Below, piece by piece: positions 1 through 64,000 of a DNA stretch of 64,000 nucleotides. The position numbers and the translations under genes are program-made. The notes under the pieces are model-generated. The model was given only the letters and a program-made list of their open reading frames with translations, was not told the DNA's origin and did no database searches. The first letter of the stretch is position 1; each line of letters begins with the position of its first letter. The DNA comes from Anaerolineae bacterium (GTDB lineage Bacteria; Chloroflexota; Anaerolineae; Anaerolineales; Anaerolineaceae), in NCBI GenBank assembly GCA_013314735.1, contig JABUFD010000001.1, positions 868,001 to 932,000 on the forward strand, written 5' to 3'.

Positions 1-628
1 GGGTGGTGGGGGGAGCGCTGTAGCCCAACTCCTCGAGCCAGTCCATGTTGTAGTAGAGCACTTCCATGGAGCGGTTGGGGGGGAAGCCAAGGCGCTGATT
101 GCCGAAGTTGGGGAACACATCCTGGGCGAAGAAGCCGGGGAAGAAATCGGCTTTCTCTTCTTCAGTAAGGCCCCAGACAGCGGAATCAACCAGCGGGTTG
201 AGGTCGGTCATGGCGTCTGCCAGCTGGTAGGTCGCGGCCTGGTTCTGGTAAGCAACAACGATGTCGGGGACGTCCGGGGTGTTGAGGATGGGGAGCATCT
301 TGTTGAAGATGTCGCCATACCCACCCTGGTTTTCGGCCACGACGGTGATGCCCCATTCGTTGGTGGCATTGAAGTCAGCCACGATCTTCTGCAGTTCTTC
401 TTCGCGGGCACCGGAATGCTGGTGCCAGAACACGATCGAAGTCGCCGGGGTGACCTCATCGTAAGGGTTGGTTTCAGCAACAGGTTCTTCTTCGGTTGTT
501 GTCTCTTCTGATGTTGTTTCTTCAGCAACCGGGGTTTCTGGTGTTGCTTCTTCACCCTTCTTGCAGGCAACAAAAACCATTGCCAGCATCAATAAAACGA
601 CTACTACTAAATACAATTTGTTTCTCAT
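1..628 (-). CDS. Sugar ABC transporter substrate-binding lipoprotein (3' end missing)
   Basis: The reading frame is open from the ATG at 628 down to the left edge, so only the first 209 residues are present. A type II signal peptide ends in a lipobox (FVAC), followed by a low-complexity Glu/Thr linker typical of surface lipoproteins. The mature part starts with SIVFWHQHSG and continues with EELQKIVADFN and LPPN-like segments typical of family 1 solute-binding proteins (MalE/UgpB type), which deliver oligosaccharides to an ABC importer. A strong ribosome site (AAGGAGG) precedes the ATG. It is the third gene after the two permeases at 1631-2794 and 703-1638, so the ligand-binding and channel parts are encoded together. 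The sugar cannot be read from the sequence. Confidence 0.9.
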   Translation of the reverse strand, partial: MRNKLYLVVVVLLMLAMVFVACKKGEEATPETPVAEETTSEETTTEEEPVAETNPYDEVTPATSIVFWHQHSGAREEELQKIVADFNATNEWGITVVAENQGGYGDIFNKMLPILNTPDVPDIVVAYQNQAATYQLADAMTDLNPLVDSAVWGLTEEEKADFFPGFFAQDVFPNFGNQRLGFPPNRSMEVLYYNMDWLEELGYSAPPTT

Positions 629-668
629 ATTACATCTGCCTCCTTAAGGGATTAAGAAACAAAATTTA

Positions 669-686
669 ACGGAGACTGGTCTCCGT
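669..686 (-). terminator. Intercistronic hairpin between permease and binding-protein genes
   Basis: Perfect 8-base inverted repeat (ACGGAGAC / GTCTCCGT) with two central bases, in the 74-base gap between the second permease and the binding-protein gene. On the minus strand it is followed by TTAAATTTTG, a weak T-rich tail. It may be an attenuator or an mRNA-stabilising hairpin that sets the binding protein to permease ratio. Confidence 0.45.
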
Positions 687-702
687 AAACCACACAATAT
701 CG

Positions 703-1638
703 TTATCCTTTCAATCCGGTAGTTGCAATGCCCTCCGTAAATTGTTTTTGCGTAATGAAGTATACGATCAAAATCGGTATGAGCGTGATCACAGCACCTG
801 CCATTAATAGGTGGGTTTGGGGGCCGGCTTCTGTAACAAAATTCCACAAGCCAACCATTATTGGTCGTTTCACATCGCGTGTGGTTACCAATAGCGGCCA
901 CATAAAGGAGTTCCAAGAACCGATAAACCCGAATAGCAGGACGGTCATAATCGGTGCTTTTGAAATGGGGAGAACAATCTGAAACAGGTAACGGAGATGA
1001 CCTGCCCCATCGATGCGTGCCGCGTCATACAGTTCTGACGGCATTTGCTGGAAGAATTGCCGCAACAGGAAGATGCTAAAGGCATTTGCCATAAAAGGTA
1101 TAGTCAGGGCTTGCAATGTATTCAACCAGGAAGCCCCGAAGGTAAAGTTCTGGAATTGGCAGGCCAGAACCTGACCACCTGCGCCCACGCACGCATCAAA
1201 GGCACGCGAATCCACGCCTGGTAGTGGGATGATGGAGCCGCGCACCAGCAACAAGGAGGGAAGTACGGTGACTGATTCCGGCACCATCATGGTTGCCAGG
1301 AGGATGGCAAAGATAATATTCTTGCCAGGAAATTTGATGCTGGCAAATGCGTAACCTGCCAGGATCGAATTGATCATCAACCCAAGCAATGAAACCGTGG
1401 TGATGATGACGCTGTTTTTAAAGTAAACGCCAAAATTGGCTTGTTTCCATGCCTCAGCATAGTTGCCCCATTGCGGTGTCTGAGGGATCCAGGCACGGTT
1501 GATGGTTTCACCCAGTGACATAAATGATGTGGAGATCATCCAGAAGAAAGGCGTCATGGCAATTATGGCGCCTACGATCAGGATCAAATACAAAATTGCC
1601 CGACCGATGATGCGAACAAGCCTGCTATGTTTAGCCAT
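703..1638 (-). CDS. Carbohydrate ABC transporter permease, MalG type
   Basis: Inner-membrane channel subunit of a carbohydrate importer, about 311 residues. It has an N-terminal membrane segment, several further hydrophobic helices, and the cytoplasmic EAA loop (YDAARIDGAGH...LPISKAP) that docks the ATPase. The ATG at 1638 is preferred over a TTG 18 bases upstream because it overlaps the stop of the upstream permease (ATGGCTAA) and has GAAAGAAGG in front. The central periplasmic loop holds a Cys-containing stretch (residues about 145-165) not usual in MalG. No ATPase gene lies nearby, so a shared MsiK/UgpC-type ATPase elsewhere is likely. Confidence 0.92.
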   Translation of the reverse strand: MAKHSRLVRIIGRAILYLILIVGAIIAMTPFFWMISTSFMSLGETINRAWIPQTPQWGNYAEAWKQANFGVYFKNSVIITTVSLLGLMINSILAGYAFASIKFPGKNIIFAILLATMMVPESVTVLPSLLLVRGSIIPLPGVDSRAFDACVGAGGQVLACQFQNFTFGASWLNTLQALTIPFMANAFSIFLLRQFFQQMPSELYDAARIDGAGHLRYLFQIVLPISKAPIMTVLLFGFIGSWNSFMWPLLVTTRDVKRPIMVGLWNFVTEAGPQTHLLMAGAVITLIPILIVYFITQKQFTEGIATTGLKG

Positions 1639-2794
1639 AGAACACCTTCTTTCCAAGAAGTTTGTTTTGCGCGAAGGTCAAACCGGCGATGATGATGAAA
1701 AGGACGATGGCTTGCGTGGCAGCATAGCCAAAGTTGTTGGCTTTGTAAAAGGTATCAAATATGTTGAGGCTGGCGGTAATCACGCTGTTCTGGGCGGAGG
1801 GCACCCGCATCACATAAAGGTGGTTGAAGGCTTTAAAGGTGCCGATGAATGATATCAGCAACAGGTAGAATGACACCGGCGAAATCAGGGGAAAGGTGAT
1901 ATGCCAGAAAAGGTGCCACCCATTCGACCCGTCAATCTCGGCGGCTTCATAGATTTCTTTTGAAATGCTTCCCAGGCCGGCCAGGTAAATCACAGCATCA
2001 TAACCGGCAAAAGTCCAGACGCCATAAATGGCGATGGTGATCAATGCCAGGCTGGGTCCAGCGATGAAACCTTCGAGATTTGATCCAAAGAGCATGTTAA
2101 TGAAGGAATTGGGTTCGTACAACCAATCCAATGGCTGCAATCCCAGGTTGCTGAGGAGAATATTCGCTAATGATGTTTCGCGGGGGCTGAAGATGATTCT
2201 GAAAACAACGGCGGTGGATACTGCTGGCGTGACATATGGTAAAAAATAAAACATGCGGAAAACTTCTTTTCCTTTAATGTTCTGAAAGAGGATGTATGCC
2301 AGGACAAGACCAATTAATAATTGGGTTGGCACTGTCAGCATTGAATAATACAGGGTGATGGTTAGTGATTTAAAGAAATTGGCATCACCCGTTCCCGTGA
2401 AACTGTTCCAGCCAGTAGAAAATGCCACCCCGAATGCGATCAGCAGCATGGCGGCAACAATCTTTAAAATTCGTTGAATTTTCTTGTTGGTGGTGAAAGC
2501 GCTTTTCCAAAAGAAGAAAGCGAGTACCAGCAGAACGATGCCTGCAGCAAAAATTAACAGGCCCCTCGGTTCCCCAAACAGTTTGGTGTAATTCTCCCAC
2601 CCTGTAAAGGCACCTTTGGTCACCCGCCAATTAAATGTGCTCATGTAAATGGAATAAAAGATCGGGAACAGTCCAAAAACCCCAATCACCAGTACGGATG
2701 GAAGAATTAACAAATATCCTAACAGCGATTCCTTCACTCGTTCATTGATCTGACGGTGTAACTTCGGCTGGGTAAATGTCGTTGCATCATTCAT
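1631..2794 (-). CDS. Carbohydrate ABC transporter permease, MalF type
   Basis: First permease of the importer, 387 residues, which is longer than the roughly 300 usual for the short MalF class. Membrane segment 1 lies at about residues 26-50. Two additional hydrophobic helices (about 80-95 and 110-125) are inserted before the conserved permease core. The EAA loop is clear (YEAAEIDGSNGWHLF...FPLISP). The ATG at 2794 is preceded by GAGGAG at a spacing of ten bases. It overlaps the MalG-type gene by 8 bases, so translation is probably coupled. The inserted helices recall the longer enterobacterial MalF, but I cannot infer specificity from them. Confidence 0.92.
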   Translation of the reverse strand: MNDATTFTQPKLHRQINERVKESLLGYLLILPSVLVIGVFGLFPIFYSIYMSTFNWRVTKGAFTGWENYTKLFGEPRGLLIFAAGIVLLVLAFFFWKSAFTTNKKIQRILKIVAAMLLIAFGVAFSTGWNSFTGTGDANFFKSLTITLYYSMLTVPTQLLIGLVLAYILFQNIKGKEVFRMFYFLPYVTPAVSTAVVFRIIFSPRETSLANILLSNLGLQPLDWLYEPNSFINMLFGSNLEGFIAGPSLALITIAIYGVWTFAGYDAVIYLAGLGSISKEIYEAAEIDGSNGWHLFWHITFPLISPVSFYLLLISFIGTFKAFNHLYVMRVPSAQNSVITASLNIFDTFYKANNFGYAATQAIVLFIIIAGLTFAQNKLLGKKVFYG

Positions 2795-2880
2795 GTCATG
2801 AAATCTCCTCAGGGTTACTGAACCGCACCTTATTAACTATATCATTGAACAAAACCATTGTGTCTTAAAAATATGAAAAC

Positions 2881-2894
2881 AGTATTTGAATACT
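2881..2894. promoter_or_regulatory. Palindrome upstream of the sugar importer genes
   Basis: AGTATT-TG-AATACT is a perfect 6-2-6 palindrome about 90 bases before the MalF-type start codon and just after the stop of the preceding gene. Its position suits an operator for the importer operon. No regulator gene is adjacent, so the role is inferred. Confidence 0.3.
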
Positions 2895-2897
2895 TTG

Positions 2898-4790
2898 TTA
2901 ATTTGGTTCATTCCAGGAAAAACGGGCCAAAACGGCATCATGGTCTGAGAGTCTTTCCCGGAAAGGCTGCTCAGAGTTCAAGTGAATGATGTTGAAATAT
3001 GTTAACCGGGCATGAATTCCTGCGCTGAGCAGGATGTGATCCAGCGCCTGCGCATTCCCTTCGTAGATGTAGGTATACCGTTCGTTGGGGGGGAGTGAGA
3101 AAATTGGATTTACCAGCCCCGCATTCTCCAAAATTCTTAAAGGAGGCGAGAACTGGAAATCGTTCAGGTCGCCTGCCAGGATCACATTTGCATCAGGTGA
3201 GGTGGTCAGGATTTGCTGGATAAATGAAGCAATTACCTCCGCCTGATCAATCCGTTGCACTTCGCTTTCCAGTCGCGGTGGTTGTTTTTGTCCAAACAGT
3301 GGGGTGTCACCGCCTTTGGAATTCATATGCATGCCAATGACAAACAGGGTCTGGCCCTGATATGTAAATTGAGCGATCAAAGGCTTGCGGCTGGAGCGAA
3401 AGGCAAAATTGGTGGGGTCAATCCTGACAGGGCTGTAATTCAGGTTAATGTCATTTGCTGTGACCATCAGTTCGGCTGATGTTTCAAAATCTGCCTGTCC
3501 AACTTGATATAACAGCAATCCTTTGTCCTCCCGGTACAGAAAGCCGCCCCGAATATTTCCACCGTACTCACCACCATCGCGATCATCTTTTGGGGCGACA
3601 TCAGTATATTGATATACCGGACCGCCTGCCTCAATGATTGCATCGATCATCTTCTTTCCAGTAAGGTCTGCCTGTGTTTCGTTACTGTTCATGATGCCAT
3701 CATTGTCCTGTATTTCACTTAACACAATGATGTCTGGCGATCGGAGATGGTTAACCACATGATCTGCGAACATTGCAAAGCGTTCGATGGGGTCTGCAGC
3801 ATTCAGGTTTTCGACATTGTAGCTGGCAATGCTCAATTCATCCGGTTCTGAATCTGGTGCGGAATTAATTTCGATTGGATTGGTGATGAAGCCGGGCTTG
3901 GAGATGGGTTGGATTTTGTACATGCCAAATGTATAATCCACCACCCCGATGACAGAGCTGCCTTCGAAAGTGGCACCTACCGGCACCGAATCAGGCAGGC
4001 TTCGCAGCGCATCATCAATTAAAAGTCGTTCCGGGTTGTAGTCATTTTCCGATATCACCAGTACGCCACGTTCCGAAAGCCCTGTAGCAAACTGGCCATT
4101 TTCCGGTACAACCGCCAATTCTTTATACTTATTGATCGGAGCAACCGATACAGGGTTGGCGATTTTGACCAGCATGGCTTCCATACTCTCATAAAAGTCC
4201 AATCCGTCATGTTCGGGGTCGAACAAGCTTAACTGGTCATCATCAATGATTTCAGTCGGGGGCATACGTCCATCAATACCAATCAGGATTGGCTCAGGTA
4301 ACGCATTCCCATTTGAAATGATTTCGTACTCAACATAGACAATTTCGGTAATTGAAAGCTCGCCCTGCCCGCCGGCGGGATAATGTTCAATAACTTGCCC
4401 CTGGACGATGACCGCATCGCCTGGTTTTACTTTTTGCAAACCAGGGTTGTATACAAAGATGCCTTCTGAAGTCCTGTCATCATCATCCGGATGGGGGCTT
4501 TGCATATAAAAACCTTCTCCGCTGATTGTGGTAACAATCCCAACCACATTCTTCACATCCTGACCTTTGTAAGGTGAGATGTGAGAAGCCCCCTGAATTT
4601 CAGAGATCAGCAAATCACCTCTGGGTATTGAAGTGCTTTCCTCCGTTGGTGAAGGTATGCTTGTACGGGTAGATTGAGGAAGACTGGATGGCTTCGTCGG
4701 TTCGATCGCGTCGGTTGGTAAGGAAGCCGGGTTACATGCAATGAGTAATAGGGCGAGTGCGATGACAAAAAGCAGCCTGATGAATTTCAT
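2898..4790 (-). CDS. Secreted endonuclease/exonuclease/phosphatase-family lipoprotein (ExeM/NucH-like)
   Basis: About 630 residues. The ATG at 4790 follows AGGAGGAAGG and opens a signal peptide with lipobox LIAC, so this start is preferred to a GTG at 4817. A Ser/Thr/Pro linker leads to an OB-fold-like region (residues about 55-110, LISEIQG...GIVTTISGEGFYMQ), as in extracellular DNases of the ExeM/NucH type. The C-terminal EEP domain starts at about residue 320 (SIASYNVENL) and contains VLSEIQD, ILAGDLNDF and LSDHDAVLARF, the metal, phosphate and catalytic His/Asp motifs. It probably degrades extracellular DNA or phosphoesters at the cell surface. It lies 103 bases upstream of the sugar importer and may be co-transcribed with it. 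Confidence 0.85.
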   Translation of the reverse strand: MKFIRLLFVIALALLLIACNPASLPTDAIEPTKPSSLPQSTRTSIPSPTEESTSIPRGDLLISEIQGASHISPYKGQDVKNVVGIVTTISGEGFYMQSPHPDDDDRTSEGIFVYNPGLQKVKPGDAVIVQGQVIEHYPAGGQGELSITEIVYVEYEIISNGNALPEPILIGIDGRMPPTEIIDDDQLSLFDPEHDGLDFYESMEAMLVKIANPVSVAPINKYKELAVVPENGQFATGLSERGVLVISENDYNPERLLIDDALRSLPDSVPVGATFEGSSVIGVVDYTFGMYKIQPISKPGFITNPIEINSAPDSEPDELSIASYNVENLNAADPIERFAMFADHVVNHLRSPDIIVLSEIQDNDGIMNSNETQADLTGKKMIDAIIEAGGPVYQYTDVAPKDDRDGGEYGGNIRGGFLYREDKGLLLYQVGQADFETSAELMVTANDINLNYSPVRIDPTNFAFRSSRKPLIAQFTYQGQTLFVIGMHMNSKGGDTPLFGQKQPPRLESEVQRIDQAEVIASFIQQILTTSPDANVILAGDLNDFQFSPPLRILENAGLVNPIFSLPPNERYTYIYEGNAQALDHILLSAGIHARLTYFNIIHLNSEQPFRERLSDHDAVLARFSWNEPN

Positions 4791-4902
4791 CCTTCCTCCT
4801 GATTTGATTGCCTGCACGGGAGAAGTATAACAAACAATTCATAAATTTGGGGAAATGACCAGTTTGCGATGGAACATCCTTTTATGACGATGGGAAGTGT
4901 CC

Positions 4903-4933
4903 TTACACCAGATGCAGAAAACGCGACTATAAT
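4903..4933 (+). promoter_or_regulatory. Possible promoter of the GH3-esterase gene
   Basis: TTACAC (4903-4908) and TATAAT (4928-4933) are separated by 19 bases, a little longer than ideal. The -10 match is perfect, and transcription would start about 45 bases before the ATG at 4983. Confidence 0.4.
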
Positions 4934-4982
4934 TTCCTTATATACAGCCATTTGGTCCTTTTGTCATGAAGAGGAGGAGAAT

Positions 4983-7805
4983 ATGAATAACAACATCATC
5001 CCGCCATATCTGGATTCGAGTTTGTCAGTTGATGAACGGGTGGATGATCTGGTTTCCAGGATGACAGTGGAAGAAAAGATATCACAAATGCTCCATCAAG
5101 CGCCACCGATTGATCGCCTGGGTATTCCCGGTTATAACTGGTGGAACGAGTGCCTGCATGGAGTCGCCAGGGCAGGCACTGCCACGGTATTTCCACAGGC
5201 AATTGGCATGGCAGCCAGTTGGAATCCTGACCTCATTTACCGTGTAGCCTCAGCTATTGCAGATGAAGCACGCGGCATGTTCAACCACAAAGGCCGTGTC
5301 CATGTACATGGGATCTACGAAGGCTTGACCTTCTGGACGCCGAATATTAATATCTTCCGCGATCCTCGTTGGGGCAGAGGACAAGAGACATATGGCGAAG
5401 ACCCAAAGCTGACCGGGGAGCTCGCGGTAAAATTTATCAAAGGTCTGCAGGGGAACCACCCCCGTTACCTGAAAACAATTGCGACCCCAAAACATTTTGC
5501 TGTCCACAGTGGGCCAGAGGCGGATCGCCATCAGTTCAATGCCAAGGCCACCTGGAGAGATATGCGTACTACATACCTCCCTGCATTTCAGGCCGCAGTG
5601 CAAAGTGGTGAAGCGTATTCTGTGATGGGGGCTTATAACCGCACCAATGGCGAAGCCTGCTGCGCGTCGGAGACGTTGCTGCAGCAAGTTTTACGGGAAG
5701 AATGGGGTTTCGATGGGTATGTCGTTTCCGATTGCGGGGCGATCAGTGATATCTACCGCCATCATCACCTGGTAGAAACCGCGGCTGAGGCTGCCGCGCT
5801 TTCTGTAAAAAACGGCTGTGATTTGAATTGCGGAGAAACGTTTGCATTCCTGACTGAAGCTTTTGCGAAAGGTTTGATCACAGAAGCAATCATTGACCGT
5901 TCTGTCAAGCGTTTGTTTAAAGCGCGTTTCCTGTTGGGACTGTTCGATGCCATCGAGGAGGTTCCTTTTAACCTGATACCAGCATCGGTTGTTAACTGCC
6001 CTGCCCACCAGGCGTTGGCTTTGGAAATGGCAAGGGAGTCAATGGTATTGTTAAAAAATGAGGGTATCCTCCCTCTCGATCGCCAACATTTGCAATCCAT
6101 TGCGGTTATCGGTCCCAAAGCAGATGATGAATTGGTGTTGCGAGGTAATTACTATGGTGATCCGGCACAGGCATACACGATCTATGCCGGTATTCAGGAA
6201 CGGGCAGGCGATAAGATTTCGGTTCGATATGCACCTGGATGCAAACTGGCTTCCATGGATACAACCCTGTTTGCTGAAGCAATATCGATTGCCCAGGAAT
6301 GTGATGTTACGATTGCGGTGTTAGGTCTGTCGCAGTTATTTGAGGGTGAAGAAGGCCAGGAAGAAGGCAATCAACCAGGTGAACGAAGCCTGGGTGACCG
6401 TACCACCCTCGGATTGCCGGGTGTGCAAGAGGATTTATTGAAAGCTCTTGTTGCCACGGGGAAACCGGTCATCCTGGTTTTATTGAACGGCAGTGCAGTG
6501 GCAATTAATTGGGCCCAGGGTAACGTCCCAGCCATTCTCGAAGCATGGTACCCGGGCCAGGCCGGCGGACTTGCGGTGGGAGAGGTGCTGTTTGGCGATA
6601 CCAATCCCAGTGGACGCCTTCCGGTTACCTTCTACCAGAGTGAAGCTGATCTTCCTGCCTTCGAGGATTATGCCATGGAAGAACGGACCTACCGATATTT
6701 TTCGGGAAAGTGCCTGTACCCCTTTGGGTTTGGGTTAAGTTACAGCACATTTGAGTATTCGCAGTTGCGGATGATGGCACCCCTTCTACAAAAGGATGAA
6801 ACCCAGGTGGTCACGTGTGTCGTGACGAATACCAGTGATGTCTGCGGGGATGAGGTTGTTCAGCTCTATGTATCAGATGTGAAGGCGAGTGTTCCCGTTC
6901 CGAATTATACCCTCGTGGCTTTTGAGAAAATTCACCTGCGTCCGGGACAATCCAAGACGTTACGGTTTGAGATAACACCCGAACAGCTGCAATGCTATTC
7001 TGATGATGGCGAAGCTTTTAATGAACCAGGCGAATTCAAAATTTTCATTGGCGGACACGCTCCAACCATCAAGGGATGTGTAGCAGATGTAACGCCGTTG
7101 TTGAATACATCATTTACTGTGGTTGAACAGCTGGTGGAAACCAAGCAATTGTTCATGCCATCCAGTGCGGCTTTTGTCGAGTTGCCATACCTCCTGTATC
7201 AGCCCGACGGTTTCCAGGCGGGGCGAAATGGGTTGTATCCTTTGCTGTTATTCCTGCACGGAATGGGTGAACGGGGCAACGACCTATGTTCCATTCGAAT
7301 TCATGGTCTGCCACGGGTGATCGAAAATGGTGGGCGTTTCCCATTTTTTATTGTGTCTCCCCAGTGTCCGAAGACCACCGTGTGGAGCGAAATCAGTGAT
7401 TCAGTGAATGCCCTCATTGATCAGTTGATGGTCGATTATCCCATTGACGAAGATCGAATTTGGATCACTGGCCTAAGTATGGGCGGTTTCGGCACCTGGA
7501 AGATGCTGGTAGATTACCCGGAACGATTTGCCGCTGCCGCTCCCATTTGCGGAGGTCTGATGGATGCGCGATATCAGCCTGAGATTCTCAAGCGGTTGCT
7601 GAGAATCCCGATTTGGAATTTTCATGGTGATATGGATCCGGTGGTACCGGTCGAATCGTCTGATTTTCTTGTAGAACGAATCCGTGAATATGGCGGCAAA
7701 ATCCGGTATACACGGTATCCTGGATTAATGCATGACAGTTGGACGCCAACATATGATAACCCGGCTCTCTATCGTTGGTTGATGTCAAAGCGCCTGGAAC
7801 AGTGA
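4983..7805 (+). CDS. GH3 glycoside hydrolase fused to a C-terminal alpha/beta-hydrolase esterase
   Basis: 940 residues; the ATG at 4983 follows GAGGAGGA. Residues about 1-600 form a family 3 beta-glycosidase: KHFAVHSGPE, then the nucleophile Asp250 in VVSDCGAIS. In the second domain a Glu-rich stretch (EGEEGQEEG) followed by GDRTTLGLPG marks the acid/base region of beta-xylosidase/glucosidase enzymes. A fibronectin-III-like domain follows (DEVVQLYVSD). From about residue 725 a separate hydrolase begins: LLLFLHGMGERG (oxyanion region), nucleophile Ser in GLSMGGFGTW, HGDMDPVVP for the acid and HDSW for the His. No signal peptide is seen, so it is probably cytoplasmic and acts on imported, acylated oligosaccharides. 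Divergence from the sugar importer supports that role. Substrate could be xylo- or gluco-oligosaccharides. Confidence 0.92.
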   Translation: MNNNIIPPYLDSSLSVDERVDDLVSRMTVEEKISQMLHQAPPIDRLGIPGYNWWNECLHGVARAGTATVFPQAIGMAASWNPDLIYRVASAIADEARGMFNHKGRVHVHGIYEGLTFWTPNINIFRDPRWGRGQETYGEDPKLTGELAVKFIKGLQGNHPRYLKTIATPKHFAVHSGPEADRHQFNAKATWRDMRTTYLPAFQAAVQSGEAYSVMGAYNRTNGEACCASETLLQQVLREEWGFDGYVVSDCGAISDIYRHHHLVETAAEAAALSVKNGCDLNCGETFAFLTEAFAKGLITEAIIDRSVKRLFKARFLLGLFDAIEEVPFNLIPASVVNCPAHQALALEMARESMVLLKNEGILPLDRQHLQSIAVIGPKADDELVLRGNYYGDPAQAYTIYAGIQERAGDKISVRYAPGCKLASMDTTLFAEAISIAQECDVTIAVLGLSQLFEGEEGQEEGNQPGERSLGDRTTLGLPGVQEDLLKALVATGKPVILVLLNGSAVAINWAQGNVPAILEAWYPGQAGGLAVGEVLFGDTNPSGRLPVTFYQSEADLPAFEDYAMEERTYRYFSGKCLYPFGFGLSYSTFEYSQLRMMAPLLQKDETQVVTCVVTNTSDVCGDEVVQLYVSDVKASVPVPNYTLVAFEKIHLRPGQSKTLRFEITPEQLQCYSDDGEAFNEPGEFKIFIGGHAPTIKGCVADVTPLLNTSFTVVEQLVETKQLFMPSSAAFVELPYLLYQPDGFQAGRNGLYPLLLFLHGMGERGNDLCSIRIHGLPRVIENGGRFPFFIVSPQCPKTTVWSEISDSVNALIDQLMVDYPIDEDRIWITGLSMGGFGTWKMLVDYPERFAAAAPICGGLMDARYQPEILKRLLRIPIWNFHGDMDPVVPVESSDFLVERIREYGGKIRYTRYPGLMHDSWTPTYDNPALYRWLMSKRLEQ

Positions 7806-7825
7806 TACGTATTGATCGAACATTC

Positions 7826-7860
7826 AGAGGACCCGCTCTATTGCGGGTCCTCTGTTTTAT
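7826..7860 (+). terminator. Rho-independent terminator of the GH3-esterase gene
   Basis: A perfect 11-base stem (AGAGGACCCGC / GCGGGTCCTCT) with a 6-base loop is followed by GTTTTATT on the plus strand, 20 bases after the stop codon. Confidence 0.9.
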
Positions 7861-7875
7861 TCGATAGGGGTAGTT

Positions 7876-8430
7876 CTATAATTTTGGGAGTTCGATCGAT
7901 TGCTGATACTGGTACTTGCCCTTCTTGTCAGCATAGGATATTTCACATACTTCGTCACCTTCGAAGAATATTACCTGGGCAATCCCCTCATTGGCATAAA
8001 TTTTTGCGGGGAGTGGGGTTGTGTTGGAAATTTCCAGCGTTACGTATCCTTCCCATTCTGGCTCGAATGGAGTGACATTGATGATGATCCCGCATCGGGC
8101 ATAGGTAGATTTACCGACACAAATGGTGAAAATATTGCGGGGAATGCGGAAGTATTCCACTGTTTTTGCCAGTGCAAAAGAATTTGGTGGAACGATGCAT
8201 ACATCACCGCAAAAATCCACCATTGACCGTGGGTCAAATTGTTTTGGGTCAACTGTGGCGGAATATACATTGGTAAAAATTTTAAATTCGTCGGCAACAC
8301 GGATATCATAGCCATAAGAAGATACGCCATATGAAATGACACCAGCACGGACCTGTGATTCAACAAAAGGTTCTATCATACCGTGTTCCAATGCTTGCTT
8401 TTTTATCCAATGATCTGGTTTGACGCCCAT
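7876..8430 (-). CDS. dcd: dCTP deaminase
   Basis: Converts dCTP to dUTP for thymidylate synthesis, or directly to dUMP in bifunctional members of the family. The 184 residues match the family length. Visible motifs are SYGYDIR near residue 38, the trimer core [10 protein letters not shown] with the conserved Ser/Arg near 106, and [15 protein letters not shown], which contains the catalytic Glu. The C-terminal tail GKYQYQQ closes the nucleotide site. AAGGAGG precedes the ATG. It sits 38 bases after the CapA-type gene, and a TATAAT at 8462-8457 (minus strand) in that gap suggests its own promoter as well. Confidence 0.96.
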
Positions 8431-8468
8431 TCTGAGCCCTCCTTAGTGTTTTCGCAATTATAGCTGAT

Positions 8469-10121
8469 TTATGGCTGAGGGATACCCCAATCACTCAACT
8501 GGTAGATACGGTTGAGAAAATTTATTCTTTCTGTTTCGTCCATCAACCGGGGTTTTGCCCAATCGATGAAAACTGTCGTTGTCAATGATACATTGACCAG
8601 GTGATTCTCATAAACTGTCAGGCGATCAATAAATGCATCCCGATAATTGGCGCCCTCATTATATTGATCGAAGAAAAGGTTCCCCAACCCGTAGTGAATG
8701 AATGCAGGGGTGGAGAAATCAAATGTTTGTGGCTGATGAGCCTGAGATCCGATGATCACAGCCGCGCCCTGGTCCGCAAGGAAGTGGAAATCGGTAATGA
8801 TCTCCTGGGTCGGTGTTGGCTGATCATATTCCTTGTGCTGGATGGTGATGATGGGGAGGTAACCCTCATCAGTCACTGACTGGATTTGTGCTGATAAGGT
8901 CTCCCAATCGCAGAACCAGGTCCCTGGAGAATTTGCTGATGACTGGGCATATCCGGGAGATTTTGCATTGCAGCCGATGAATGCCAGCCGGTTTCCATTA
9001 TGTTCGATTCGTAAAGGTTGCATTGCTTGTTCAATGTTGTAACCTGCGCCATATACCAGAAATTGTCGTTGTTCATACAAAGTCAGGGTATCCATTAATG
9101 CCTGATTTCCCCAGTCATGAAGGTGGTCTCCCGTCATTTCGATGATGTCTGCACCAACCGCCTCCAACAAGCTGATGTATTCAGGTGCGCTGCAAAAAGT
9201 CAGACCCTCCATCACATATTGCGGGTAAGGGCAATCAACAGCAAATGACACCTCGTTACTGATGTGGGTGAAATCTGCCGATCGGAGGATATCGCCAACG
9301 TCTTCAGCGGGATATAATACACCGTGTTTTTCCATCAAAACAGCGGTTGCCCGGACCAGGGCGGTAACCCCGGTCATATTTACGGTAGTGATTTTTTCCG
9401 GGTGGAAGTTGGTGATCGCTGGTATATTGGTGAGGTTTTTTGGCGCTGCTGATATGGGCACACGCAGCAAAGATTGTGCCTCTGTGAATGGGTCCTGGTC
9501 ATCTATCCGGATCAACTTCCATTGCCACGTAACTTCCTCAAATGGCAAAATTGCCCAATGACGGCAGGTTGTATCCTGCCAGACTGCATTGTGGAGATCT
9601 GCGACATCATTGATGATTTGAACCTGTCCGCGTGGTTCACCCAGGGTGGTTGTCAACATGGCAAGGGTTGTCCCACTCATCCCAATGGTGATGGGTGAGT
9701 CTTCTTCATTAACCATGATGGTTGACCAGGCTTGCAGGAATTCGCGGGTTGTTATCGAGTCCTGTAAACAGAAAAACGGAACTGCCAGAAAATAACGCCA
9801 TTCACCGATCGTTTCACCCTCAGTACCGGGTTGGATGAGAACATCTGCCGAAGTTGAGTCCTGTATCAATTGCCTGGAGGTGATATTTTCCAGCGACGTT
9901 GCCAGTGGCATGGGCAGACTGGGCGATAGCCATACTGTAGGAATGGAGGTCGGGGTGGCAGAGACTTCCACTGTCAATGTCGGTTCCTGTGGCTCAACCG
10001 ATTCCGGATTCAGCAGAGGAGTCTGCGTGATGGTATTTTCGAACTGAGCCAGCGGTGTACACGCAAGGCATAAAAAGCAGACGAACAACCAGCGAATCCG
10101 GCTACGATGTGGAGCAAACAT
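8469..10121 (-). CDS. CapA-family lipoprotein with N-terminal phosphate-binding-protein-like domain (copy 1)
   Basis: 550 residues. The stop of ftcD and this ATG overlap as TGATG, which favours 10121 over a TTG at 10130 and implies translational coupling. The signal peptide ends in the lipobox CLAC. Residues about 70-230 resemble a PstS-like solute-binding domain (FLAVPFFCLQDSIT). Residues about 240-550 match the CapA (PGA_cap) metallophosphatase-like family: THISNEVSF, ELTGxHxxDWG-like EMTGDHLHDWG, IIGSQAHQPQ and IHYGLGNLFFDQ. The usual N-terminal GD metal motif reads MTGVTALVRA here. CapA proteins act in poly-gamma-glutamate or envelope metabolism, but the function of this lineage is unknown. 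Two paralogs lie at 30154-33641. Confidence 0.85.
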   Translation of the reverse strand: MFAPHRSRIRWLFVCFLCLACTPLAQFENTITQTPLLNPESVEPQEPTLTVEVSATPTSIPTVWLSPSLPMPLATSLENITSRQLIQDSTSADVLIQPGTEGETIGEWRYFLAVPFFCLQDSITTREFLQAWSTIMVNEEDSPITIGMSGTTLAMLTTTLGEPRGQVQIINDVADLHNAVWQDTTCRHWAILPFEEVTWQWKLIRIDDQDPFTEAQSLLRVPISAAPKNLTNIPAITNFHPEKITTVNMTGVTALVRATAVLMEKHGVLYPAEDVGDILRSADFTHISNEVSFAVDCPYPQYVMEGLTFCSAPEYISLLEAVGADIIEMTGDHLHDWGNQALMDTLTLYEQRQFLVYGAGYNIEQAMQPLRIEHNGNRLAFIGCNAKSPGYAQSSANSPGTWFCDWETLSAQIQSVTDEGYLPIITIQHKEYDQPTPTQEIITDFHFLADQGAAVIIGSQAHQPQTFDFSTPAFIHYGLGNLFFDQYNEGANYRDAFIDRLTVYENHLVNVSLTTTVFIDWAKPRLMDETERINFLNRIYQLSDWGIPQP

Positions 10122-11656
10122 CAGGGGCAATCGCCTTCAAAAATTGCAGTGAGTTGTTCCATATTATGCAAGCATGATACCGTTCGTTCCCCGATATTTT
10201 TTTGAATGTCAGCAACAAACTGATGGTCAGTACATAGGGTATACTGGCATTGAATGATTGCGGCGATACACTCAAACGCGGAAAATGCCAATCGGCTTGC
10301 CGTAATTAATGGATGGCGACCCGTATTTTCACAATTTTCACCGACCATTTGGGCTAATGGAAGAATAGCACTGCAATGCGCGGCAAGAGTGGTCAGGCTC
10401 TGAATTCTCAAACGGCCATAATTCTCTTTTAACTCCCGCATTTGTGCGGCTTGTTCCGGATCAAGGGGCTGGTTAATAGCTGCATCTACTGGGGCAGCAG
10501 GTTCAAGACCTATTGATTTCTCTGCAAGGTCGAGTTCCTGTCGATGTGATTCAACACGTTCAATCAAGGAGATCATGCGGCTCCTCATCTCCGGGGAATC
10601 ACTTTGTTCGATCGCTTTTCTGGCAACCATGATTATGAGGGCAATCGCTGTTGCAGCTGTATGGGCAGCGGCGGTGATTTCTCCTGGATGGTCACTAATT
10701 GATGACAGGCTATCAAGGAAAGAAGGTTGGCCGAGTGTGTCTCGTTCGATATCGTCCACTGTGCCAGTTGTTAATTTGGATTCAAGGATTTGATCAAAAG
10801 TAAATTGGTCCAATTGGAGATACCACCGGGCAGAGTCGAGCAAGGCTCTCTGCGGAATCAAACCCACAAGCTCACTATGATGGATGGCTGTACCATATCG
10901 TTCAGCCTCGCGCCGGATCATTTCAACGGTATGGTGAAGCGATGTCTGTTTGAAGTTGGTCAGGTTCATGGAAACCTGAGCCATACCATTAACAAGCATA
11001 CCGAGCGCTTTTACGTAATGAAGACCGCCGGAGGAATGACGAATGACTGCAGCAATTTTTTTGGCAATGTTGATGTCATTGGATGTCAGGTACACGTTGA
11101 ATGCAATGAGTGGCTGGCGCGCGCCTACCGCTGTTGCTCCTGCGGTACTTAATCTGGCAGGACCAAAATCTGGCAGGCGCGCAGGATTGGTTGTAATTTC
11201 TCTTTTCAAACCTTCGTACTGACCCCGGCGAATGTTCTCCAGGAGCCTGCGGTCATCGTGTGTGGCTGCTTCTTCATACAGGTATACCGGTATTTCCAAT
11301 TCCGTCCCAATCCGGCGGCCAACCCGCCTGGCGATTTCCACACATTGTGTCATGGTCGCATTCCGAATCGGGATGAATGGCAACACATCGGTTGCACCGA
11401 TTCTGGGGTGTTGGCCTTCATGGTGCTCGAGGTTGATTAAGCCGGCTGCACAAGCAACACACTGAAAGGCTGCCTCCTCTATACTTGCAGGTGACCCCAG
11501 CATGGTGATCACCGTACGATTGTGGTCAAGGTCAGAATGCTGGTCGATGATGACAATACCACGAACACGCAGAATGGCATCGCGAATTCGTTTTAGTACT
11601 TCAGGGTTACGGGCTTCTGAAAAGTTGGGAATACACTCGATGATTGAATCAGGCAT
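10121..11656 (-). CDS. ftcD: Glutamate formimidoyltransferase with degenerate cyclodeaminase domain
   Basis: 511 residues, close to bifunctional formiminotransferase-cyclodeaminase (about 540). Residues about 1-300 carry the transferase: ECIPNFSEARN at the N-terminus, DQHSDLDHNRTV, and HPRIGATDVLPFIP. It would transfer the formimino group of N-formimino-glutamate to tetrahydrofolate during histidine breakdown. Residues about 315-511 are helical and align with the cyclodeaminase fold, but the glycine-rich folate-binding segment normally reading PGGGS is replaced by HPGEITAAAHT, so ammonia-releasing activity is doubtful. GAGGTAG precedes the ATG. No other histidine-degradation gene is in the window. 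It is coupled to the downstream CapA-type gene. Confidence 0.88.
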   Translation of the reverse strand: MPDSIIECIPNFSEARNPEVLKRIRDAILRVRGIVIIDQHSDLDHNRTVITMLGSPASIEEAAFQCVACAAGLINLEHHEGQHPRIGATDVLPFIPIRNATMTQCVEIARRVGRRIGTELEIPVYLYEEAATHDDRRLLENIRRGQYEGLKREITTNPARLPDFGPARLSTAGATAVGARQPLIAFNVYLTSNDINIAKKIAAVIRHSSGGLHYVKALGMLVNGMAQVSMNLTNFKQTSLHHTVEMIRREAERYGTAIHHSELVGLIPQRALLDSARWYLQLDQFTFDQILESKLTTGTVDDIERDTLGQPSFLDSLSSISDHPGEITAAAHTAATAIALIIMVARKAIEQSDSPEMRSRMISLIERVESHRQELDLAEKSIGLEPAAPVDAAINQPLDPEQAAQMRELKENYGRLRIQSLTTLAAHCSAILPLAQMVGENCENTGRHPLITASRLAFSAFECIAAIIQCQYTLCTDHQFVADIQKNIGERTVSCLHNMEQLTAIFEGDCP

Positions 11657-11757
11657 TCTACCTCGGCAGTAAACAAGGGGGATATCATTGTTATTATACT
11701 CAGTTTCCTTTCAGATACGGTTGACGGACAGACTGACCTTACCCCCTTCTACAGGCA

Positions 11758-11776
11758 GAATGATTAATAATCATTC
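11758..11776. promoter_or_regulatory. Fur/PerR-like operator upstream of rubrerythrin
   Basis: GAATGATTAATAATCATTC is a perfect palindrome with 9-base arms around one central A. The A/T-rich inner part TGATTAATAATCA resembles the 6-1-6 or 7-1-7 boxes of Fur, PerR and Zur regulators. PerR-type control of rubrerythrin is well known in other bacteria. The assignment to a regulator is inference. Confidence 0.6.
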
Positions 11777-11778
11777 AT

Positions 11779-11809
11779 CTACATCCATGTTTTCAAATCA
11801 TGGATGTAG
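11779..11809. promoter_or_regulatory. Second inverted repeat overlapping the rubrerythrin promoter region
   Basis: CTACATCCATG and CATGGATGTAG form a perfect 11-base inverted repeat around a 9-base spacer. It is not followed by a T run, so it does not look like a terminator. A -10-like TATACT lies ten bases downstream (11819-11824), so the repeat would cover the -35 zone and could bind a second regulator. Confidence 0.5.
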
Positions 11810-11863
11810 CGAATTTGGTATACTGATAACTGTTGTCACCCAAAATGATTCAGGAGGAAATGA

Positions 11864-12367
11864 ATGTCGAAAACATATGATGATCTTCAAGCAGGATTCG
11901 CTGGTGAATCGCAGGCCAATCGAAAATACCTGGCCTATGCAGAAAAAGCGGATAAAGATGGCTATCCCCAGGCTGCCAAGTTATTCCGTGCTGCTGCAGC
12001 CGCAGAAACCGTTCATGCGCATAATCATTTTCGCGCGATGGGCATGGTGAAAACGACTCAGGAAAACCTCAAAGACGCGATTGGCGGTGAACACTATGAA
12101 GTCACCACCATGTACCCTGATTTTATCGAGGATGCCCAGGCAGAAAACGAAAACAAGCAGGCATTGCGAAGTTTTGAGTGGGCACTGGCGGTTGAAAAAA
12201 CCCACGAAGCTCTTTACACCGAGATGCTTGAGAACCTGGAAGAATTACAAAAAGACCTGGTCGATTATTATGTGTGTTCTGTGTGTGGACATACACATGT
12301 CGGCGGTGCTCCTGATGAATGCCCTGTGTGTGGCGCAAAGAAGGAAAAGTTCTTCCTGGTAGATTAG
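11864..12367 (+). CDS. rbr: Rubrerythrin
   Basis: 167 residues; AGGAGG stands before the ATG. The N-terminal ferritin-like four-helix domain shows the diiron ligands: GESQANRKY, AAETVHAHNHF near residue 53, then Glu residues in EDAQAENENK and AVEKTHEALY. The C-terminal rubredoxin-like domain has two CxxC pairs (VCSVCG at about 139 and ECPVCG at about 155) that bind a single iron. The enzyme reduces hydrogen peroxide with electrons from NADH via rubredoxin-type carriers and is typical of anaerobes. It is monocistronic: palindromic operators lie upstream and a terminator lies at 12391. Divergent from ftcD. Confidence 0.96.
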   Translation: MSKTYDDLQAGFAGESQANRKYLAYAEKADKDGYPQAAKLFRAAAAAETVHAHNHFRAMGMVKTTQENLKDAIGGEHYEVTTMYPDFIEDAQAENENKQALRSFEWALAVEKTHEALYTEMLENLEELQKDLVDYYVCSVCGHTHVGGAPDECPVCGAKKEKFFLVD

Positions 12368-12390
12368 GTTATTGACTCAGAGATTCCCAG

Positions 12391-12416
12391 ACCTCCTGCC
12401 TCTCGGGAGGTTTTTT
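12391..12416 (+). terminator. Rho-independent terminator of rubrerythrin
   Basis: ACCTCC / GGAGGT stem with a 9-base loop, then a run of T residues (TTTTTTG), 23 bases after the stop codon. Confidence 0.85.
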
Positions 12417-12561
12417 GTTATCATAATTTTGTGCTATTGATAGAGCAGTGATCCAGTCCCGAGAATACAGTCACAATGGTAGAAGATACTGACCAATCTG
12501 GATTTTTCAATTAGCTATATAATACAAAAAAGGTTTGATCTTATTTCACAAGGAGTCAAGT

Positions 12562-14784
12562 GTGAGTACTTCCGATACTGTACTACGCTACAAACCGGTT
12601 GATTCGAGCCAAAACTGGCGGGAATTGGCCATGGGTGATCTGGTTCGGGTTGGCCGAAATCCTGATTGTGAATTGGTCTTAACGGGTGGAAAGGTATCTC
12701 GGTTGCATGCAGAATTTCGTACTGAAGGAAGCCGTGTTCTGGTTAAGGACCTGAATTCGTCGAATGGCACATACATCAATGGAGTAAAAATTCAACCCGG
12801 CATTGATGTTGTTCTACAGGCAAACGATGTCGTCCGCATTGGTGATACAGAATTCGTCGTAAATCAACCCTCTGTCTATGTGGGACCAAACCCGATAACA
12901 TCCGATCTGGCAGGTTCGATGTTATGGTATCGAATCGAACAAGGTGAATGGAAGCAAGTGCCTTTTGACGAAACGGTGACCATCGGCAGAGACAAAGATT
13001 GTGGACTGACAGTGGATGAGGGACATGTATCGCGGGTTCATTGCAAAATTGAGGTGCAGGATGGGAACTATAGTCTGATAGATTTGGGTTCACATAACGG
13101 TACACGGCTGGAAGGCCAAACCATTCCACCCAACCAACCAACCCGCATTTATCCGGGACAATATTTCAGTATTGGCCGGGTTACGATGACGATTGTCAGT
13201 TCATCGCAGCAGAAAAGATTCCAGCAAACAGCAGAAAAGAGCCTTCTACAGGTCAATCCGGTCGTATATCATCTCCCCGCCGCGCAAAAGATATCGCCTC
13301 CCGCAACGCCTGTGTCTTTAAAGGCGAAATCCAAACCGATCTGGCCGTGGCTGTTAGGGATCGGACTCGTCTTGATGATGTGCATCTGCGGCAGTATTGT
13401 GGGTGTGTTGGTATTGATTAACCTGCGAAGCCAACCAGTGATATTTACTGAAGATATTGAACCTGATCTGTTCACGACAGAGATGGCTGAATTAGATACT
13501 GATGAGCTGTTGGATGATCTGGATCATGAGCTCCAGGAAGAGACGCCGGAACCCGTCACTCCTGATTTCACTGAGACACCAACGGCTGAACCTCATCCGA
13601 TTCCAGAGACAAAATGGCTCATTATATTGTATGAAAATGCAGATGATGAAATTCTCGAATATGATATTGTCTTTGATGTCAATACAGCTGAATTTATTGG
13701 CTCCAGCGAAGAAGTTAAAATTGTGACACAATTGGACCGTTACATTGGATCCTATGATGGCGATGGAGATTGGACAGGGGCAAGGAGATATGAATTAAGC
13801 CAGGGTGACAACCTGGATCAAATTACATCACCTGTACTGGAAGACCTGGGGGAGGTGGATAGTGGAGATGTGCAAACCCTGATCGATTTTGTTATCTGGG
13901 CAATAGAAACCTATCCGGCTGAAAACATAGCCCTGATCTTGAGCGATCATGGAGGCGGCTGGTTCGGTGGTTATACAGACAGCGATAATGGCAATACCGA
14001 TGGTATTTACCTGCCGGCATTGGACTCTGCGTTGGGTTATATTACCCAAAGAACCGGCATTGAAAAATTCGATTTGTTTGGTTTTGATGCCTGCCTGATG
14101 GCGCAGCTTGAGGTCTGGTCAGTCATCGCACCTTATGCTGATATCGGTGTGGCATCTGAAGAGACTGAAAGTGCCACTGGTTGGGCTTATGCCGCTTTTC
14201 TGCAGCGATTGGTGGAGAATCCGGGCATGGATGCACGAGCGTTGGCGGCAGCGATTGTTGATACTTTTGTCGAGGACGACTTGATGTACCAAATTCGTGA
14301 CGAAGACCCTGGATACGCAATGTCCTCCTCTACTCTCTCTGCCATCGATTTGAACCAGTTGGGTGGGATTCACCAGGCCCTTAACGAACTTGCTTATGCG
14401 ATGCAATCTGTCGATCAGGCGGCTGTGGCTGAAGCGAGGAGCTATTCCATGTCGTATGTTTTATTCAGCGATTACGAAGCATTTTTCCTTGACCTGGTGA
14501 ACTTCGGTGAAATGGTTTGCAGCTATTCGGGTGATGCATCCGTCTGCACTGCTTCTGATACCTTAAGCCAGGCCGTTTCAAATGCCATATTTGCAGAAAA
14601 GCACGGCAGTTACATGACCGGCTCCAATGGAATCACATTTTATTTTCCGGATTCCAGTTTCTTTGAGGTCACCATGGATGACTCGTATGGATTTGCTTAT
14701 CGACAGCATGCAGGGGTCTTTGCGGGGCAGTCGGTATGGGATGAATTTTTAGATTTCCATTATCTTGGAAGGAGCCTGCCATGA
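12562..14784 (+). CDS. Double-FHA, single-pass membrane protein with extracytoplasmic clostripain-type (C11) protease
   Basis: 740 residues from a GTG at 12562 preceded by AAGGAG; a TTG at 12535 is less likely. Two forkhead-associated domains come first: VRVGRNPDCEL...VSRLHAEF...SSNGTYING (about 25-95) and VTIGRDKDCGL...VSRVHCKI...SHNGTRLEG (about 135-205). Both keep the Arg, Ser, His and Asn-Gly phosphothreonine-binding residues. A membrane helix lies at about 260-285 and an acidic Thr/Pro linker at about 300-345. The rest is a C11 peptidase with catalytic His463 (LSDHGGGW) and Cys511 (FDACLM). So phosphopeptide sensing inside the cell is joined to a Cys protease outside. It overlaps the next FHA gene by ATGA. 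Substrate and partner kinase are unknown. Confidence 0.88.
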   Translation: MSTSDTVLRYKPVDSSQNWRELAMGDLVRVGRNPDCELVLTGGKVSRLHAEFRTEGSRVLVKDLNSSNGTYINGVKIQPGIDVVLQANDVVRIGDTEFVVNQPSVYVGPNPITSDLAGSMLWYRIEQGEWKQVPFDETVTIGRDKDCGLTVDEGHVSRVHCKIEVQDGNYSLIDLGSHNGTRLEGQTIPPNQPTRIYPGQYFSIGRVTMTIVSSSQQKRFQQTAEKSLLQVNPVVYHLPAAQKISPPATPVSLKAKSKPIWPWLLGIGLVLMMCICGSIVGVLVLINLRSQPVIFTEDIEPDLFTTEMAELDTDELLDDLDHELQEETPEPVTPDFTETPTAEPHPIPETKWLIILYENADDEILEYDIVFDVNTAEFIGSSEEVKIVTQLDRYIGSYDGDGDWTGARRYELSQGDNLDQITSPVLEDLGEVDSGDVQTLIDFVIWAIETYPAENIALILSDHGGGWFGGYTDSDNGNTDGIYLPALDSALGYITQRTGIEKFDLFGFDACLMAQLEVWSVIAPYADIGVASEETESATGWAYAAFLQRLVENPGMDARALAAAIVDTFVEDDLMYQIRDEDPGYAMSSSTLSAIDLNQLGGIHQALNELAYAMQSVDQAAVAEARSYSMSYVLFSDYEAFFLDLVNFGEMVCSYSGDASVCTASDTLSQAVSNAIFAEKHGSYMTGSNGITFYFPDSSFFEVTMDDSYGFAYRQHAGVFAGQSVWDEFLDFHYLGRSLP

Positions 14785-16271
14785 CACATCAGTTTCTGTT
14801 GCAATATCGAAAAGAAGGGGACGACCTCTGGGAAAACCTCTCATTTACTGACTCAATCACTGTTGGATCAGAAACAGGTGAGTTGACGCTGGGCGATGGA
14901 GAACTGAGCGCAAGTCATTTCGAACTGAGAGTGAATCCGGCTGGCATTTTCCTTAAAGATCTGGATTCAGAAGGCGGGAACACAACAATCAATGGAAATA
15001 CGCTCAATGCGGGCATTCCGCTGGCGATCGAACCAGGCGAGGAATTCGTTGCTGGCAGGTACATTTTTCGATGGTTGCCCGTCAGCCTGCAGGACACGGC
15101 TTCCCCCGAAGCAGGAACTTCGACAGTCAAGTTGGGAGACCGGGTCCGACAGGCAGCAACAGGAATCGGCAAAAGACGGTTGCTGCTCTTTGCGGGCGGT
15201 ATCCTGGCGGCAGCTGTTTTCGGTGCGTTGTTGGTCTATTTCGCGTTGATCAAACCCCGGCTCCCAATCCAGCCCATCAGCCAGACGGCAGCAGTGGGTG
15301 AAGAACGATCAACACCGACACCTGTCGAAGGAGGAGAACCAGTCCAGGCGACGCCCACCTTTGGACTTTCGGTTACACAAGCGGTGGGCATTCTGAGTGA
15401 AACGATTGTTGCTCCCGGAGAAGGTGCGGTTGACTTGCAAAGTTTGAATTTGTCAGGCAGCGGGATATCATTAAACCAACTATACCAGCTGGCGATGGAT
15501 CCAGATCAAGGCCTGGAAATGGTCATGGATATATATGGGGAGAATATCGCTTTTGCCTATATCTTTTCGGGCATTCTGGTCAACGATCGGGTGCAGGCGG
15601 TGTTACTGGAGTATATTCAAGCTGATGAAACGCAGTTGGTTGATGGTGTTGTGGCACCCGACTGGGGGGATGATCCAGAGATACCGCTTGACTTTGAATG
15701 GCACCCTTACGTGAACAAGCTCACAGATGGTGAAAACGAAGTGGTTGTCTTGTTGCAGCCCGAAAGGTACGCTGTATCAGCAGATGCTATTGTCTACCGG
15801 GTGGAAGGGATTTATGAGCCAGAAGGAAGCATGACAAGGTACGATGCCATTCTCCGGTTCGATGGCACAGGAAATCTGTTGGATGTAATGACGTATGGCG
15901 TACTGGGCACAGAGAGGGGGACACCTTATAAAGTCAATCCCGAGGAGGGAGACCGATTTGTTGTCTATGACCTGGAATTTCTCATAGATCCGGATACAGA
16001 AGAGGATGTTCCTCTGACGATTCCTAATGCTTACCTTTCGCCAGAACTACAATTATTGTTGTTGAATGCGCTCAAAACGGAAGCAGGTTTTGGATATGGC
16101 CAAGGTGAGTTCACCAGGCGGGAAGGTGGCGCCATTGTTTTTGCCAGCGAGCCAATTCGCTGGTTCAAAGATGAAACGTTTTCTGGTGAATATGCAGCTG
16201 GTTTTGCGGTCCAGGACCTGGATAATAATTTTTATGTCGGTTACATCCCGGTGGTTGTCAGTCAGCCTTGA
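14781..16271 (+). CDS. FHA-domain membrane protein of unknown function
   Basis: 496 residues, starting in an ATGA overlap with the FHA-protease gene. The N-terminal FHA domain (about 1-95) has DGELSASHFEL and NTTINGNTL but lacks the usual GR at the start of the domain (VGSETGEL instead), so phospho-binding may be weak. A membrane helix lies at about 132-156 (LLLFAGGILAAAVFGALLVY), followed by a Thr/Pro-rich linker. The extracytoplasmic part (about 200-496) is acidic and I do not recognise it. Gene order and shared architecture indicate that it works with the upstream protease. Confidence 0.75.
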   Translation: MTHQFLLQYRKEGDDLWENLSFTDSITVGSETGELTLGDGELSASHFELRVNPAGIFLKDLDSEGGNTTINGNTLNAGIPLAIEPGEEFVAGRYIFRWLPVSLQDTASPEAGTSTVKLGDRVRQAATGIGKRRLLLFAGGILAAAVFGALLVYFALIKPRLPIQPISQTAAVGEERSTPTPVEGGEPVQATPTFGLSVTQAVGILSETIVAPGEGAVDLQSLNLSGSGISLNQLYQLAMDPDQGLEMVMDIYGENIAFAYIFSGILVNDRVQAVLLEYIQADETQLVDGVVAPDWGDDPEIPLDFEWHPYVNKLTDGENEVVVLLQPERYAVSADAIVYRVEGIYEPEGSMTRYDAILRFDGTGNLLDVMTYGVLGTERGTPYKVNPEEGDRFVVYDLEFLIDPDTEEDVPLTIPNAYLSPELQLLLLNALKTEAGFGYGQGEFTRREGGAIVFASEPIRWFKDETFSGEYAAGFAVQDLDNNFYVGYIPVVVSQP

Positions 16272-16365
16272 GTTTTGCATGATAGGGTGGAAATTGATAG
16301 CTTTTGACAGGTGCTATGAAGCTACCTGGCATTTATAATTGGTGAAAAATGGAAGGATAACTTTG

Positions 16366-17529
16366 ATGAGACCAGTTGTGGTATTGGGCTACGGCATGAT
16401 GCCTGTTGATGAGCATTGGAACCTCTCTTTACGGGAACTTGCCGGAAATGCGGCATTAAGCGCGCTGGAGAACGCCGGTACACCTCCTATTGATGCGATC
16501 TTCATCGGGAACATGATGTCTGGTACGGCCAACCACCAACAACATCTCGGAGCGTACCTCGCCGATTGGATTGGTATGCCAATGGTAGAAGCCGTTCGGA
16601 TCGAGGCCGCTTGTGCATCAGGTGCCGCAACCTTTCGGGCGGGACTCATGGCGGTTGCTTCAGGAGAAGCTGATAGTGTGCTGGTAACGGCGGCGGAAAA
16701 AATGACCGATAGCCCATCTGATGAAATTTCGGCTGAACTGGCCACTGCAGCGGATGCAGATTGGGAGGTAGAGACCGGCATCTCGTTTGTTGGTTTGAAT
16801 GCACTTCTTATGCAGCGTTATATGCATGAATATGGCTGGACGAAGGAACATTTTGCTCCATTTTCGATCAATGCCCATGCCAATGGCGCCCGTAATCCGA
16901 ATGCCAGGTTCCAAAAGGAAATTGGCCTGGCAACATACATGAACGCTGCAATGGTCGCACCGCCGATCAACATCATGGATGCATCACCTGTTGGCGATGG
17001 CGCTGCAGCCTGCGTTCTAATGGCGGCCGACATGGCAAGCCACTTTTCACAAAATGCAATCATTGAGGTCGCTGCATCCGCTTCTGCCACTGACAGTCTT
17101 GCTGTGCATGATCGGAATGATGCCCTGTGGTTGAATGCGGCGTACCGATCGGCCATCGATGCGTATAGCCAGGCGGCCTTATCACCAGCTGAAATCGATC
17201 TGTTTGAACTGCATGATGCCTTCAGCATCATGGCCGCCCTTTCATTGGAGGCTGCCGGTTTTACGGAACGCGGAAGTGCACCCAGGATGGCACTGGATGG
17301 GGAAATTGGGCTCCTGGGCCGACTTCCGATTGCGACGATGGGTGGTTTGAAGGCTCGTGGCCATCCGGTTGGGGCAACAGGCATGTACCAGATTGCAGAA
17401 GTCGTGCAGCAATTAATGCATGAGGCTGGAAAAAACCAGGTAGATGGTGCCCGGATCGGCATGGCACAAAATATCGGTGGCAGTGGTTCGAACATCCTTA
17501 CCCACATTCTCCGACGGGTCGATCTATGA
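16366..17529 (+). CDS. Thiolase family protein (acetyl-CoA acetyltransferase, SCP-x/archaeal type)
   Basis: 387 residues; the ATG at 16366 has GGAAGG nine bases upstream, and a TTG at 16339 lies inside the promoter-like TATAAT (16334-16339). The nucleophile is Cys83 in EAACASGAA. The SCP-x-type His motif reads ELHDAFSI, followed by GGLKARGHPVGATG and the C-terminal NIGGSGSN in place of the classical CxGG. It would condense or cleave acyl-CoA thioesters. No HMG-CoA synthase, dehydrogenase or OB-fold partner (DUF35) is nearby, so the pathway is open. It overlaps the next gene by ATGA. Confidence 0.88.
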   Translation: MRPVVVLGYGMMPVDEHWNLSLRELAGNAALSALENAGTPPIDAIFIGNMMSGTANHQQHLGAYLADWIGMPMVEAVRIEAACASGAATFRAGLMAVASGEADSVLVTAAEKMTDSPSDEISAELATAADADWEVETGISFVGLNALLMQRYMHEYGWTKEHFAPFSINAHANGARNPNARFQKEIGLATYMNAAMVAPPINIMDASPVGDGAAACVLMAADMASHFSQNAIIEVAASASATDSLAVHDRNDALWLNAAYRSAIDAYSQAALSPAEIDLFELHDAFSIMAALSLEAAGFTERGSAPRMALDGEIGLLGRLPIATMGGLKARGHPVGATGMYQIAEVVQQLMHEAGKNQVDGARIGMAQNIGGSGSNILTHILRRVDL

Positions 17530-18392
17530 TGCGGGGATTTTTTGACCCGATTACTGTGCAAAAGCATCGGCAAATCACATATCGCTTATCAGAAGGTGAA
17601 CGGTTAACCTCACCATATCAGGCAGTGGCGTATGTGAATGAACGGGGATTCATACTATTCCATCCCGCAAAAAACGTCGTGATGCCCTCCCTGTGGGTTG
17701 CAACGGCAGGTGACAGGCCTGTACCGAATGAGCATGATGATCCTGGACAAATCACGTGGGCATGGAAAGATGATCTGCTTGATAAGCGAACGTGGTATTA
17801 TGGGCGTTTGCTTAACCAAAAAATGAGCATAATTGCGTTGGATATGCTCCCTAAGTTTTATGCACTTTCGCCAAATTACGGTGATTACTTAAATGATTAT
17901 TTGCTTCAATACAAAGATGGCACTTTGACGTTTGAGTGCAAAAGCATCTATGAAACCCTTTTATCAGAAGGGCCAATGAATACACTAATGCTTCGTGAAA
18001 AAGCTGGATTGTGGGGTGAGAAGAATCAGTACCGCTATACCCGATCTTTGAACCAATTAATGCAGGAGATGAAAATTCTGCCTGTCGGAGTGGCTGCAGC
18101 TGGACGCTGGAATTATGCTTTCATTTATGATATATTGCCGCGCTATTTTCCTGCCCTCGAAAGCGAGGCCGGTAAAAATTCTCAGAAACAAGCAAGAATG
18201 GAAATTCTCGAACGATATTTGGAATCAGTCGGATGCGCAGAGTTGAAGGACATAGGCAAAATTTTCCGGTGGAGCGAATCGTTAATCATAAAAACGCTTG
18301 ATCATCTGATTCAGGAAGGGAAGATCGCCAAAGCACGGTGGAACAATGACGCCTCGTCACAAGCTTATGGATTGGTGAAATTGTTGATATAA
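17526..18392 (+). CDS. AlkZ-related winged-helix protein
   Basis: 288 residues, translationally coupled to the thiolase. The middle part (about 140-200) has IYETLLSEGPMNTLMLREKAGLWG followed at a distance by a second helix-rich unit, which resembles the winged-helix repeats of AlkZ/YcaQ-type DNA glycosylases and their relatives. The C-terminal 60 residues form another winged-helix-like unit (KIFRWSESLIIKTLDHLI). I do not see the catalytic QxQ motif of the interstrand-crosslink glycosylases, so enzymatic activity is uncertain. Pairing with a thiolase gives no functional hint. Confidence 0.5.
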   Translation: MMRGFFDPITVQKHRQITYRLSEGERLTSPYQAVAYVNERGFILFHPAKNVVMPSLWVATAGDRPVPNEHDDPGQITWAWKDDLLDKRTWYYGRLLNQKMSIIALDMLPKFYALSPNYGDYLNDYLLQYKDGTLTFECKSIYETLLSEGPMNTLMLREKAGLWGEKNQYRYTRSLNQLMQEMKILPVGVAAAGRWNYAFIYDILPRYFPALESEAGKNSQKQARMEILERYLESVGCAELKDIGKIFRWSESLIIKTLDHLIQEGKIAKARWNNDASSQAYGLVKLLI

Positions 18393-18492
18393 TCCTCATG
18401 AAGAACTGTAGCACTCGATGAACCCCAGGCAGTTTTTAAAGACTGCCCCAATCACCCCATAAATTACACCGATTCATGCCAGGAGAATGAAG

Positions 18493-21400
18493 ATGGAATT
18501 TCACATTTCTGGATCCGCCCGGGTTAAGTATCAATTTGACCTTGCATTATTTAAATCCACTGGCGATGCCGTATTTGCTGACATTCATGCGGCTCAGCTT
18601 TTTGCTCACAAAATGAATCAAAAACGTGTTTATGTAATTTCTCCACAGGAAAGTGTCCAGGGGAGTGATCTTTATGCGATGGGGTTGTTGGATGAGATTT
18701 ATCACATCATCCTCAGCCGCTATGAGCGGGGTATAAATCCGGACGCGATGGGAAAAGCGTATGCTTTTCTGGCGGAAAATCTGCGGCTGGATCAAATGGA
18801 TGATGCTTTGCAGTTGTTTAACCTCGAATTTCCACCATTAATTGTGTATCAGAACAGGGCTACTGTGACGGAATATCTGTCATTGAATGAAAATGGCAGA
18901 ACAAACCGGATCAACTCACTGGAAGAGATGCTTGTGTTGTGGCTTGAGAATCAAAATCCAGCTTTTGAGCCATTTTCTGAATTGTTTAATGACGACCGCT
19001 TGATTCAGGAAAGTGAATACAGGGCGATTCAGAAAAACCTGTATGCTTTTTTCGACCAGCAACCAAAATTCGGCCCAAAACAATTGAACCTGGTTGACTT
19101 CATGCTCGAGCCTTCACGCTTATACCCGCATAGTTTACGGGCACAATTGGAGTACATCCAGGAGAATTGGGGCGATGTAATCGGTGACATCCTCGTTCGC
19201 CTGGTGCGGTCATTGGATTATATCCGGGAGTATGAAAAAGTTCATTTCATGGGGCCCGGCGAGAGCCATGTGCCGGAATACGATCTCCTGGCGGCAGGAG
19301 AAGTCGATGTGATCAAGTTCGCGGAAGATCGAGATTGGATGCCCCGACTGGTTCTGCTGGCGAAAAATGCCTATGTATGGCTGGCCCAGCTGGCAAAAAA
19401 ATACAACCAGCCGATCCATTTTCTCAGTGATATTCCTGATGAGGAACTGAATGAATTGCGGGAACAAGGGTTTACCGGATTGTGGTTGATCGGGTTATGG
19501 GAACGGTCAAGCGCATCAGCGAGAATCAAACAAATGTGCGGTAATCCTGAAGCGATTGCATCAGCGTATTCTTTGTATTCGTATGATATCGCTGAAGAAC
19601 TGGGGGGGAACCTTGCGTACGAGAATCTGCGGCATCGCGCGATCCAGCGGGGCATCCGCCTGGGGAGTGATATGGTGCCCAATCACATGGGCATCGATTC
19701 CCCCTGGGTGATCCACCATCCTGATTGGTTCATCCAGTTAAACTATCCGCCATTCCCGGCTTACCGTTTTAACGGGCCAAACCTTTCAAGCCATGGAGAG
19801 GTGGAAATTTTCCTGGAGGACCATTACTACGATCGAACCGATGCGGCGGTTGTTTTTCGCTTGCGGGAAACGCAAAGTGGGCGAGAACGGTATATTTATC
19901 ACGGAAATGATGGAACCAGTATGCCGTGGAATGATACTGCACAGTTGAACTACCTGGATCCTGCGGTACGAAATGCTGTAATTGATACCATCGTGGAGGT
20001 CGCGAAGAAATTCCCGATTATCCGTTTTGATGCGGCCATGACACTGACGAAACGGCACTACCAGCGCCTTTGGTTTCCTGAGCCTGGAAGCGGGGGCGAT
20101 ATTCCAACAAGGTCGGAGTATGGCCTGACGAAGGAGCAATTTGATGCTGCCATGCCTGAAGAATTCTGGCGCGAGGTAGTGGCAAGGATTGAACAAGAAG
20201 CCCCCGATACCTTATTGCTGGCTGAGGCTTTCTGGATGATGGAAGGATATTTTGTTCGGTCACTCGGGATGCACAGAGTGTACAACAGTGCTTTCATGAA
20301 TATGCTCCGTGATGAAGAGAATGCGAAATACCGCGAGTTGATTAAGAAAACACTGGAGTTTGAACCCCAAATTCTTCAGCGCTATGTGAATTTCATGAAC
20401 AACCCTGATGAGAAAACTGCGGTTGAGCAATTTGGAAAAGGCGACAAATATTTTGGCATCTGCATTCTGATGGCCACCTTCCCTGGTTTGCCAATGTTTG
20501 GACATGGGCAAATTGAAGGTTACTCCGAAAAGTACGGAATGGAATTTAAAAAGCCTTATTGGGACGAATTCCCTGATCCATACCTGGTTCAAAGGCATCG
20601 AGATATCATTTTCCCGTTGCTGCATCAGCGAGCGCTGTTTTCGTCGGTTGCCGATTTCCGCCTGTTCGATTTTTACCAGGAGGGAGGCGGTGTTAATGAA
20701 GACGTGTTTGCGTATACCAACCGGAATGGCTTTGATCGTGGACTGGTGATATACCATAATCGGTTCGCAGAAACCAGCGGATGGTTGCGTATATCTGCGA
20801 GCTTTGCAGGCAAACAACCTGGTGAAAAAGAATTTGACCTCAGGCAATCCACACTGATGGAATCCCTGGGATATCAGCCTGGTGTGGGTCGGTTTATCAT
20901 TTTCCGAGATGCTGTGTCAGGTCTCGAATTTATCCGGTCGTCCATCGAGATGAGTGAACAAGGACTCCATTTTCATCTGCACGCTTATGAATCGCATGTG
21001 TTCATCGATTTTCACGAGGTTTTATCAAATGAGGATGAACCTTATGAGACTCTGTGCGAATTTCTGGGTGGGCGCGGGGTGCGAAATATGCGTGAAGCTT
21101 TGACTGATCTGGCATTTCAGGCGGTCAAAGCACCATTCCGCGAGATCGCCAATCCGGGATATTTCCGGTACTTGCTGGGATGTTGCACTTCCAGCGACCC
21201 ACATTCTCCTGCAGAAACTCTGCGGGAAGTACGGCGAAAGATGGACTCGTTCCTGGATGGTATCGAGCAATTTAATGGGCAGTGTGATAATCGGGACTTC
21301 ATTCTGAATGGCACCATTGCGAGCGTGGGTGCGGTTATGGAGCTCGCTAAACAACCTGATACCCTGGAATTACCCGGTATGCGTTTTTATAACAGGGCGA

Positions 21401-21960
21401 TCCAATTAATTAAGCAAGGTGTCGAACAAGACAGCCGCAGCTATCTGATTCTCCTTTCATGGGCATTCCTTCGGCACATAGGTTCATCTGCAGGGATGAG
21501 TGAATTTGAACTAACATCCAAATACTGGATTGATGAATGGGAATTAACAGGCGTTCTTCGGGATTCATATCGAGCCATGGATTACTCTGATGAAGAATCG
21601 GAACGGATGGTTGACACCGTAAAAATTCTGGTTGCGCAACAATGCTGGTATGAACGTGGGGAGAAAATGACTGTCCATGACATACTGGCAGGTTGGCTGA
21701 AGACACCTGATATTCAGCGCTTCATCCATGTGAATACTTACAACGATATCCAATGGTTCGGTGGTGAGCAATTTGATGAATTTGCATACTGGATGTTAGT
21801 TTTATCCACCTTGCAATCTATGGCTGACTCAAAAGCCACAGTAACGGATATGGTGGAACACACCATCGGGGCGTACGAGGTTTGCATGCAACTGGACGAA
21901 GCGAAAAAAGCATCCCAATACCGCACCGACCAGTTGTTGAAATCCATCCGCAATTACTGA
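18493..21960 (+). CDS. Large GH13 (alpha-amylase family) protein
   Basis: 1155 residues from the ATG at 18493; a second ATG at 18487 is only two bases from AGGAG and therefore less likely. The first 290 residues are of unknown fold. The alpha-amylase barrel runs from about 310 to 720: conserved region I is DMVPNHMG, the nucleophile Asp513 is in IIRFDAAMT, the acid/base Glu578 is in LLAEAFWMM, and the third Asp639 is in NNPDEKTA. The usual Arg two residues before the nucleophile is present. The roughly 350 C-terminal residues are helical and not recognisable. No signal peptide, so it probably acts on internal glycogen or imported maltodextrins, together with the GH57 enzyme that converges on it. 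Confidence 0.85.
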   Translation: MEFHISGSARVKYQFDLALFKSTGDAVFADIHAAQLFAHKMNQKRVYVISPQESVQGSDLYAMGLLDEIYHIILSRYERGINPDAMGKAYAFLAENLRLDQMDDALQLFNLEFPPLIVYQNRATVTEYLSLNENGRTNRINSLEEMLVLWLENQNPAFEPFSELFNDDRLIQESEYRAIQKNLYAFFDQQPKFGPKQLNLVDFMLEPSRLYPHSLRAQLEYIQENWGDVIGDILVRLVRSLDYIREYEKVHFMGPGESHVPEYDLLAAGEVDVIKFAEDRDWMPRLVLLAKNAYVWLAQLAKKYNQPIHFLSDIPDEELNELREQGFTGLWLIGLWERSSASARIKQMCGNPEAIASAYSLYSYDIAEELGGNLAYENLRHRAIQRGIRLGSDMVPNHMGIDSPWVIHHPDWFIQLNYPPFPAYRFNGPNLSSHGEVEIFLEDHYYDRTDAAVVFRLRETQSGRERYIYHGNDGTSMPWNDTAQLNYLDPAVRNAVIDTIVEVAKKFPIIRFDAAMTLTKRHYQRLWFPEPGSGGDIPTRSEYGLTKEQFDAAMPEEFWREVVARIEQEAPDTLLLAEAFWMMEGYFVRSLGMHRVYNSAFMNMLRDEENAKYRELIKKTLEFEPQILQRYVNFMNNPDEKTAVEQFGKGDKYFGICILMATFPGLPMFGHGQIEGYSEKYGMEFKKPYWDEFPDPYLVQRHRDIIFPLLHQRALFSSVADFRLFDFYQEGGGVNEDVFAYTNRNGFDRGLVIYHNRFAETSGWLRISASFAGKQPGEKEFDLRQSTLMESLGYQPGVGRFIIFRDAVSGLEFIRSSIEMSEQGLHFHLHAYESHVFIDFHEVLSNEDEPYETLCEFLGGRGVRNMREALTDLAFQAVKAPFREIANPGYFRYLLGCCTSSDPHSPAETLREVRRKMDSFLDGIEQFNGQCDNRDFILNGTIASVGAVMELAKQPDTLELPGMRFYNRAIQLIKQGVEQDSRSYLILLSWAFLRHIGSSAGMSEFELTSKYWIDEWELTGVLRDSYRAMDYSDEESERMVDTVKILVAQQCWYERGEKMTVHDILAGWLKTPDIQRFIHVNTYNDIQWFGGEQFDEFAYWMLVLSTLQSMADSKATVTDMVEHTIGAYEVCMQLDEAKKASQYRTDQLLKSIRNY

Positions 21961-21975
21961 TGGCCGATCCGGCAA

Positions 21976-23406
21976 TTACCAGGAATTTTGCGCCCCACTG
22001 CTTTTGATAGTCACTAATTCCTGGTCGATGCGGTGTGTAAACACCGTCGCCGCACTCAATCCTGATCGCCACGAACGAACTCCATCCAATAAGGTGATCG
22101 CTTTTGACGCCAAATCGATTCCGGTTGCTTTGTAGGTCAGCCAACAGGCATGTGCTGCATACGCAATGTTGTTGCGCGGTTCGATTCGGTCGAAATCATC
22201 GAAAAACCACCCGCAAGAGGTGAACATACGCTGCCTTTCATACTGGGCCTCCAGGAGCAAAGAAATGGTTTGGATTTCCGAAGTAGTTAAGGACTTGATC
22301 GAAAAGGTTGTGATTAGCTCTTCCAGAGAAACCTGCTGATGAAGGACGTGAATGTAACGATTGCGAAGTTCCAATGGGTGTTTCACCAGCGGTGAAACTG
22401 TTTCTTTGTAGACTGTATTCAGCCAGTCTCCCAGTTGGCTCATTGTTGTCCGCAATGGAGCTTTCCATTCTCCATGGGGTGTGCATCCGCAGGTTTCGGC
22501 CCAACGTTTAACGCCATGATGGCAGCTCCATGATGTCAGTTCGTTTATCTCAATACATTCCTTGACCTCATTTTCCTTTAACCAGCGAGCTGGAAATGTG
22601 ATATCGATATCCGGACTGTAATGTGCGTTATGGATAAGCCGCTGCAGGAACTTATCGCGAAACGGCTGATGGTGTCCATACAACTCGCCATCAGATGCAA
22701 TCGTGATACACTGTGGTCGATCGGGTTCGAAATCATATCGGGGCAGAAGAGAATGTGGAAGAAATCGATCAGCATCGACCGTTAATTCGGGATCAAAGCT
22801 GACACGAGAGCTCAGGTAGCTGTCGTAAAAGAAAACAACGATATCATTTCCCGAGGCTAATTTTACGCGATAAGGATAGCGATAATCAAAATCATTACCT
22901 TTTGCCTGCCATGGCGCCAGAATCGTAAACCGAATTCCGTTTTGGGATAACACTTCCATTGTTTCCATGTCTATGGCGGATTCTGGCAGCCACATACCCT
23001 CGGGACGATGACCATAGATGTGGATAAAATCCTCGATGCCCCACCGTACCTGGGTTACTTTGTCATCGTATTGCGCAAGGGGCAGAATCGTATGGTTATA
23101 TGCCTGTGCCATGGCGTTACCCACCCCGTAATTCTTCACATTGGAACGATCTTGCTCAACAATACGGGCCATTGTGCCTGGATCTTCGCCAATCAGCCAT
23201 TCGCAGATCGTTGGGCCGACATTGAAACTGATAAACTCAAAATTTCCCAGTTTGGAATTTGGCTGATAACATTGCGCATTGATCCGTTCGTTCCAATTGT
23301 GAAAAGGAAAAGCTCCTGGTTCCTGGGGGATTTCACCTGTCTTTGGATCTTCGCGGGGCGGCTGGTAAAAATGACCGTGGATACAAAAGCTTTTCTTGGG
23401 TGGCAT
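21976..23406 (-). CDS. GH57-type glycoside hydrolase
   Basis: 476 residues from the ATG at 23406 (AGGAAA upstream); a TTG at 23424 is possible. The N-terminus FCIHGHFYQPPRED is the first conserved GH57 motif. The nucleophile Glu is in GMWLPESAID at about residue 146, and the Asp acid/base region reads TIASDGELYGHH at about 237. The C-terminal third (GWFFDDFDR, NNIAYAAHA) is the DUF3536-like helical part found in bacterial GH57 proteins linked to glycogen and trehalose metabolism. The enzyme is likely cytoplasmic. It is convergent with the GH13 gene with only a 15-base gap and no clear terminator. Confidence 0.85.
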   Translation of the reverse strand: MPPKKSFCIHGHFYQPPREDPKTGEIPQEPGAFPFHNWNERINAQCYQPNSKLGNFEFISFNVGPTICEWLIGEDPGTMARIVEQDRSNVKNYGVGNAMAQAYNHTILPLAQYDDKVTQVRWGIEDFIHIYGHRPEGMWLPESAIDMETMEVLSQNGIRFTILAPWQAKGNDFDYRYPYRVKLASGNDIVVFFYDSYLSSRVSFDPELTVDADRFLPHSLLPRYDFEPDRPQCITIASDGELYGHHQPFRDKFLQRLIHNAHYSPDIDITFPARWLKENEVKECIEINELTSWSCHHGVKRWAETCGCTPHGEWKAPLRTTMSQLGDWLNTVYKETVSPLVKHPLELRNRYIHVLHQQVSLEELITTFSIKSLTTSEIQTISLLLEAQYERQRMFTSCGWFFDDFDRIEPRNNIAYAAHACWLTYKATGIDLASKAITLLDGVRSWRSGLSAATVFTHRIDQELVTIKSSGAQNSW

Positions 23407-23429
23407 TGGGGTTTTCCTGTTCAAACGGA

Positions 23430-24314
23430 TTAAAGGGTGGCTATGTAGTTTTTTAACCGGGCTGGCATAATACCGAACTGCCGCGGCAGAACATCCAGGG
23501 GGGCGGTTCGATCGACCGCAAGGTAATCGAGATCAAATGCTGAAAACGGCAGATTCTTCCAGATCAGTTCCGCCAATAACAATCCTGACCGAATTGCGTT
23601 ACCGGGGAGTGGTAAAAAAAGTTTGTGTTTCTTCTGATGCCGCAAGAGCATCTCACAGATTTCACGAAAGGTGAAGTATTCGGGTCCGCCCATTTTTATC
23701 ACCTGATTGTAAAAATGTCCACTATCAATAACATGAGTAATGGCTGCAACCAAATCTCCAATAAACAGGGGGTGGGTGAGGGTTTTCCCATTTTCTGGCA
23801 GAATCGAAACAAAGGGAATCAAACGCAAAAACTTAACCAAACGTTCAATAAAATGATCATTCCTTCCATAGACGGGGCCAGTTTTTAGGATTGTGTATGG
23901 AAGCCCACTTTGGGCGATCATGTTTTCGGCAATCCCCTTCGCCCTCAATAATGGGAAAGCAGACGAGGGTTCAGCGCCCAGGTGGCTGACAAAGACCAGT
24001 TGATTTACTTTTTTCTCTCTCGCGATGTTCACTAATGCGCGTGTCCCTTGAATGTCAATGTTATATAAATCTGCATGTGACCCCCGATGTTCATCTGTTG
24101 CCAGATGAATGATTGTGTCAACATCCTTCAGTGATGCGCGTAGATTTTTCTCATCTGCGATGTTACTGACAGCAATTTCGAATGGTATATTCTTTGGAAA
24201 ATCGACCAGTTCCTGGTTTGGAGGTAATAAAAGCCTGATCGCACGATTCCATCTGGCGAGTTCGTGGATTAAGGCATTTCCGATAAAGCCTGTTGCGCCG
24301 GTTATAAAAATCAT
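23430..24314 (-). CDS. Atypical SDR, NAD(P)-binding epimerase/dehydratase family protein
   Basis: 294 residues. The Rossmann motif GATGFIGNALI begins at residue 5. VFVSHLGAEPSS at about 105 and YTILKTGPVYGRNDHF at about 135 match the atypical SDR group that includes complex I NDUFA9-like and NmrA-like proteins; the usual YxxxK catalytic pair is not obvious. The substrate is unknown. No Shine-Dalgarno sequence precedes the ATG; instead an extended -10 (TGCTATAAT) ends seven bases before it, so the mRNA is probably leaderless. A GTG at 24347 would be the alternative but would lie upstream of that promoter. Confidence 0.8.
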   Translation of the reverse strand: MIFITGATGFIGNALIHELARWNRAIRLLLPPNQELVDFPKNIPFEIAVSNIADEKNLRASLKDVDTIIHLATDEHRGSHADLYNIDIQGTRALVNIAREKKVNQLVFVSHLGAEPSSAFPLLRAKGIAENMIAQSGLPYTILKTGPVYGRNDHFIERLVKFLRLIPFVSILPENGKTLTHPLFIGDLVAAITHVIDSGHFYNQVIKMGGPEYFTFREICEMLLRHQKKHKLFLPLPGNAIRSGLLLAELIWKNLPFSAFDLDYLAVDRTAPLDVLPRQFGIMPARLKNYIATL

Positions 24315-24321
24315 CGCTACG

Positions 24322-24327
24322 ATTATA
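24322..24327 (-). promoter_or_regulatory. Extended -10 element, predicted leaderless promoter
   Basis: On the minus strand TGC-TATAAT ends seven bases before the ATG at 24314. No good -35 is seen, as expected for an extended -10 promoter. Transcription would start at or next to the start codon. Confidence 0.55.
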
Positions 24328-24437
24328 GCAGAAGTGATTAAAAACACCCGCTCTCGGAAAATATTCTAACAATGGCATAACATCAAAAGCATGGCATGAA
24401 TATTGCATTTTGGCAATGGAATGGAATCGAGGTGAGT

Positions 24438-25685
24438 ATGACTGAAATTCAAAACTGGGAATATGGACTTCATTACGCTGGCCAGACTTTTGAGGCTTCT
24501 GATGGTGAAGACATACTGTTTAACCTTCCGCATGGCGTTACCTGGGTTTCGAGTGATCTTGCTCAGTATGCGCAGTTGATATCGTTGGCGTCAGCAAATA
24601 ACCACCGGATTCTGGTTCAATACGATATTCGCCGCCTCGAACGTTATGATCGAACGTGGACATCTGAGGTCGCAACACTCCAGAAGGCGGGAATCCAATA
24701 TATCCAACCATCCGGGCTGCCCAACCAAAAAGAATATTATGATCGTTTGTGGGAAAAAGAAAGTGTAATCCAGCGCTATTATCATCTCTTTTCCCGATTT
24801 GCCAGGTTTTGTGCGAATCTTGGCATGCAGGTTGTCTTTCCTTTGCTGCAGCCAGGCGGGGATTTTTGGGATACAGTATTTCTGCGTGCGATTCTCAGCC
24901 GGTTGGTTGCCAAAAAGGAACAGATCATCATAGACAACCTTGTGCTAAGCGCCAACGGGGCTACTTGTGGCAAACCGTTCGCATGGGGTGATGGTGGAGC
25001 CAGGAGATGGCCGGAAGCAAGGCCTTATCATACTCCGGCAGGTTCTGAAGATCAGATTGGCATGAATACCTGGCAATGGTATCAGGACATTGCCCTGGAT
25101 GTCCTGCAAAAAGAGTGCCCGATGTTTATTTTCCATACCGGGAATCCAACATTATCGTCCACAGATGTCCCTGACTTCAAAAAAATTCTCACCATGTTCC
25201 CTCCGCGCAGAGTGAGCAACCAGGCGGGGAAGCCGTCGCACCTGTGTTTATTCGATATGCGTTGGATGGGAGACCTGGCCGAGGCATTCGATAATATCCA
25301 GGAACCTGTCACTGATGACAAAGTTCAAATGGAAACCAAAGAAATGGCACCAAAGCCGAAATCCGCAGCAGAAAAGTTGCCTTCACCCTGTAAAAATGGG
25401 CCTGACCCAATGGCGAAATGGATCAAAGAATATTTGTTTTTACCCAAATATTCCTGGGGGGTTGCCGAATGGCACCTTGACATCGTCAAGCCTTACATTC
25501 AAAACCATGGGTGCACAATGGGGTTTTCGCTGGAAGAGGCAAGCCATGCAGAAAGAGTTCTTCTGATTGGCGCGGAGGAGATGGTCGATGAATATGCAAT
25601 TCAACACCTCCGTGACAGTGGCTGCGAAGTGATCCTGATCAATGGTGATGGTACAGAAATTGCACATCAATTGGTTGAGCTGTGA
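24438..25685 (+). CDS. Unknown protein encoded with the FtsZ paralog
   Basis: 415 residues from the ATG at 24438, which follows GAGGTGA. I do not recognise the family. The first 230 residues alternate beta-like and helical segments and include LQPGGDFWDT, IIIDNLVLSANG and MNTWQWYQDIALD, which could form a TIM-barrel glycosidase-like fold. Residues about 300-330 are a Lys/Pro-rich hydrophilic linker, and the last 80 residues (VLLIGAEEMVDEY...CEVILINGDG) look like a small Rossmann-type domain. No signal peptide or membrane helix. The 23-base spacing to the FtsZ paralog suggests a shared transcript and perhaps a shared role. Confidence 0.7.
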   Translation: MTEIQNWEYGLHYAGQTFEASDGEDILFNLPHGVTWVSSDLAQYAQLISLASANNHRILVQYDIRRLERYDRTWTSEVATLQKAGIQYIQPSGLPNQKEYYDRLWEKESVIQRYYHLFSRFARFCANLGMQVVFPLLQPGGDFWDTVFLRAILSRLVAKKEQIIIDNLVLSANGATCGKPFAWGDGGARRWPEARPYHTPAGSEDQIGMNTWQWYQDIALDVLQKECPMFIFHTGNPTLSSTDVPDFKKILTMFPPRRVSNQAGKPSHLCLFDMRWMGDLAEAFDNIQEPVTDDKVQMETKEMAPKPKSAAEKLPSPCKNGPDPMAKWIKEYLFLPKYSWGVAEWHLDIVKPYIQNHGCTMGFSLEEASHAERVLLIGAEEMVDEYAIQHLRDSGCEVILINGDGTEIAHQLVEL

Positions 25686-25708
25686 ATCAACAAGAAGGAG
25701 CGATGAAT

Positions 25709-26866
25709 ATGGAAAACCAGTGGGATGGCAATACACCGAAATTGAAAGTGATTGGCCTGGGAGGCGGAGGTTCCAATGCTGTCAACCGGATGATAGAATT
25801 GGGCATCAATGGCGTTGACTTCATTGCTGCCAACACCGATATCCAGGTTCTTCGCACAAGTCATGCGCCAAAGCGTATTCAACTGGGGCCAAAATTGACC
25901 AGGGGCTTGGGTGCGGGTGGAAACTGGCAGGTTGGTGAAGCTGCCGCCGAAGAGAGTGCCTCCGACATCCGCAATGCGCTGGCGGGTGCAGATATGGTTT
26001 TCCTGACAGCCGGTATGGGTGGCGGGACCGGAACTGGTTCCATTGGGGTTGCTGCGCGTGTGGCGAAAGAAATGGGCGCAGTCACTGTAGCGATTGTGAC
26101 GACGCCGTTTTCCTTCGAAATGAGACATCGGGCAAAAACTGCCCAGCAGGGAATCGAACGATTACGACCGCATTGCGATACCTTGATCACTGTACCCAAT
26201 GATAAATTGTTAACTGCAGCAGCCGCAAATCTCCCCCTCGATATTGCTTTTCGCCTGGCTGATGACCTCCTGCGGCAGGGGATTCAGGGCATTACAGAGT
26301 TAATCACCCATCCGGGTGTAATCAATGTTAGCTATAACCATTTACTTAATCAATTCCAGAGCGGCGGTGGATCAGTGTTGACTATCGGTCAGGCATCTGG
26401 TGAGAATAAAACGTTAACGGCGGTGCGCCAGGCGCTCTCACATCCGATGCTGGATGGTGTATCTCTGTCGCAGGCCAGCAGTGTTATCGCCAATTTTACA
26501 GGCGGACATTCAATGACATTCCTGGAGGTCGCTGAGGCATTGTCATATTTGCATGATAATACACCACTTGAGACAGAAGTGATACCGGGTGTGATGAATC
26601 GTGAGGATATGGGTGATGATGTGGAAGTAATCCTGATTATTACAGGTATCGCCGGGGAAGCAGTCAACATTTCTCAATCACCCGCTGTCCAAATTGCCGA
26701 TTTGGAAGCAAGCACCCCGGTTAACTTTGAACAACATGACAGCAAGGTTCAAAATGTGCAAGTAGCAACGCAACGGCTAACGACAGGTTTGCCACGGACT
26801 GCCTATAATCCTGCTGCATCCAATGATCTGGATATCCCTGCATTTTTACGCCGCAAAGCGCATTAA
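25709..26866 (+). CDS. FtsZ paralog with substituted T7 (catalytic) loop
   Basis: 385 residues from the ATG at 25709 (AAGGAG eight bases upstream); ATG 25703 and GTG 25682 are alternatives. It has the FtsZ nucleotide-binding elements: VIGLGGGGSNAVNRM near the N-terminus, AANTD, and the tubulin signature GGGTGTGS near residue 107. The C-terminal domain and the FtsZ tail peptide (LDIPAFLRR), which binds FtsA/SepF/ZipA-type anchors, are present. The synergy loop, normally NxDFAD, reads N206-V-S-Y-N-H211, so both catalytic acidic residues (equivalents of E. coli Asp209 and Asp212) are lost. It should bind GTP but not activate hydrolysis in its neighbour. No division-cluster (mur/fts) genes surround it. 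Confidence 0.9.
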   Translation: MENQWDGNTPKLKVIGLGGGGSNAVNRMIELGINGVDFIAANTDIQVLRTSHAPKRIQLGPKLTRGLGAGGNWQVGEAAAEESASDIRNALAGADMVFLTAGMGGGTGTGSIGVAARVAKEMGAVTVAIVTTPFSFEMRHRAKTAQQGIERLRPHCDTLITVPNDKLLTAAAANLPLDIAFRLADDLLRQGIQGITELITHPGVINVSYNHLLNQFQSGGGSVLTIGQASGENKTLTAVRQALSHPMLDGVSLSQASSVIANFTGGHSMTFLEVAEALSYLHDNTPLETEVIPGVMNREDMGDDVEVILIITGIAGEAVNISQSPAVQIADLEASTPVNFEQHDSKVQNVQVATQRLTTGLPRTAYNPAASNDLDIPAFLRRKAH

Positions 26867-26900
26867 TCTGGTAAGCTTGTAACAAACGGGAGTAGAACCG

Positions 26901-27119
26901 ATGGATGCCAAAATCCGAAAGGCTGTTTGCGATAAAATTTACGAGCAATTTCCAGAAATGGCAGGGATAACGCCCAAAATACAACCGCGCCCGAACAATC
27001 AAGTCTTGATGATTTTCGAAACAAAGGTGACTGTAGGCACCGGACAAATGTTGAAGCGAGCAGTTCGTGTGGTCGTAGATGAAAAAGGGAAGGTTGTTAA
27101 GGTAACAACTTCACGTTAG
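26901..27119 (+). CDS. Small conserved-looking hypothetical protein
   Basis: 72 residues, 34 bases after the FtsZ paralog, with a GGGAG-type ribosome site and codon use like its neighbours. It is basic, with a helical start (AKIRKAVCDKIYEQFPEM) and two beta hairpins (QVLMIFETKVT, RAVRVVVDEKGKVVKVTTS). Family not recognised. Probably in the same transcript as the FtsZ paralog. Confidence 0.65.
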   Translation: MDAKIRKAVCDKIYEQFPEMAGITPKIQPRPNNQVLMIFETKVTVGTGQMLKRAVRVVVDEKGKVVKVTTSR

Positions 27120-27125
27120 CTCTGA

Positions 27126-27131
27126 TACAAT
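27126..27131 (+). promoter_or_regulatory. Extended -10 element, predicted leaderless promoter
   Basis: TGA-TACAAT ends seven bases before the ATG at 27139, with no ribosome-binding site between. This repeats the arrangement seen at 24322 and 61582. Confidence 0.5.
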
Positions 27132-27138
27132 TAGGCGT

Positions 27139-27768
27139 ATGCGGACGAAGTATGCCTATTTAATCCTTTTGATCGTCGCTGCCGTATTGTTGTTTGCGGC
27201 TGCTTTGGCCGGGATGTGCATATTTAGAATCGTTCCATTCTGGCAGATCCCATCTGCACAGGAGCAACAAACCTATCACTTGATTGTGGTTCAGACCGAT
27301 TCTTTATTTAATCAACCTCTCACATTTTTGGAGATGACCTCAGTTTATATCAGTCGTGAGGATAATTCGTTGTCGGTCATCGCTGATCAAACCAATGTTA
27401 TGACTGCACCGGATGCAGATATCGCCACATTCCGTTCGCCGGCTCAACTGGTTCGATATTTAGAACGATCACAGGTGACTGAAGAAGCGGATGCATTCCT
27501 CGTGGTAGACAGTGAGTGGCTGAATACTTTCTATTCTGTATATGAAAAATATAAAAACCATCCGGATTCATCAATGGATACTCAGATTTGTGAGATACTA
27601 CCGTTATTGACAGAGCCAGAATGGGATATGTTATTCGCTTCTGAAACCGGGAATAACTACCAGAACCCGTCAATTTTTCAAACGGTGAAGGAACTGACTC
27701 GCCCTTTTGATAATTGTTATTATGAATACAATGGTGATTCAACAGCTGGAGTGAATGATGGAAACTAA
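27139..27768 (+). CDS. Membrane-anchored extracytoplasmic protein of unknown function
   Basis: 209 residues. One N-terminal membrane helix (about 5-29) is followed by an extracytoplasmic domain. The start of that domain (YHLIVVQTDS, LEMTSVYISREDNSLSVI) faintly recalls the first strands of LytR-CpsA-Psr enzymes, but the family's conserved Arg and Asp residues are not evident, so this is not claimed. The protein overlaps trxB by 11 bases. Confidence 0.65.
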   Translation: MRTKYAYLILLIVAAVLLFAAALAGMCIFRIVPFWQIPSAQEQQTYHLIVVQTDSLFNQPLTFLEMTSVYISREDNSLSVIADQTNVMTAPDADIATFRSPAQLVRYLERSQVTEEADAFLVVDSEWLNTFYSVYEKYKNHPDSSMDTQICEILPLLTEPEWDMLFASETGNNYQNPSIFQTVKELTRPFDNCYYEYNGDSTAGVNDGN

Positions 27769-28741
27769 TCAATATTGCCCTGAAGGCAACCGTGAACAAA
27801 TTCAAACCCGTTTGCTGATCCTCGGTGGAGGGCCTGCCGGTTTTTCGGCCGCAATTTATGCGGCACGTGCTGAACTTACACCCATCCTGCTAACAGGTAC
27901 CGCGCTGGGAGGCCAGGCTGCTACCACTGACATGATTGAAAATTACCCAGGATTTCCTGAGGGAATCAACGGACTTGAGTTGGGTACTTTGTTTCAACAA
28001 CAAGCGGAACGGTTTGGCGCGCAGGTTGTTTATGACAGCATTACCAGCGTTGATTTTTCAGAGATTCCGTTCCGTTTGTGTACCTACGACAAAGAATACC
28101 TTGCCGAATCTGTTGTCATATCTACCGGTGCAAGACCCAACCATCTGAATGTTCCGGGGGAGACGGAATTGACTGGTAAAGGTGTATCTTATTGCGGTAC
28201 CTGCGATGGTTGGTTCTTCCGAGGGAAGCATGTGGTGGTTGTTGGAGGCGGCGACAGCGCTTTGGAAGAGGCATTGTTTTTAACACGATACGCCTCGAAA
28301 GTAACCGTGGTTCACCGACGAGATTCATTGCGTGCCGGAAAACTGTTGCAGAAACGGGCTTTCGGCAACCCGAAAATTGAGTTCATCTGGAACACCGTGC
28401 TGACCGAAATTGTTGGAGCAGGCGAGGTAAAACAGGTTGCGCTAAAGAATCTGGAAACCTGTGATGAACGCCTGTTTGATACGGATGGCGTTTTCATATT
28501 CATCGGGCATACCCCCAACGTTGGAATATTTGGCGGTCAACTGGCACTTGATGAAAATGGCTATATCCAAATCGATCGCTACATGCGCACCAGTATTCCC
28601 GGTGTTTTCGCTGGCGGCGAAGTTGCCGATCACCGTTATCGCCAGGTGATCACATCATCGGGGATGGGAGCGGCTGCGGCAATTGAGGCCATCAAATTCC
28701 TCGAAGAAAAAGAGACAGAAAAAGGGGAAACTGAACCCTGA
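27758..28741 (+). CDS. trxB: Thioredoxin reductase
   Basis: 327 residues; GGAG at 27748-27751 fits the second of two adjacent ATG codons best. FAD-binding motif LGGGPAGFSAAIYAARA near residue 24; NADPH-binding GGGDSALEEALFLTRYA near 165 with the HRR motif (VVHRRDS). The redox pair is CGTC, about residues 146-149, in SYCGTCDG, a variant of the usual CATC. C-terminal FAD motif GVFAGGEVAD. It transfers electrons from NADPH to thioredoxin in the cytoplasm; no thioredoxin gene is adjacent. The two ATG codons at 27755 and 27758 overlap the upstream gene. Confidence 0.93.
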   Translation: METNQYCPEGNREQIQTRLLILGGGPAGFSAAIYAARAELTPILLTGTALGGQAATTDMIENYPGFPEGINGLELGTLFQQQAERFGAQVVYDSITSVDFSEIPFRLCTYDKEYLAESVVISTGARPNHLNVPGETELTGKGVSYCGTCDGWFFRGKHVVVVGGGDSALEEALFLTRYASKVTVVHRRDSLRAGKLLQKRAFGNPKIEFIWNTVLTEIVGAGEVKQVALKNLETCDERLFDTDGVFIFIGHTPNVGIFGGQLALDENGYIQIDRYMRTSIPGVFAGGEVADHRYRQVITSSGMGAAAAIEAIKFLEEKETEKGETEP

Positions 28742-28796
28742 TTGGTATGTACTAACGTTGCCGGATGTGTCTCTTTGACCGCTACATGAATGAGAT

Positions 28797-28834
28797 AAGA
28801 CCTGGTTCCCTAATAAGAGAACCTGGTCTTCTTT
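28797..28834. terminator. Terminator between convergent trxB and deoB
   Basis: AAGACCTGGTTC and GAACCTGGTCTT pair over 12 positions with one central T-T mismatch, around a 10-base loop, followed by CTTTG on the plus strand. It lies between two convergent genes and may serve trxB. Confidence 0.6.
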
Positions 28835-28851
28835 GATCAATGTGCCCACAT

Positions 28852-30045
28852 TTATACAAAATATTCCTGGTTGGTGATGTCCATCAGGAAACTGGTGCCC
28901 GGTACTGGATGGGATAAAGCAAAATTTTCGGCAATTGTGGCAGCCACATCAGAAAAGGAGTTGCGATCTCCCAACCTGACCGCTCGTTTTACCTTCGGGC
29001 CGAAAACCAGGAGGGGGATATATTCACGGCTGTGGTCGGTGGAAGGGGTGGTTGGGTCAACGCCATGATCTGCCACGATCATTACGGCATCTCCCAGTTT
29101 GAGGTGTTGTTGAATGGTTGGGATGTAAGCATCAAATTTTTCGATCAAATTCGCATAGCCACGAACATCGTTTCGATGCCCGTATATCATGTCAAACTCT
29201 ATCAAATTCGATATTAATAATCCCGAAAAGTCTTCATCCAAAAAACGAATCCCAGCCTGGATGCTTTCGTTGTTATCGACGGTGTGATGTGAGTGGGTGA
29301 TGCCGCGATGGCCAAACAGGTCATCAATCTTTCCCGTCGCGTAGACAGAATACCCTGCAGCAACCAGGAGGTCAAGCAGGGTATGTGCCGGCGCAACAAG
29401 TGGGTAATCACGACGGTTGCTGGTTCTCCGGAAAGTTTCTTTTGTTTCACCAATGAACGGACGGGCAATTACTCTGCCAACTGCATGGTCGCCGGTAAGC
29501 AAATTGCGTGCGATCTGGCAAATTTCATATTGTTCTTCGATTGGGATGATCTGCTCGTTGGCAGCAATCTGGAATACAGAATCTGCTGAAGTATAAACAA
29601 TTAAATCGCCAGTTTCCAGGTGCTGTTCACCCAATTCTTTAATAATTTCTGTACCAGAAGCGGCCTTGTTGCCCAGAATTCCGCGGCCTGTGGCCTTTGA
29701 AAAGGGCCGCAATATTGATTCTGGAAATCCATTGGGGTAGGTTGGCATCGTTTTCTCAGTGATGACGCCCATCAACTCCCAATGACCAACGACAGAGCCT
29801 TTCCCCTTTGATTGTTCACGGCAGCGTCCATAAGCACCCACGGTGTCCGTTTTGGGAGTGACGCCCTCAATGCTGCTCAGGTTCCCTAAACCCAAACGCT
29901 GAAGGTTAGGCACATTCAAACCGCCTACCTGCGCGGCAGTATTCCCCAGTGAATTCGAACCTGCGTCACCATAATCGGCAGCGTCTGGCGCTTCGCCGAC
30001 ACCTACGCCATCCAGCACGATTACAAAAAAGCGATCAAATATCAT
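28852..30045 (-). CDS. deoB: Phosphopentomutase
   Basis: 397 residues, the normal family length. It interconverts ribose-1-phosphate (or deoxyribose-1-phosphate) and the 5-phosphate, linking nucleoside breakdown to the pentose phosphate pathway. Alkaline-phosphatase superfamily motifs: VIVLDGVGVGEAPDAADYGD at the N-terminus (metal Asp), GSNSLGN (phosphorylated Thr follows in NTAAQ), HWELMG, and C-terminal VADHGVDPTTPSTDHSRE with the second set of metal ligands. AGAGGA precedes the ATG. The MTA phosphorylase gene at 34330 also produces a pentose-1-phosphate derivative, but the two genes are separate. Confidence 0.96.
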   Translation of the reverse strand: MIFDRFFVIVLDGVGVGEAPDAADYGDAGSNSLGNTAAQVGGLNVPNLQRLGLGNLSSIEGVTPKTDTVGAYGRCREQSKGKGSVVGHWELMGVITEKTMPTYPNGFPESILRPFSKATGRGILGNKAASGTEIIKELGEQHLETGDLIVYTSADSVFQIAANEQIIPIEEQYEICQIARNLLTGDHAVGRVIARPFIGETKETFRRTSNRRDYPLVAPAHTLLDLLVAAGYSVYATGKIDDLFGHRGITHSHHTVDNNESIQAGIRFLDEDFSGLLISNLIEFDMIYGHRNDVRGYANLIEKFDAYIPTIQQHLKLGDAVMIVADHGVDPTTPSTDHSREYIPLLVFGPKVKRAVRLGDRNSFSDVAATIAENFALSHPVPGTSFLMDITNQEYFV

Positions 30046-30118
30046 GTAGTTATCCTCTTTGTGTTCTTATCATTGATTATACCGAATGTATAATCTCATT
30101 TCCTGGAAGTTAATCGGT

Positions 30119-30147
30119 TTGGTAAACCACCATCAAGGCATTACAAT
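30119..30147 (+). promoter_or_regulatory. Promoter with -10 six bases before a start codon
   Basis: TTGGTA (30119-30124) and TACAAT (30142-30147) are separated by 17 bases. The ATG of the CapA-type gene follows only six bases later with no ribosome-binding site, so the transcript is predicted to be leaderless or nearly so. A second TATAAT lies at 30089-30094 and could give a longer leader. Confidence 0.6.
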
Positions 30148-30153
30148 AACCAT

Positions 30154-31890
30154 ATGAAAACGCAAAACACATCCAGGATTGTGACCAAAACAGTAATGCT
30201 GTTTCTGGTAATTGGCACAATAGCGGTGAGTGTGGCTGGATGTCAGCAGGAACCCGAATCCCATATGCCGAAATTCATCGATATAAAAACACCAGTGACA
30301 CAAACCGCTGACGATGTTTTGCCTACACAAGAGCCTTTCATGGCAAAGACAAACGATGAGACTGATCCAGCCAAAAGTGTGGATGCGATTGCTTTTGATG
30401 TGAGATTCCCTGAGATGCTGGTAAGTTTTTTATCAGGCTTCACGGTTACCGGGCCAGAGACGGAAGGGAGTGTGCGATTTTCCGTTCGGGAACCGCTGGA
30501 TGATCGTGTCATCGTTTGGAAAGGTGATTGGATTTATGCAGCAGCCACCGCATTTCCGACAATTCGTGACGATATAACCAGCATGGAGCTGCGCTCAATT
30601 TGGAGCGGTACATGTGGTTCAGGTTGTCCATTTAAGCAAATATATGTCAGTGTTGAAACATCCAGAATGATTTCAAGCATTTGGGGGGTGGGCGGGGAAA
30701 CTGTGGCTATACTGGATCAAGATCAAATTACCGACCAACTCTGGCAGGATGGAAGTGCAGTGGCGTTGGTTCCGTTCGATCGAATCGAACCCCAACAAAA
30801 AATCTTATCGGTGGATGGAATTCATCCCCTGGAGCGGGGATTGGACCTCGATTCGTATGCTTTGGTCATTCCTCTTATGGGTTCAGTCAGTAGCGATCAA
30901 ACACAGTTATCCAGCGAATTAATGGCTGCGCTCGCCAACCTGCCGAACACCAACCGCGATGAAAGGTATCTGTCGAATGTGATGATGACTGGGGTCACAG
31001 CCCTTGTTCGTGATACGGCGAAGGGTATGTTGGAATTGGGGGTTGATTACCCGGCAAATGATATCGGGGCACTACTGGTCGGGGCAGACATAACGCATAT
31101 ATCGAATGAAGTGTCATTCGATGAAAACTGCCCCATCAGCCGGGGTACTTTCAGCCCTTCGCGTTTCTGTACTCCTCCAGAATTTTTCGATTTACTGCTT
31201 GCGACTGATATTGATGTTGTGGAATTAACCGGTAATCACTTGTTGGATTATGGAGAATCCCCATTTCTTAACACATTACAGATGTACCGGGATTCAGGAA
31301 TCCAGGTGTATGGGGCTGGAGAAAATTTGGCCGAAGCACGAAAACCTTTGCTTATCAATGATCACGGAAATTTGATTGCCTTTGTGGGATGCAATACTGC
31401 AGGCCCACAAGAGGTTTATGCAGACGATAACCTTCCTGGTACAGCGGCCTGTGACATGGCTTGGTTACTGCAGGAGATAACTGCTTTACGATCGCAGGGA
31501 TACCTGGTGATTGTGACCTTCCAGTACTATGAATCATGCCAGATGGAGCCAATGTCAGGGCAAAAAGTGGATTTTTCTGCGGCAGCAGAAGCAGGTGCAG
31601 TAATTGTCAGCGGAAGCCAGGCCCACTGTCCTCAGGCGATGACCTTCAATCACGGCAGTTTTATTCATTATGGCCTGGGTAACCTGTTCTTTGACCAGAT
31701 GTGGACAGCATATCGCCCGGCATTTCTGGATGTTCACACCATATATAATGGGAGATATATCAATACACGCCTGGTGACGACCATGCTGGAGGAGGCGATG
31801 CGCCCGAGACTGATGGACAAAGAAGAGCGATCTCACTTTCTTGAACAAATTTTCTCAATGTGTGAATGGGGAGGATCGGAAAACGAATGA
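30154..31890 (+). CDS. CapA-family lipoprotein with N-terminal phosphate-binding-protein-like domain (copy 2)
   Basis: 578 residues. The signal peptide ends in VAGC, a lipobox. Residues about 95-265 resemble a phosphate-binding protein domain: WIYAAATAFPTIRDDITSME is the usual 'vaPF-PTiaDdv' region. The CapA part (about 270-578) shows MMTGVTALVRDTA, THISNEVSF, ELTGNHLLDYG, FVGCNTAGP, VSGSQAHCPQ and IHYGLGNLFFDQ. As in copies 1 and 3, the metal-binding GD motif of classical CapA is missing and HWG-type residues read FQYYES. Expected at the outer surface of the membrane. It overlaps copy 3 by ATGA, so the pair is probably co-translated. Confidence 0.85.
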   Translation: MKTQNTSRIVTKTVMLFLVIGTIAVSVAGCQQEPESHMPKFIDIKTPVTQTADDVLPTQEPFMAKTNDETDPAKSVDAIAFDVRFPEMLVSFLSGFTVTGPETEGSVRFSVREPLDDRVIVWKGDWIYAAATAFPTIRDDITSMELRSIWSGTCGSGCPFKQIYVSVETSRMISSIWGVGGETVAILDQDQITDQLWQDGSAVALVPFDRIEPQQKILSVDGIHPLERGLDLDSYALVIPLMGSVSSDQTQLSSELMAALANLPNTNRDERYLSNVMMTGVTALVRDTAKGMLELGVDYPANDIGALLVGADITHISNEVSFDENCPISRGTFSPSRFCTPPEFFDLLLATDIDVVELTGNHLLDYGESPFLNTLQMYRDSGIQVYGAGENLAEARKPLLINDHGNLIAFVGCNTAGPQEVYADDNLPGTAACDMAWLLQEITALRSQGYLVIVTFQYYESCQMEPMSGQKVDFSAAAEAGAVIVSGSQAHCPQAMTFNHGSFIHYGLGNLFFDQMWTAYRPAFLDVHTIYNGRYINTRLVTTMLEEAMRPRLMDKEERSHFLEQIFSMCEWGGSENE

Positions 31891-33641
31891 TAGGCTATCC
31901 GATTAAGAAAATGGCAGTCAGCTTCTGGATCCTCTTACTATTCTCCGCATGCCTCCAAACCACTCTGACACCGCCTGAAGGTGGAGAACTCCCTCCAGAA
32001 GAGGTGTGGACTTACGCATCCGGCAAGCCACTCAACATCACGGCTACACCTTTTCAACCCGAAGATATCACCAGCGTTGATTATGGGGAGGCCGATGGTC
32101 AGACTGAAGAAAGACAAAGCACAGAGGAAACGGCTGAAGTGCCAGTGATCGGGGAGGACATACATGTGTATATCAGCAGTTCTGTTCCCCAAGGATTAAG
32201 GGATGCATTGCTTACAGCGAGGCCGGAGGTGGTCGAGGGTTCGCAAATGGATTCCAATAACCAGCTGGTTCATGGCGATGAATGCATATCACCCAGTCTG
32301 TGGGTGTATACCGCGGTTGTTCCATTCCCCAATACGATAGATTCGGTCAGTATGAATGATCTCCAATTGTTGTGGCGGGGCGAGACCCCTGCTGGCCTCG
32401 CTGGATTTGTCCTGGCGATCTCGCCGGCAACCGAAGCCTTACTTGTTGAAACCTGGGGGGAACCATCGAGGGGAGACTATATGGTCGTTCCTGCTGATGA
32501 ACTGGTTGATTATGCCTGGGCAAGCAAGCATGTGATGAGCTTGGTTCCGTTCGATGAATTAAACCCACGCTGGAAAGTGCTTTCTGTTGATGGAAGTTCG
32601 CCGTTGGACCAGCAATTTGATCCAGCGAGGGATCCACTGACGTTTTCTTTTTGCCTGGTGGGTTCAATGGGCACAAATGCCACAGGTCCTGATCTACCTT
32701 TGACCAACCGTGATCCAGGAAAACTTACCAGCATAATGATGACCGGTGTTACAGCACTGGTAAGAGCAACTGCACATCGGATGGAGACCCATGGAATTCA
32801 CTATCCAACTGATGAAATAGCACCTTTACTATTGGACGCAGATTTTACACATATCAGCAACGAGGTCGCATTTGCAGAAGGCTGCCCATATCCTGATCCG
32901 TATCAAGCTGATCTGCGATTTTGTAGTGATCCAAAATATTTTGAACTGCTGGAGTATCTCGATATCGATATCATCGAATTAACCGGTAACCATATTCAAG
33001 ACTGGTCACGTGAAGACTTTGTCAACACACTGATCATGTATGAAAATGCCGGCATGTTGTATTATGGCGGTGGAAGGAACGCGGAAGCGGCCGGTAAACC
33101 TTTGTTGTTGGAGCACAATGGGAATAAAATTGCTTTTGTAGGTTGTAATGCAGTCGGACCGCCTGGGGCGTGGGCAGGAGAGAGCACTTCAGGAAATCTG
33201 CCATGCGGTGACTACGAATGGATTCGAAACCTCGTGCAGGACCTCGTGGATGAGGGGTATTTACCCATTGTCACCCTGCAACATAATGAATTCTATTCGT
33301 TGATGAAAACCGGACCACAGATACGTGATTTTAATCCACTGGCCGAAGCGGGAGCTGTAATTGTCAGCGGCAGCCAGGCGCATTATCCAAATCCTTTTGG
33401 TTTTGTGGGAGACCATTTCATCCATTATGGGCTTGGAAACCTGTTTTTCGACCAGATGGATGCATATGTGGCATTTGGCATCCAGCGCCAATTTGTTGAT
33501 CGCCATTTTTTTTACAATGGTGAATATATCGGTACGCAAATATTCACTTTGTACCTGGAAGACTTTGCACAACCGCGGCTGATGACCCCGGAAGAACGGG
33601 AAGCATTCCTGACAGAGGCGTTCCTGGCAAGTGGATGGTAA
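31887..33641 (+). CDS. CapA-family lipoprotein with N-terminal phosphate-binding-protein-like domain (copy 3)
   Basis: 584 residues from the ATG that overlaps the stop of copy 2; an in-frame ATG at 31866 would add seven residues before the signal peptide. Lipobox FSAC. Same two-part layout: binding-protein-like domain (WVYTAVVPFPNTIDSVSMND) and CapA domain (MMTGVTALVRATA, THISNEVAF, ELTGNHIQDWS, FVGCNAVGP, LQHNEFY, VSGSQAHYPN, IHYGLGNLFFDQ). The Ser-Asn-Glu and Gly-Asn-His residues that line the metal site in CapA are kept. The tandem with copy 2 suggests duplication followed by divergence. Function unknown; an envelope polymer role is the family guess. Confidence 0.85.
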   Translation: MIGYPIKKMAVSFWILLLFSACLQTTLTPPEGGELPPEEVWTYASGKPLNITATPFQPEDITSVDYGEADGQTEERQSTEETAEVPVIGEDIHVYISSSVPQGLRDALLTARPEVVEGSQMDSNNQLVHGDECISPSLWVYTAVVPFPNTIDSVSMNDLQLLWRGETPAGLAGFVLAISPATEALLVETWGEPSRGDYMVVPADELVDYAWASKHVMSLVPFDELNPRWKVLSVDGSSPLDQQFDPARDPLTFSFCLVGSMGTNATGPDLPLTNRDPGKLTSIMMTGVTALVRATAHRMETHGIHYPTDEIAPLLLDADFTHISNEVAFAEGCPYPDPYQADLRFCSDPKYFELLEYLDIDIIELTGNHIQDWSREDFVNTLIMYENAGMLYYGGGRNAEAAGKPLLLEHNGNKIAFVGCNAVGPPGAWAGESTSGNLPCGDYEWIRNLVQDLVDEGYLPIVTLQHNEFYSLMKTGPQIRDFNPLAEAGAVIVSGSQAHYPNPFGFVGDHFIHYGLGNLFFDQMDAYVAFGIQRQFVDRHFFYNGEYIGTQIFTLYLEDFAQPRLMTPEEREAFLTEAFLASGW

Positions 33642-33664
33642 AAACCGAGAATGAGGAAAGTATG

Positions 33665-34321
33665 ATGAAGATAATTGATGTCTCTCTGCCAATCTGCTCT
33701 GAAATGGTTGTGTGGGAAGGTGACCCCAAGCCGAGGATACACCACGACACAACGATTGCAGAGCAGGGAACCATCCAGGTTTCATCCATCTGTATGGGGG
33801 GGCATACCGGAACACATATTGATGCCCCGGCACATTTTATTCCCGGGGGAAACGGGATTGATCAATTGCCGGTATCACTCCTGGTCGGCTCGGTACAGGT
33901 AATCAAAGTAGATGACGAAAATGGCCTGGTTTCTTCACAACATATTCGAGAACAGGTCCAGTTCCCGATACCACTTCGTGTATTACTAAAAACCCAAAAT
34001 TCTAACGAAGGATTGCTTGATGCTCCTGATTTTTCGAGGCAATATGTAGCGTTGAGTCTCGAAGCGGCAGAATACCTTGTCGCCGCCGGGGTAAAGGTTG
34101 TCGGAATCGATTACCTTTCGATTGCGCCTTTTGATGATGTTTATCCTGTCCATCAAAAATTGCTGCAGGAAGATGTTGTTATCATTGAGGGTTTGGACCT
34201 GCGAGGAGTGCGCCCCGGTATTTATACCCTGGTCGCACTGCCGTTAAAAATTATTAACGCAGACGGTTCACCGGCACGGGTGTTGTTGCTGGGTGAGGAA
34301 TGGCCGGAAGCTGGTGATTGA
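33665..34321 (+). CDS. Cyclase/kynurenine-formamidase-family metal hydrolase
   Basis: 218 residues; the ATG at 33665 (or 33662) follows GAGGAAAG. The family's zinc motif is clear: HTGTHIDAPAHF (HxGTHxDxPxH) near residue 50. Further conserved parts are ISLPICSEM-like VSLPICSEMVVWEGDP at the N-terminus and GIDYLSIAPFDD near 155, followed by VHQKLLQEDVVIIEGLDL. Members hydrolyse N-formylkynurenine or cyclic amides and related compounds. No tryptophan-degradation genes are nearby, so the substrate is open. It starts 23 bases after CapA copy 3. Confidence 0.88.
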   Translation: MKIIDVSLPICSEMVVWEGDPKPRIHHDTTIAEQGTIQVSSICMGGHTGTHIDAPAHFIPGGNGIDQLPVSLLVGSVQVIKVDDENGLVSSQHIREQVQFPIPLRVLLKTQNSNEGLLDAPDFSRQYVALSLEAAEYLVAAGVKVVGIDYLSIAPFDDVYPVHQKLLQEDVVIIEGLDLRGVRPGIYTLVALPLKIINADGSPARVLLLGEEWPEAGD

Positions 34322-34329
34322 CGTCAGCC

Positions 34330-35196
34330 TCAATGATCGAGATACTGGTCGGTCAGAATACCCATCTTGCGTTTTGTCTCTGGAGGGATTGCTTCTTTGG
34401 CTGTCATGATGGCGTCACGGATAGCACCCTGGCAGGTGTGGGTTGGATCAATGATGGCCGCTAACTTTTCGATGGCATTTTGCGCATATGCAGTATTCTG
34501 TCGTAGAACAGCAATGACCTTGTCGACTGTAACAGGCTCCTCACTCTGGTGCCAGACATCGTAATCTGTTACATGTGCCATAGTGGTGTAACATAATTCA
34601 GCCTCTTTTGCGAGAAAAGCTTCTGGGCAGGCAGTCATCCCGATCAAAGACATCCCCCAGGAACGAAACACCCTGGATTCTGCTCGTGTTGAAAAACGAG
34701 GGCCCTCAATGGTAATCAGTGTACCTCCGAGTCTGACTGGGGCACCGACAGATTCGACGGCCTGAAATACCTGGGACGAGAGTTGGGAGCAGTATGGGTC
34801 AGCCACAGACACGTGACCAACCAATCCATCGCCAAAAAAAGATTGTTTCCGAGTGTCACGGGTGAAATCAAACAATTGGTCGGGTATCACAATTGTGCCG
34901 GGGGAGTATTCCTCCTGCAATGAGCCCACCGCACTGATGCTAACGATTTTCTTTACACCGATCATCTTCATTGCGAATATGTTCGCCCGATAATTGACTT
35001 CTCCAGGCAGGAGAAAATGACCAATGCCGTGCCTCGCGAGGAATGCGACCCTGGTGTTGCCGATGGTTCCAATTGTGATAGGACTGCTGGGTTTTCCGTA
35101 AGGGGTATCGAGGTCTATCACTTCAGATTCTTGTAATTGTTCCATATTGTACACACCGGATCCCCCGATGATGCCCAGGAATGGTTTACTGTTCAT
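34330..35196 (-). CDS. mtnP: S-methyl-5'-thioadenosine phosphorylase
   Basis: 288 residues; the ATG at 35196 follows AAAGGAAAA, and longer upstream starts lack a ribosome site. Phosphate-binding IIGGSGVYNM near the N-terminus, RHGIGH, NYRANIFAMK, and LIGMTACPEAFLAKE match the trimeric purine phosphorylase family (MTAP/PNP-II). It cleaves methylthioadenosine from polyamine or homoserine lactone synthesis into adenine and methylthioribose-1-phosphate for methionine salvage. Other salvage genes are not in the window. The related 6-oxopurine phosphorylase function cannot be ruled out by eye. Confidence 0.9.
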   Translation of the reverse strand: MNSKPFLGIIGGSGVYNMEQLQESEVIDLDTPYGKPSSPITIGTIGNTRVAFLARHGIGHFLLPGEVNYRANIFAMKMIGVKKIVSISAVGSLQEEYSPGTIVIPDQLFDFTRDTRKQSFFGDGLVGHVSVADPYCSQLSSQVFQAVESVGAPVRLGGTLITIEGPRFSTRAESRVFRSWGMSLIGMTACPEAFLAKEAELCYTTMAHVTDYDVWHQSEEPVTVDKVIAVLRQNTAYAQNAIEKLAAIIDPTHTCQGAIRDAIMTAKEAIPPETKRKMGILTDQYLDH

Positions 35197-35273
35197 TGGT
35201 TTTCCTTTCTGTCTGTCCAGGTTTGATAGGGGTTGACCAAAATCAAAGTTACTCACATTTGGTAAGTGACAAG

Positions 35274-35774
35274 TCACTGCTCTATAACAGAATCACAGGC
35301 GACCGGAAAGAAATCCGCATGAATGCACCGCTGCAAATCTACGGGATTAATCTCGATCTGATACCCGCGCTGCCCGGCTGAGATGATGATTGCATCCAGA
35401 GAAAGGGCTGATTCATCAATGATAAAGCGGAAGCCTTTGTTTAACAATGCCAACGGAGAGATGCCTCCCACGCGCAAACCGGTTAATTGTTCTGCCTCAT
35501 CTTGTGTTGTCAGGTGTATCTTCTTTACCGAAAGGACGACCGCAGTCTTTTTTAGGTCAACGGTCTGGTGTGCCGACACATTCACCAATACCTTATTAGG
35601 TTTCGGTTGTTCGTGTTTAATCACAATTGATTTAAACACCATTGCAGGATCCATCCGGAGGATCTCAGCCACCTCAACAGCACTTAACTTGCTTTCAGTG
35701 TTGAGGGTGTGGAGCTTGAAATGGATCTCATTTTGTTTCAGATAGCGTACGACGTTATTTTGTAATTTTTCCAT
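35274..35774 (-). CDS. ybaK: YbaK/EbsC-type aminoacyl-tRNA deacylase (Cys-tRNA(Pro) editing)
   Basis: 166 residues. N-terminal helical start and KSIVIKHEQ near residue 47, with the catalytic Lys of the YbaK fold; VGGISPLALLNKGF near 105 is the conserved G-GxxSP motif; C-terminal IIISAGQRGYQIEINP closes the pocket. The enzyme removes Cys mischarged on tRNA-Pro. It lies upstream of mtnP with a 77-base gap and is divergent from secG. I see no Shine-Dalgarno sequence before the ATG. Confidence 0.92.
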   Translation of the reverse strand: MEKLQNNVVRYLKQNEIHFKLHTLNTESKLSAVEVAEILRMDPAMVFKSIVIKHEQPKPNKVLVNVSAHQTVDLKKTAVVLSVKKIHLTTQDEAEQLTGLRVGGISPLALLNKGFRFIIDESALSLDAIIISAGQRGYQIEINPVDLQRCIHADFFPVACDSVIEQ

Positions 35775-35810
35775 TGCAGAGCAGTTGGTTTTGTGTATGT
35801 TGAATGCATG

Positions 35811-35839
35811 TTGACGGATGGTGTATGGGGCTTTATAAT
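35811..35839 (+). promoter_or_regulatory. Strong sigma-70-type promoter of secG
   Basis: TTGACG (35811-35816), a 17-base spacer and TATAAT (35834-35839). Transcription should start near 35846, about 30 bases before the secG ATG. Confidence 0.8.
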
Positions 35840-35875
35840 GATGATTGCTTAATTACCAGGAGGTCATGTTCACAT

Positions 35876-36103
35876 ATGTTTGAAACTTACATTGATATCG
35901 CGCTTATTATAACTTCAATTGCCTTAATTCTTAGTGTTGTATTACAAAACAAAGGAATTGGCATGGGCGGCCTGACCGGTTCCGACGCAGGTGGCGTGAT
36001 CACAAAACGCCGTGGCATCGAGAAAACGCTGTTCTGGATTACCCTGGGTCTCAGTATATTGTTCTTTGTCTTGACCCTTGTTGCAGTAAAAATTGGCAGT
36101 TAA
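35876..36103 (+). CDS. secG: Preprotein translocase subunit SecG
   Basis: 75 residues, the expected size. Two membrane helices (about 4-24 and 51-72) flank the conserved loop VVLQNKGIGMGGLTGSDAGG, typical of SecG. It forms the SecYEG channel. AGGAGG lies ten bases before the ATG; longer in-frame extensions upstream would run into the promoter and are rejected. A terminator follows at 36144, so secG can be transcribed alone. Confidence 0.95.
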   Translation: MFETYIDIALIITSIALILSVVLQNKGIGMGGLTGSDAGGVITKRRGIEKTLFWITLGLSILFFVLTLVAVKIGS

Positions 36104-36143
36104 TAATACCCTGGGAGCAATTCCCGAATTGGAACTGTCTCTG

Positions 36144-36179
36144 AAAGAGCGGCCAGCTTTAAGAGCGGTCGCTCTTTTT
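36144..36179 (+). terminator. Rho-independent terminator of secG
   Basis: An 11-pair stem (AAAGAGCGGCC / GGTCGCTCTTT, one G-U pair) with a 12-base loop runs into a T tract, 41 bases after the stop codon. Confidence 0.88.
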
Positions 36180-36193
36180 ATCGAGAGAAGGAT

Positions 36194-37879
36194 ATGAAAA
36201 AATTCCGTTGGCAAATTATCATCATTTTCCTGACCGGCATTGTTGTGGGAATTTTGCTGCTTCTGGAGCAGCCACCGCAACCGGATTTGTCACAGAGTGA
36301 AGGCATCCAGCCCATTGTAGGCGGTGTGTATACTGAAGCTTTGGTTGGGAACCTGGAACGGCTCAACCCGTTACTAGATACATACAATTCACCGGATCGT
36401 GATATTGACCGGCTGATTTTTAGCGGGTTGATCAAGTATGACGACCGCGGCCTCCCAGAGGGTGATATGGCAGAATCGTGGGGGGTTTCGCAGGACGGTA
36501 CGCTTTACAACTTCTCGTTGAAGGAGAATATTTTCTGGCATGATGGGCAACCGTTTACAGCCAATGATGTTGTTTTCACGATATCCCTGTTAAAAAATGG
36601 CGGGATGACCATTCCGGCAGATATTCAGTCTTTCTGGCAGGATATTGATGTCACCGTTTTAAACGAAAGAAATTTGCAGTTCGAATTACCTGAACCCTTT
36701 TCACCCTTTTTGGATTACCTGACTGTTCGAATCCTGCCTGAGCATTTATTGGGAGGATTGACGTATGAAGAGATTGTGAATTCCTCGTTCAATTTACAGC
36801 CAGTGGGAACCGGCCCATATCAGTTTGCTTCGTTGGTTGTAGACCGCGACTGGATTACCGGGGTTGAGCTGGTGGCCAACGAGAATTATTATGACGGTTC
36901 TCCTTACATCGAGCGTGTCGTGTTCCTGTTTTACCCTGATGAGGCATCTGCATGGCAGGCATATCAGGATGGGATTGTGCAGGGCCTGGCGTCAATATCA
37001 CTGGATATTCTCGATGAAGCTTTGCTGGAACCAGATTTACGCTTATATTCTAGTCGGTATCCTGAATTCACAACAATTTTTATCAACCTTGACCAACCTA
37101 CTGCGCCTTACCTTTCTGACCTTAACCTGAGAAAAGCGTTGCTGATGGGGCTGAACCGCCAATCGATGGTGGATACCATCCTGGGAGGGCAGGCTGTGGT
37201 CACTGATTCTCCCATCCTACCCGGCACCTGGGCTTACTACCCGGTTGCTGACCCCATGGAGTATGACCCGCAAACCGCTGCAGATTTTCTGGATCGTTCC
37301 GGGTTTGGTTTGGCCGAACGCGAAACAGATAACGGTGAGGTAGATATCCTGCGCACTAAAGATGAGCAATTTATCAGTTTCACGCTTTTGCACCCGGACC
37401 AGGAACCCTATATCGCAATGGCTGAAAAAGTACGAGAAAATTGGGAAGCCTTGGGAATCGAAGTTATTCTGGAAGGTTTACCGTATGACATATTGGTTAA
37501 TGAACGGCTTGCGCAGCGGGATTACCAGGCTGCCTTAATCTCCATCAACCTGGCACGAACCCCTGATCCAGACCCGTACCCTTTTTGGAACCAGGTTCAG
37601 GCAGTCGGTGGGCAGAATTATTCCCAATGGAATCATCGAATGGCGAGTGAATACCTTGAGAAAGCCAGAGTAATCACTGATATTGGAGAACGCGAACGGC
37701 TTTACCATAATTTTCAGGTGGTTTATCAGCAGGAATTGCCTTCATTAATTCTCTTTTATCCCATTTACACTTATGGTGTAAGCGATGAAATTCAAGGGGT
37801 CCGCGTCGGTCCGTTGTTTGATTCAAGTGACCGCCTTTCAACTTTCACTTCGTGGTTTTTGCAGGCGGAATACCAATAA
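36194..37879 (+). CDS. Family 5 (peptide/nickel-type) ABC transporter substrate-binding protein, membrane-anchored
   Basis: 561 residues. The N-terminus is a membrane helix (about 7-24) without a lipobox Cys, so the protein is probably anchored by this helix. The family signature is present: LNPLLDTYNSPDRDIDRLIFSGLIKYD, then FSLKENIFWHDGQPFTANDVVFT (split here by nothing else), and C-terminal PDPYPFWNQ. It binds oligopeptides or similar ligands outside the cell. No permease or ATPase gene is adjacent, so it is an orphan binding protein. Its start is 15 bases after the secG terminator, leaving little room for a separate promoter; read-through may be its source of expression. Confidence 0.88.
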   Translation: MKKFRWQIIIIFLTGIVVGILLLLEQPPQPDLSQSEGIQPIVGGVYTEALVGNLERLNPLLDTYNSPDRDIDRLIFSGLIKYDDRGLPEGDMAESWGVSQDGTLYNFSLKENIFWHDGQPFTANDVVFTISLLKNGGMTIPADIQSFWQDIDVTVLNERNLQFELPEPFSPFLDYLTVRILPEHLLGGLTYEEIVNSSFNLQPVGTGPYQFASLVVDRDWITGVELVANENYYDGSPYIERVVFLFYPDEASAWQAYQDGIVQGLASISLDILDEALLEPDLRLYSSRYPEFTTIFINLDQPTAPYLSDLNLRKALLMGLNRQSMVDTILGGQAVVTDSPILPGTWAYYPVADPMEYDPQTAADFLDRSGFGLAERETDNGEVDILRTKDEQFISFTLLHPDQEPYIAMAEKVRENWEALGIEVILEGLPYDILVNERLAQRDYQAALISINLARTPDPDPYPFWNQVQAVGGQNYSQWNHRMASEYLEKARVITDIGERERLYHNFQVVYQQELPSLILFYPIYTYGVSDEIQGVRVGPLFDSSDRLSTFTSWFLQAEYQ

Positions 37880-37955
37880 TTGCAAAAATCATAACACGGC
37901 GCTGGACCTAGTCCAGTGACGCAAGTGGTTCATATCAATTCGATACAGGTAGATA

Positions 37956-38669
37956 ATGATTGGTAGCATTGTGAATTTCTTTGCTGTAATTGTAGGGGGC
38001 GGTTTGGGCTTGATGCTGGGTAACCGGTTAGAGCAACGGGTGCAAAATTCAGTGATGACTGGCCTGGGTTTGTTTACGATGCTGTTGGGCACGATGAATT
38101 TTTTTGAAACTCAAAACGTACTGGTTGTGTTGGGCGCTCTCCTTGCCGGGACATTATTAGGCGAGTGGCTGCATATCGAAGAGGGATTGGCCAGGATTGG
38201 CGCATGGTTGCAGAAGAAGTTTGTTCCCAGGGCGGAAGACGATGCACATTCCAGCCGGTTTATCGAGGGATTTGTTGTCGCTTCCCTCTTGTTTTGCGTC
38301 GGCCCGATGGCGATCATGGGCTCGATCCAGGATGGTCTGAGCGGTGATTCGACAACGTTGTTAGTTAAATCGATTCTCGATGCTTTTGCGGCGATGGCAT
38401 TTGCTTCAACACTTGGAATTGGTGTGCTTTTCTCCGCTGTTATTGTGCTGGTATACCAGGGGGCGATCAGCCTGTTGGCTGTGCAAATGCAAAATTTGAT
38501 CACTCCATTGATGATGATCGAGTTAAACGCTGTCGGGGGTGTGCTTCTGGTAGGTATTGCAATTCATTCTTTGCTGCAAATTAAAAAGATCCGAATGGGG
38601 AGCTTTCTGCCAGCATTGTTTCTTGCGCCTTTAATACAATGGGTTATCTCTGCCTTACCCCTGGGGTAA
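37956..38669 (+). CDS. DUF554-family membrane protein
   Basis: 237 residues with about seven hydrophobic helices. N-terminal MIGSIVNFFAVIVGGGLGLMLG and FCVGPMAIMGSIQDGLSGD near residue 110 are hallmarks of the DUF554 (YqgA-type) family of unknown function. AGGT lies before the ATG. It converges on the GNAT gene, and the two reading frames overlap tail to tail by 15 bases. Confidence 0.9.
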   Translation: MIGSIVNFFAVIVGGGLGLMLGNRLEQRVQNSVMTGLGLFTMLLGTMNFFETQNVLVVLGALLAGTLLGEWLHIEEGLARIGAWLQKKFVPRAEDDAHSSRFIEGFVVASLLFCVGPMAIMGSIQDGLSGDSTTLLVKSILDAFAAMAFASTLGIGVLFSAVIVLVYQGAISLLAVQMQNLITPLMMIELNAVGGVLLVGIAIHSLLQIKKIRMGSFLPALFLAPLIQWVISALPLG

Positions 38670-39575
38670 ATCCAAATTCGTACTCGCTTCAGTGGTGGTT
38701 GAAGGACATGGCGTGAGGGTGTTCTCGTCTGTGTGTGAGAGGACAGGAAATGTTTCACCAGTAAGCGAAAACCCGTTACGGTGATACAAAGAGATTGATG
38801 CAAGATTGTCCGCCTGTGTGTTTACCGATAAGCCCCAAACTTTCTTTGCGATATAATGATGCTCAATATGCATTAACAGGAGTGAGCCCAGGCCGGTTCG
38901 GCGGTACTGTGGGTGAACAGCCAGGCGGGATATGTGAGCGGTATACTGGTTTTGTGAACTTAACTGGTAAGCGATCATTTTTTTACCGTCAAATATTCCT
39001 GTCCGGTAATCTGTTTGATCAATTGCATACCGAATTTCGTTCCCGCACAATTGCCAGGGCGGTGAGAAACAAATTTGGTCCAGTTTTGCAACCGAAGAAG
39101 CATCCACAGAGGTAATGTCCGATAGTTTGAGGTCACCTATAATAGGCGGAATTGTCGGTACTGATTGAGTTTGCAGGCGTTTCTCAAGAGTAACTATAGA
39201 TTGCGCCTGGGTAAAATGGCAGTGTTTCAACAGTTGTTCGTACCAATCCCAAAAGCAAACCGTATACACACTTTGCCTTGTTCCCCGTAGATGCACCTGC
39301 CCAAGGGAGAAATCCAGGAGCTGGGCACCAATAGAGAGCGGATCTCCCCCCTTGTGAACCGCGCATAGCCTGACCCATGTGTTTCCAGCTGGGTCATAGG
39401 GGATACAGATTGCTCCCATTAATTTCCCTTTTTCACGGAGGAAGGCAACACTCCCCTCAGCAATTCTTTCAGCGATTCCACTCCAATCCAGATGGCGGTG
39501 ATTCAATGACTCCTTGTCCAGGAATCGCTGAAGCTCAATAATTTCGGTATCGTTGGCAATGGTGAAAGTTCCCAT
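38655..39575 (-). CDS. GNAT-family N-acetyltransferase with two GNAT-like halves
   Basis: About 306 residues (a TTG at 39584 would add three). The C-terminal half holds the acetyl-CoA site: RLAVHPQYRRTGLGSLLL (R/QxxGxG/A) and NLASISLYHRNGF. The N-terminal half has a degenerate GNAT pattern without the pyrophosphate loop. Substrate unknown. It is the last gene of the long minus-strand train, 12 bases after the TPR gene, with no good ribosome site of its own, so translational coupling is likely. Confidence 0.82.
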   Translation of the reverse strand: MGTFTIANDTEIIELQRFLDKESLNHRHLDWSGIAERIAEGSVAFLREKGKLMGAICIPYDPAGNTWVRLCAVHKGGDPLSIGAQLLDFSLGQVHLRGTRQSVYTVCFWDWYEQLLKHCHFTQAQSIVTLEKRLQTQSVPTIPPIIGDLKLSDITSVDASSVAKLDQICFSPPWQLCGNEIRYAIDQTDYRTGIFDGKKMIAYQLSSQNQYTAHISRLAVHPQYRRTGLGSLLLMHIEHHYIAKKVWGLSVNTQADNLASISLYHRNGFSLTGETFPVLSHTDENTLTPCPSTTTEASTNLDLPQG

Positions 39576-39587
39576 CCTTAACAAATG

Positions 39588-40118
39588 TCAGACACCAAAG
39601 CCGAATTTGAGCATAGACCGAATGAATTTGTCGAAGATGGATGGGTGAGGTTTCGATTCAATTGCTTTGATGTAAGCCCAAACAGCCGGTTTAATCCTGA
39701 AAAGTCTCATGTTAATTAAAGCGCTTGCTCTCAAGCAGTGGTAATATTCATCCGGGTAATTGACCGTATTGATATTGGTAACCGCTTGTTGGTAGAGATC
39801 CAGAGCCAGGCGATATTCCTTCTGGAATTCATGGACAGCAGCCAAATTCCCCTGTGTCAACCCAATTTGGTCCTGGTTCTTGACTTTCAGGAAATAATCC
39901 AGAACAGCATTTAAAGTCGCCATAGCCTGTTGGGGATTGCCAGCAAAAAGCATGCAGACAGCATAATCGCGTTGGGTGATCTGGTATTCGACGGCATCCA
40001 TTGTGTCACCATGAGTGTGTAAGAGACTGGAGAACAAATGTTCAGCCCTGGCATACTCTTTTTGTGCAAAGGCATGGAGAGCTGTGTTGCGCAGTTGTTC
40101 GACCGTGTGCGTTTCCAT
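39588..40118 (-). CDS. TPR-repeat protein
   Basis: 176 residues from the ATG at 40118, four bases after the stop of the HTH gene. It contains three to four tetratricopeptide-like helical pairs: AFAQKEYARAEHLFSSLL, YAVCMLFAGNPQQAMATL, LAAVHEFQKEYRLALDLYQQA. Such repeats mediate protein contacts. Position next to a double-HTH regulator and a two-component system suggests a regulatory partner, perhaps comparable to TPR proteins that bind XRE-type regulators. Confidence 0.75.
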   Translation of the reverse strand: METHTVEQLRNTALHAFAQKEYARAEHLFSSLLHTHGDTMDAVEYQITQRDYAVCMLFAGNPQQAMATLNAVLDYFLKVKNQDQIGLTQGNLAAVHEFQKEYRLALDLYQQAVTNINTVNYPDEYYHCLRASALINMRLFRIKPAVWAYIKAIESKPHPSIFDKFIRSMLKFGFGV

Positions 40119-40122
40119 ATAC

Positions 40123-40842
40123 CTAGAAGGTGATTTCCAGGATGCCCTCGGCAATCGCCCTTAATTTCTCAGCTGACATCGAGCTGAGGTGCATAGCAAG
40201 GCGTAAATAGGGCTCGTTACTAGGGTTTTTAATAAACTGTTGGACTTCATCGGGAATGGATTTCAGTATGTTTTGCATTTCCTGGGATTTGTTCCAACGA
40301 CCAAGCTTTCCTTTCTGCGCGTAAAAATCTTTCATTCGAAGATCCAACACATAAACGATTTGCTCCAGTACCGGCAGTGGAATTGATGCCTCTCCAGATT
40401 CCAGTTTTAAGATCGATTCGGTATCCTGTCCAATTTTTGTAGCCAATTCTTCCGGTGATAACCCTTTTTCCAGTCGGCGTAGTTTAATCTTTGCTGCTAT
40501 TGTTTTGGTTCGAAGGTTAAGAGCTTGATAGTATTTTGTTTCATCGCCAAAATCGTTACCTGCGCCGTCGATTTGATCAGAGAAGAATTGTTCTATGGGC
40601 TGGTTGAGGGAAAAAGCCAAAAGTTCCAGTTGTGGAAGGCTGATGGGATACTCGCCATTTTCTATTGCCAGGTATGATTTATGATCCAGAAACAGAATAT
40701 CTGCGCATTGGTTCGAGGTCTTTCCTGCCTGTTCTCTGGCATGTTTGAGCTGTATCCCCAATTTCTTCTGGTGAATTTCCCGTAATTTTGCAAACTTCAT
40801 GTCATTTTTCATTTGCTTCAACCTTTCGATGGTACGGATCAT
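40123..40842 (-). CDS. Transcriptional regulator with two XRE-type helix-turn-helix domains
   Basis: 239 residues; the ATG overlaps the stop of the response regulator (ATGA). The first HTH (about 27-80) includes LKHAREQAGKTSNQCADIL and YLAIENGEYPISLPQLELLA. The second (about 112-170) includes IKLRRLEKGLSPEELATKIG and ILKLESGEASIPLPVLEQI. The C-terminal 60 residues are helical (MQNILKSIPDEVQQFI) and may oligomerise or bind the TPR protein. DNA target unknown. Confidence 0.88.
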   Translation of the reverse strand: MIRTIERLKQMKNDMKFAKLREIHQKKLGIQLKHAREQAGKTSNQCADILFLDHKSYLAIENGEYPISLPQLELLAFSLNQPIEQFFSDQIDGAGNDFGDETKYYQALNLRTKTIAAKIKLRRLEKGLSPEELATKIGQDTESILKLESGEASIPLPVLEQIVYVLDLRMKDFYAQKGKLGRWNKSQEMQNILKSIPDEVQQFIKNPSNEPYLRLAMHLSSMSAEKLRAIAEGILEITF

Positions 40843-41546
40843 GCGTAACTTTCTTGAGTGAGGTCGGGCATTATATACCCGATTCCGGGCCGTGTTACGA
40901 TGTGAACGGGAGATTGGGTATTGTCCTCCAATTTTTGCCGTAAACGGGCGATACTTACCCAGAGGATTTCCTTCTCATCCTGGTAGTGACTGCCCCAAAC
41001 CGACACCAGTAATTTTTCTGCTGTGAGAATATGTCCGACGTTGTTGGCAAATTGAATCAGCAACTTGTACTCCGTAGATGAGAGGTTGACAGGTTTACTT
41101 TCTTTCCAAACCTCGGCCCTGGCGAAATCGATTTTTAAATCACCATGGGTAAAAAAGCGGTTGGGTATTACCTGGTCTGCCGATGTGGATCGGCGCAGGA
41201 CTGCTCGAACCCGTGCGGTTAATTCCTGGGCAGAAAATGGTTTGCTGATGTAATCATCCGCACCCAGGTTCAGTCCTTTTACACGATCAATTTCATTTGA
41301 CAGCGCGGTGAGGAAGATGATTGGAACATTCGAGAATTGGCGGATACGTTTGCAGGCGGTTAAACCATCCATCACCGGCATGATCACATCCAGAAGGATT
41401 AAATCCGGTTGGCGGGAATCCAAAACGTCAAGAGATTGCTGTCCATCTGCAGCTTCCAGGACTTCATACCCATCTGCTTGAAGATTGATTCTGATGAGAT
41501 CCCGGTAATGCTTTTCATCATCCACGACCAAAATTAATTGTGCCAT
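40839..41546 (-). CDS. OmpR-family response regulator
   Basis: 235 residues from the ATG at 41546 (GAGG upstream). Receiver domain: acidic pair VVDDEKHYRDL, phosphorylated Asp in LILLDVIMPVMDG, Thr in FLTALSNE and Lys in YISKPF. C-terminal winged helix of OmpR/PhoB type (VNLSSTEYKLLIQFANN, ILWVSIARLRQKL, HIVTRPGIGYIM). It should be phosphorylated by one or both of the histidine kinases encoded just upstream. Confidence 0.94.
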   Translation of the reverse strand: MAQLILVVDDEKHYRDLIRINLQADGYEVLEAADGQQSLDVLDSRQPDLILLDVIMPVMDGLTACKRIRQFSNVPIIFLTALSNEIDRVKGLNLGADDYISKPFSAQELTARVRAVLRRSTSADQVIPNRFFTHGDLKIDFARAEVWKESKPVNLSSTEYKLLIQFANNVGHILTAEKLLVSVWGSHYQDEKEILWVSIARLRQKLEDNTQSPVHIVTRPGIGYIMPDLTQESYA

Positions 41547-41548
41547 AC

Positions 41549-42760
41549 TCAACCTCTTTCTTTCATCAACTTCTGGGTTGGCGCTTTGGGGATGAATATT
41601 GAGAACGTGGTACCTTCACCCGGTGTTGATGAAACCTGGATGCTTCCCTGGTGGCGCTCGATGATCTGCTTCGAAATATACAAACCCAGTCCAACACCAT
41701 GGTTTCCGGGTGAAAATTCTGGGGTTCGGGAGAATCGTTCGAAGATTGTATTTAGACGTTCAACAGGGATCCCTTCACCCCGGTCTTCAACTTCGATCCA
41801 AAAACCGTTGTTTTCTTTCCTTATTTTAAACCAGATTTCCAAACTTTTTGCATGTTTCCATGCATTCTCTACCAGATTCAGAATGGCCTGGGTTAACTTT
41901 TTTTGATCCGCGAAGATAAATGCAGGCCTGTCCTGCGCAAAGATGTGTACATCCATTTCAGGGTGGCGAATTTCATTACTGCTCTTCACCTGCTCGAGGA
42001 TGACATACAGGTCGACATTTTCATATTTTAACTCGTAGGTGCCACTCTGCAAGCGGGAAGTCTCAAGCAGGTTTGTGATCATCCCTTCGAGGTGGTCGGT
42101 TTCTGTGTTGATTACTTCAAGGAATTGCTTTTGAACCTGCACCTCCCACTGTACATCATCGCGGAGCAAGGTGGTCACATACCCTTTGATGCAGCCCAAC
42201 GGGTTTCTTAAATCATGGGTGATGCCTGATATGAAATTGTATTGTGATAGGCGTTCATTCTGAATTGAGTTCAGTTCATTTTCGATATATTCATAGATTG
42301 AAGCGCGGATTTTGGTGTTGGTGATGGAAAAAATCAACTGAAAAAGTTGCTTTTCGACTGGCGAGAAATGTGAACCTTTTCTGGTATATACCATGCCGAT
42401 TTCTGTGCGAGAGACTCGTTCGGCAATTGCATATTCGTAATAGTCGTTACCACCAACCTTTTCTATCGTGTCACCATCAATTCTGGATTCTTTGTCCACC
42501 AGAACCTGCAACCTTCTGAGTTGCTGATAAGCGCGTTCTTTGCATTCACTGTCCTCCCCAAAACAGATGTTAATTTCCTCATCCAGGTGGTAATTCGCAA
42601 AATTTACCAGCCAAATATCGAGATTGAAAAGTACCTGGATGCGATGCCAAAACCTGGCATAGTCCTCTTCAGTATTGTTCAATTGATTGAGAAATTGTAA
42701 CAATTCCAATATGTTATCGGTGTGTAATTTGGCCTGGCCTTCCTGTTGAGCATCCATCAT
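41549..42760 (-). CDS. Soluble sensor histidine kinase with N-terminal GAF-like region
   Basis: 403 residues, no membrane helix. The first 150 residues look like a GAF-type sensory domain. The dimerisation helix has the phospho-acceptor His182 in FISGITHDLRNPLG. The ATPase part shows LVENAWKHAK (N box), VEDRGEGIPVERL (G1) and NHGVGLGLYISKQII (G2). It starts three bases after the stop of the second kinase and overlaps the regulator's alternative start, so these genes are a unit. The signal is presumably cytoplasmic. Confidence 0.92.
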   Translation of the reverse strand: MMDAQQEGQAKLHTDNILELLQFLNQLNNTEEDYARFWHRIQVLFNLDIWLVNFANYHLDEEINICFGEDSECKERAYQQLRRLQVLVDKESRIDGDTIEKVGGNDYYEYAIAERVSRTEIGMVYTRKGSHFSPVEKQLFQLIFSITNTKIRASIYEYIENELNSIQNERLSQYNFISGITHDLRNPLGCIKGYVTTLLRDDVQWEVQVQKQFLEVINTETDHLEGMITNLLETSRLQSGTYELKYENVDLYVILEQVKSSNEIRHPEMDVHIFAQDRPAFIFADQKKLTQAILNLVENAWKHAKSLEIWFKIRKENNGFWIEVEDRGEGIPVERLNTIFERFSRTPEFSPGNHGVGLGLYISKQIIERHQGSIQVSSTPGEGTTFSIFIPKAPTQKLMKERG

Positions 42761-42763
42761 ATG

Positions 42764-43807
42764 TCAATCCAATTCACTCACCTTCAGACGAAAGCGAAAC
42801 TCTGAACCTTTATTGACTTCAGAACGAACCTCTATTCGAGAGTTATGTGCTTCAAGAATTTCTTTTGAGATTGTCAAACCGATACCTGTACCACCAGCCT
42901 TGCGGGTGGTAGAGCCATCCAGTTGATGGAATGCCTCAAAAATTTCATTGAAACTTTCCTTGGGGATACCAATTCCTGTATCAGTAACAGAAAATTCAAC
43001 ACTGTCCTTGATCTGTCGTGTCTTGATCATGACATAGCCATTCTCCGGTGTAAATTTTATGGCATTATTAATTAATTGCCTGAGCACCCAGAGAATCTTG
43101 TCACGATCAGCAATGACATTTGGCGTTGTTTCTTCGCACTTCATCAACAAGTGTATCTTTTTCTCAATGGCATATTTCCGATTGTTTCGTATTGCTTTGT
43201 TACATAATTCAAATGGTGCAATGGGTGTCGGTTGAATGATCAATTCATCGTTTTCGATCTCGGTAAATCCAATCAAGTCGTTGATCAGTTCCTCCAGGCG
43301 GTTTGCAGCATTTTTCATCGCATCGAGGGCTTCAGATTGATCGTTTGTTAACGCACCAAAAGTGCCGTCAAGCAGCAAGTAGGTATAGCCCAGAATATGG
43401 GTCATCGGGGTGCGCAATTCATGTGATATATTCGAAATAAATTCCCGTTTATTGGCATTTAACTCATTGATCTTTTTGATCGCACTTTCCAGTTCTTTTG
43501 TCCGTTCCAGCACTCTTTTTTCCAATTGCTGGTTTGTCGCTTCCAGGGCGTCTTTTAATTTGATAATCAGATCTGTTATGGCAATATCAAGCTCGTCCTG
43601 GGAGATATAACCTTGCTCCAACAGAATTTGACCAACAAGGGGAGGTTGGAGATTGGTGAAATCTCGTTTAAACTCTCTCTGGATTGTTAACGCTGTCCTT
43701 AATTGTGCAGGTGTGATCATACCTAATTCCACCAGGTAGTCACCGATTTTTGGAACCAGAATTTCTGGTGTCCGTGTTGAGGTGTGGTGCGTATTTACTT
43801 TTTCCAT
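42764..43807 (-). CDS. Soluble histidine kinase with duplicated MshEN/PilB-N-like N-terminal motif
   Basis: 347 residues from the ATG at 43807, which overlaps the end of the amidohydrolase gene. The N-terminus has two copies of a short motif: IGDYLVELGMITPAQLRTAL and VGQILLEQGYISQDELDIAI (residues about 21-40 and 58-77). This is the pattern of the N-terminal domain of type II secretion/pilus ATPases, where some members bind cyclic-di-GMP. A coiled coil (about 85-120) leads to the phospho-acceptor His129 in ISNISHELRTPM. The ATPase end has VTDTGIGIPKESF and GGTGIGLTISKEIL. No membrane segment. Confidence 0.9.
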   Translation of the reverse strand: MEKVNTHHTSTRTPEILVPKIGDYLVELGMITPAQLRTALTIQREFKRDFTNLQPPLVGQILLEQGYISQDELDIAITDLIIKLKDALEATNQQLEKRVLERTKELESAIKKINELNANKREFISNISHELRTPMTHILGYTYLLLDGTFGALTNDQSEALDAMKNAANRLEELINDLIGFTEIENDELIIQPTPIAPFELCNKAIRNNRKYAIEKKIHLLMKCEETTPNVIADRDKILWVLRQLINNAIKFTPENGYVMIKTRQIKDSVEFSVTDTGIGIPKESFNEIFEAFHQLDGSTTRKAGGTGIGLTISKEILEAHNSRIEVRSEVNKGSEFRFRLKVSELD

Positions 43808-45378
43808 ACCCACTCTCCATCAACCATGGTGGCAAGCACTCCCAGCGATTTGATCTCATCTACTGGCATATTATACGGGTCGTGATCCAACATAATAAGA
43901 TCACACAATTGGGAGGAGGCGATCCTTCCCAACCGCCCGGCATTGATTGTTGTCCTATGGGGTGTAAGGCAGAATGATTCGATTGCCTCTGACAGGGTCA
44001 ATTTCTGAGATGGGTGCCATCCTGAAACCGGTTGATGTTGGCGATCCTGGCGGTTCACTGCGGCATGCAGACCGAGGAAAGGGTCAGGGTATTCGACCGG
44101 AGCGTCAGAACCAAAGATTAAAGATATGTTTAACTCTCTTACTGTGCGAAAGGCATATACATTTTCGCTTCTCTTCCCCCAAAACTTTTCTGAAGCTGGA
44201 ATGTCGGAACAAAGATGAATCGGCTGCATGGAAGCAACCGCACTGGTTCGTGCCATTTTTATTAAATCGGCGGGGGTAACACATTGAAGGTGTTCTATGC
44301 GGTTTGGCAGCAGAGGCAGCCTGTTTGTCAGGCAGAATTGCTCCAATTCGGTGAGTGCTTCAATGACAATTCGGTTCGCCAGATCCCCGATGGCATGAAT
44401 GGCCAGTGTCAATCCACTTTTGGCTGCTTTCTGGCCTATTTCCAGCAATTCTTCTTTTCCAACCAGGAGCATGCCAGATTGCTCTGATTGTTCATACGGT
44501 GATATCATAGCCGCAGTTTGGGTGCCAAGTGCGCCATCCATGAAAAGTTTGACAGGACCCACATGAAGGTGGGCATTGCCATAGTTATGGGATATCCCCA
44601 GCTCGATTGCTGCATCAAGCGCTTCAACCGGTATGGATTTGTGGACCCGCAGAAGTAATTGATCATTCGAATTAAGTGTTTGCAGGGTTTGATATGTCGT
44701 CCGACGGTCAAAATCGTGAACGCTGGTAATTCCATACGAAAGCAATTGTCGCTGGGCTTCCAGCATCTCTCTTCGCCGCTGATCAGGACTTTTCTCGGGT
44801 ATGACGGATTCAACCGACAGTACTGCGTGCTCGTATAGAATGCCGTTCACTTCGCCTGATACTGGATCTCTCCCGACTTTGCCACCCATCGGATCAGGGG
44901 TACGGTTATTGATGCCGGCCAATTGGAGGGCAGCCTGGTTCGCCCATGCACTATGAAGGGATTTATTGGTTAAATATACAGGTTGGTTGACACCGGGAAC
45001 CTCGAGGTCGTTTGGATTCCAGGGACCATCTTCCCAACCGTTCTGGTTCCAGCCGTGGCCCAGAATCCATTCATCTCTTTTTTTTTCGCTTGCTGCTGCT
45101 TGAATCAGGCGAATGCATTCTGCTTTGGTTGAGGTTTCGCAATTAATTTTTTGGAGAAAATCGGCGTAATGTTGCAGGTGAATGTGGGAATCGGTAAACC
45201 CCGGTAAGATTGTGGCGGCATTCAGGTTTTCTTTCCGGTTACCGGGCCTTATCAGACTAAGAATATCGGCATTGTTTCCCACAGCTACAATTTCAGCGCC
45301 ATCAACGGCGATCGCTTCTGCTTTGGGCATGCGCGGGTTGAGGGTTAGAAAATTTCCATTGTAAAAAATTTTAAGCAT
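43795..45378 (-). CDS. YtcJ-like metal-dependent amidohydrolase
   Basis: 527 residues, typical of the family. Metal ligands HIH in LPGFTDSHIHLQHY near residue 66; the first strand NGNFLTLNPRMPKAEAIAV is the usual cap segment; further ligands in AIHAIGDLANR and SDAPVEYPDPFLGL. AGGT precedes the ATG, which overlaps parB by 8 bases. Family members hydrolyse amide or ring bonds in varied metabolites. Its place between parB and a histidine kinase gives no hint of substrate. Confidence 0.9.
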   Translation of the reverse strand: MLKIFYNGNFLTLNPRMPKAEAIAVDGAEIVAVGNNADILSLIRPGNRKENLNAATILPGFTDSHIHLQHYADFLQKINCETSTKAECIRLIQAAASEKKRDEWILGHGWNQNGWEDGPWNPNDLEVPGVNQPVYLTNKSLHSAWANQAALQLAGINNRTPDPMGGKVGRDPVSGEVNGILYEHAVLSVESVIPEKSPDQRRREMLEAQRQLLSYGITSVHDFDRRTTYQTLQTLNSNDQLLLRVHKSIPVEALDAAIELGISHNYGNAHLHVGPVKLFMDGALGTQTAAMISPYEQSEQSGMLLVGKEELLEIGQKAAKSGLTLAIHAIGDLANRIVIEALTELEQFCLTNRLPLLPNRIEHLQCVTPADLIKMARTSAVASMQPIHLCSDIPASEKFWGKRSENVYAFRTVRELNISLIFGSDAPVEYPDPFLGLHAAVNRQDRQHQPVSGWHPSQKLTLSEAIESFCLTPHRTTINAGRLGRIASSQLCDLIMLDHDPYNMPVDEIKSLGVLATMVDGEWVWKK

Positions 45379-46252
45379 GACCTGTGGATTCCCCTAGCAG
45401 TTGTTCAACCAGGTGATTCAATTCTTCATCGGAATAATAATGAATCGTTATCGTACCGCCGCTCTGGGTATGCCGAAGATTTACCTTTGTACCGAGCATG
45501 GACCGGAATTTAATTTCCAACTCCTGAATCTCCGGGGAGGTTTTTTCGATCACCACCGGTTTCGGTTTCTGGTTGTTCATTTTTCGAACCAGCTGCTCTG
45601 TCTCACGGACGGTCAAATCCAACTTGATGATGGTTGCCAGAGCGGCCGCCTGGCTTTGTGCTGTGGCCAGACCGAGCAAGGCACGTGCGTGTCCTTCCGA
45701 TATTCGCTCCTCGGCAAGCGCCTGGCGAACAGTTTCTGGCAGTTTTAACAAGCGAAGTGTATTTGTAACTGTGACCCTGCTTTTACCTACTCGCTTGGCA
45801 ATATCTTCATGTGAGAGCGCGAATGATTCAGATAATTCCAAATATGCTTCTGCTGTCTCGAGCGGGGTTAGATCTGCCCGTTGGACATTCTCGATTAAAG
45901 CAAGTTCAAGACTTTCCTGTTCAGAAGCTTCACGGACGAGTACGGGTATCTCGACCAATCCAGCAATCCTCGATGCGCGCAAACGCCTTTCCCCAGCAAT
46001 CAGGACAAATTGATCAGAATTATCCTCATGTGTGACAATTAACGGCTGGATGATGCCGTGTTCACGAATGGAATCGGCAAGTTCCTGCAATTTATCATCA
46101 TTAATGGAGTGGCGCGGTTGGCGAGGATTGGGTACGATGTTATCCACCGACACCATCAAAGGCTGGTTTGCAGCATTTTTAGTTGTGTTAATCGTTTCTG
46201 GCACCGGAATTAATGCATCCAGGCCTTTCCCCAAACCACTTCTTCGTGCCAT
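45371..46252 (-). CDS. parB: Chromosome-partitioning protein ParB
   Basis: 293 residues. N-terminal basic motif RRSGLGKGLDALIP (the ParA-stimulating region), ParB/Srx domain with NPRQPRHSIND and GERRLRASRIAG (CTP-binding box), ALIENVQRADLTPLETAEAY, and a KorB-type HTH (HEDIAKRVGKSRVTVTNTLRLL) that binds parS. C-terminal dimerisation domain ends at about 290. It starts two bases after the stop of parA. I saw no parS copy in this window. Confidence 0.96.
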   Translation of the reverse strand: MARRSGLGKGLDALIPVPETINTTKNAANQPLMVSVDNIVPNPRQPRHSINDDKLQELADSIREHGIIQPLIVTHEDNSDQFVLIAGERRLRASRIAGLVEIPVLVREASEQESLELALIENVQRADLTPLETAEAYLELSESFALSHEDIAKRVGKSRVTVTNTLRLLKLPETVRQALAEERISEGHARALLGLATAQSQAAALATIIKLDLTVRETEQLVRKMNNQKPKPVVIEKTSPEIQELEIKFRSMLGTKVNLRHTQSGGTITIHYYSDEELNHLVEQLLGESTGHA

Positions 46253-46254
46253 AC

Positions 46255-47076
46255 CTAATCCCTTCTGTCGATTTCGGAGATCGGCAAACCCGCGGGTAGT
46301 TTAATATCAATGCCATCCTGCCGCAAAATTTCCTTTGCAAGTTCGTGGTAGGCAGCGGCTCCAGAGGATCCTGGTGCATGGATGGATATTGGCACACCAA
46401 ATGATGGTGCTTCAGCCAGTCGAATACTGCGGGGGATGATGCTTTGGAACACCTGGCTGCCAAAATAGTTTTGAACTTCATTGACGACATCTGAGCTTAA
46501 GTTGGTCCTGCTGTCAAACATTGTCAGCAAGACACCGCGGATGGCCAGTTCAGGGAAGAGAGACATGCGGATCCGATCAATTGTTTGAACAAGCTGCCCT
46601 AATCCCTCAAGGGCGAGATATTCACACTGAACAGGGATAATCACACCATCGATGGCAGCCGTAAGGCCATTGATGGTCAGCAAACTAAGTGAGGGGGGGC
46701 AGTCGATGAGGACATAATCGTAGCGATCTTTGATTGCCACCACTGCATCCCGTAAGCGGTATTCCCTGTTTTTCATATCAATTAGCTCCACTTCAGCGCC
46801 AGCCAGAGCAGGTGAAGATGGCAGCAAAGACAATTTCACGCGAGGGTTATGAAGAATAGCTTTTGAAGGTTCTGCGATTCCGATCATCAACTCATAAGTG
46901 CCATTTTTAATTTGATTCTTGTTGATGCCGAGGCAGGATGTCGCATTTGCCTGAGGATCGTTGTCAATCAATAAGACACGCTGACCGTAGTACGCCAGGT
47001 ATGCTCCCAGATTGATGCTGGAGGTGGTTTTTCCGACACCACCTTTTTGATTCACAAATGTATAGATTCTCGCCAT
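46255..47076 (-). CDS. parA: Chromosome-partitioning ATPase ParA (Soj)
   Basis: 273 residues. Deviant Walker A KGGVGKTTSSINLGAYLA near residue 11, LLIDNDPQANAT (switch I/Walker A'), YVLIDCPPSLSLLTINGL (Walker B) near residue 123. It is a dimeric ATPase that rides on DNA and segregates the ParB-parS complex. Size and motifs match the chromosomal Soj group without an N-terminal HTH. It follows the PfkB gene by nine bases. Confidence 0.97.
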   Translation of the reverse strand: MARIYTFVNQKGGVGKTTSSINLGAYLAYYGQRVLLIDNDPQANATSCLGINKNQIKNGTYELMIGIAEPSKAILHNPRVKLSLLPSSPALAGAEVELIDMKNREYRLRDAVVAIKDRYDYVLIDCPPSLSLLTINGLTAAIDGVIIPVQCEYLALEGLGQLVQTIDRIRMSLFPELAIRGVLLTMFDSRTNLSSDVVNEVQNYFGSQVFQSIIPRSIRLAEAPSFGVPISIHAPGSSGAAAYHELAKEILRQDGIDIKLPAGLPISEIDRRD

Positions 47077-47085
47077 ATCAGGTTC

Positions 47086-47943
47086 CTAAATATCCTTACC
47101 AACCTTTATATCATAAATCTCAATTTCTTCTGCATCCGGGACGCCCATCAATCCTTCACGGGTGACTGACCGGGCAGCAATTGCAGTGGCGAAGGCGGCG
47201 GAAATCCATGGGTCGCCGCATTGTAAGTATTTGCAAAAAAAACAAGCGGAGAAGATATCGCCGGCACCGGTAGGATCTACCTGGGGTTGTTCAGGGGCGT
47301 GAAAATATTCATATGATCCATTGAAATATACCCGGCTTCCAGCAAAACCTTCAGTCACTACCAGAACCTTTGCCAGGTTTACGTAGCGTTTCACAATATC
47401 TTCGTTATAACGCACATCTTCATTGCTCAGGATTGTAACTTCTGCCTGGTGCAAGGCCTGTTCATCTTCTTCCCACGCACATGGAACTACCTGATGATTT
47501 TGATCAATCGTCCTCAACCATCCCTGTGGAGTAAGGCAAATCAGGCCTTTTGTAAAATGGTCAAGGATGTTAATTGGTACTTCTTGCATGATGGGACCGA
47601 GATGAATGATGGCAGGGGATTTCCACGACTCGGGAATGCTCTCAAAATGGATTTCGGGTGCTTTCTGGTGGAGAAATTGAATACGGCCGTGTTCCGTCTG
47701 GATGTTCTCAAAGGTTGAACTTTTTTCATCAAGGGCCAATGACACAGGAATCCCTTCCAGTTCTTGAATTGGTAGCGAAAAATTTCCTGCGGTTACTATC
47801 CCAACCTTGAAGCCCAACCTGGCTGCGGTCAGAGCAGAATAGGCTGCTGTTCCACCCAATTTCCAGCCCGTAGGAGTGATATCCCTGGTTAGGTGCCCCA
47901 GGACAACATAATCCACAGGCTCAAAGTTGGTCAATTTGGTCAT
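47086..47943 (-). CDS. PfkB-family carbohydrate kinase
   Basis: About 285 residues from the ATG at 47943; a TTG at 47934 has a better-spaced GAGG and may be the real start. The N-terminus (YVVLGHLTRDIT, WKLGGTAAYSALTAARLG) and the anion-hole motif DPTGAGDIFSACFF near residue 230, with the catalytic Asp, identify a ribokinase/PfkB enzyme. The sugar or nucleoside is unknown. Longer upstream extensions overlap the zinc-ribbon gene in another frame and are rejected. The frames overlap by 23 bases. Confidence 0.9.
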   Translation of the reverse strand: MTKLTNFEPVDYVVLGHLTRDITPTGWKLGGTAAYSALTAARLGFKVGIVTAGNFSLPIQELEGIPVSLALDEKSSTFENIQTEHGRIQFLHQKAPEIHFESIPESWKSPAIIHLGPIMQEVPINILDHFTKGLICLTPQGWLRTIDQNHQVVPCAWEEDEQALHQAEVTILSNEDVRYNEDIVKRYVNLAKVLVVTEGFAGSRVYFNGSYEYFHAPEQPQVDPTGAGDIFSACFFCKYLQCGDPWISAAFATAIAARSVTREGLMGVPDAEEIEIYDIKVGKDI

Positions 47944-48484
47944 CCTCAAGTTCGATGAGTTCGTCTGACTCGGATTGGGCAGGAAAATTGCCTTCACTTG
48001 TTGCATGCGTCTGGACGGTTTGCAAAGAAGGAGCTTCGTCAACTGCCACATTGACCCGGGCAATCTCTTTCCCACAAAATGCACAATATGACCAACCCAT
48101 TTCGAGCTTATGTTCGCAAGCTGGGCAGGTATCATATAGCATGGTTCCGCAGAAAGGGCAATTCTCCCAAATTTCTTTTGCAGCTCGGCCACATGCCGGG
48201 CATCGAAGGTCGTTTTCCAATGATTGGAGCAATGCTTCTTCTTCGAGGGTTTGTTGGAAAGACTCAGCAATGGTGGCTTTGGGTCGCAGGATCAGGTAAA
48301 TGACGACCCCAATGTAATTCAGGAGAACGACAGAACCAATCGACAAGATTCTGATCAAGGGATCTCGAGACCGCTCCGAAATATCACGGCCTGTCCACAC
48401 GATCAGGCTTAACCAGATGGCAATGAAAAAAGCTGCCGCCAGGGCAGATATGATCAGGATCGGGGTACTTAGGTTCGACAGCAT
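47921..48484 (-). CDS. Membrane protein with double zinc ribbon
   Basis: 187 residues. Two membrane helices (about 8-30 and 46-66; the second with LLNYIGVVIYLILRP) precede a Glu-rich helix and four CxxC pairs (RCPACG, NCPFCG, TCPACE, YCAFCG), which form a double zinc ribbon of the DZANK kind. The acidic C-terminus ends in ELEDDQIDQL. First gene of the minus-strand train that contains parAB. Function not known. Confidence 0.85.
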   Translation of the reverse strand: MLSNLSTPILIISALAAAFFIAIWLSLIVWTGRDISERSRDPLIRILSIGSVVLLNYIGVVIYLILRPKATIAESFQQTLEEEALLQSLENDLRCPACGRAAKEIWENCPFCGTMLYDTCPACEHKLEMGWSYCAFCGKEIARVNVAVDEAPSLQTVQTHATSEGNFPAQSESDELIELEDDQIDQL

Positions 48485-48593
48485 GATTTCGTTCAGGCTC
48501 CTGGAATGTATAATGATAAAATTATAGCATGAGCAAGATAATCGCATGGCGTAATTCGCGTTCTAAAAACAGGCTGGGAGATCAGGAGTGGTA

Positions 48594-49298
48594 ATGGATA
48601 ACCAACGCGCATACAAAATTACCGAGTTATCAACGGATGAACGTCCTAGAGAACGTCTTGCTGAACTGGGTCCAGAAGCATTATTGGATGAAGAATTGCT
48701 GGCAATCTTGTTGCGTACAGGCATCCAGGGCGAGAACGCAGTCGAAATGGGACAACGCCTGCTGGTAATGTTTGGCGGAATCCAGGGAATCCACCAGGCG
48801 GCCTTTGAGGATTTCTGCAGCGCCAAGGGGATTGGCCCAGCCAAAGCGGCTCAGATAAAAGCAGCAATAGAACTGGGACGAAGATTGCACCAGGGCAGTG
48901 TGGATAACAGACCGGTAATCAATTCACCGCAGGATGTGGCCAACCTGGTACAGTACGAAATGATGGCTTATTCCCAGGAACATTTATGGGTATTGCTGTT
49001 GAATACCCGGAACCAGGTAGTCAGGATCGATAAGGTATATAAGGGGACACTTAACTCATCGACGGTGCGGGTTGCGGAATTATTCCGCAGCGCTATTCGG
49101 CAGAGCGCAGCCTCGATCATCATGGTACACAACCATCCTAGCGGTGACCCGGCGCCAAGTCCGGAAGATATCCGGTTGACCCGGTCTGTAATCGAGGCAG
49201 GACACTTGTTGGATATAGAGGTGCTTGATCATATTGTGGTCGGATTTTCCGGCAAATTCATCTCGATGAAACAAAGGAAGATGGGCTTCACAGTATAG
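48594..49298 (+). CDS. radC: RadC-family JAB/MPN-domain protein
   Basis: 234 residues; AGGAG sits five bases before the ATG. N-terminal helix-hairpin-helix-like half (ELGPEALLDEELLAILLRTG, FCSAKGIGPAKAAQIKAAIEL) and a C-terminal JAB1/MPN metalloprotease-like domain with the metal motif MVHNHPSGDPAPSPEDI (HxH...D) near residue 175. Called a DNA-repair protein by tradition, though its biochemical role remains uncertain. Monocistronic, divergent from the zinc-ribbon gene. Confidence 0.95.
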   Translation: MDNQRAYKITELSTDERPRERLAELGPEALLDEELLAILLRTGIQGENAVEMGQRLLVMFGGIQGIHQAAFEDFCSAKGIGPAKAAQIKAAIELGRRLHQGSVDNRPVINSPQDVANLVQYEMMAYSQEHLWVLLLNTRNQVVRIDKVYKGTLNSSTVRVAELFRSAIRQSAASIIMVHNHPSGDPAPSPEDIRLTRSVIEAGHLLDIEVLDHIVVGFSGKFISMKQRKMGFTV

Positions 49299-49303
49299 TT
49301 CGT

Positions 49304-49332
49304 TTGACAAAAAAAACTGTTCATAGTATTAT
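49304..49332 (+). promoter_or_regulatory. Promoter of the tRNA gene
   Basis: TTGACA (49304-49309), a 17-base spacer and TATTAT (49327-49332). The mature tRNA begins 20 bases after the -10, so transcription would start near 49339. Confidence 0.85.
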
Positions 49333-49351
49333 TGCCTTCGCGCTTGCGCAA

Positions 49352-49423
49352 GGCGAGGTAGCTCAATGGCGGAGCAGCGGACTCATAAGCCGTCGGTTGT
49401 GGGTTCAAGTCCCACCCTCGCCA
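49352..49423 (+). tRNA. tRNA with CAT anticodon, most likely elongator tRNA-Met
   Basis: A 72-base cloverleaf folds by eye: acceptor GGCGAGG/CCTCGCC, D stem GCTC/GAGC, anticodon loop CTCATAA, T arm GTGGG-TTCAAGT-CCCAC and discriminator A. The 1:72 pair is G-C, so this is not initiator tRNA. Elongator Met is favoured over the lysidine-modified Ile tRNA, which has the same anticodon. The anticodon-stem pair next to the loop is an A-G mismatch. CCA is not encoded. Confidence 0.9.
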
Positions 49424-49426
49424 CTC

Positions 49427-49454
49427 AAAAACAGTCGGTGACCGGCTGTTTTTT
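49427..49454 (+). terminator. Rho-independent terminator of the tRNA gene
   Basis: AAAACAGTCGG / CCGGCTGTTTT stem (one G-U pair) with a 3-base loop leads into six T residues, three bases after the tRNA. Confidence 0.9.
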
Positions 49455-49560
49455 CATTTTCGCACCAGTCTCTCGTGTGTCAATTCCGCCCGGAATAATT
49501 GCTCCTTCATCATGGTTAAGGTATGATGATAACTGCATTGATTGAACCCTGGAGGCAGTC

Positions 49561-50622
49561 ATGGATCCATTTGGTTGGCTGAGAACCCGTTTTCGCCGTT
49601 TACCTCGGAAATATATGATAACGTTGCAAAAAGAGATCACGGAGGCTTCGTCACCGGGATTTGAGTTTTATGTATTCGTATTGCTGTCCGGGACTATCGC
49701 CACGCTTGGCCTACTCACCGACTCCAGCCCGGTGATAATTGGGGCGATGCTGCTGGCACCTTTAATGTCACCGATTATAGGCATTGGTATGTCAACGGTG
49801 TTGGGGAACGGTGCTTTGTTGAAAAGTAGTTTTTTTGCGCTTATCAGAGGAGCCATGTTGGCAATGCTGCTGGCTGCCTGCATCACACTCCTAAACTCCA
49901 TTATGCCTTTCCTGGCGATGAATGAAATGACCGGCGAGATTCTGGCGCGGACACGACCTTCGCCAATTGACCTTGTAATTGCATTGGCGGGCGGGCTGGG
50001 TGGCGCGTATGCCCTTTCAAAGCCCAATCTGTCTGCAGCCCTACCGGGGGTCGCCATATCCACCGCACTGATGCCTCCGTTATGTACGGCTGGTATCGGA
50101 CTTGCCACCGGCCGTCTGGATGTAACTGGCGGGGCCTTTTTATTGTTTATCACCAATGCATCAGCAATCGCTTTTGCTGCAGGATTGGTTTTCTTCATTC
50201 TCGGTTTTAGCCCGGAAACGATCCATTCCAATGTAAGGAACCATGGTGCAAAAATTCCCGGCACAATGGTCCTGTCAGCTGTGATGGTGATCGGGTTGCT
50301 GCTGCCACTGACATTGTTCGCATTGAGCAGTATAAAAGAAACCAGTCGAGAGAAGATTGTTTCTGATGTGATTGCCTCTGAAATTGGCACACGTGAGGGT
50401 ACACAAATTGTTTCCACCGTGTTTGGCAGGCGGGACAACATGGTTACCATCGATTTGACGGTGCGTACTGAGGGACAAATCAGCCGATATACAGTCAATG
50501 CATTGAAGCAATCGATTGAGGAAATGCTGGGCGAACCAGTGGAGCTGGTGATCAGCCAAATTGCGATTGTCCGTTTAACACCAGAAATCACCCTGGAAGC
50601 GATATCAGGGGGAAATGATTGA
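49561..50622 (+). CDS. DUF389-family membrane protein
   Basis: 353 residues; GGAGG precedes the ATG. After a basic cytoplasmic start comes a core of about six membrane helices with the family's conserved stretches VIIGAMLLAPLMSPI (near residue 60) and GGLGGAYALSKPNLSAALPGVAISTALMPPLCTAG. A soluble C-terminal domain follows (about 265-353). Family of unknown function, found in many bacteria. Its stop lies inside the end of the convergent gene (18-base tail overlap). Confidence 0.9.
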   Translation: MDPFGWLRTRFRRLPRKYMITLQKEITEASSPGFEFYVFVLLSGTIATLGLLTDSSPVIIGAMLLAPLMSPIIGIGMSTVLGNGALLKSSFFALIRGAMLAMLLAACITLLNSIMPFLAMNEMTGEILARTRPSPIDLVIALAGGLGGAYALSKPNLSAALPGVAISTALMPPLCTAGIGLATGRLDVTGGAFLLFITNASAIAFAAGLVFFILGFSPETIHSNVRNHGAKIPGTMVLSAVMVIGLLLPLTLFALSSIKETSREKIVSDVIASEIGTREGTQIVSTVFGRRDNMVTIDLTVRTEGQISRYTVNALKQSIEEMLGEPVELVISQIAIVRLTPEITLEAISGGND

Positions 50623-51249
50623 AACCGCTGTGACCAGGATGGTATTACATCCTGCATCTGTCCAATATGTGGCCTCACTCTGATCAACCATTTTGCTGAT
50701 CCGGTCGATCTCAACCCCTGTAATCGAGACCTGATCCCACTTTCTTAGCCGGTTTAGAATAATTTCGATTTCAGCGGTAGCAGGAACTATGTGGAGCAAA
50801 TTGATTGTCCCTTCAGGCTTTTCCGACGTCAGTGATGCCCACCGAAAATGGTGGTTGGTAACTGAAGTTGATACCACTGTGCGATCCGCGAAATCGCCAG
50901 TCGTGACGAGGATATCATGTGACAACATCGGAAAGGGCAGTGAATTGATCACCGCTGTATGGCGTATTGTTCCCGTGAAGGTTGACTCATAAGGATATTG
51001 ATATGTGATTTGCCAGAAATGAGAAGAGGATTCTTCATACTGAAGCACCTGATAGTTTTGGGAAAAAACTGGCTCTTTTCCCGTAGTCCCCGCAAATAAA
51101 TCTGTAACAGACCCCGGGAAGAGAAATGTTATCATTAACAGCAACAGTCCGCCTACAGAAATGAAAATGATCGGGTTTGTGATGTGAAGCAAGCAACCCA
51201 ATGGGGCAAATAATAAACTTCCTGGTTTGGGTTGATCTTTGACGGGCAT
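50605..51249 (-). CDS. Membrane-anchored protein of unknown function
   Basis: 214 residues if it starts at the ATG at 51249; a TTG at 51333 would add 28 residues but spans a TATAAT-like sequence. No clear ribosome site is seen for either. One membrane helix (about 25-47, PIIFISVGGLLLLMITFLF) is followed by an extracytoplasmic domain rich in beta strands. Family not recognised. Its far end runs 18 bases into the DUF389 gene, tail to tail. Confidence 0.65.
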   Translation of the reverse strand: MPVKDQPKPGSLLFAPLGCLLHITNPIIFISVGGLLLLMITFLFPGSVTDLFAGTTGKEPVFSQNYQVLQYEESSSHFWQITYQYPYESTFTGTIRHTAVINSLPFPMLSHDILVTTGDFADRTVVSTSVTNHHFRWASLTSEKPEGTINLLHIVPATAEIEIILNRLRKWDQVSITGVEIDRISKMVDQSEATYWTDAGCNTILVTAVSIISP

Positions 51250-51351
51250 TGGCGGTAGAAAGGGCTTTCTGGTCGTTGAAAAAGCTACCGATTTGTGTTT
51301 TGGAAAGGATTTATAAATTATACGATAGATCAACGGATTAACGCCCCCCGG

Positions 51352-51379
51352 TTGATTTTTGGCAGGTGTGGTATATAAT
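51352..51379 (+). promoter_or_regulatory. Promoter of the glmS leader
   Basis: TTGATT (51352-51357), a 16-base spacer and TATAAT (51374-51379). The transcript would start near 51386 and carry a leader of about 295 bases, which includes the ribozyme. Confidence 0.75.
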
Positions 51380-51459
51380 GATGAAATGTTTGACGGCCCT
51401 TTTTGTGGAAGATGATACTTTACGGAGGATGATATAAGTTCTTTACCTGATCATAGGAT

Positions 51460-51660
51460 ACAAGCGCAAGGCTCAATCGAGTGACGAGGAAGAAGGTTCT
51501 TCACTGCGAAGTGGAGTTAACCGGCAGGTTTGTTCTCACCGACCTCCCGGGAAAATCGAAAGATCAGCGGATGCCTTCCGGACCAATGTCCGATCCTGTG
51601 AATGAAAGCGAAACAAATCTAAATCTTGTACCTGTCAATCGCAGGTATGGTAATGTTTGT
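51460..51660 (+). ncRNA. glmS ribozyme: glmS self-cleaving ribozyme with insertion
   Basis: The leader holds the conserved glmS ribozyme blocks in order: AAGCGC (cleavage expected between A51463 and G51464), a short P1 hairpin (GGCTC-AATC-GAGT), GTGACGAGG directly after it, then an AATCGAAAGATC segment, AGCGGATGCCTTCCGG (51566-51581, the core that binds glucosamine-6-phosphate), and the hairpin GGAC-CAAT-GTCC. Downstream AAACA...TGTTT and ACCTG...CAGGT can form the P4 region. Between GACGAGG and AATCGAAAG about 65 bases are inserted, with at least one hairpin (CTTCACT-GCG-AAGTGGAG). It would shut off glmS when its product accumulates. 3' boundary approximate. Confidence 0.85.
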
Positions 51661-51681
51661 GTATATTCATAGGAGTGGAAT

Positions 51682-53523
51682 ATGTGCGGAATTGTTGGTT
51701 ATGTTGGTGAACGGAATGCGACAGAGATTATCCTGAATGGTCTGCGCCGTTTGGAATACCGTGGGTATGATTCAGCCGGTGTGGCTGTTATTCATGATGG
51801 GCTGATCGAACTTCGGCGTGATGTCGGGAAATTGAACCGACTGTCAGATGTCCTTTTGCGTGATCCGATTGCGGGGAGGATTGGCATTGGACACACCCGG
51901 TGGGCGACTCATGGTGTTCCTTCAGAGCGGAACGCTCATCCCCACCTGGGACAAACCGGCAAGGTTGTGGTTGTTCATAATGGAATTGTTGAGAATTTCA
52001 TCACACTGAAAGAGCAACTGCTAAGTGAGGGCGCTGTATTTAAATCGGATACTGATACCGAAACGATAGTTTTGATGATCGAACGATATATTAACCGGGG
52101 GATGGGGCTTGTGGAGGCGACACAAACCACCCTCAAACAACTTCGTGGTGCTCACGGCGTGGTGGTGCTTTCGGTCGATGAACCAGACAAAATTGTGACG
52201 GCAAGGATTGGTAACGCGGGTGGGGTTGTCATTGGATTTGGCGAGGGCGAAATGTTCGTTGCTTCCGATATCCCGGCAATTCTCGAACATACTCGCCGCA
52301 TGGTTTTCCTGGAATCCCAGCAAATGGCTGTGATCCAGAAAAGTGAAACAAAAATCATGACGTTGGATGGAGAGGCGATTCCGTATGAACCGAGTGTCGT
52401 GGCCTGGGATCCGGTATCGGCAGAAAAAGGCGAATACCGCCATTTTATGCAAAAAGAAATTCATGAGCAGGTGCGCTCATTGACAGATACACTGGCTGGC
52501 CGGGCTGATTTTGAGCGATTTGACATCCAACTGCCGGATTTACACCTGAACGTGGCTGACGTACGGAAAATGGATAAAATTTTCATCACAGCCTGTGGCA
52601 CAGCTGCGCATGCAGGAATGGTAGGGAAAATCCTGATTGAAACAATTGCGCAGATACCTGTGGAGGTGGAGATTGCTTCCGAATTCCGCTACAGGGAACC
52701 ATTGCTGACTGAGAATATGGCTGTGATTGCCATCAGTCAGTCCGGTGAAACAGCAGACACCCTGGCTGCGATGGCGTTGGCGAAGAGTAAAGGGGCGAAG
52801 GTATGGTCTATCGTGAACGCGATCGGCTCTCAGGCGATGCGCGTAGCCGACGGCTTTATTTCGATGCAAACTGGTCCGGAGATTGGCGTGGCTTCGACAA
52901 AAGCATTTACCGCACCGCTGGTTGATCTTTATATGATGGCAGTAGTGTTGGGTGAAATGCGGGGAGTTATAACTGTTCCTGAGAAAAAGGCATACCTGGA
53001 AGCGTTGAGACAGGTGCCTGACCTGGTGAGTCAGACATTGGACCATGAACATGAGGTCGTGGCTGTAGCGGAAATGTTGAAAAATTCGCAACATGCTCTC
53101 TACCTGGGGCGTGGAATTAATATGCCAATCGCTTATGAAGGGGCGTTGAAGCTGAAAGAAATTTCTTATATCCATGCCGAAGGATATCCTGCCGGCGAAA
53201 TGAAGCATGGCCCAATCGCACTCATTGACCAGCAGATGCCAGTTGTGGCAATCTGTCCTCGGGACCAATGGTACGAAAAGATGATCTCCCAGATAGAGCA
53301 GGCCAAAGCCCGTGGCGGGATTATCGTTTCCGTGGCTGAAGCAGGTGATATCCGGGTGGAGAGGCTCTCCGACGCGGTTCTGTGGGTGCCCAAAGCGCAT
53401 TGGTTGTTAAACCCGGTCGTCACAGTCATCCCGTTGCAAATTCTTGCATATCATATTGCTGCTTTGCGTGGCCTGGATGTGGATCAACCGCGGAACCTGG
53501 CCAAGTCCGTTACAGTCGAATAA
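51682..53523 (+). CDS. glmS: Glutamine-fructose-6-phosphate aminotransferase (isomerising)
   Basis: 613 residues, full length. Cys2 is the glutaminase nucleophile (MCGIVGYVG); RRLEYRGYDSAG and GHTRWATHG complete the amidotransferase half (about 1-240). Two SIS domains follow: TACGTAAHAGMVGK with the isomerase site and SQSGETADTLAA, then EISYIHAEGYPAGEMKHGPIAL; the C-terminus ends LAKSVTVE. It makes glucosamine-6-phosphate, the first step towards UDP-GlcNAc for peptidoglycan. AGGAGTGGAAT precedes the ATG, 20 bases after the predicted ribozyme, which should control it by product-triggered mRNA cleavage. Confidence 0.98.
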   Translation: MCGIVGYVGERNATEIILNGLRRLEYRGYDSAGVAVIHDGLIELRRDVGKLNRLSDVLLRDPIAGRIGIGHTRWATHGVPSERNAHPHLGQTGKVVVVHNGIVENFITLKEQLLSEGAVFKSDTDTETIVLMIERYINRGMGLVEATQTTLKQLRGAHGVVVLSVDEPDKIVTARIGNAGGVVIGFGEGEMFVASDIPAILEHTRRMVFLESQQMAVIQKSETKIMTLDGEAIPYEPSVVAWDPVSAEKGEYRHFMQKEIHEQVRSLTDTLAGRADFERFDIQLPDLHLNVADVRKMDKIFITACGTAAHAGMVGKILIETIAQIPVEVEIASEFRYREPLLTENMAVIAISQSGETADTLAAMALAKSKGAKVWSIVNAIGSQAMRVADGFISMQTGPEIGVASTKAFTAPLVDLYMMAVVLGEMRGVITVPEKKAYLEALRQVPDLVSQTLDHEHEVVAVAEMLKNSQHALYLGRGINMPIAYEGALKLKEISYIHAEGYPAGEMKHGPIALIDQQMPVVAICPRDQWYEKMISQIEQAKARGGIIVSVAEAGDIRVERLSDAVLWVPKAHWLLNPVVTVIPLQILAYHIAALRGLDVDQPRNLAKSVTVE

Positions 53524-53558
53524 GGTTTGCATATTGTTTCCCATCGTCCTGTTTCGAG

Positions 53559-53578
53559 TATAATTTCTCAAATGAGAA
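53559..53578 (+). promoter_or_regulatory. -10 element and palindrome before the M42 peptidase genes
   Basis: TATAAT (53559-53564) is followed at once by TTCTCA-AA-TGAGAA (53565-53578), a perfect 6-2-6 palindrome that would cover the transcription start. A weak -35 (TTGTTT) lies 19 bases upstream. The arrangement suits an operator for the three-gene cluster. Confidence 0.45.
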
Positions 53579-53609
53579 TAAATCGAGAAAGTCGAGGAGA
53601 AGACCTGTG

Positions 53610-54692
53610 ATGGAAGATTACCGCGTTCTTGCAAAAGAACTGTGCGACCTTCCAGGATTGTCTGGTTATGAACATCCTGTTCGGGACCGGATTCGTTTAT
53701 CCTGGGAACCGTTGGCAGATGAAGTGTGGGTGAGTCCACTGGGCAGTTTGCATGCAATCAAACATGGATGTGGTGCTGAACCGCGCCGACGTCTTCTGGT
53801 GGCTGCGCATATGGATGCCGTGGGAATGATCGTGACAAAAATTGAGAAGGGTGGATTTTTACGTTTCACCAGTGTTGGCGGTTTGGACCCACGTATACTG
53901 CCGTATCAACCAGTGTGTGTTCTTGGGAGAGAGCTGCTCTCAGGAATCATTGCTGCACCTTCCGAACGGCAACTCCCGGAGTCGTTGCATGGAAAAGCAT
54001 TCCCAATGGAATACCTGTTCATTGACACCGGATTGGATGAAGAGAGGGTGAAATCACTGGTTCATCCTGGCGATATGGTTTCTTTTGCCAACAAGCCAAT
54101 CGATATCGATATGGACACGCTCATGGCACATACACTCGATGACCGGGCATCAGTAGTTGCAGCCACTGTTGCATTGCAGTTGCTACAGAGTCGAAAGCAT
54201 GAATGGGATATTGTTTTTGCTGCGACAGTCCAGGAGGAGGTTGGCTTGAAAGGGGCGAGAACATCAGGATTTCAGGCACAGCCAGATCTTGCGATTGCTG
54301 TTGATGTCGGCTTCGCGAAAGAACCGGGCGCAAGTGGCTACTTCCTGTTGGAACCGGGTTCCGGCCCAGCGATTGCCTGGGGACCAGTTTGTCACCCGGG
54401 TATGGCTGAGATGATTCTGTCCATGGCTGACCAATTGACCATTCCGCATACAAAGGAAATTAATCCATCTGGCAGAACAGGAACGGATGGTGACGCAATC
54501 AGTCTTGTTGGCACGGGCATTCCAACCTCAGTATTCTCAATTCCCTTGCGATTCATGCATTCCCCTGTTGAAATGGTGCGGTATGAAGATATGTACCAGA
54601 CAGGACGTTTGATTGCCGAATTTGCGGCTTCATTGGACAAAGACACGATGCCCAATCTTCTCCACGATGATACAGCGGATGAGGAGGAATGA
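53610..54692 (+). CDS. M42-family metallo-aminopeptidase (first of three)
   Basis: 360 residues from the ATG at 53610 (GAGGAG ten bases upstream). Two-metal ligands: VAAHMDAVG (HxD) near residue 70, HTLDDRAS (bridging Asp), TVQEEVGLKGA (catalytic and metal Glu pair), IAVDVGF, and the last His in LRFMHSPVEM. These cytosolic enzymes form large hollow complexes (TET-like) that trim peptides. It differs clearly from its two neighbours, so the three may assemble hetero-oligomers or cover different residues. Confidence 0.92.
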   Translation: MEDYRVLAKELCDLPGLSGYEHPVRDRIRLSWEPLADEVWVSPLGSLHAIKHGCGAEPRRRLLVAAHMDAVGMIVTKIEKGGFLRFTSVGGLDPRILPYQPVCVLGRELLSGIIAAPSERQLPESLHGKAFPMEYLFIDTGLDEERVKSLVHPGDMVSFANKPIDIDMDTLMAHTLDDRASVVAATVALQLLQSRKHEWDIVFAATVQEEVGLKGARTSGFQAQPDLAIAVDVGFAKEPGASGYFLLEPGSGPAIAWGPVCHPGMAEMILSMADQLTIPHTKEINPSGRTGTDGDAISLVGTGIPTSVFSIPLRFMHSPVEMVRYEDMYQTGRLIAEFAASLDKDTMPNLLHDDTADEEE

Positions 54693-54693
54693 A

Positions 54694-55752
54694 ATGACGC
54701 AATGTATTACTCCTGAAATGATCGGTTTGTTAGAAAGACTTTGCAATGCCGATGGCGCACCTGGCAATGAACGGGAGGTCAGGCAAATCATTGCCAACGA
54801 AATTCGTGATGTTGTGGATTCCATCGAAGTTGACCAAATGGGCAACCTGATTGCCAGCGTTACAAACGGCCAACCCAGGAAGAAGGTTATGCTTGCCGCC
54901 CACATGGATGAAGTGGGTTTCATGGTCGTGAAAACGGGAGATGATGAGTTTTTTGAGTTCCGCTCCCTGGGGGGGATCGACCCAAAAATTTTACCCGCCA
55001 AAACGATTCGGATTGGGAAAGATAAGTTTACGGGTGTTATCAGCCCTCGTACCGCCCATTTGACAACAACCGAGGAACGAAAATCTGTAGTTCCGCTTGA
55101 TAAATTACAAATTACCGTTGGCTCTTCGCATAAAAAGAAAGTGGTACCAGGTGATTATGCCTGTTTTGACACTCCATTTGTCGCTTCAGAGGGTGTCATC
55201 ACGGCCAAGGCCCTCGATGACCGTGTGGGGTGTGCCAATGTGATCTGGCTTCTTAAACATCCGCCAGCTGATACCGAGTTATTTGGGGTTTTTACCGTGC
55301 AGGAGGAATTGGGATTGCGCGGAGCCGGGGTGAGTGCGTTCCGTGTTAATCCTGATCTGGCGCTTGTGTTCGATACAACCCCTGCTGTTGAACCACCACT
55401 CTTGGATGATGATGACTTGAACGTGCAATATAACGTTCAGACAGGAAAAGGTCCTGCCATCTATACCTTGGACGCCAGCCAGGTGCATTTCGAACCTTTC
55501 ATCCAGTTGTTTGTGAGTGTGGCGGAATCTCTTGGTCTCCACTACCAGTTGCGTCAACCAGGTGCGGGTGGAACTGATTCAGGCGCAATCCACCTGCAAC
55601 GTGCGGGTATCTACAGTCAATCAATTTCTGTGCCCGTGCGTTATTTGCATACACCACGGGGAATGATGCGAATCTCCGACTGGGAAGAGACCCTGAAGCT
55701 GATCGAGGCTGTCTTAAACAAATTACCAGAATTTGATCCACGGGAGAAGTAG
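54694..55752 (+). CDS. M42-family metallo-aminopeptidase (second of three)
   Basis: 352 residues; the ATG at 54694 lies just after the stop of the first peptidase with GAGGAGG in front. Ligand motifs: LAAHMDEVGF, KALDDRVGC, TVQEELGLRGA, LVFDTTPA and RYLHTPRGM. The usual PA/insert domain (about 70-170) carries LGGIDPKILPAKTIRI. Tight gene packing shows co-transcription with the first and third copies. Confidence 0.92.
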   Translation: MTQCITPEMIGLLERLCNADGAPGNEREVRQIIANEIRDVVDSIEVDQMGNLIASVTNGQPRKKVMLAAHMDEVGFMVVKTGDDEFFEFRSLGGIDPKILPAKTIRIGKDKFTGVISPRTAHLTTTEERKSVVPLDKLQITVGSSHKKKVVPGDYACFDTPFVASEGVITAKALDDRVGCANVIWLLKHPPADTELFGVFTVQEELGLRGAGVSAFRVNPDLALVFDTTPAVEPPLLDDDDLNVQYNVQTGKGPAIYTLDASQVHFEPFIQLFVSVAESLGLHYQLRQPGAGGTDSGAIHLQRAGIYSQSISVPVRYLHTPRGMMRISDWEETLKLIEAVLNKLPEFDPREK

Positions 55753-55753
55753 A

Positions 55754-56761
55754 ATGAAAACCTTGTTGAAGATATTGACAGAATGTGCAAGCCCTACCGG
55801 CCGCGAACTGCCGATTCGAAACCTGATCCGGTCGATGGTGGAGAGCCTGGCTGATGAAGTAAGTGTTGATGTGATGGGAAACCTGATCGCCCGGAAGGGA
55901 TCGCTTCAGCCGGGTGGGATGAAGATCATGTTATCCGCACATATTGATGAAATTGGGATTGCGGTAACCCATGTTGACGATAACGGGTTTGTCCGCTTTA
56001 CAAATGTCGGGGGTGTGCGCCCCTATACCTGTTATAGTGGAAGGGTTCGATTTTCGGATGGCACAGTAGGTGTGATTGGCATGGAACCAACCACATCGGT
56101 AACAGAAGTGCAGCCATTGTCGAAAATGTATATCGATGTTGGTGCAACGAACCCTGCAGATTGCCCGGTTTCGGTCGGTGATTTTGGCGTTTTTGACAGA
56201 CCTTTTGCCGAATTGGGCAATGGGCGAATTGTCTCGAAAGCAATGGATGACCGAGCTGGTGCCGCGGTTTTGGTCCGTTTGCTGGAAATGATGCCTGAGA
56301 ATCCACACGAAATTTATTTTGTGTTCAGCACGCAGGAAGAAGTCGGCCTGCGAGGCGCAAGGACCGCTGCTTATCATATCGATCCAGACCTGGGAATCGC
56401 GCTTGATGTTACTTTGACAGGGGACACACCCAAGTCGGCAACAATGGATGTCGCTTTGGGGAAGGGCCCGGCAATTAAAGTAAAAGATAGTGGGATGATA
56501 TCCAGCCCGGCGCTGGTCAGATACCTGACGGAAATTGCTGTGAAAGAGGAAATTCCATATCAGATGGAGGTTCTGACGGGCGGTACCACGGATGCGGCAG
56601 CCATCCAGGTTTCCAGGGGAGGGGTTCCTTCTGGTTGTATCTCAATTCCATGCCGGTATGTTCATTCACCCTCCGAGGTGGTGGACCTGGCAGATATGGA
56701 AAATGCAGTTCGATTACTGGTCGCTGCCCTCGGACAATCGATTTTGTTGGGTGACGCCTGA
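55754..56761 (+). CDS. M42-family metallo-aminopeptidase (third of three)
   Basis: 335 residues; GGAGAAG stands before the ATG, which follows the stop of the second copy by one base. Ligand motifs: LSAHIDEIGI, KAMDDRAGAA, STQEEVGLRGA, IALDVTLTGD and RYVHSPSEVV. Slightly shorter than the other two. The conserved GGTTDAAAI near residue 280, before the final His, is typical of the FrvX/YsdC group. Confidence 0.92.
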   Translation: MKTLLKILTECASPTGRELPIRNLIRSMVESLADEVSVDVMGNLIARKGSLQPGGMKIMLSAHIDEIGIAVTHVDDNGFVRFTNVGGVRPYTCYSGRVRFSDGTVGVIGMEPTTSVTEVQPLSKMYIDVGATNPADCPVSVGDFGVFDRPFAELGNGRIVSKAMDDRAGAAVLVRLLEMMPENPHEIYFVFSTQEEVGLRGARTAAYHIDPDLGIALDVTLTGDTPKSATMDVALGKGPAIKVKDSGMISSPALVRYLTEIAVKEEIPYQMEVLTGGTTDAAAIQVSRGGVPSGCISIPCRYVHSPSEVVDLADMENAVRLLVAALGQSILLGDA

Positions 56762-56790
56762 TCGAATCACTTTTTACTTGAGTGTTGATA

Positions 56791-56835
56791 AGCCCCCTCC
56801 GATCACAATCCATTTCGATTGAGGAGGGGGCTTTG
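56791..56835 (+). terminator. Probable terminator after the M42 gene cluster
   Basis: AGCCCCCTCC and GGAGGGGGCT form a perfect 10-base stem around a 22-base loop that can itself pair partly (AATC/GATT). The following sequence TTGCC has few T residues, so efficiency is uncertain; it also lies between convergent genes. Confidence 0.55.
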
Positions 56836-56867
56836 CCAATCATGTGCCGGTTGTGTTGGTTACAAGA

Positions 56868-57914
56868 TCACTCTTGGACCTTTACGGTGGTTACCCCTTG
56901 ATGGTAGCGGTTGTGAATTTGTGGAATCAGGTATTGTTGAAAGGCCTGTTCAAGATCAAAATCGGGAGTCCAACCCCAATCCCGTCTTGCGGCAGAATCA
57001 TCAATATCGCCAGGCCACGAATCCACAATAATCTGTCTGGCGGGATGGATCGAATAATGGATGTTTGCTGAAGGAAAGGCATTGATGGTAATTTCGGCGA
57101 GTTGTTCTGCTGATGGGTTGAAACTGGTTACATTATATATCAATTGGGAGAGTGATTCGCGCGGTGCGCTCTCCAGTGTTAATAACGATTTCACCGCATC
57201 GGGCATGACCATAAATGGGAGCCGGGTGTCCGGGCGTACAAAACAGTTGTAGGGCAGTCCTTGCGCCGCGTGATGAAGCATTTCCGGGCCGTAATCACTG
57301 GTACCACCAGTAGGAACTGTGATCGCCGAAATTAATCCGGGAAATCGGATTGCACGAAAGTCGATATGGTGGGCTTGCTTGCCCTCATTGAGTAAGCGGT
57401 AGTGTGCTCCATAGTATGCGCCAAGGTTTTCGCATGCCAATTTATTGATGCCGTACATGGTTACGGGGCTCAACGCCTGGTCTTCCCTGACTTTTCCCGC
57501 TTGTTGCTTGGCTTCTGGCGTTGGGAAACCATACACCGCGATGGAACTGGGATAGATGAATTTCGTTTCATATTGCATCTGAAGGGTTTGCTGCGCCGCC
57601 AACTCGAGTAAAATGGCTGTTCCCTGCACGTTCACTTTCTGTGCCTGCAACGGGTTCATCTCGGCACGGGTGGAGAGAATGGAGGCAAGATGGAAGATAG
57701 AGGTAAAGTGATAATCTTGAAAAATTTCGACAAGGTGGGCTTCGTCCAGGATGTTGCATTGAATAAATTCACAGCAGCACTCTGCCAGGCAACTATCCAG
57801 GGGAGAAAGGTCCAACGCGACAATATTTCCATTCCCTTGTTCATAAATTTTTGTAATCAGCGAATGGCCAATCTCACCATTTGCACCTGTGATTAATATG
57901 CAATCTTGTTTCAT
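56868..57914 (-). CDS. SDR-type L-threonine 3-dehydrogenase
   Basis: 348 residues; GAGG lies six bases before the ATG at 57914. Rossmann motif ILITGANGEIGHSL at the N-terminus, IFHLASILSTRAEMNP, catalytic Tyr and Lys in MYGINKLACE. The segment DYGPEMLHHAAQG...DTRLPFMVMPDA and the C-terminal DSWPGDIDDSAARRDWGW are the pattern of epimerase-like threonine dehydrogenases. It would oxidise threonine to 2-amino-3-ketobutyrate with NAD. No 2-amino-3-ketobutyrate CoA ligase gene is adjacent. An UDP-sugar epimerase is less likely. Confidence 0.82.
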   Translation of the reverse strand: MKQDCILITGANGEIGHSLITKIYEQGNGNIVALDLSPLDSCLAECCCEFIQCNILDEAHLVEIFQDYHFTSIFHLASILSTRAEMNPLQAQKVNVQGTAILLELAAQQTLQMQYETKFIYPSSIAVYGFPTPEAKQQAGKVREDQALSPVTMYGINKLACENLGAYYGAHYRLLNEGKQAHHIDFRAIRFPGLISAITVPTGGTSDYGPEMLHHAAQGLPYNCFVRPDTRLPFMVMPDAVKSLLTLESAPRESLSQLIYNVTSFNPSAEQLAEITINAFPSANIHYSIHPARQIIVDSWPGDIDDSAARRDWGWTPDFDLEQAFQQYLIPQIHNRYHQGVTTVKVQE

Positions 57915-57934
57915 GAGTCCTCTATCTGTTATGG

Positions 57935-57968
57935 CAAAAAAATTCGGAACCAAAACCGGGTTCCGAAT
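57935..57968 (-). terminator. Rho-independent terminator of the phosphatase gene
   Basis: On the minus strand ATTCGGAACC and GGTTCCGAAT form a perfect 10-base stem with a 7-base loop and then seven T residues. It lies 13 bases after the stop of the phosphatase gene and separates it from the dehydrogenase gene. Confidence 0.9.
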
Positions 57969-57980
57969 ACTGGTGAATGA

Positions 57981-58718
57981 TTAAATATTCGTAAAAGTCC
58001 CGGTAGTCATGGCAGGTGTGACGGGTAAATTTACAGCGAGTCGGCGTATTCGATCCTTGGACCTGGGTTGGACGCGTAAAACAACAACGGACATATCGTC
58101 CTGTGGTCGATTTTGATCAAGGCGAAGTGCCTGTGAGATCAGCTGATCGGCCAGGGTTTTCGCAGAAGGCTCCTGTAGTTCCAGGAGGGAATTCAAGAGT
58201 AAAGGAATATCGAGTGATTCATCGTTGTGTCGGCCTGCAGTAAGAAAGCCATCTGTGCACATCACAACGGTGAGTCCTGCTTCGATGGCAATTTCCGATA
58301 CCTCCGGGCTGATACCGTGCTTGTTCCCAATCGGGTTTGATGAACCACTGAGGACTTCCGTCCGACCATTGCGGGTGATGAAGAGCGACGTTGGATTGTT
58401 GCGGCTGACGACAAGTGTATTCGATTCCAGGTCGGCGGACAGAATATCGAGGTAGGCGTTGGCTTCACCATGGTATACAGAAAAAAGATGATCCGATGCA
58501 GCCCTGGCGGCGGCGCTATCCCGGACACCTTCTGCGACCAGGCTGATGACTTTTCGGACCGCCAGGCTGGAAACCTGCTTGGCGCGGTAGCCAGTGGTTT
58601 GCCCGTCGCAGAGGACAACCGAATAACCACCTGCCGGGCGCTCTACGACTTCCAATGTATCCCCGCTGACATCCGAGCCAAATTTGTTCGTTTTTGCTAC
58701 CGCTATTTGAATTTCCAT
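57981..58718 (-). CDS. PP2C/SpoIIE-type serine phosphatase
   Basis: 245 residues without a sensory domain. VVLCDGQTTGYRAK near residue 35 is the DG metal motif, MCTDGFLTAG near 150 the second DG, and QDDMSVVVLRV near 215 the C-terminal Asp-Asp motif of the SpoIIE/RsbU group. Such enzymes dephosphorylate anti-sigma-factor antagonists or other Ser/Thr-phosphorylated proteins. FHA proteins elsewhere in the window imply Ser/Thr kinase signalling in this organism. The start has no ribosome site; TAAAAT ends seven bases upstream. Confidence 0.88.
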   Translation of the reverse strand: MEIQIAVAKTNKFGSDVSGDTLEVVERPAGGYSVVLCDGQTTGYRAKQVSSLAVRKVISLVAEGVRDSAAARAASDHLFSVYHGEANAYLDILSADLESNTLVVSRNNPTSLFITRNGRTEVLSGSSNPIGNKHGISPEVSEIAIEAGLTVVMCTDGFLTAGRHNDESLDIPLLLNSLLELQEPSAKTLADQLISQALRLDQNRPQDDMSVVVLRVQPRSKDRIRRLAVNLPVTPAMTTGTFTNI

Positions 58719-58725
58719 ATGTCCA

Positions 58726-58731
58726 ATTTTA
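58726..58731 (-). promoter_or_regulatory. -10 element of a predicted leaderless promoter
   Basis: TAAAAT on the minus strand ends seven bases before the phosphatase ATG (58718). TTAACC lies 17 bases further upstream as a possible -35. Same spacing as the other predicted leaderless promoters. Confidence 0.5.
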
Positions 58732-58772
58732 CTTGAAAATGTAATGAAGGTTAAGGTTCATGGCTGTGACAG

Positions 58773-61574
58773 TTAAATATTCAACCAACGGGCCGCGGTT
58801 TTGGGAATATCACGAAGCGATGATACTTTTCGCTGGCAAGGCGGCAGTGAATCAAGAAAAGCGCGACCGTATGATTTTGTCAGGACACGCCGGTCGAGTA
58901 CAATCACAATTCCGCGATCTGTCTGGGTGCGAATTAACCGGCCAAAACCCTGCCGAAATTTTAAGATCGCTTCCGGGAGACTGTATTCAAAAAATGGTGA
59001 TTCAAATGTTTCTGAACGCGCGGCTATGATCGGATCCGATGGAACATCAAAAGGAAGTTTGGTAATTACGACACAGGTCAGGTCATTTCCTGGAATATCG
59101 ACCCCTTCCCAAAATGACCTCGTTCCCAGCAAGACCGCATTTTTTGTTGTGCGAAAGGTTTCCACCAAAGAATTGGCAGACGCACCCTCACCCTGGGTAA
59201 ATACCTGGATGTTCTTATCGGCCAGAACCGGGGTGATCGCTTTGGATACTTTTTTTAATTGGGCATATGAAGTGAACAGCACCAGCATATTCCCACCGAT
59301 GGCTTTGGCGGTATCCACAATCGTCTGGGCGATTGATTTTAAGTACGGTAATTCCTGATGAGGTTCAGGTATATCATTTGCAATATACAGCAACGCGGCA
59401 TTTTCATAATCGAACGGCGATCCGAGTGTGAGCTCTTCGGCATCAGCGGCATACAGCCGGTTACGCAGGTAATCAAATTCACCATTGGCTGTGAGCGTGG
59501 CGGATGTGAGGATGACAGAATCTTTTTTGTGCCAGATAAATTCCTCCATTAATGGCCCGACATGAAGTGGTGCCATCTGGAGACTCAGGCGGTTTCCACG
59601 GGGATCCAATTCGGCCCAATAAATAAAATCCTCACTGGGAGACATGAGCATACCGTCCATGTTTTTCTGTACTTCAAGCAGGTTCGTCAGGGCAAAACCG
59701 AGACTGGAAATGACATCCACCAGGTCTTCCTCATAAGCTTTTTTGAGGTTGCTCATGGTTCTGTGAATTTCGTCCAGGAGGTTTATGAGGAGTGTGAGGG
59801 TTTCGTTGCACTGTTCCCATGTGATCTCAACCTCCGTCCAACCTGGCATGGTGCGAGTGGCAGGGATAATCCGCACCTGCTGGCTGTAGACCCCCAAAGG
59901 ACGTCCTTCTCTTGCTTCGTTGAGGAATTCGTCCATGCAGGCAAACAAGTTTTTAATGTCCTGTTCCAGACGAAACGACAGGTCTGCACAGCGGTTGACA
60001 GATTGGTCGAGATAGGCATAATCTTGAGGAGACAGGTAAGGAACGGTAGTGGCAAGTACGCGGTTGAGAATTCCGCTTCGTTTGCCGCCCAATTCTCGAA
60101 GCTGCATTCCAAATTCCTGTTCTGAGATGCGATAGCTGAGGGCATTGGTAGAGGCATCCTCAATATGATGAGCCTCATCGGCAATGATGTAACTGAATGG
60201 GGGCAACACCCGGTTGCCGGTGGCGATATCGGCCAGCAACAGGGCATGATTGACAATGAGGATATGGGCGGAAAGGGCTGCCTGATGTGCCTGGTGGTAT
60301 GGGCAGGAGGTGTTGTTTAAAATGCGAGGGCAATTATCAAAATCACAGCCCTCAAAATCTGCGGAAAGTCGGGACCAAACGACCTGTTCATACGGGCCAT
60401 TGAGGTTGATTTGAGATTTGTCGCCGCTCCCTTTTTCGTATAGCCACACCATTACTTTGGCAAAAACACGCATTTCTGTTACATTTTCCGGCGGATGAGA
60501 ACGGCTCATGATTTCCAGGCGGCGTGGACATAGATAGTTCCCGCGCCCCTTTAATACTGTTGCCCGTAAATCCAGATTCAAAGCGGAGCGCAGGTCGGGG
60601 ATATCCTTCTTAATCAATTGGTCCTGTAGATTAATGGTATTGGTCGAGATGACCACACGGGTATTATTCTGCATTGCCCATAAGGAAGCAGGGATCAAAT
60701 AGGCGAAAGATTTCCCGGTTCCTGTTCCTGCTTCGACCATGAGATGTTGCCCGGTGGAGAGGGCTTCTGTAACGGCCTCGAGCATCTTCACTTGTTCGGG
60801 ACGATTCTCATAATTTGGAAAATAGCGGGAAAAAGGGCCACCATAATCAAGGATGGAAACCACAGCATCCATGTCAAGCGGGATGAGGTTGTCATTGGGT
60901 TCCAGCGGTTGAATCAGGCTATCATCATCGGCCTCAAACATGGGACCGAAACGAAAGTCAAATAATTGACCGGCGATGGGGCCATATTGTTGCGTTTTCA
61001 ATAACTGCTGCAACGGCCAGAGAGCGCCCCAGCCAAATGGTTCACCGAGTCGGACGAACATGGCGATCAGGTTGAGTGGCAACTCACCAGCCAGTTCAAA
61101 CAGGCGTTGGTAGAGATGACCAGTCGCCCTGGCATCATCCAGGGCGCGATGAGCATCCTGTAAAATCACACCCATCTGTAAACAAAGGGCTCCCAGGTTG
61201 TACCGACTGGCTGTGGGAAGCAAAAAAGAGGCCAATTCGTAGGTATCTATGGCGATATTGTGGCCAGCGATGCCCTGGTTTTGTAGAAAGGCAAGGTCAA
61301 AGCTCACATTGTGTCCCACCAGGGGGGAATCGCCGATGAAGTCTTCGAGTTCCTGGATAACGCCATCCAGTACAGGGGCATTTTTTACCATGCTGTTGGT
61401 GATGCCGGTTAATTGCGTAATCTCGGGGGGGATCGGGCGATTGGGGTTGATTAATGTACTCCACTCGTCTTCAATCCGGTTACCATTGAATCGGACTGCG
61501 CCTATTTCGATAATGGCATCACGGGCCGGATCCAAACCAGTGGTTTCCAGATCAATCGCAACGATGGAAGTCAT
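58773..61574 (-). CDS. dinG: DinG-family helicase with N-terminal DnaQ-type 3'-5' exonuclease domain
   Basis: 933 residues. The exonuclease domain (about 1-165) has VAIDLETTGLDP (DxE), GHNVSFDLAFL and the HxxxD motif AHRALDDARAT. The helicase has Walker A EAGTGTGKSFAYL near 285, the DEAH box ADEAHHIED and C-terminal motif VI QGFGRLIRTQTDRG. Four Cys residues (NYLCPRR, EGCDFDNCPRI, NTSCPYH) sit where XPD/DinG enzymes hold a 4Fe-4S cluster; Bacillus DinG, which lacks the cluster, is reported to act as a nuclease rather than a helicase. It is thus a complete exonuclease-helicase for DNA or RNA-DNA repair. No ribosome site precedes the ATG; TGG-TATAAT ends seven bases before it. Confidence 0.93.
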   Translation of the reverse strand: MTSIVAIDLETTGLDPARDAIIEIGAVRFNGNRIEDEWSTLINPNRPIPPEITQLTGITNSMVKNAPVLDGVIQELEDFIGDSPLVGHNVSFDLAFLQNQGIAGHNIAIDTYELASFLLPTASRYNLGALCLQMGVILQDAHRALDDARATGHLYQRLFELAGELPLNLIAMFVRLGEPFGWGALWPLQQLLKTQQYGPIAGQLFDFRFGPMFEADDDSLIQPLEPNDNLIPLDMDAVVSILDYGGPFSRYFPNYENRPEQVKMLEAVTEALSTGQHLMVEAGTGTGKSFAYLIPASLWAMQNNTRVVISTNTINLQDQLIKKDIPDLRSALNLDLRATVLKGRGNYLCPRRLEIMSRSHPPENVTEMRVFAKVMVWLYEKGSGDKSQINLNGPYEQVVWSRLSADFEGCDFDNCPRILNNTSCPYHQAHQAALSAHILIVNHALLLADIATGNRVLPPFSYIIADEAHHIEDASTNALSYRISEQEFGMQLRELGGKRSGILNRVLATTVPYLSPQDYAYLDQSVNRCADLSFRLEQDIKNLFACMDEFLNEAREGRPLGVYSQQVRIIPATRTMPGWTEVEITWEQCNETLTLLINLLDEIHRTMSNLKKAYEEDLVDVISSLGFALTNLLEVQKNMDGMLMSPSEDFIYWAELDPRGNRLSLQMAPLHVGPLMEEFIWHKKDSVILTSATLTANGEFDYLRNRLYAADAEELTLGSPFDYENAALLYIANDIPEPHQELPYLKSIAQTIVDTAKAIGGNMLVLFTSYAQLKKVSKAITPVLADKNIQVFTQGEGASANSLVETFRTTKNAVLLGTRSFWEGVDIPGNDLTCVVITKLPFDVPSDPIIAARSETFESPFFEYSLPEAILKFRQGFGRLIRTQTDRGIVIVLDRRVLTKSYGRAFLDSLPPCQRKVSSLRDIPKTAARWLNI

Positions 61575-61581
61575 GGGGACG

Positions 61582-61587
61582 ATTATA
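61582..61587 (-). promoter_or_regulatory. Extended -10 element, predicted leaderless promoter of dinG
   Basis: TGG-TATAAT on the minus strand ends seven bases before the dinG ATG. A modest -35 (TTTCAG) lies 17 bases upstream. The untranslated leader would be zero to one base. Confidence 0.6.
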
Positions 61588-61643
61588 CCATCGAAACAGG
61601 TCGCCTGAAATTGTCACTGGAATGCCAAATGATGCAGCCTGGA

Positions 61644-63476
61644 TCAATGCTTCCGGTTGATTTGTTCAGAATTTCTGTGTGAGCCGCTTTCCTCGACATA
61701 TGCAATGCTTTGGTGGCGGAAATAGGTCTGGTACAGGTTGGCATAATGTCCATTTTGATCCAACAAATCCTGGTGGGTTCCCTGTTCGATGATTCTCCCT
61801 TTCTCAATGGTCACAATACGGTCTGCAGAGCGGACTGTTGACAACCGGTGTGCAATCAGGATTGATGTTGTTTGAGCCATGATCATATTCAAGGCTTGTT
61901 GGATTTGCCATTCGGTGAATGGATCAATGGAGGCGGTTGCTTCATCGAGTATAAAAATTCCTGGCTTCATCACCAGAACCCGCATTAAGGCGACCAACTG
62001 CCGCTGTCCCATTGACAGTTGACCGCCTCTTTCTCCAACTTGCGTATCCAGGCCATTTGGCAGCGTTTCCAACCACTCACCATGCCCAATTTGAGAAGCG
62101 ATTCGTTTTACTTCTGCAACCGGCAAACCTGGAACGCCGTACCGGATGTTATCCAACACGGTTCCAGAAAACAGGAAGGGAATCTGTGATACGATCCCTA
62201 GATTACGACGGTAATGGTGTATATCCAGCGTGCGGATGTTGATACCATCAATGAATATGTCACCGCTCTGGAATTCATAAAATCGCTTGATCAACCTGGC
62301 GATAGAGGTCTTGCCTGATCCAGTGTGGCCGACAAATGCCACTGTTTCACCTGGTTCGATCTCAAGGTTAAAATTCGTCAGAACAGGTTCGGTCGGTGTG
62401 TAGGAAAAATTGATATTGTGAAAAACTATCTTCCCACACAGATTTTCCACCTTCTGATGCCCCGTTTGAACTACTGTTGGCGGAGAGTCGATCAAAGCGA
62501 AAATTCTTTCAGCTGCCGCCAGACCATTTTGAATATTCGTCCAGAATGTGCTGAGGTTCAGAATCGGGAAAAGGAAGCGGTCGAGGCTTTGCAGGAACAA
62601 ATACCAGGCCCCGATCGAAATTGCCCCCTGCACAGCGCTGAGGCCGCCGAAGTATACCAGCAGGGCTGTAGATATACCGCCAATAATCCGAAGTGAAGGG
62701 AACATCAAATGGAGAGCCAAACCACGTTTGACATTAACCGTATAGGATGTCTGATTCGCTTCAACGAATTCATCATAAATGCTGTGTTCCTGCCGGAAAT
62801 TTTTGGCGATGGCAATTCCAGAGACAGTTTCTTTGATAGTGGAATTCACGTTTGCCATTGCTCTCATGCCCTGTTGCGTTGCCTTCCGGGCTATCTGGCG
62901 GTAGGCAAATGCAACAGCCATGGTCACAGGGATCACCAGCAGGCTTAACAAAGTCAAACGCCATTCTATTCCAAACATGACAATCATTAATAAAATAGCT
63001 TGAATCAATTGGTTGATGACATCAGATATGATCGACACCAGATTGCCAAATTCCTGGGTATCGGATGTGATGCGAGAAACAATTTTTCCGGAGTTGACTT
63101 CATCATAAAAAGATAGATCATGATGAACTGCGGCATGAAATGCATCGCGGGAAAGATCGACTATGACACTGGCAAGGATGTGGTACAAAATGTACCGGTT
63201 GGCTACACTGCTCCCAAATGACAGAAGTGCCACCAGAAGCAAGGCTATCAATAAAGCTACAACCCCCTGGTCTTTTCCGGTTGCAATGATGTCCAATCCA
63301 TTGGATATTATGATTGGTTGCCCTGCGTTTAGGACTGATATGAAGATCACGGTTACAGCCAGGAATGTCAAAAATTTTAAATGGGGCGAGAAATATTTGA
63401 CTGCCCTTTGGAACAGTTCTTTGTCTGTATACTGGCGGTCATATTTTTCAGTAGTCAGGCTGCCAAAAAATCCCAT
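61644..63476 (-). CDS. ABC exporter half-transporter, ABCB/MsbA type, with catalytic Walker B Glu
   Basis: 610 residues: six-helix membrane domain (about 35-330) and a nucleotide-binding domain (about 365-600). Walker A is FVGHTGSGKTSIARL, Walker B FILDEAT with the catalytic Glu, H-loop AHRLS. The signature motif is LSMGQ instead of LSGGQ. Together with the upstream half-transporter, which shows the opposite substitutions, this predicts a heterodimer with one active and one degenerate ATP site. AAAGGA precedes the ATG, 13 bases after the partner's stop. Substrate (drug, lipid or peptide) unknown. Confidence 0.93.
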   Translation of the reverse strand: MGFFGSLTTEKYDRQYTDKELFQRAVKYFSPHLKFLTFLAVTVIFISVLNAGQPIIISNGLDIIATGKDQGVVALLIALLLVALLSFGSSVANRYILYHILASVIVDLSRDAFHAAVHHDLSFYDEVNSGKIVSRITSDTQEFGNLVSIISDVINQLIQAILLMIVMFGIEWRLTLLSLLVIPVTMAVAFAYRQIARKATQQGMRAMANVNSTIKETVSGIAIAKNFRQEHSIYDEFVEANQTSYTVNVKRGLALHLMFPSLRIIGGISTALLVYFGGLSAVQGAISIGAWYLFLQSLDRFLFPILNLSTFWTNIQNGLAAAERIFALIDSPPTVVQTGHQKVENLCGKIVFHNINFSYTPTEPVLTNFNLEIEPGETVAFVGHTGSGKTSIARLIKRFYEFQSGDIFIDGINIRTLDIHHYRRNLGIVSQIPFLFSGTVLDNIRYGVPGLPVAEVKRIASQIGHGEWLETLPNGLDTQVGERGGQLSMGQRQLVALMRVLVMKPGIFILDEATASIDPFTEWQIQQALNMIMAQTTSILIAHRLSTVRSADRIVTIEKGRIIEQGTHQDLLDQNGHYANLYQTYFRHQSIAYVEESGSHRNSEQINRKH

Positions 63477-63489
63477 GAATGTCCTTTTA

Positions 63490-64000
63490 TTACTGGCTGA
63501 ATATGTTGCGGTACGCCTGTGACTGTGCCATCAGTTGCAAATGCGTCCCCGATGCAACCAGTTGCCCTTTCTTCAGCACCAGGATGTGGTCGGCCCATCG
63601 AATTTGCGATAAGCGGTGCGTGATGATGAATGTTGTCCTGCCTTTTGCTGCTTCAAATATTGCCTGTTGTATTTTATCTTCAGTAGCGCTGTCGATCGCA
63701 CTGGTGCTGTCGTCGAGAATGAGAATACGCGGTTTGGTCAGAAAAGCACGGGCAAGCGCAATACGTTGGCGCTGACCACCCGAGAGGGTTGCCCCTCGTT
63801 CACCAACAACGGTGTCATATTGTTTATCAAGCTCCATGATAAAGTCATGAGCTTGCGCCGCTTTTGCTGCCGCGATGACTTCGTCAAAAGATGCTCCCGG
63901 GCAGCCAAAAGCGATGTTTTCAGCAATGGATTTGGAAAACAGGAAAATGTCTTGCTCAATCATTGAGATATTGCGCCGCAGTGATTCCAGTTTCCAATTC
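63490..64000 (-). CDS. ABC exporter half-transporter, partner subunit (5' part missing)
   Basis: Only the last 170 residues are in the window; the frame stays open to the right edge. The visible part begins just before the Q-loop ([15 protein letters not shown]) and contains the signature [15 protein letters not shown], Walker B LILDDST and H-loop THRLS. The catalytic Glu after Walker B is Asp here, a hallmark of the degenerate site in heterodimeric exporters such as BmrCD or TM287/288. The membrane domain lies outside the window. Confidence 0.92.

Follow-up and report, generated by a model that had tools for sequence, protein, structure and literature searches.

A glmS-class ribozyme, judged by sequence, with a two-hairpin insert before glmS in a chloroflexote, and its diverged relatives before glnA

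The window analysed here is a stretch of 64,000 nucleotides of chloroflexote DNA, and the region of interest is the leader of its glmS gene (Table 1). The GlmS open reading frame begins with an ATG at 51682, which agrees with the initial annotation, where a glmS ribozyme was placed directly before glmS. Two promoter-like candidates precede the leader (the second at 51352-51379), compared with a shuffle mean of 0.7. A terminator-like hairpin lies at 51626-51650, between P3 and the Shine-Dalgarno (SD) region (one found, shuffle mean 0.2). After glmS, at 53382-56761, follow three successive, mutually similar ORFs resembling M42-type aminopeptidases; the middle one, the sole ORF compared with NCBIfam models, matches aminopeptidase models below their cut-offs.

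Table 1. Features of the glmS leader and their coordinates in the window.
Feature	Position	Strand	Evidence or remark
Promoter-like TTGACG-N18-GATACT	51390..51419	+	consensus match only
P0 5' strand UCAUAGGAU	51451..51459	+	upstream of cleavage site; 9 bp with 51593-51601
Predicted cleavage site A(-1)/G1	51463..51464	+	alignment to RF00234 and 41 other glmS-linked leaders
P2.2 5' strand C2-G7	51465..51470	+	alignment A1, pair counts
P2.2 pairs	C51465-G51569, G51466-C51568, C51467-G51567, G51470-C51565		A51468/A51469 opposite A51566
P1, 4 bp, loop AAUC	51471..51482	+	family: 5/6 counted P1 pairs changed on both sides
GACGAGG core block	51483..51489	+	RF00234 match; identical letters in 47/48 glmS-linked copies
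P2.1	C51485-A51487 with U51556-G51558	+	
P2 5' strand GAAGG	51492..51496	+	pairs with 51574-51578 CCUUC
Insert hairpin H1, 7 bp, GCGA tetraloop	51499..51516	+	7/7 pairs changed on both sides, 97.9% of cells paired (n = 42)
Linker UUAA	51517..51520	+	CUAA or UUAA in most A1 rows
Insert hairpin H2 (CCGG...CCGG)	51521..51550	+	4/4 counted pairs changed on both sides, 99.4% of cells paired
GAAAAUCGA block (A42 U43 C44 G45 A46)	51551..51559	+	RF00234 match, core pattern, alignment
CAGCGGAUGCCUUC, P2.2 3' strand, G56, G57, P2 3' strand	51565..51578	+	RF00234 match, core pattern, alignment
P3 hairpin CGGAC/GUCCG, loop CAAU	51579..51592	+	sequence and fold
P0 3' strand AUCCUGUGA	51593..51601	+	pairs with 51451..51459
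Anti-SD strand, alternative partner	51594..51604	+	11 bp with 51664-51674; overlaps P0
SD region UAUUCAUAGGAG	51664..51675	+	sequence
glmS	51682..53523	+	TIGR01135, 775.5 bits (cut-off 418.05)

On the forward strand, the RNA from 51463 to 51592 upstream of glmS is, by its sequence, a glmS-class ribozyme with an insert, in a chloroflexote. The conserved glmS blocks recognised in the initial annotation do follow one another in order: AGCGC at 51463-51467, GUGACGAGG at 51481-51489, AAUCGA at 51554-51559, AGCGGAUGCCUUCCGG at 51566-51581 and a GGAC/GUCC hairpin. A scan of the leader (371 nt against 4227 Rfam families) returned the family named there, RF00234, with 25.3 bits and an E-value of 3.9e-4, the alignment spanning window positions 51452-51683 and model positions 1-167; in a genome-wide RF00234 search the window match had an E-value of 9.8e-4. 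The assignment to RF00234 thus stood in E-value, although in score the match lies under the Rfam gathering score of 37 bits, which is the curators' threshold and no feature of the RNA. Because of this shortfall, a default Rfam scan of the window returns tRNA alone and misses the ribozyme. A covariance model built from 25 relatives (R1; 24 glnA-linked sequences and L067, whose target is unassigned), in which the window sequence is absent, gave 61.5 bits and an E-value of 1.8e-16, a rough value given the short calibration. The core contains the double pseudoknot P2/P2.1/P2.2 with G1, C2, G3, ACGAGG, AUCG and GCGG, one P2.2 position being unpaired. Folding of the whole leader gave a z-score of -2.14 by single-sequence folding, in which a pseudoknotted core cannot appear. 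Alignment to RF00234 and to other glmS-linked leaders places the predicted cut between A51463 and G51464, where it had been put before, and the short P1 of four pairs (51471-51474 with 51479-51482) is likewise as first described.

A sample of 61 genomes (the host genome and 60 relatives) was searched with RF00234. Matches at E-values up to 1 were found in 54 of the 61 genomes and above the gathering score in 17. There were 81 matches in total: 48 before a GlmS ORF, 27 before a GlnA ORF and six before neither, with distances from match end to ORF of -2 to 286 nt for GlmS and 94 to 204 nt for GlnA. With positions numbered after PMC7125110, whose part available to us lists substitutions at G1, C2, G3, A27, C28, G56 and G57 as non-cleaving, a core pattern fixing these same positions fits 79 of the 81 matches; a first, stricter pattern had fitted 73, after which the pattern was widened and the searched stretch enlarged. 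The two weakest matches (L081 and L082, E-values 0.711 and 0.884), which fall outside the core pattern, were taken as chance.

By core numbering, P2.2 of the window pairs C2-G56, G3-C55, C4-G54 and G7-C52 and has A5 and A6 opposite A53, an imperfection found in the same form in 8 of the 48 glmS-linked copies. P2.1 joins positions 28-30 with 43-45, and P2 is GAAGG/CCUUC. The insertion announced between the GACGAGG and AATCGA blocks is present, but it measures about 52 nt (51499-51550) and not about 65, and where at least one stable hairpin had been noted there are two, both covarying in relatives. It occupies the gap between positions 40 and 42 in the order H1, UUAA, H2, followed by GAAAAUCGA. 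Alignment with other glmS leaders, which the initial annotation had proposed, was carried out on 42 of the 48 glmS-linked leaders, window included (A1; L004, L017, L021, L058, L076 and L078 were left out for a long P1, insert or loop), and both core and insert helices covary in it. Across P1, P2, P2.1, P2.2, H1 and H2, 97.7% of cells are paired, and 221 cells carry changes on both sides; shuffling gives a mean of 56.9, and sliding the structure gives 14 to 57. All 11 counted pairs of the insert show compensatory changes (H1 7/7, H2 4/4; n = 42), and the insert is therefore a conserved structural module rather than a quirk. Outside the order of the window the insert was recognised by eye in 13 of 20 loci (L236-L255); the other seven have no two-hairpin insert, L240, L241, L242, L244, L253 and L255 being short and L254 carrying a different insertion. 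A GlmS ORF follows in 19 of these 20 loci, and none was recognised at L250.

Neither of the peripheral elements P3.1 and P4/P4.1 was found in the window copy: P3.1 was not recognised, the P3 loop of 4 nt being read as too short for the pseudoknot, and a crude scan revealed no P4.1-like hairpin there. The same scan was positive in 4 of the 48 glmS-linked and 17 of the 27 glnA-linked copies, and it undercounts P4.1, as this helix has 87.8% of cells paired in the alignment of glnA-linked sequences described below. PMC11602151 describes the P3/P4 domain as a stabiliser of the core and locates the active site in P1-P2. The insert and P0, a helix bridging the cleavage site, may substitute for the missing P3/P4 periphery.

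P0 is a covarying helix between the strand 5' of the cut and the segment after P3, and it is present in both the glmS- and the glnA-linked lineages; in the Rfam RF00234 consensus the 5' positions that form it are unpaired. Among the 48 glmS-linked leaders it takes the form of 43 different helices, reaching at least 6 bp in 41, and its mean score of 17.26 against 13.1 (sd 0.35) was attained by none of 20,000 permutations, in which kinship was not removed. In the glnA-linked leaders, 23 of 27 have at least 6 bp, with a mean score of 15.52 against 14.15 that was attained by 1 of 20,000 permutations, kinship again not removed; on alignment A2, described below, 86.3% of P0 cells are paired, with changes on both sides at five of seven pairs. 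As an observation of its own, a further long-range helix appears in glnA-linked leaders (for example L005, L012 and L052), where CCCUUCC right after P0 can pair with a GGAAGGG that follows the P4 domain, or CCCUUUC with GAAAGGG in variants; in 24 of the 27 leaders 6 bp or more match perfectly, and the observed mean was reached by 1 of 5000 permutations.

The diverged ribozyme before glnA occurs in 27 of the 61 genomes, once in each and with the host included, and 23 of these 27 also have a glmS-linked match in the list. The host copy (G000:C4:9368-9601, minus strand) is a partial match to RF00234 with 23.8 bits, and scores 100.5 bits with an E-value of 4.3e-29 against R1, of which it is not a member. 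It precedes a gene for a GlnA of 445 aa (TIGR00653, 538.2 bits), its insert is longer, and its position -1 is G instead of A, a G found in 2 of the 27 glnA-linked copies. A second glnA of the host (G000:C9:272285-273679) has no ribozyme match nearby in the R1 search of the host genome, which beyond the two ribozymes returned just a weak match elsewhere (E 0.784). Four of the five glnA leaders scanned reach the RF00234 gathering score (L005 53.1, L007 42.9, L008 41.8 and L012 40.3 bits), while the host leader, L033, does not. The glutamine riboswitch RF01739, named in PMC3766115, is called after glnA but is a different RNA family; it was not seen at its gathering score in the nine loci scanned, five of them before glnA, and four of the five glnA leaders match RF00234 instead.

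The glnA-linked lineage belongs to RF00234 by the four leaders at gathering score, and it keeps the P2.1 and P2.2 pairs of the core. Alignments A2 and A3 comprise 25 of the 31 sequences that are not glmS-linked, 24 of them glnA-linked (L033, L052, L056, L071, L079 and L080 were left out). In A2 (n = 25), P2.1 has 100% of cells paired, P2.2 98.4%, P3.1 82.6%, P4 76.0%, P4.1 87.8% and the whole structure 91.6%; changes on both sides occur in 233 cells, compared with 73.7 after shuffling. The P2.2 strand reads GCG-G-CUG or GCG-A-CUG opposite CAGCG in 25 of the 27 copies, which can be drawn with a bulge at position 4 and the pairs C5-G54 and U6-A53, and GCGUAUG in the other two. Among the glmS-linked copies, 30 of 48 have GCGC-A-UG opposite CAGCG, with a bulge at position 5 and U6-A53, and C5 faces G53 in 6 of 48. 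Bulge-shifted forms of P2.2 were deduced from double mutants in the part of PMC7125110 available to us, and the copies described here would be natural cases of them. Position 26 is variable among glnA-linked copies, 10 of 27 having a base other than G. When 77 of the 79 core sequences were placed on a tree (joined core pieces with only the initial 22 nt of each insert; L071 and L078 left out), the 47 glmS-linked and 30 other copies separate without error, with a support of 0.868.

Several copies have neither gene directly downstream. L079 stops at a contig end, and no target gene was recognised downstream of L080 or of L067, which is L108 in the named record. The latter, from Longilinea arvoryzae, is a third ribozyme copy in one genome, of glnA type though not before glnA. 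L071, in genome G057 upstream of glutamate synthase-like ORFs, is also of glnA type; a much longer stretch replaces its insert, another long one precedes CAGCGG, and its motif GGUGAAAGUCCGG looks unlike H1/H2.

The suggestion that the ribozyme, best known from Firmicutes, ranges into Chloroflexota was supported, and the range is wider than had been supposed: the glmS-leader model has matches at E-values up to 1e-3 in 129 of 400 genomes drawn from the phylum, copies without the insert included, and the second lineage before glnA comes in addition. R1 matches 215 of 251 genomes of the order at E-values up to 1e-6, which is no count of glnA leaders since R1 also recognises glmS leaders. Named genomes contain at least 119 stretches with the core-type pattern. 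The 80 loci among the matches listed are all titled Chloroflexota or groups within it, save three titled Candidatus Bipolaricaulota; a GlnA-like ORF starts within 900 nt in 43 of them, a GlmS-like ORF in 10 and neither in 27. Among these 27, nine have an Ada/Ogt-like protein and/or an EamA transporter, followed by glnA in all six loci that are complete (L129, L142, L149, L158, L161, L162; L092, L101 and L163 end early). Seven show glutamate synthase similarity (L093, L098, L114, L119, L127, L144 and L086, where it begins 1102 nt on, with other ORFs between). The remainder consists of three with a GTPase-SIS protein, one with a DegT aminotransferase, one unrecognised (L108) and six at a contig end before any readable gene. 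Glutamate synthase similarity is also found downstream of copies in G057 (L071) and G154 (L273); the name rests on PF01645 in L144 and on likeness to L144. Among named species, Levilinea saccharolytica KIBI-1 (L155), of the Anaerolineaceae in the Chloroflexota, and Bellilinea caldifistulae GOMI-1 (L145) have the ribozyme before glnA.

Some of these gene contexts merit mention in their own right. The order ribozyme, Ada/Ogt-like gene, EamA transporter, glnA is conserved in L158, L129, L142, L161 and L162. The three loci titled Candidatus Bipolaricaulota (L123, L137, L146) have a ribozyme of GCGCAUG form, located 224-262 nt upstream of a fused GTPase-SIS protein; these proteins are 97-99% identical to each other, and the SIS part of that in L137 resembles MurQ models, with scores under their cut-offs. 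In L138 a GCGCACG-form ribozyme precedes a DegT/DnrJ aminotransferase and an oxidoreductase-like ORF, possibly amino-sugar genes.

Taken as a whole, we consider it very probable that this leader contains a self-cleaving ribozyme of the glmS class, belonging to a sub-lineage of the Chloroflexota, with glucosamine-6-phosphate (GlcN6P) as cofactor, a glmS message that is off after the cut, and feedback on glnA and glutamate synthase. The sub-threshold Rfam score, the partial RF00234 match of the host glnA leader and its G at -1, the imperfect P2.2, the four-pair P1 and the unrecognised P3.1 and P4.1 weigh against this view. The homology, the conserved core, the covarying insert module, P0, the unrecognised P4.1 and the glnA twin were observed directly, and from them we infer cleavage, the GlcN6P ligand, the off-step and the regulation. 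GlcN6P would bind the double-pseudoknot core and serve as cofactor, the RNA would cut between A51463 and G51464, and the glmS message would then be switched off, most likely through decay of the 5'-OH mRNA by an RNase J-family protein of the host. The 3' strand of P0 is complementary to the SD region, and its release may contribute. The host genome encodes a TIGR00649 protein (540.4 bits), which we take to be of the RNase J family, so that the RNase J decay route would be open there too. The part of PMC7125110 available to us describes GlcN6P as the cleavage cofactor and RNase J1 as the enzyme that degrades the 3' product.

Since the strand after P3 pairs in P0 and is also complementary to the SD region of its own leader, the cut could free an anti-SD strand. 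Carried further, this gives an alternative off-step, in which the uncut P0 holds the anti-SD strand and the cut frees the P0 5' strand, so that 51594-51604 pairs with the SD region and blocks glmS translation. The two helices overlap in the window and are mutually exclusive, and across the 48 glmS leaders the strand after P3 and the SD region of the same leader have a complementarity of 14.75 against 13.39 (sd 0.32), reached by none of 5000 permutations and none of 200 shuffles, with kinship not removed. However, by folding without pseudoknots the mean unpaired probability of the SD is 0.144 in both the uncut and the cut RNA, and the anti-SD form beats P0 by 3.3 kcal/mol even when uncut. Furthermore, the SD complementarity of the glnA leaders was reached by 894 of 5000 permutations, though by 0 of 200 shuffles, and an in-gene control region is also in small excess, reached by 3 of 100 shuffles for glmS and 18 of 100 for glnA. 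Such a translation switch therefore seems doubtful to us, and decay of the cleaved message is the preferred off-step.

The copies linked to glnA and glutamate synthase could instead have changed their ligand to some other amine metabolite, with the glmS-linked copy keeping GlcN6P. Their separate group in the tree is compatible with this, as are the differences in P2.2 and gene context from the glmS-linked copies, yet the AAAAUCG, CAGCGG and ACGAGG blocks are identical in both lineages, and we regard a change of ligand as unlikely. Less likely still is that the window RNA is a slow or non-cleaving descendant that merely binds GlcN6P, or is decaying, and exerts weak regulation. The unrecognised P3.1 and P4.1, the imperfect P2.2 and the 4-bp P1 of the window copy could be read in that way, but the positions with mutants listed as non-cleaving are kept, and so are the family helices, with compensatory changes. 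Chance likeness to the core blocks, which the sub-threshold Rfam score might suggest, has a negligible probability and is refuted by the R1 match, obtained with a model built without the window sequence; the position directly before glmS and the covariation in relatives also speak against it.

In the reading that we prefer, with GlcN6P as cofactor, the copies before glnA and glutamate synthase would let GlcN6P throttle ammonia assimilation. GlcN6P is made from glutamine, so a surplus of it would be expected to lower GS-GOGAT in a feedback. A fuller scheme can be put forward tentatively, as plausible if somewhat short of probable. The glmS ribozyme would have been duplicated in Chloroflexota and put to use in ammonia assimilation, its paralogues before glnA and glutamate synthase would self-cleave with GlcN6P or with a changed ligand, and the result would be a protein-free throttle of GS-GOGAT in which an amino-sugar phosphate reports nitrogen surplus; bulge-shifted P2.2 and a P0 across the cleavage site form part of it, and in glmS leaders the cut itself could release an anti-SD strand. 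If a ribozyme lineage does act before glnA and glutamate synthase, a ribozyme would be reading GlcN6P as a signal for nitrogen, and confirmation at the bench would carry this RNA switch beyond cell-wall sugars into nitrogen use.

Compared with the Bacillus/Thermoanaerobacter form of RF00234, the window copy has core blocks with the same letters in the same order, and it shares the P2/P2.1/P2.2 pairing, the context of the cleavage site and the location before glmS. It differs in the module of two hairpins, 52 nt long, that lies between P2 and P2.1, in a P0 that uses sequence 5' of the cut, in the 4-bp P1, in the unrecognised P3.1 and P4.1 and in A5/A6 opposite A53 in P2.2. Other families of the Chloroflexota have short ribozymes (L240, L241, L242) that share the core of the window copy and likewise precede glmS; they are without the two-hairpin insert and show a P4.1-like hairpin readable by eye. 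To our knowledge, glmS ribozymes are regarded as dedicated to glmS. In 2011 McCown et al. reportedly counted 463 glmS ribozymes, only two of which lay outside glmS mRNAs, and are said to have described Deinococcus-Thermus variants with additional stems within the core. The literature that we searched, to which the McCown study does not belong, yielded no account of glmS ribozymes linked to glnA or gltB, and the portions of PMC2258182, PMC3766115, PMC4342826, PMC6154101, PMC9495366 and PMC11602151 available to us have nothing on them. Because RF00234 itself recovers some glnA-linked leaders, copies of this kind may already be present, without comment, in the full alignment of the family. P0 would be a natural case of a helix bridging the cleavage site. 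In one locus (L006), a glycine riboswitch (RF00504, 57.7 bits) lies at 1739-1835, near the glmS ribozyme and on the opposite strand.
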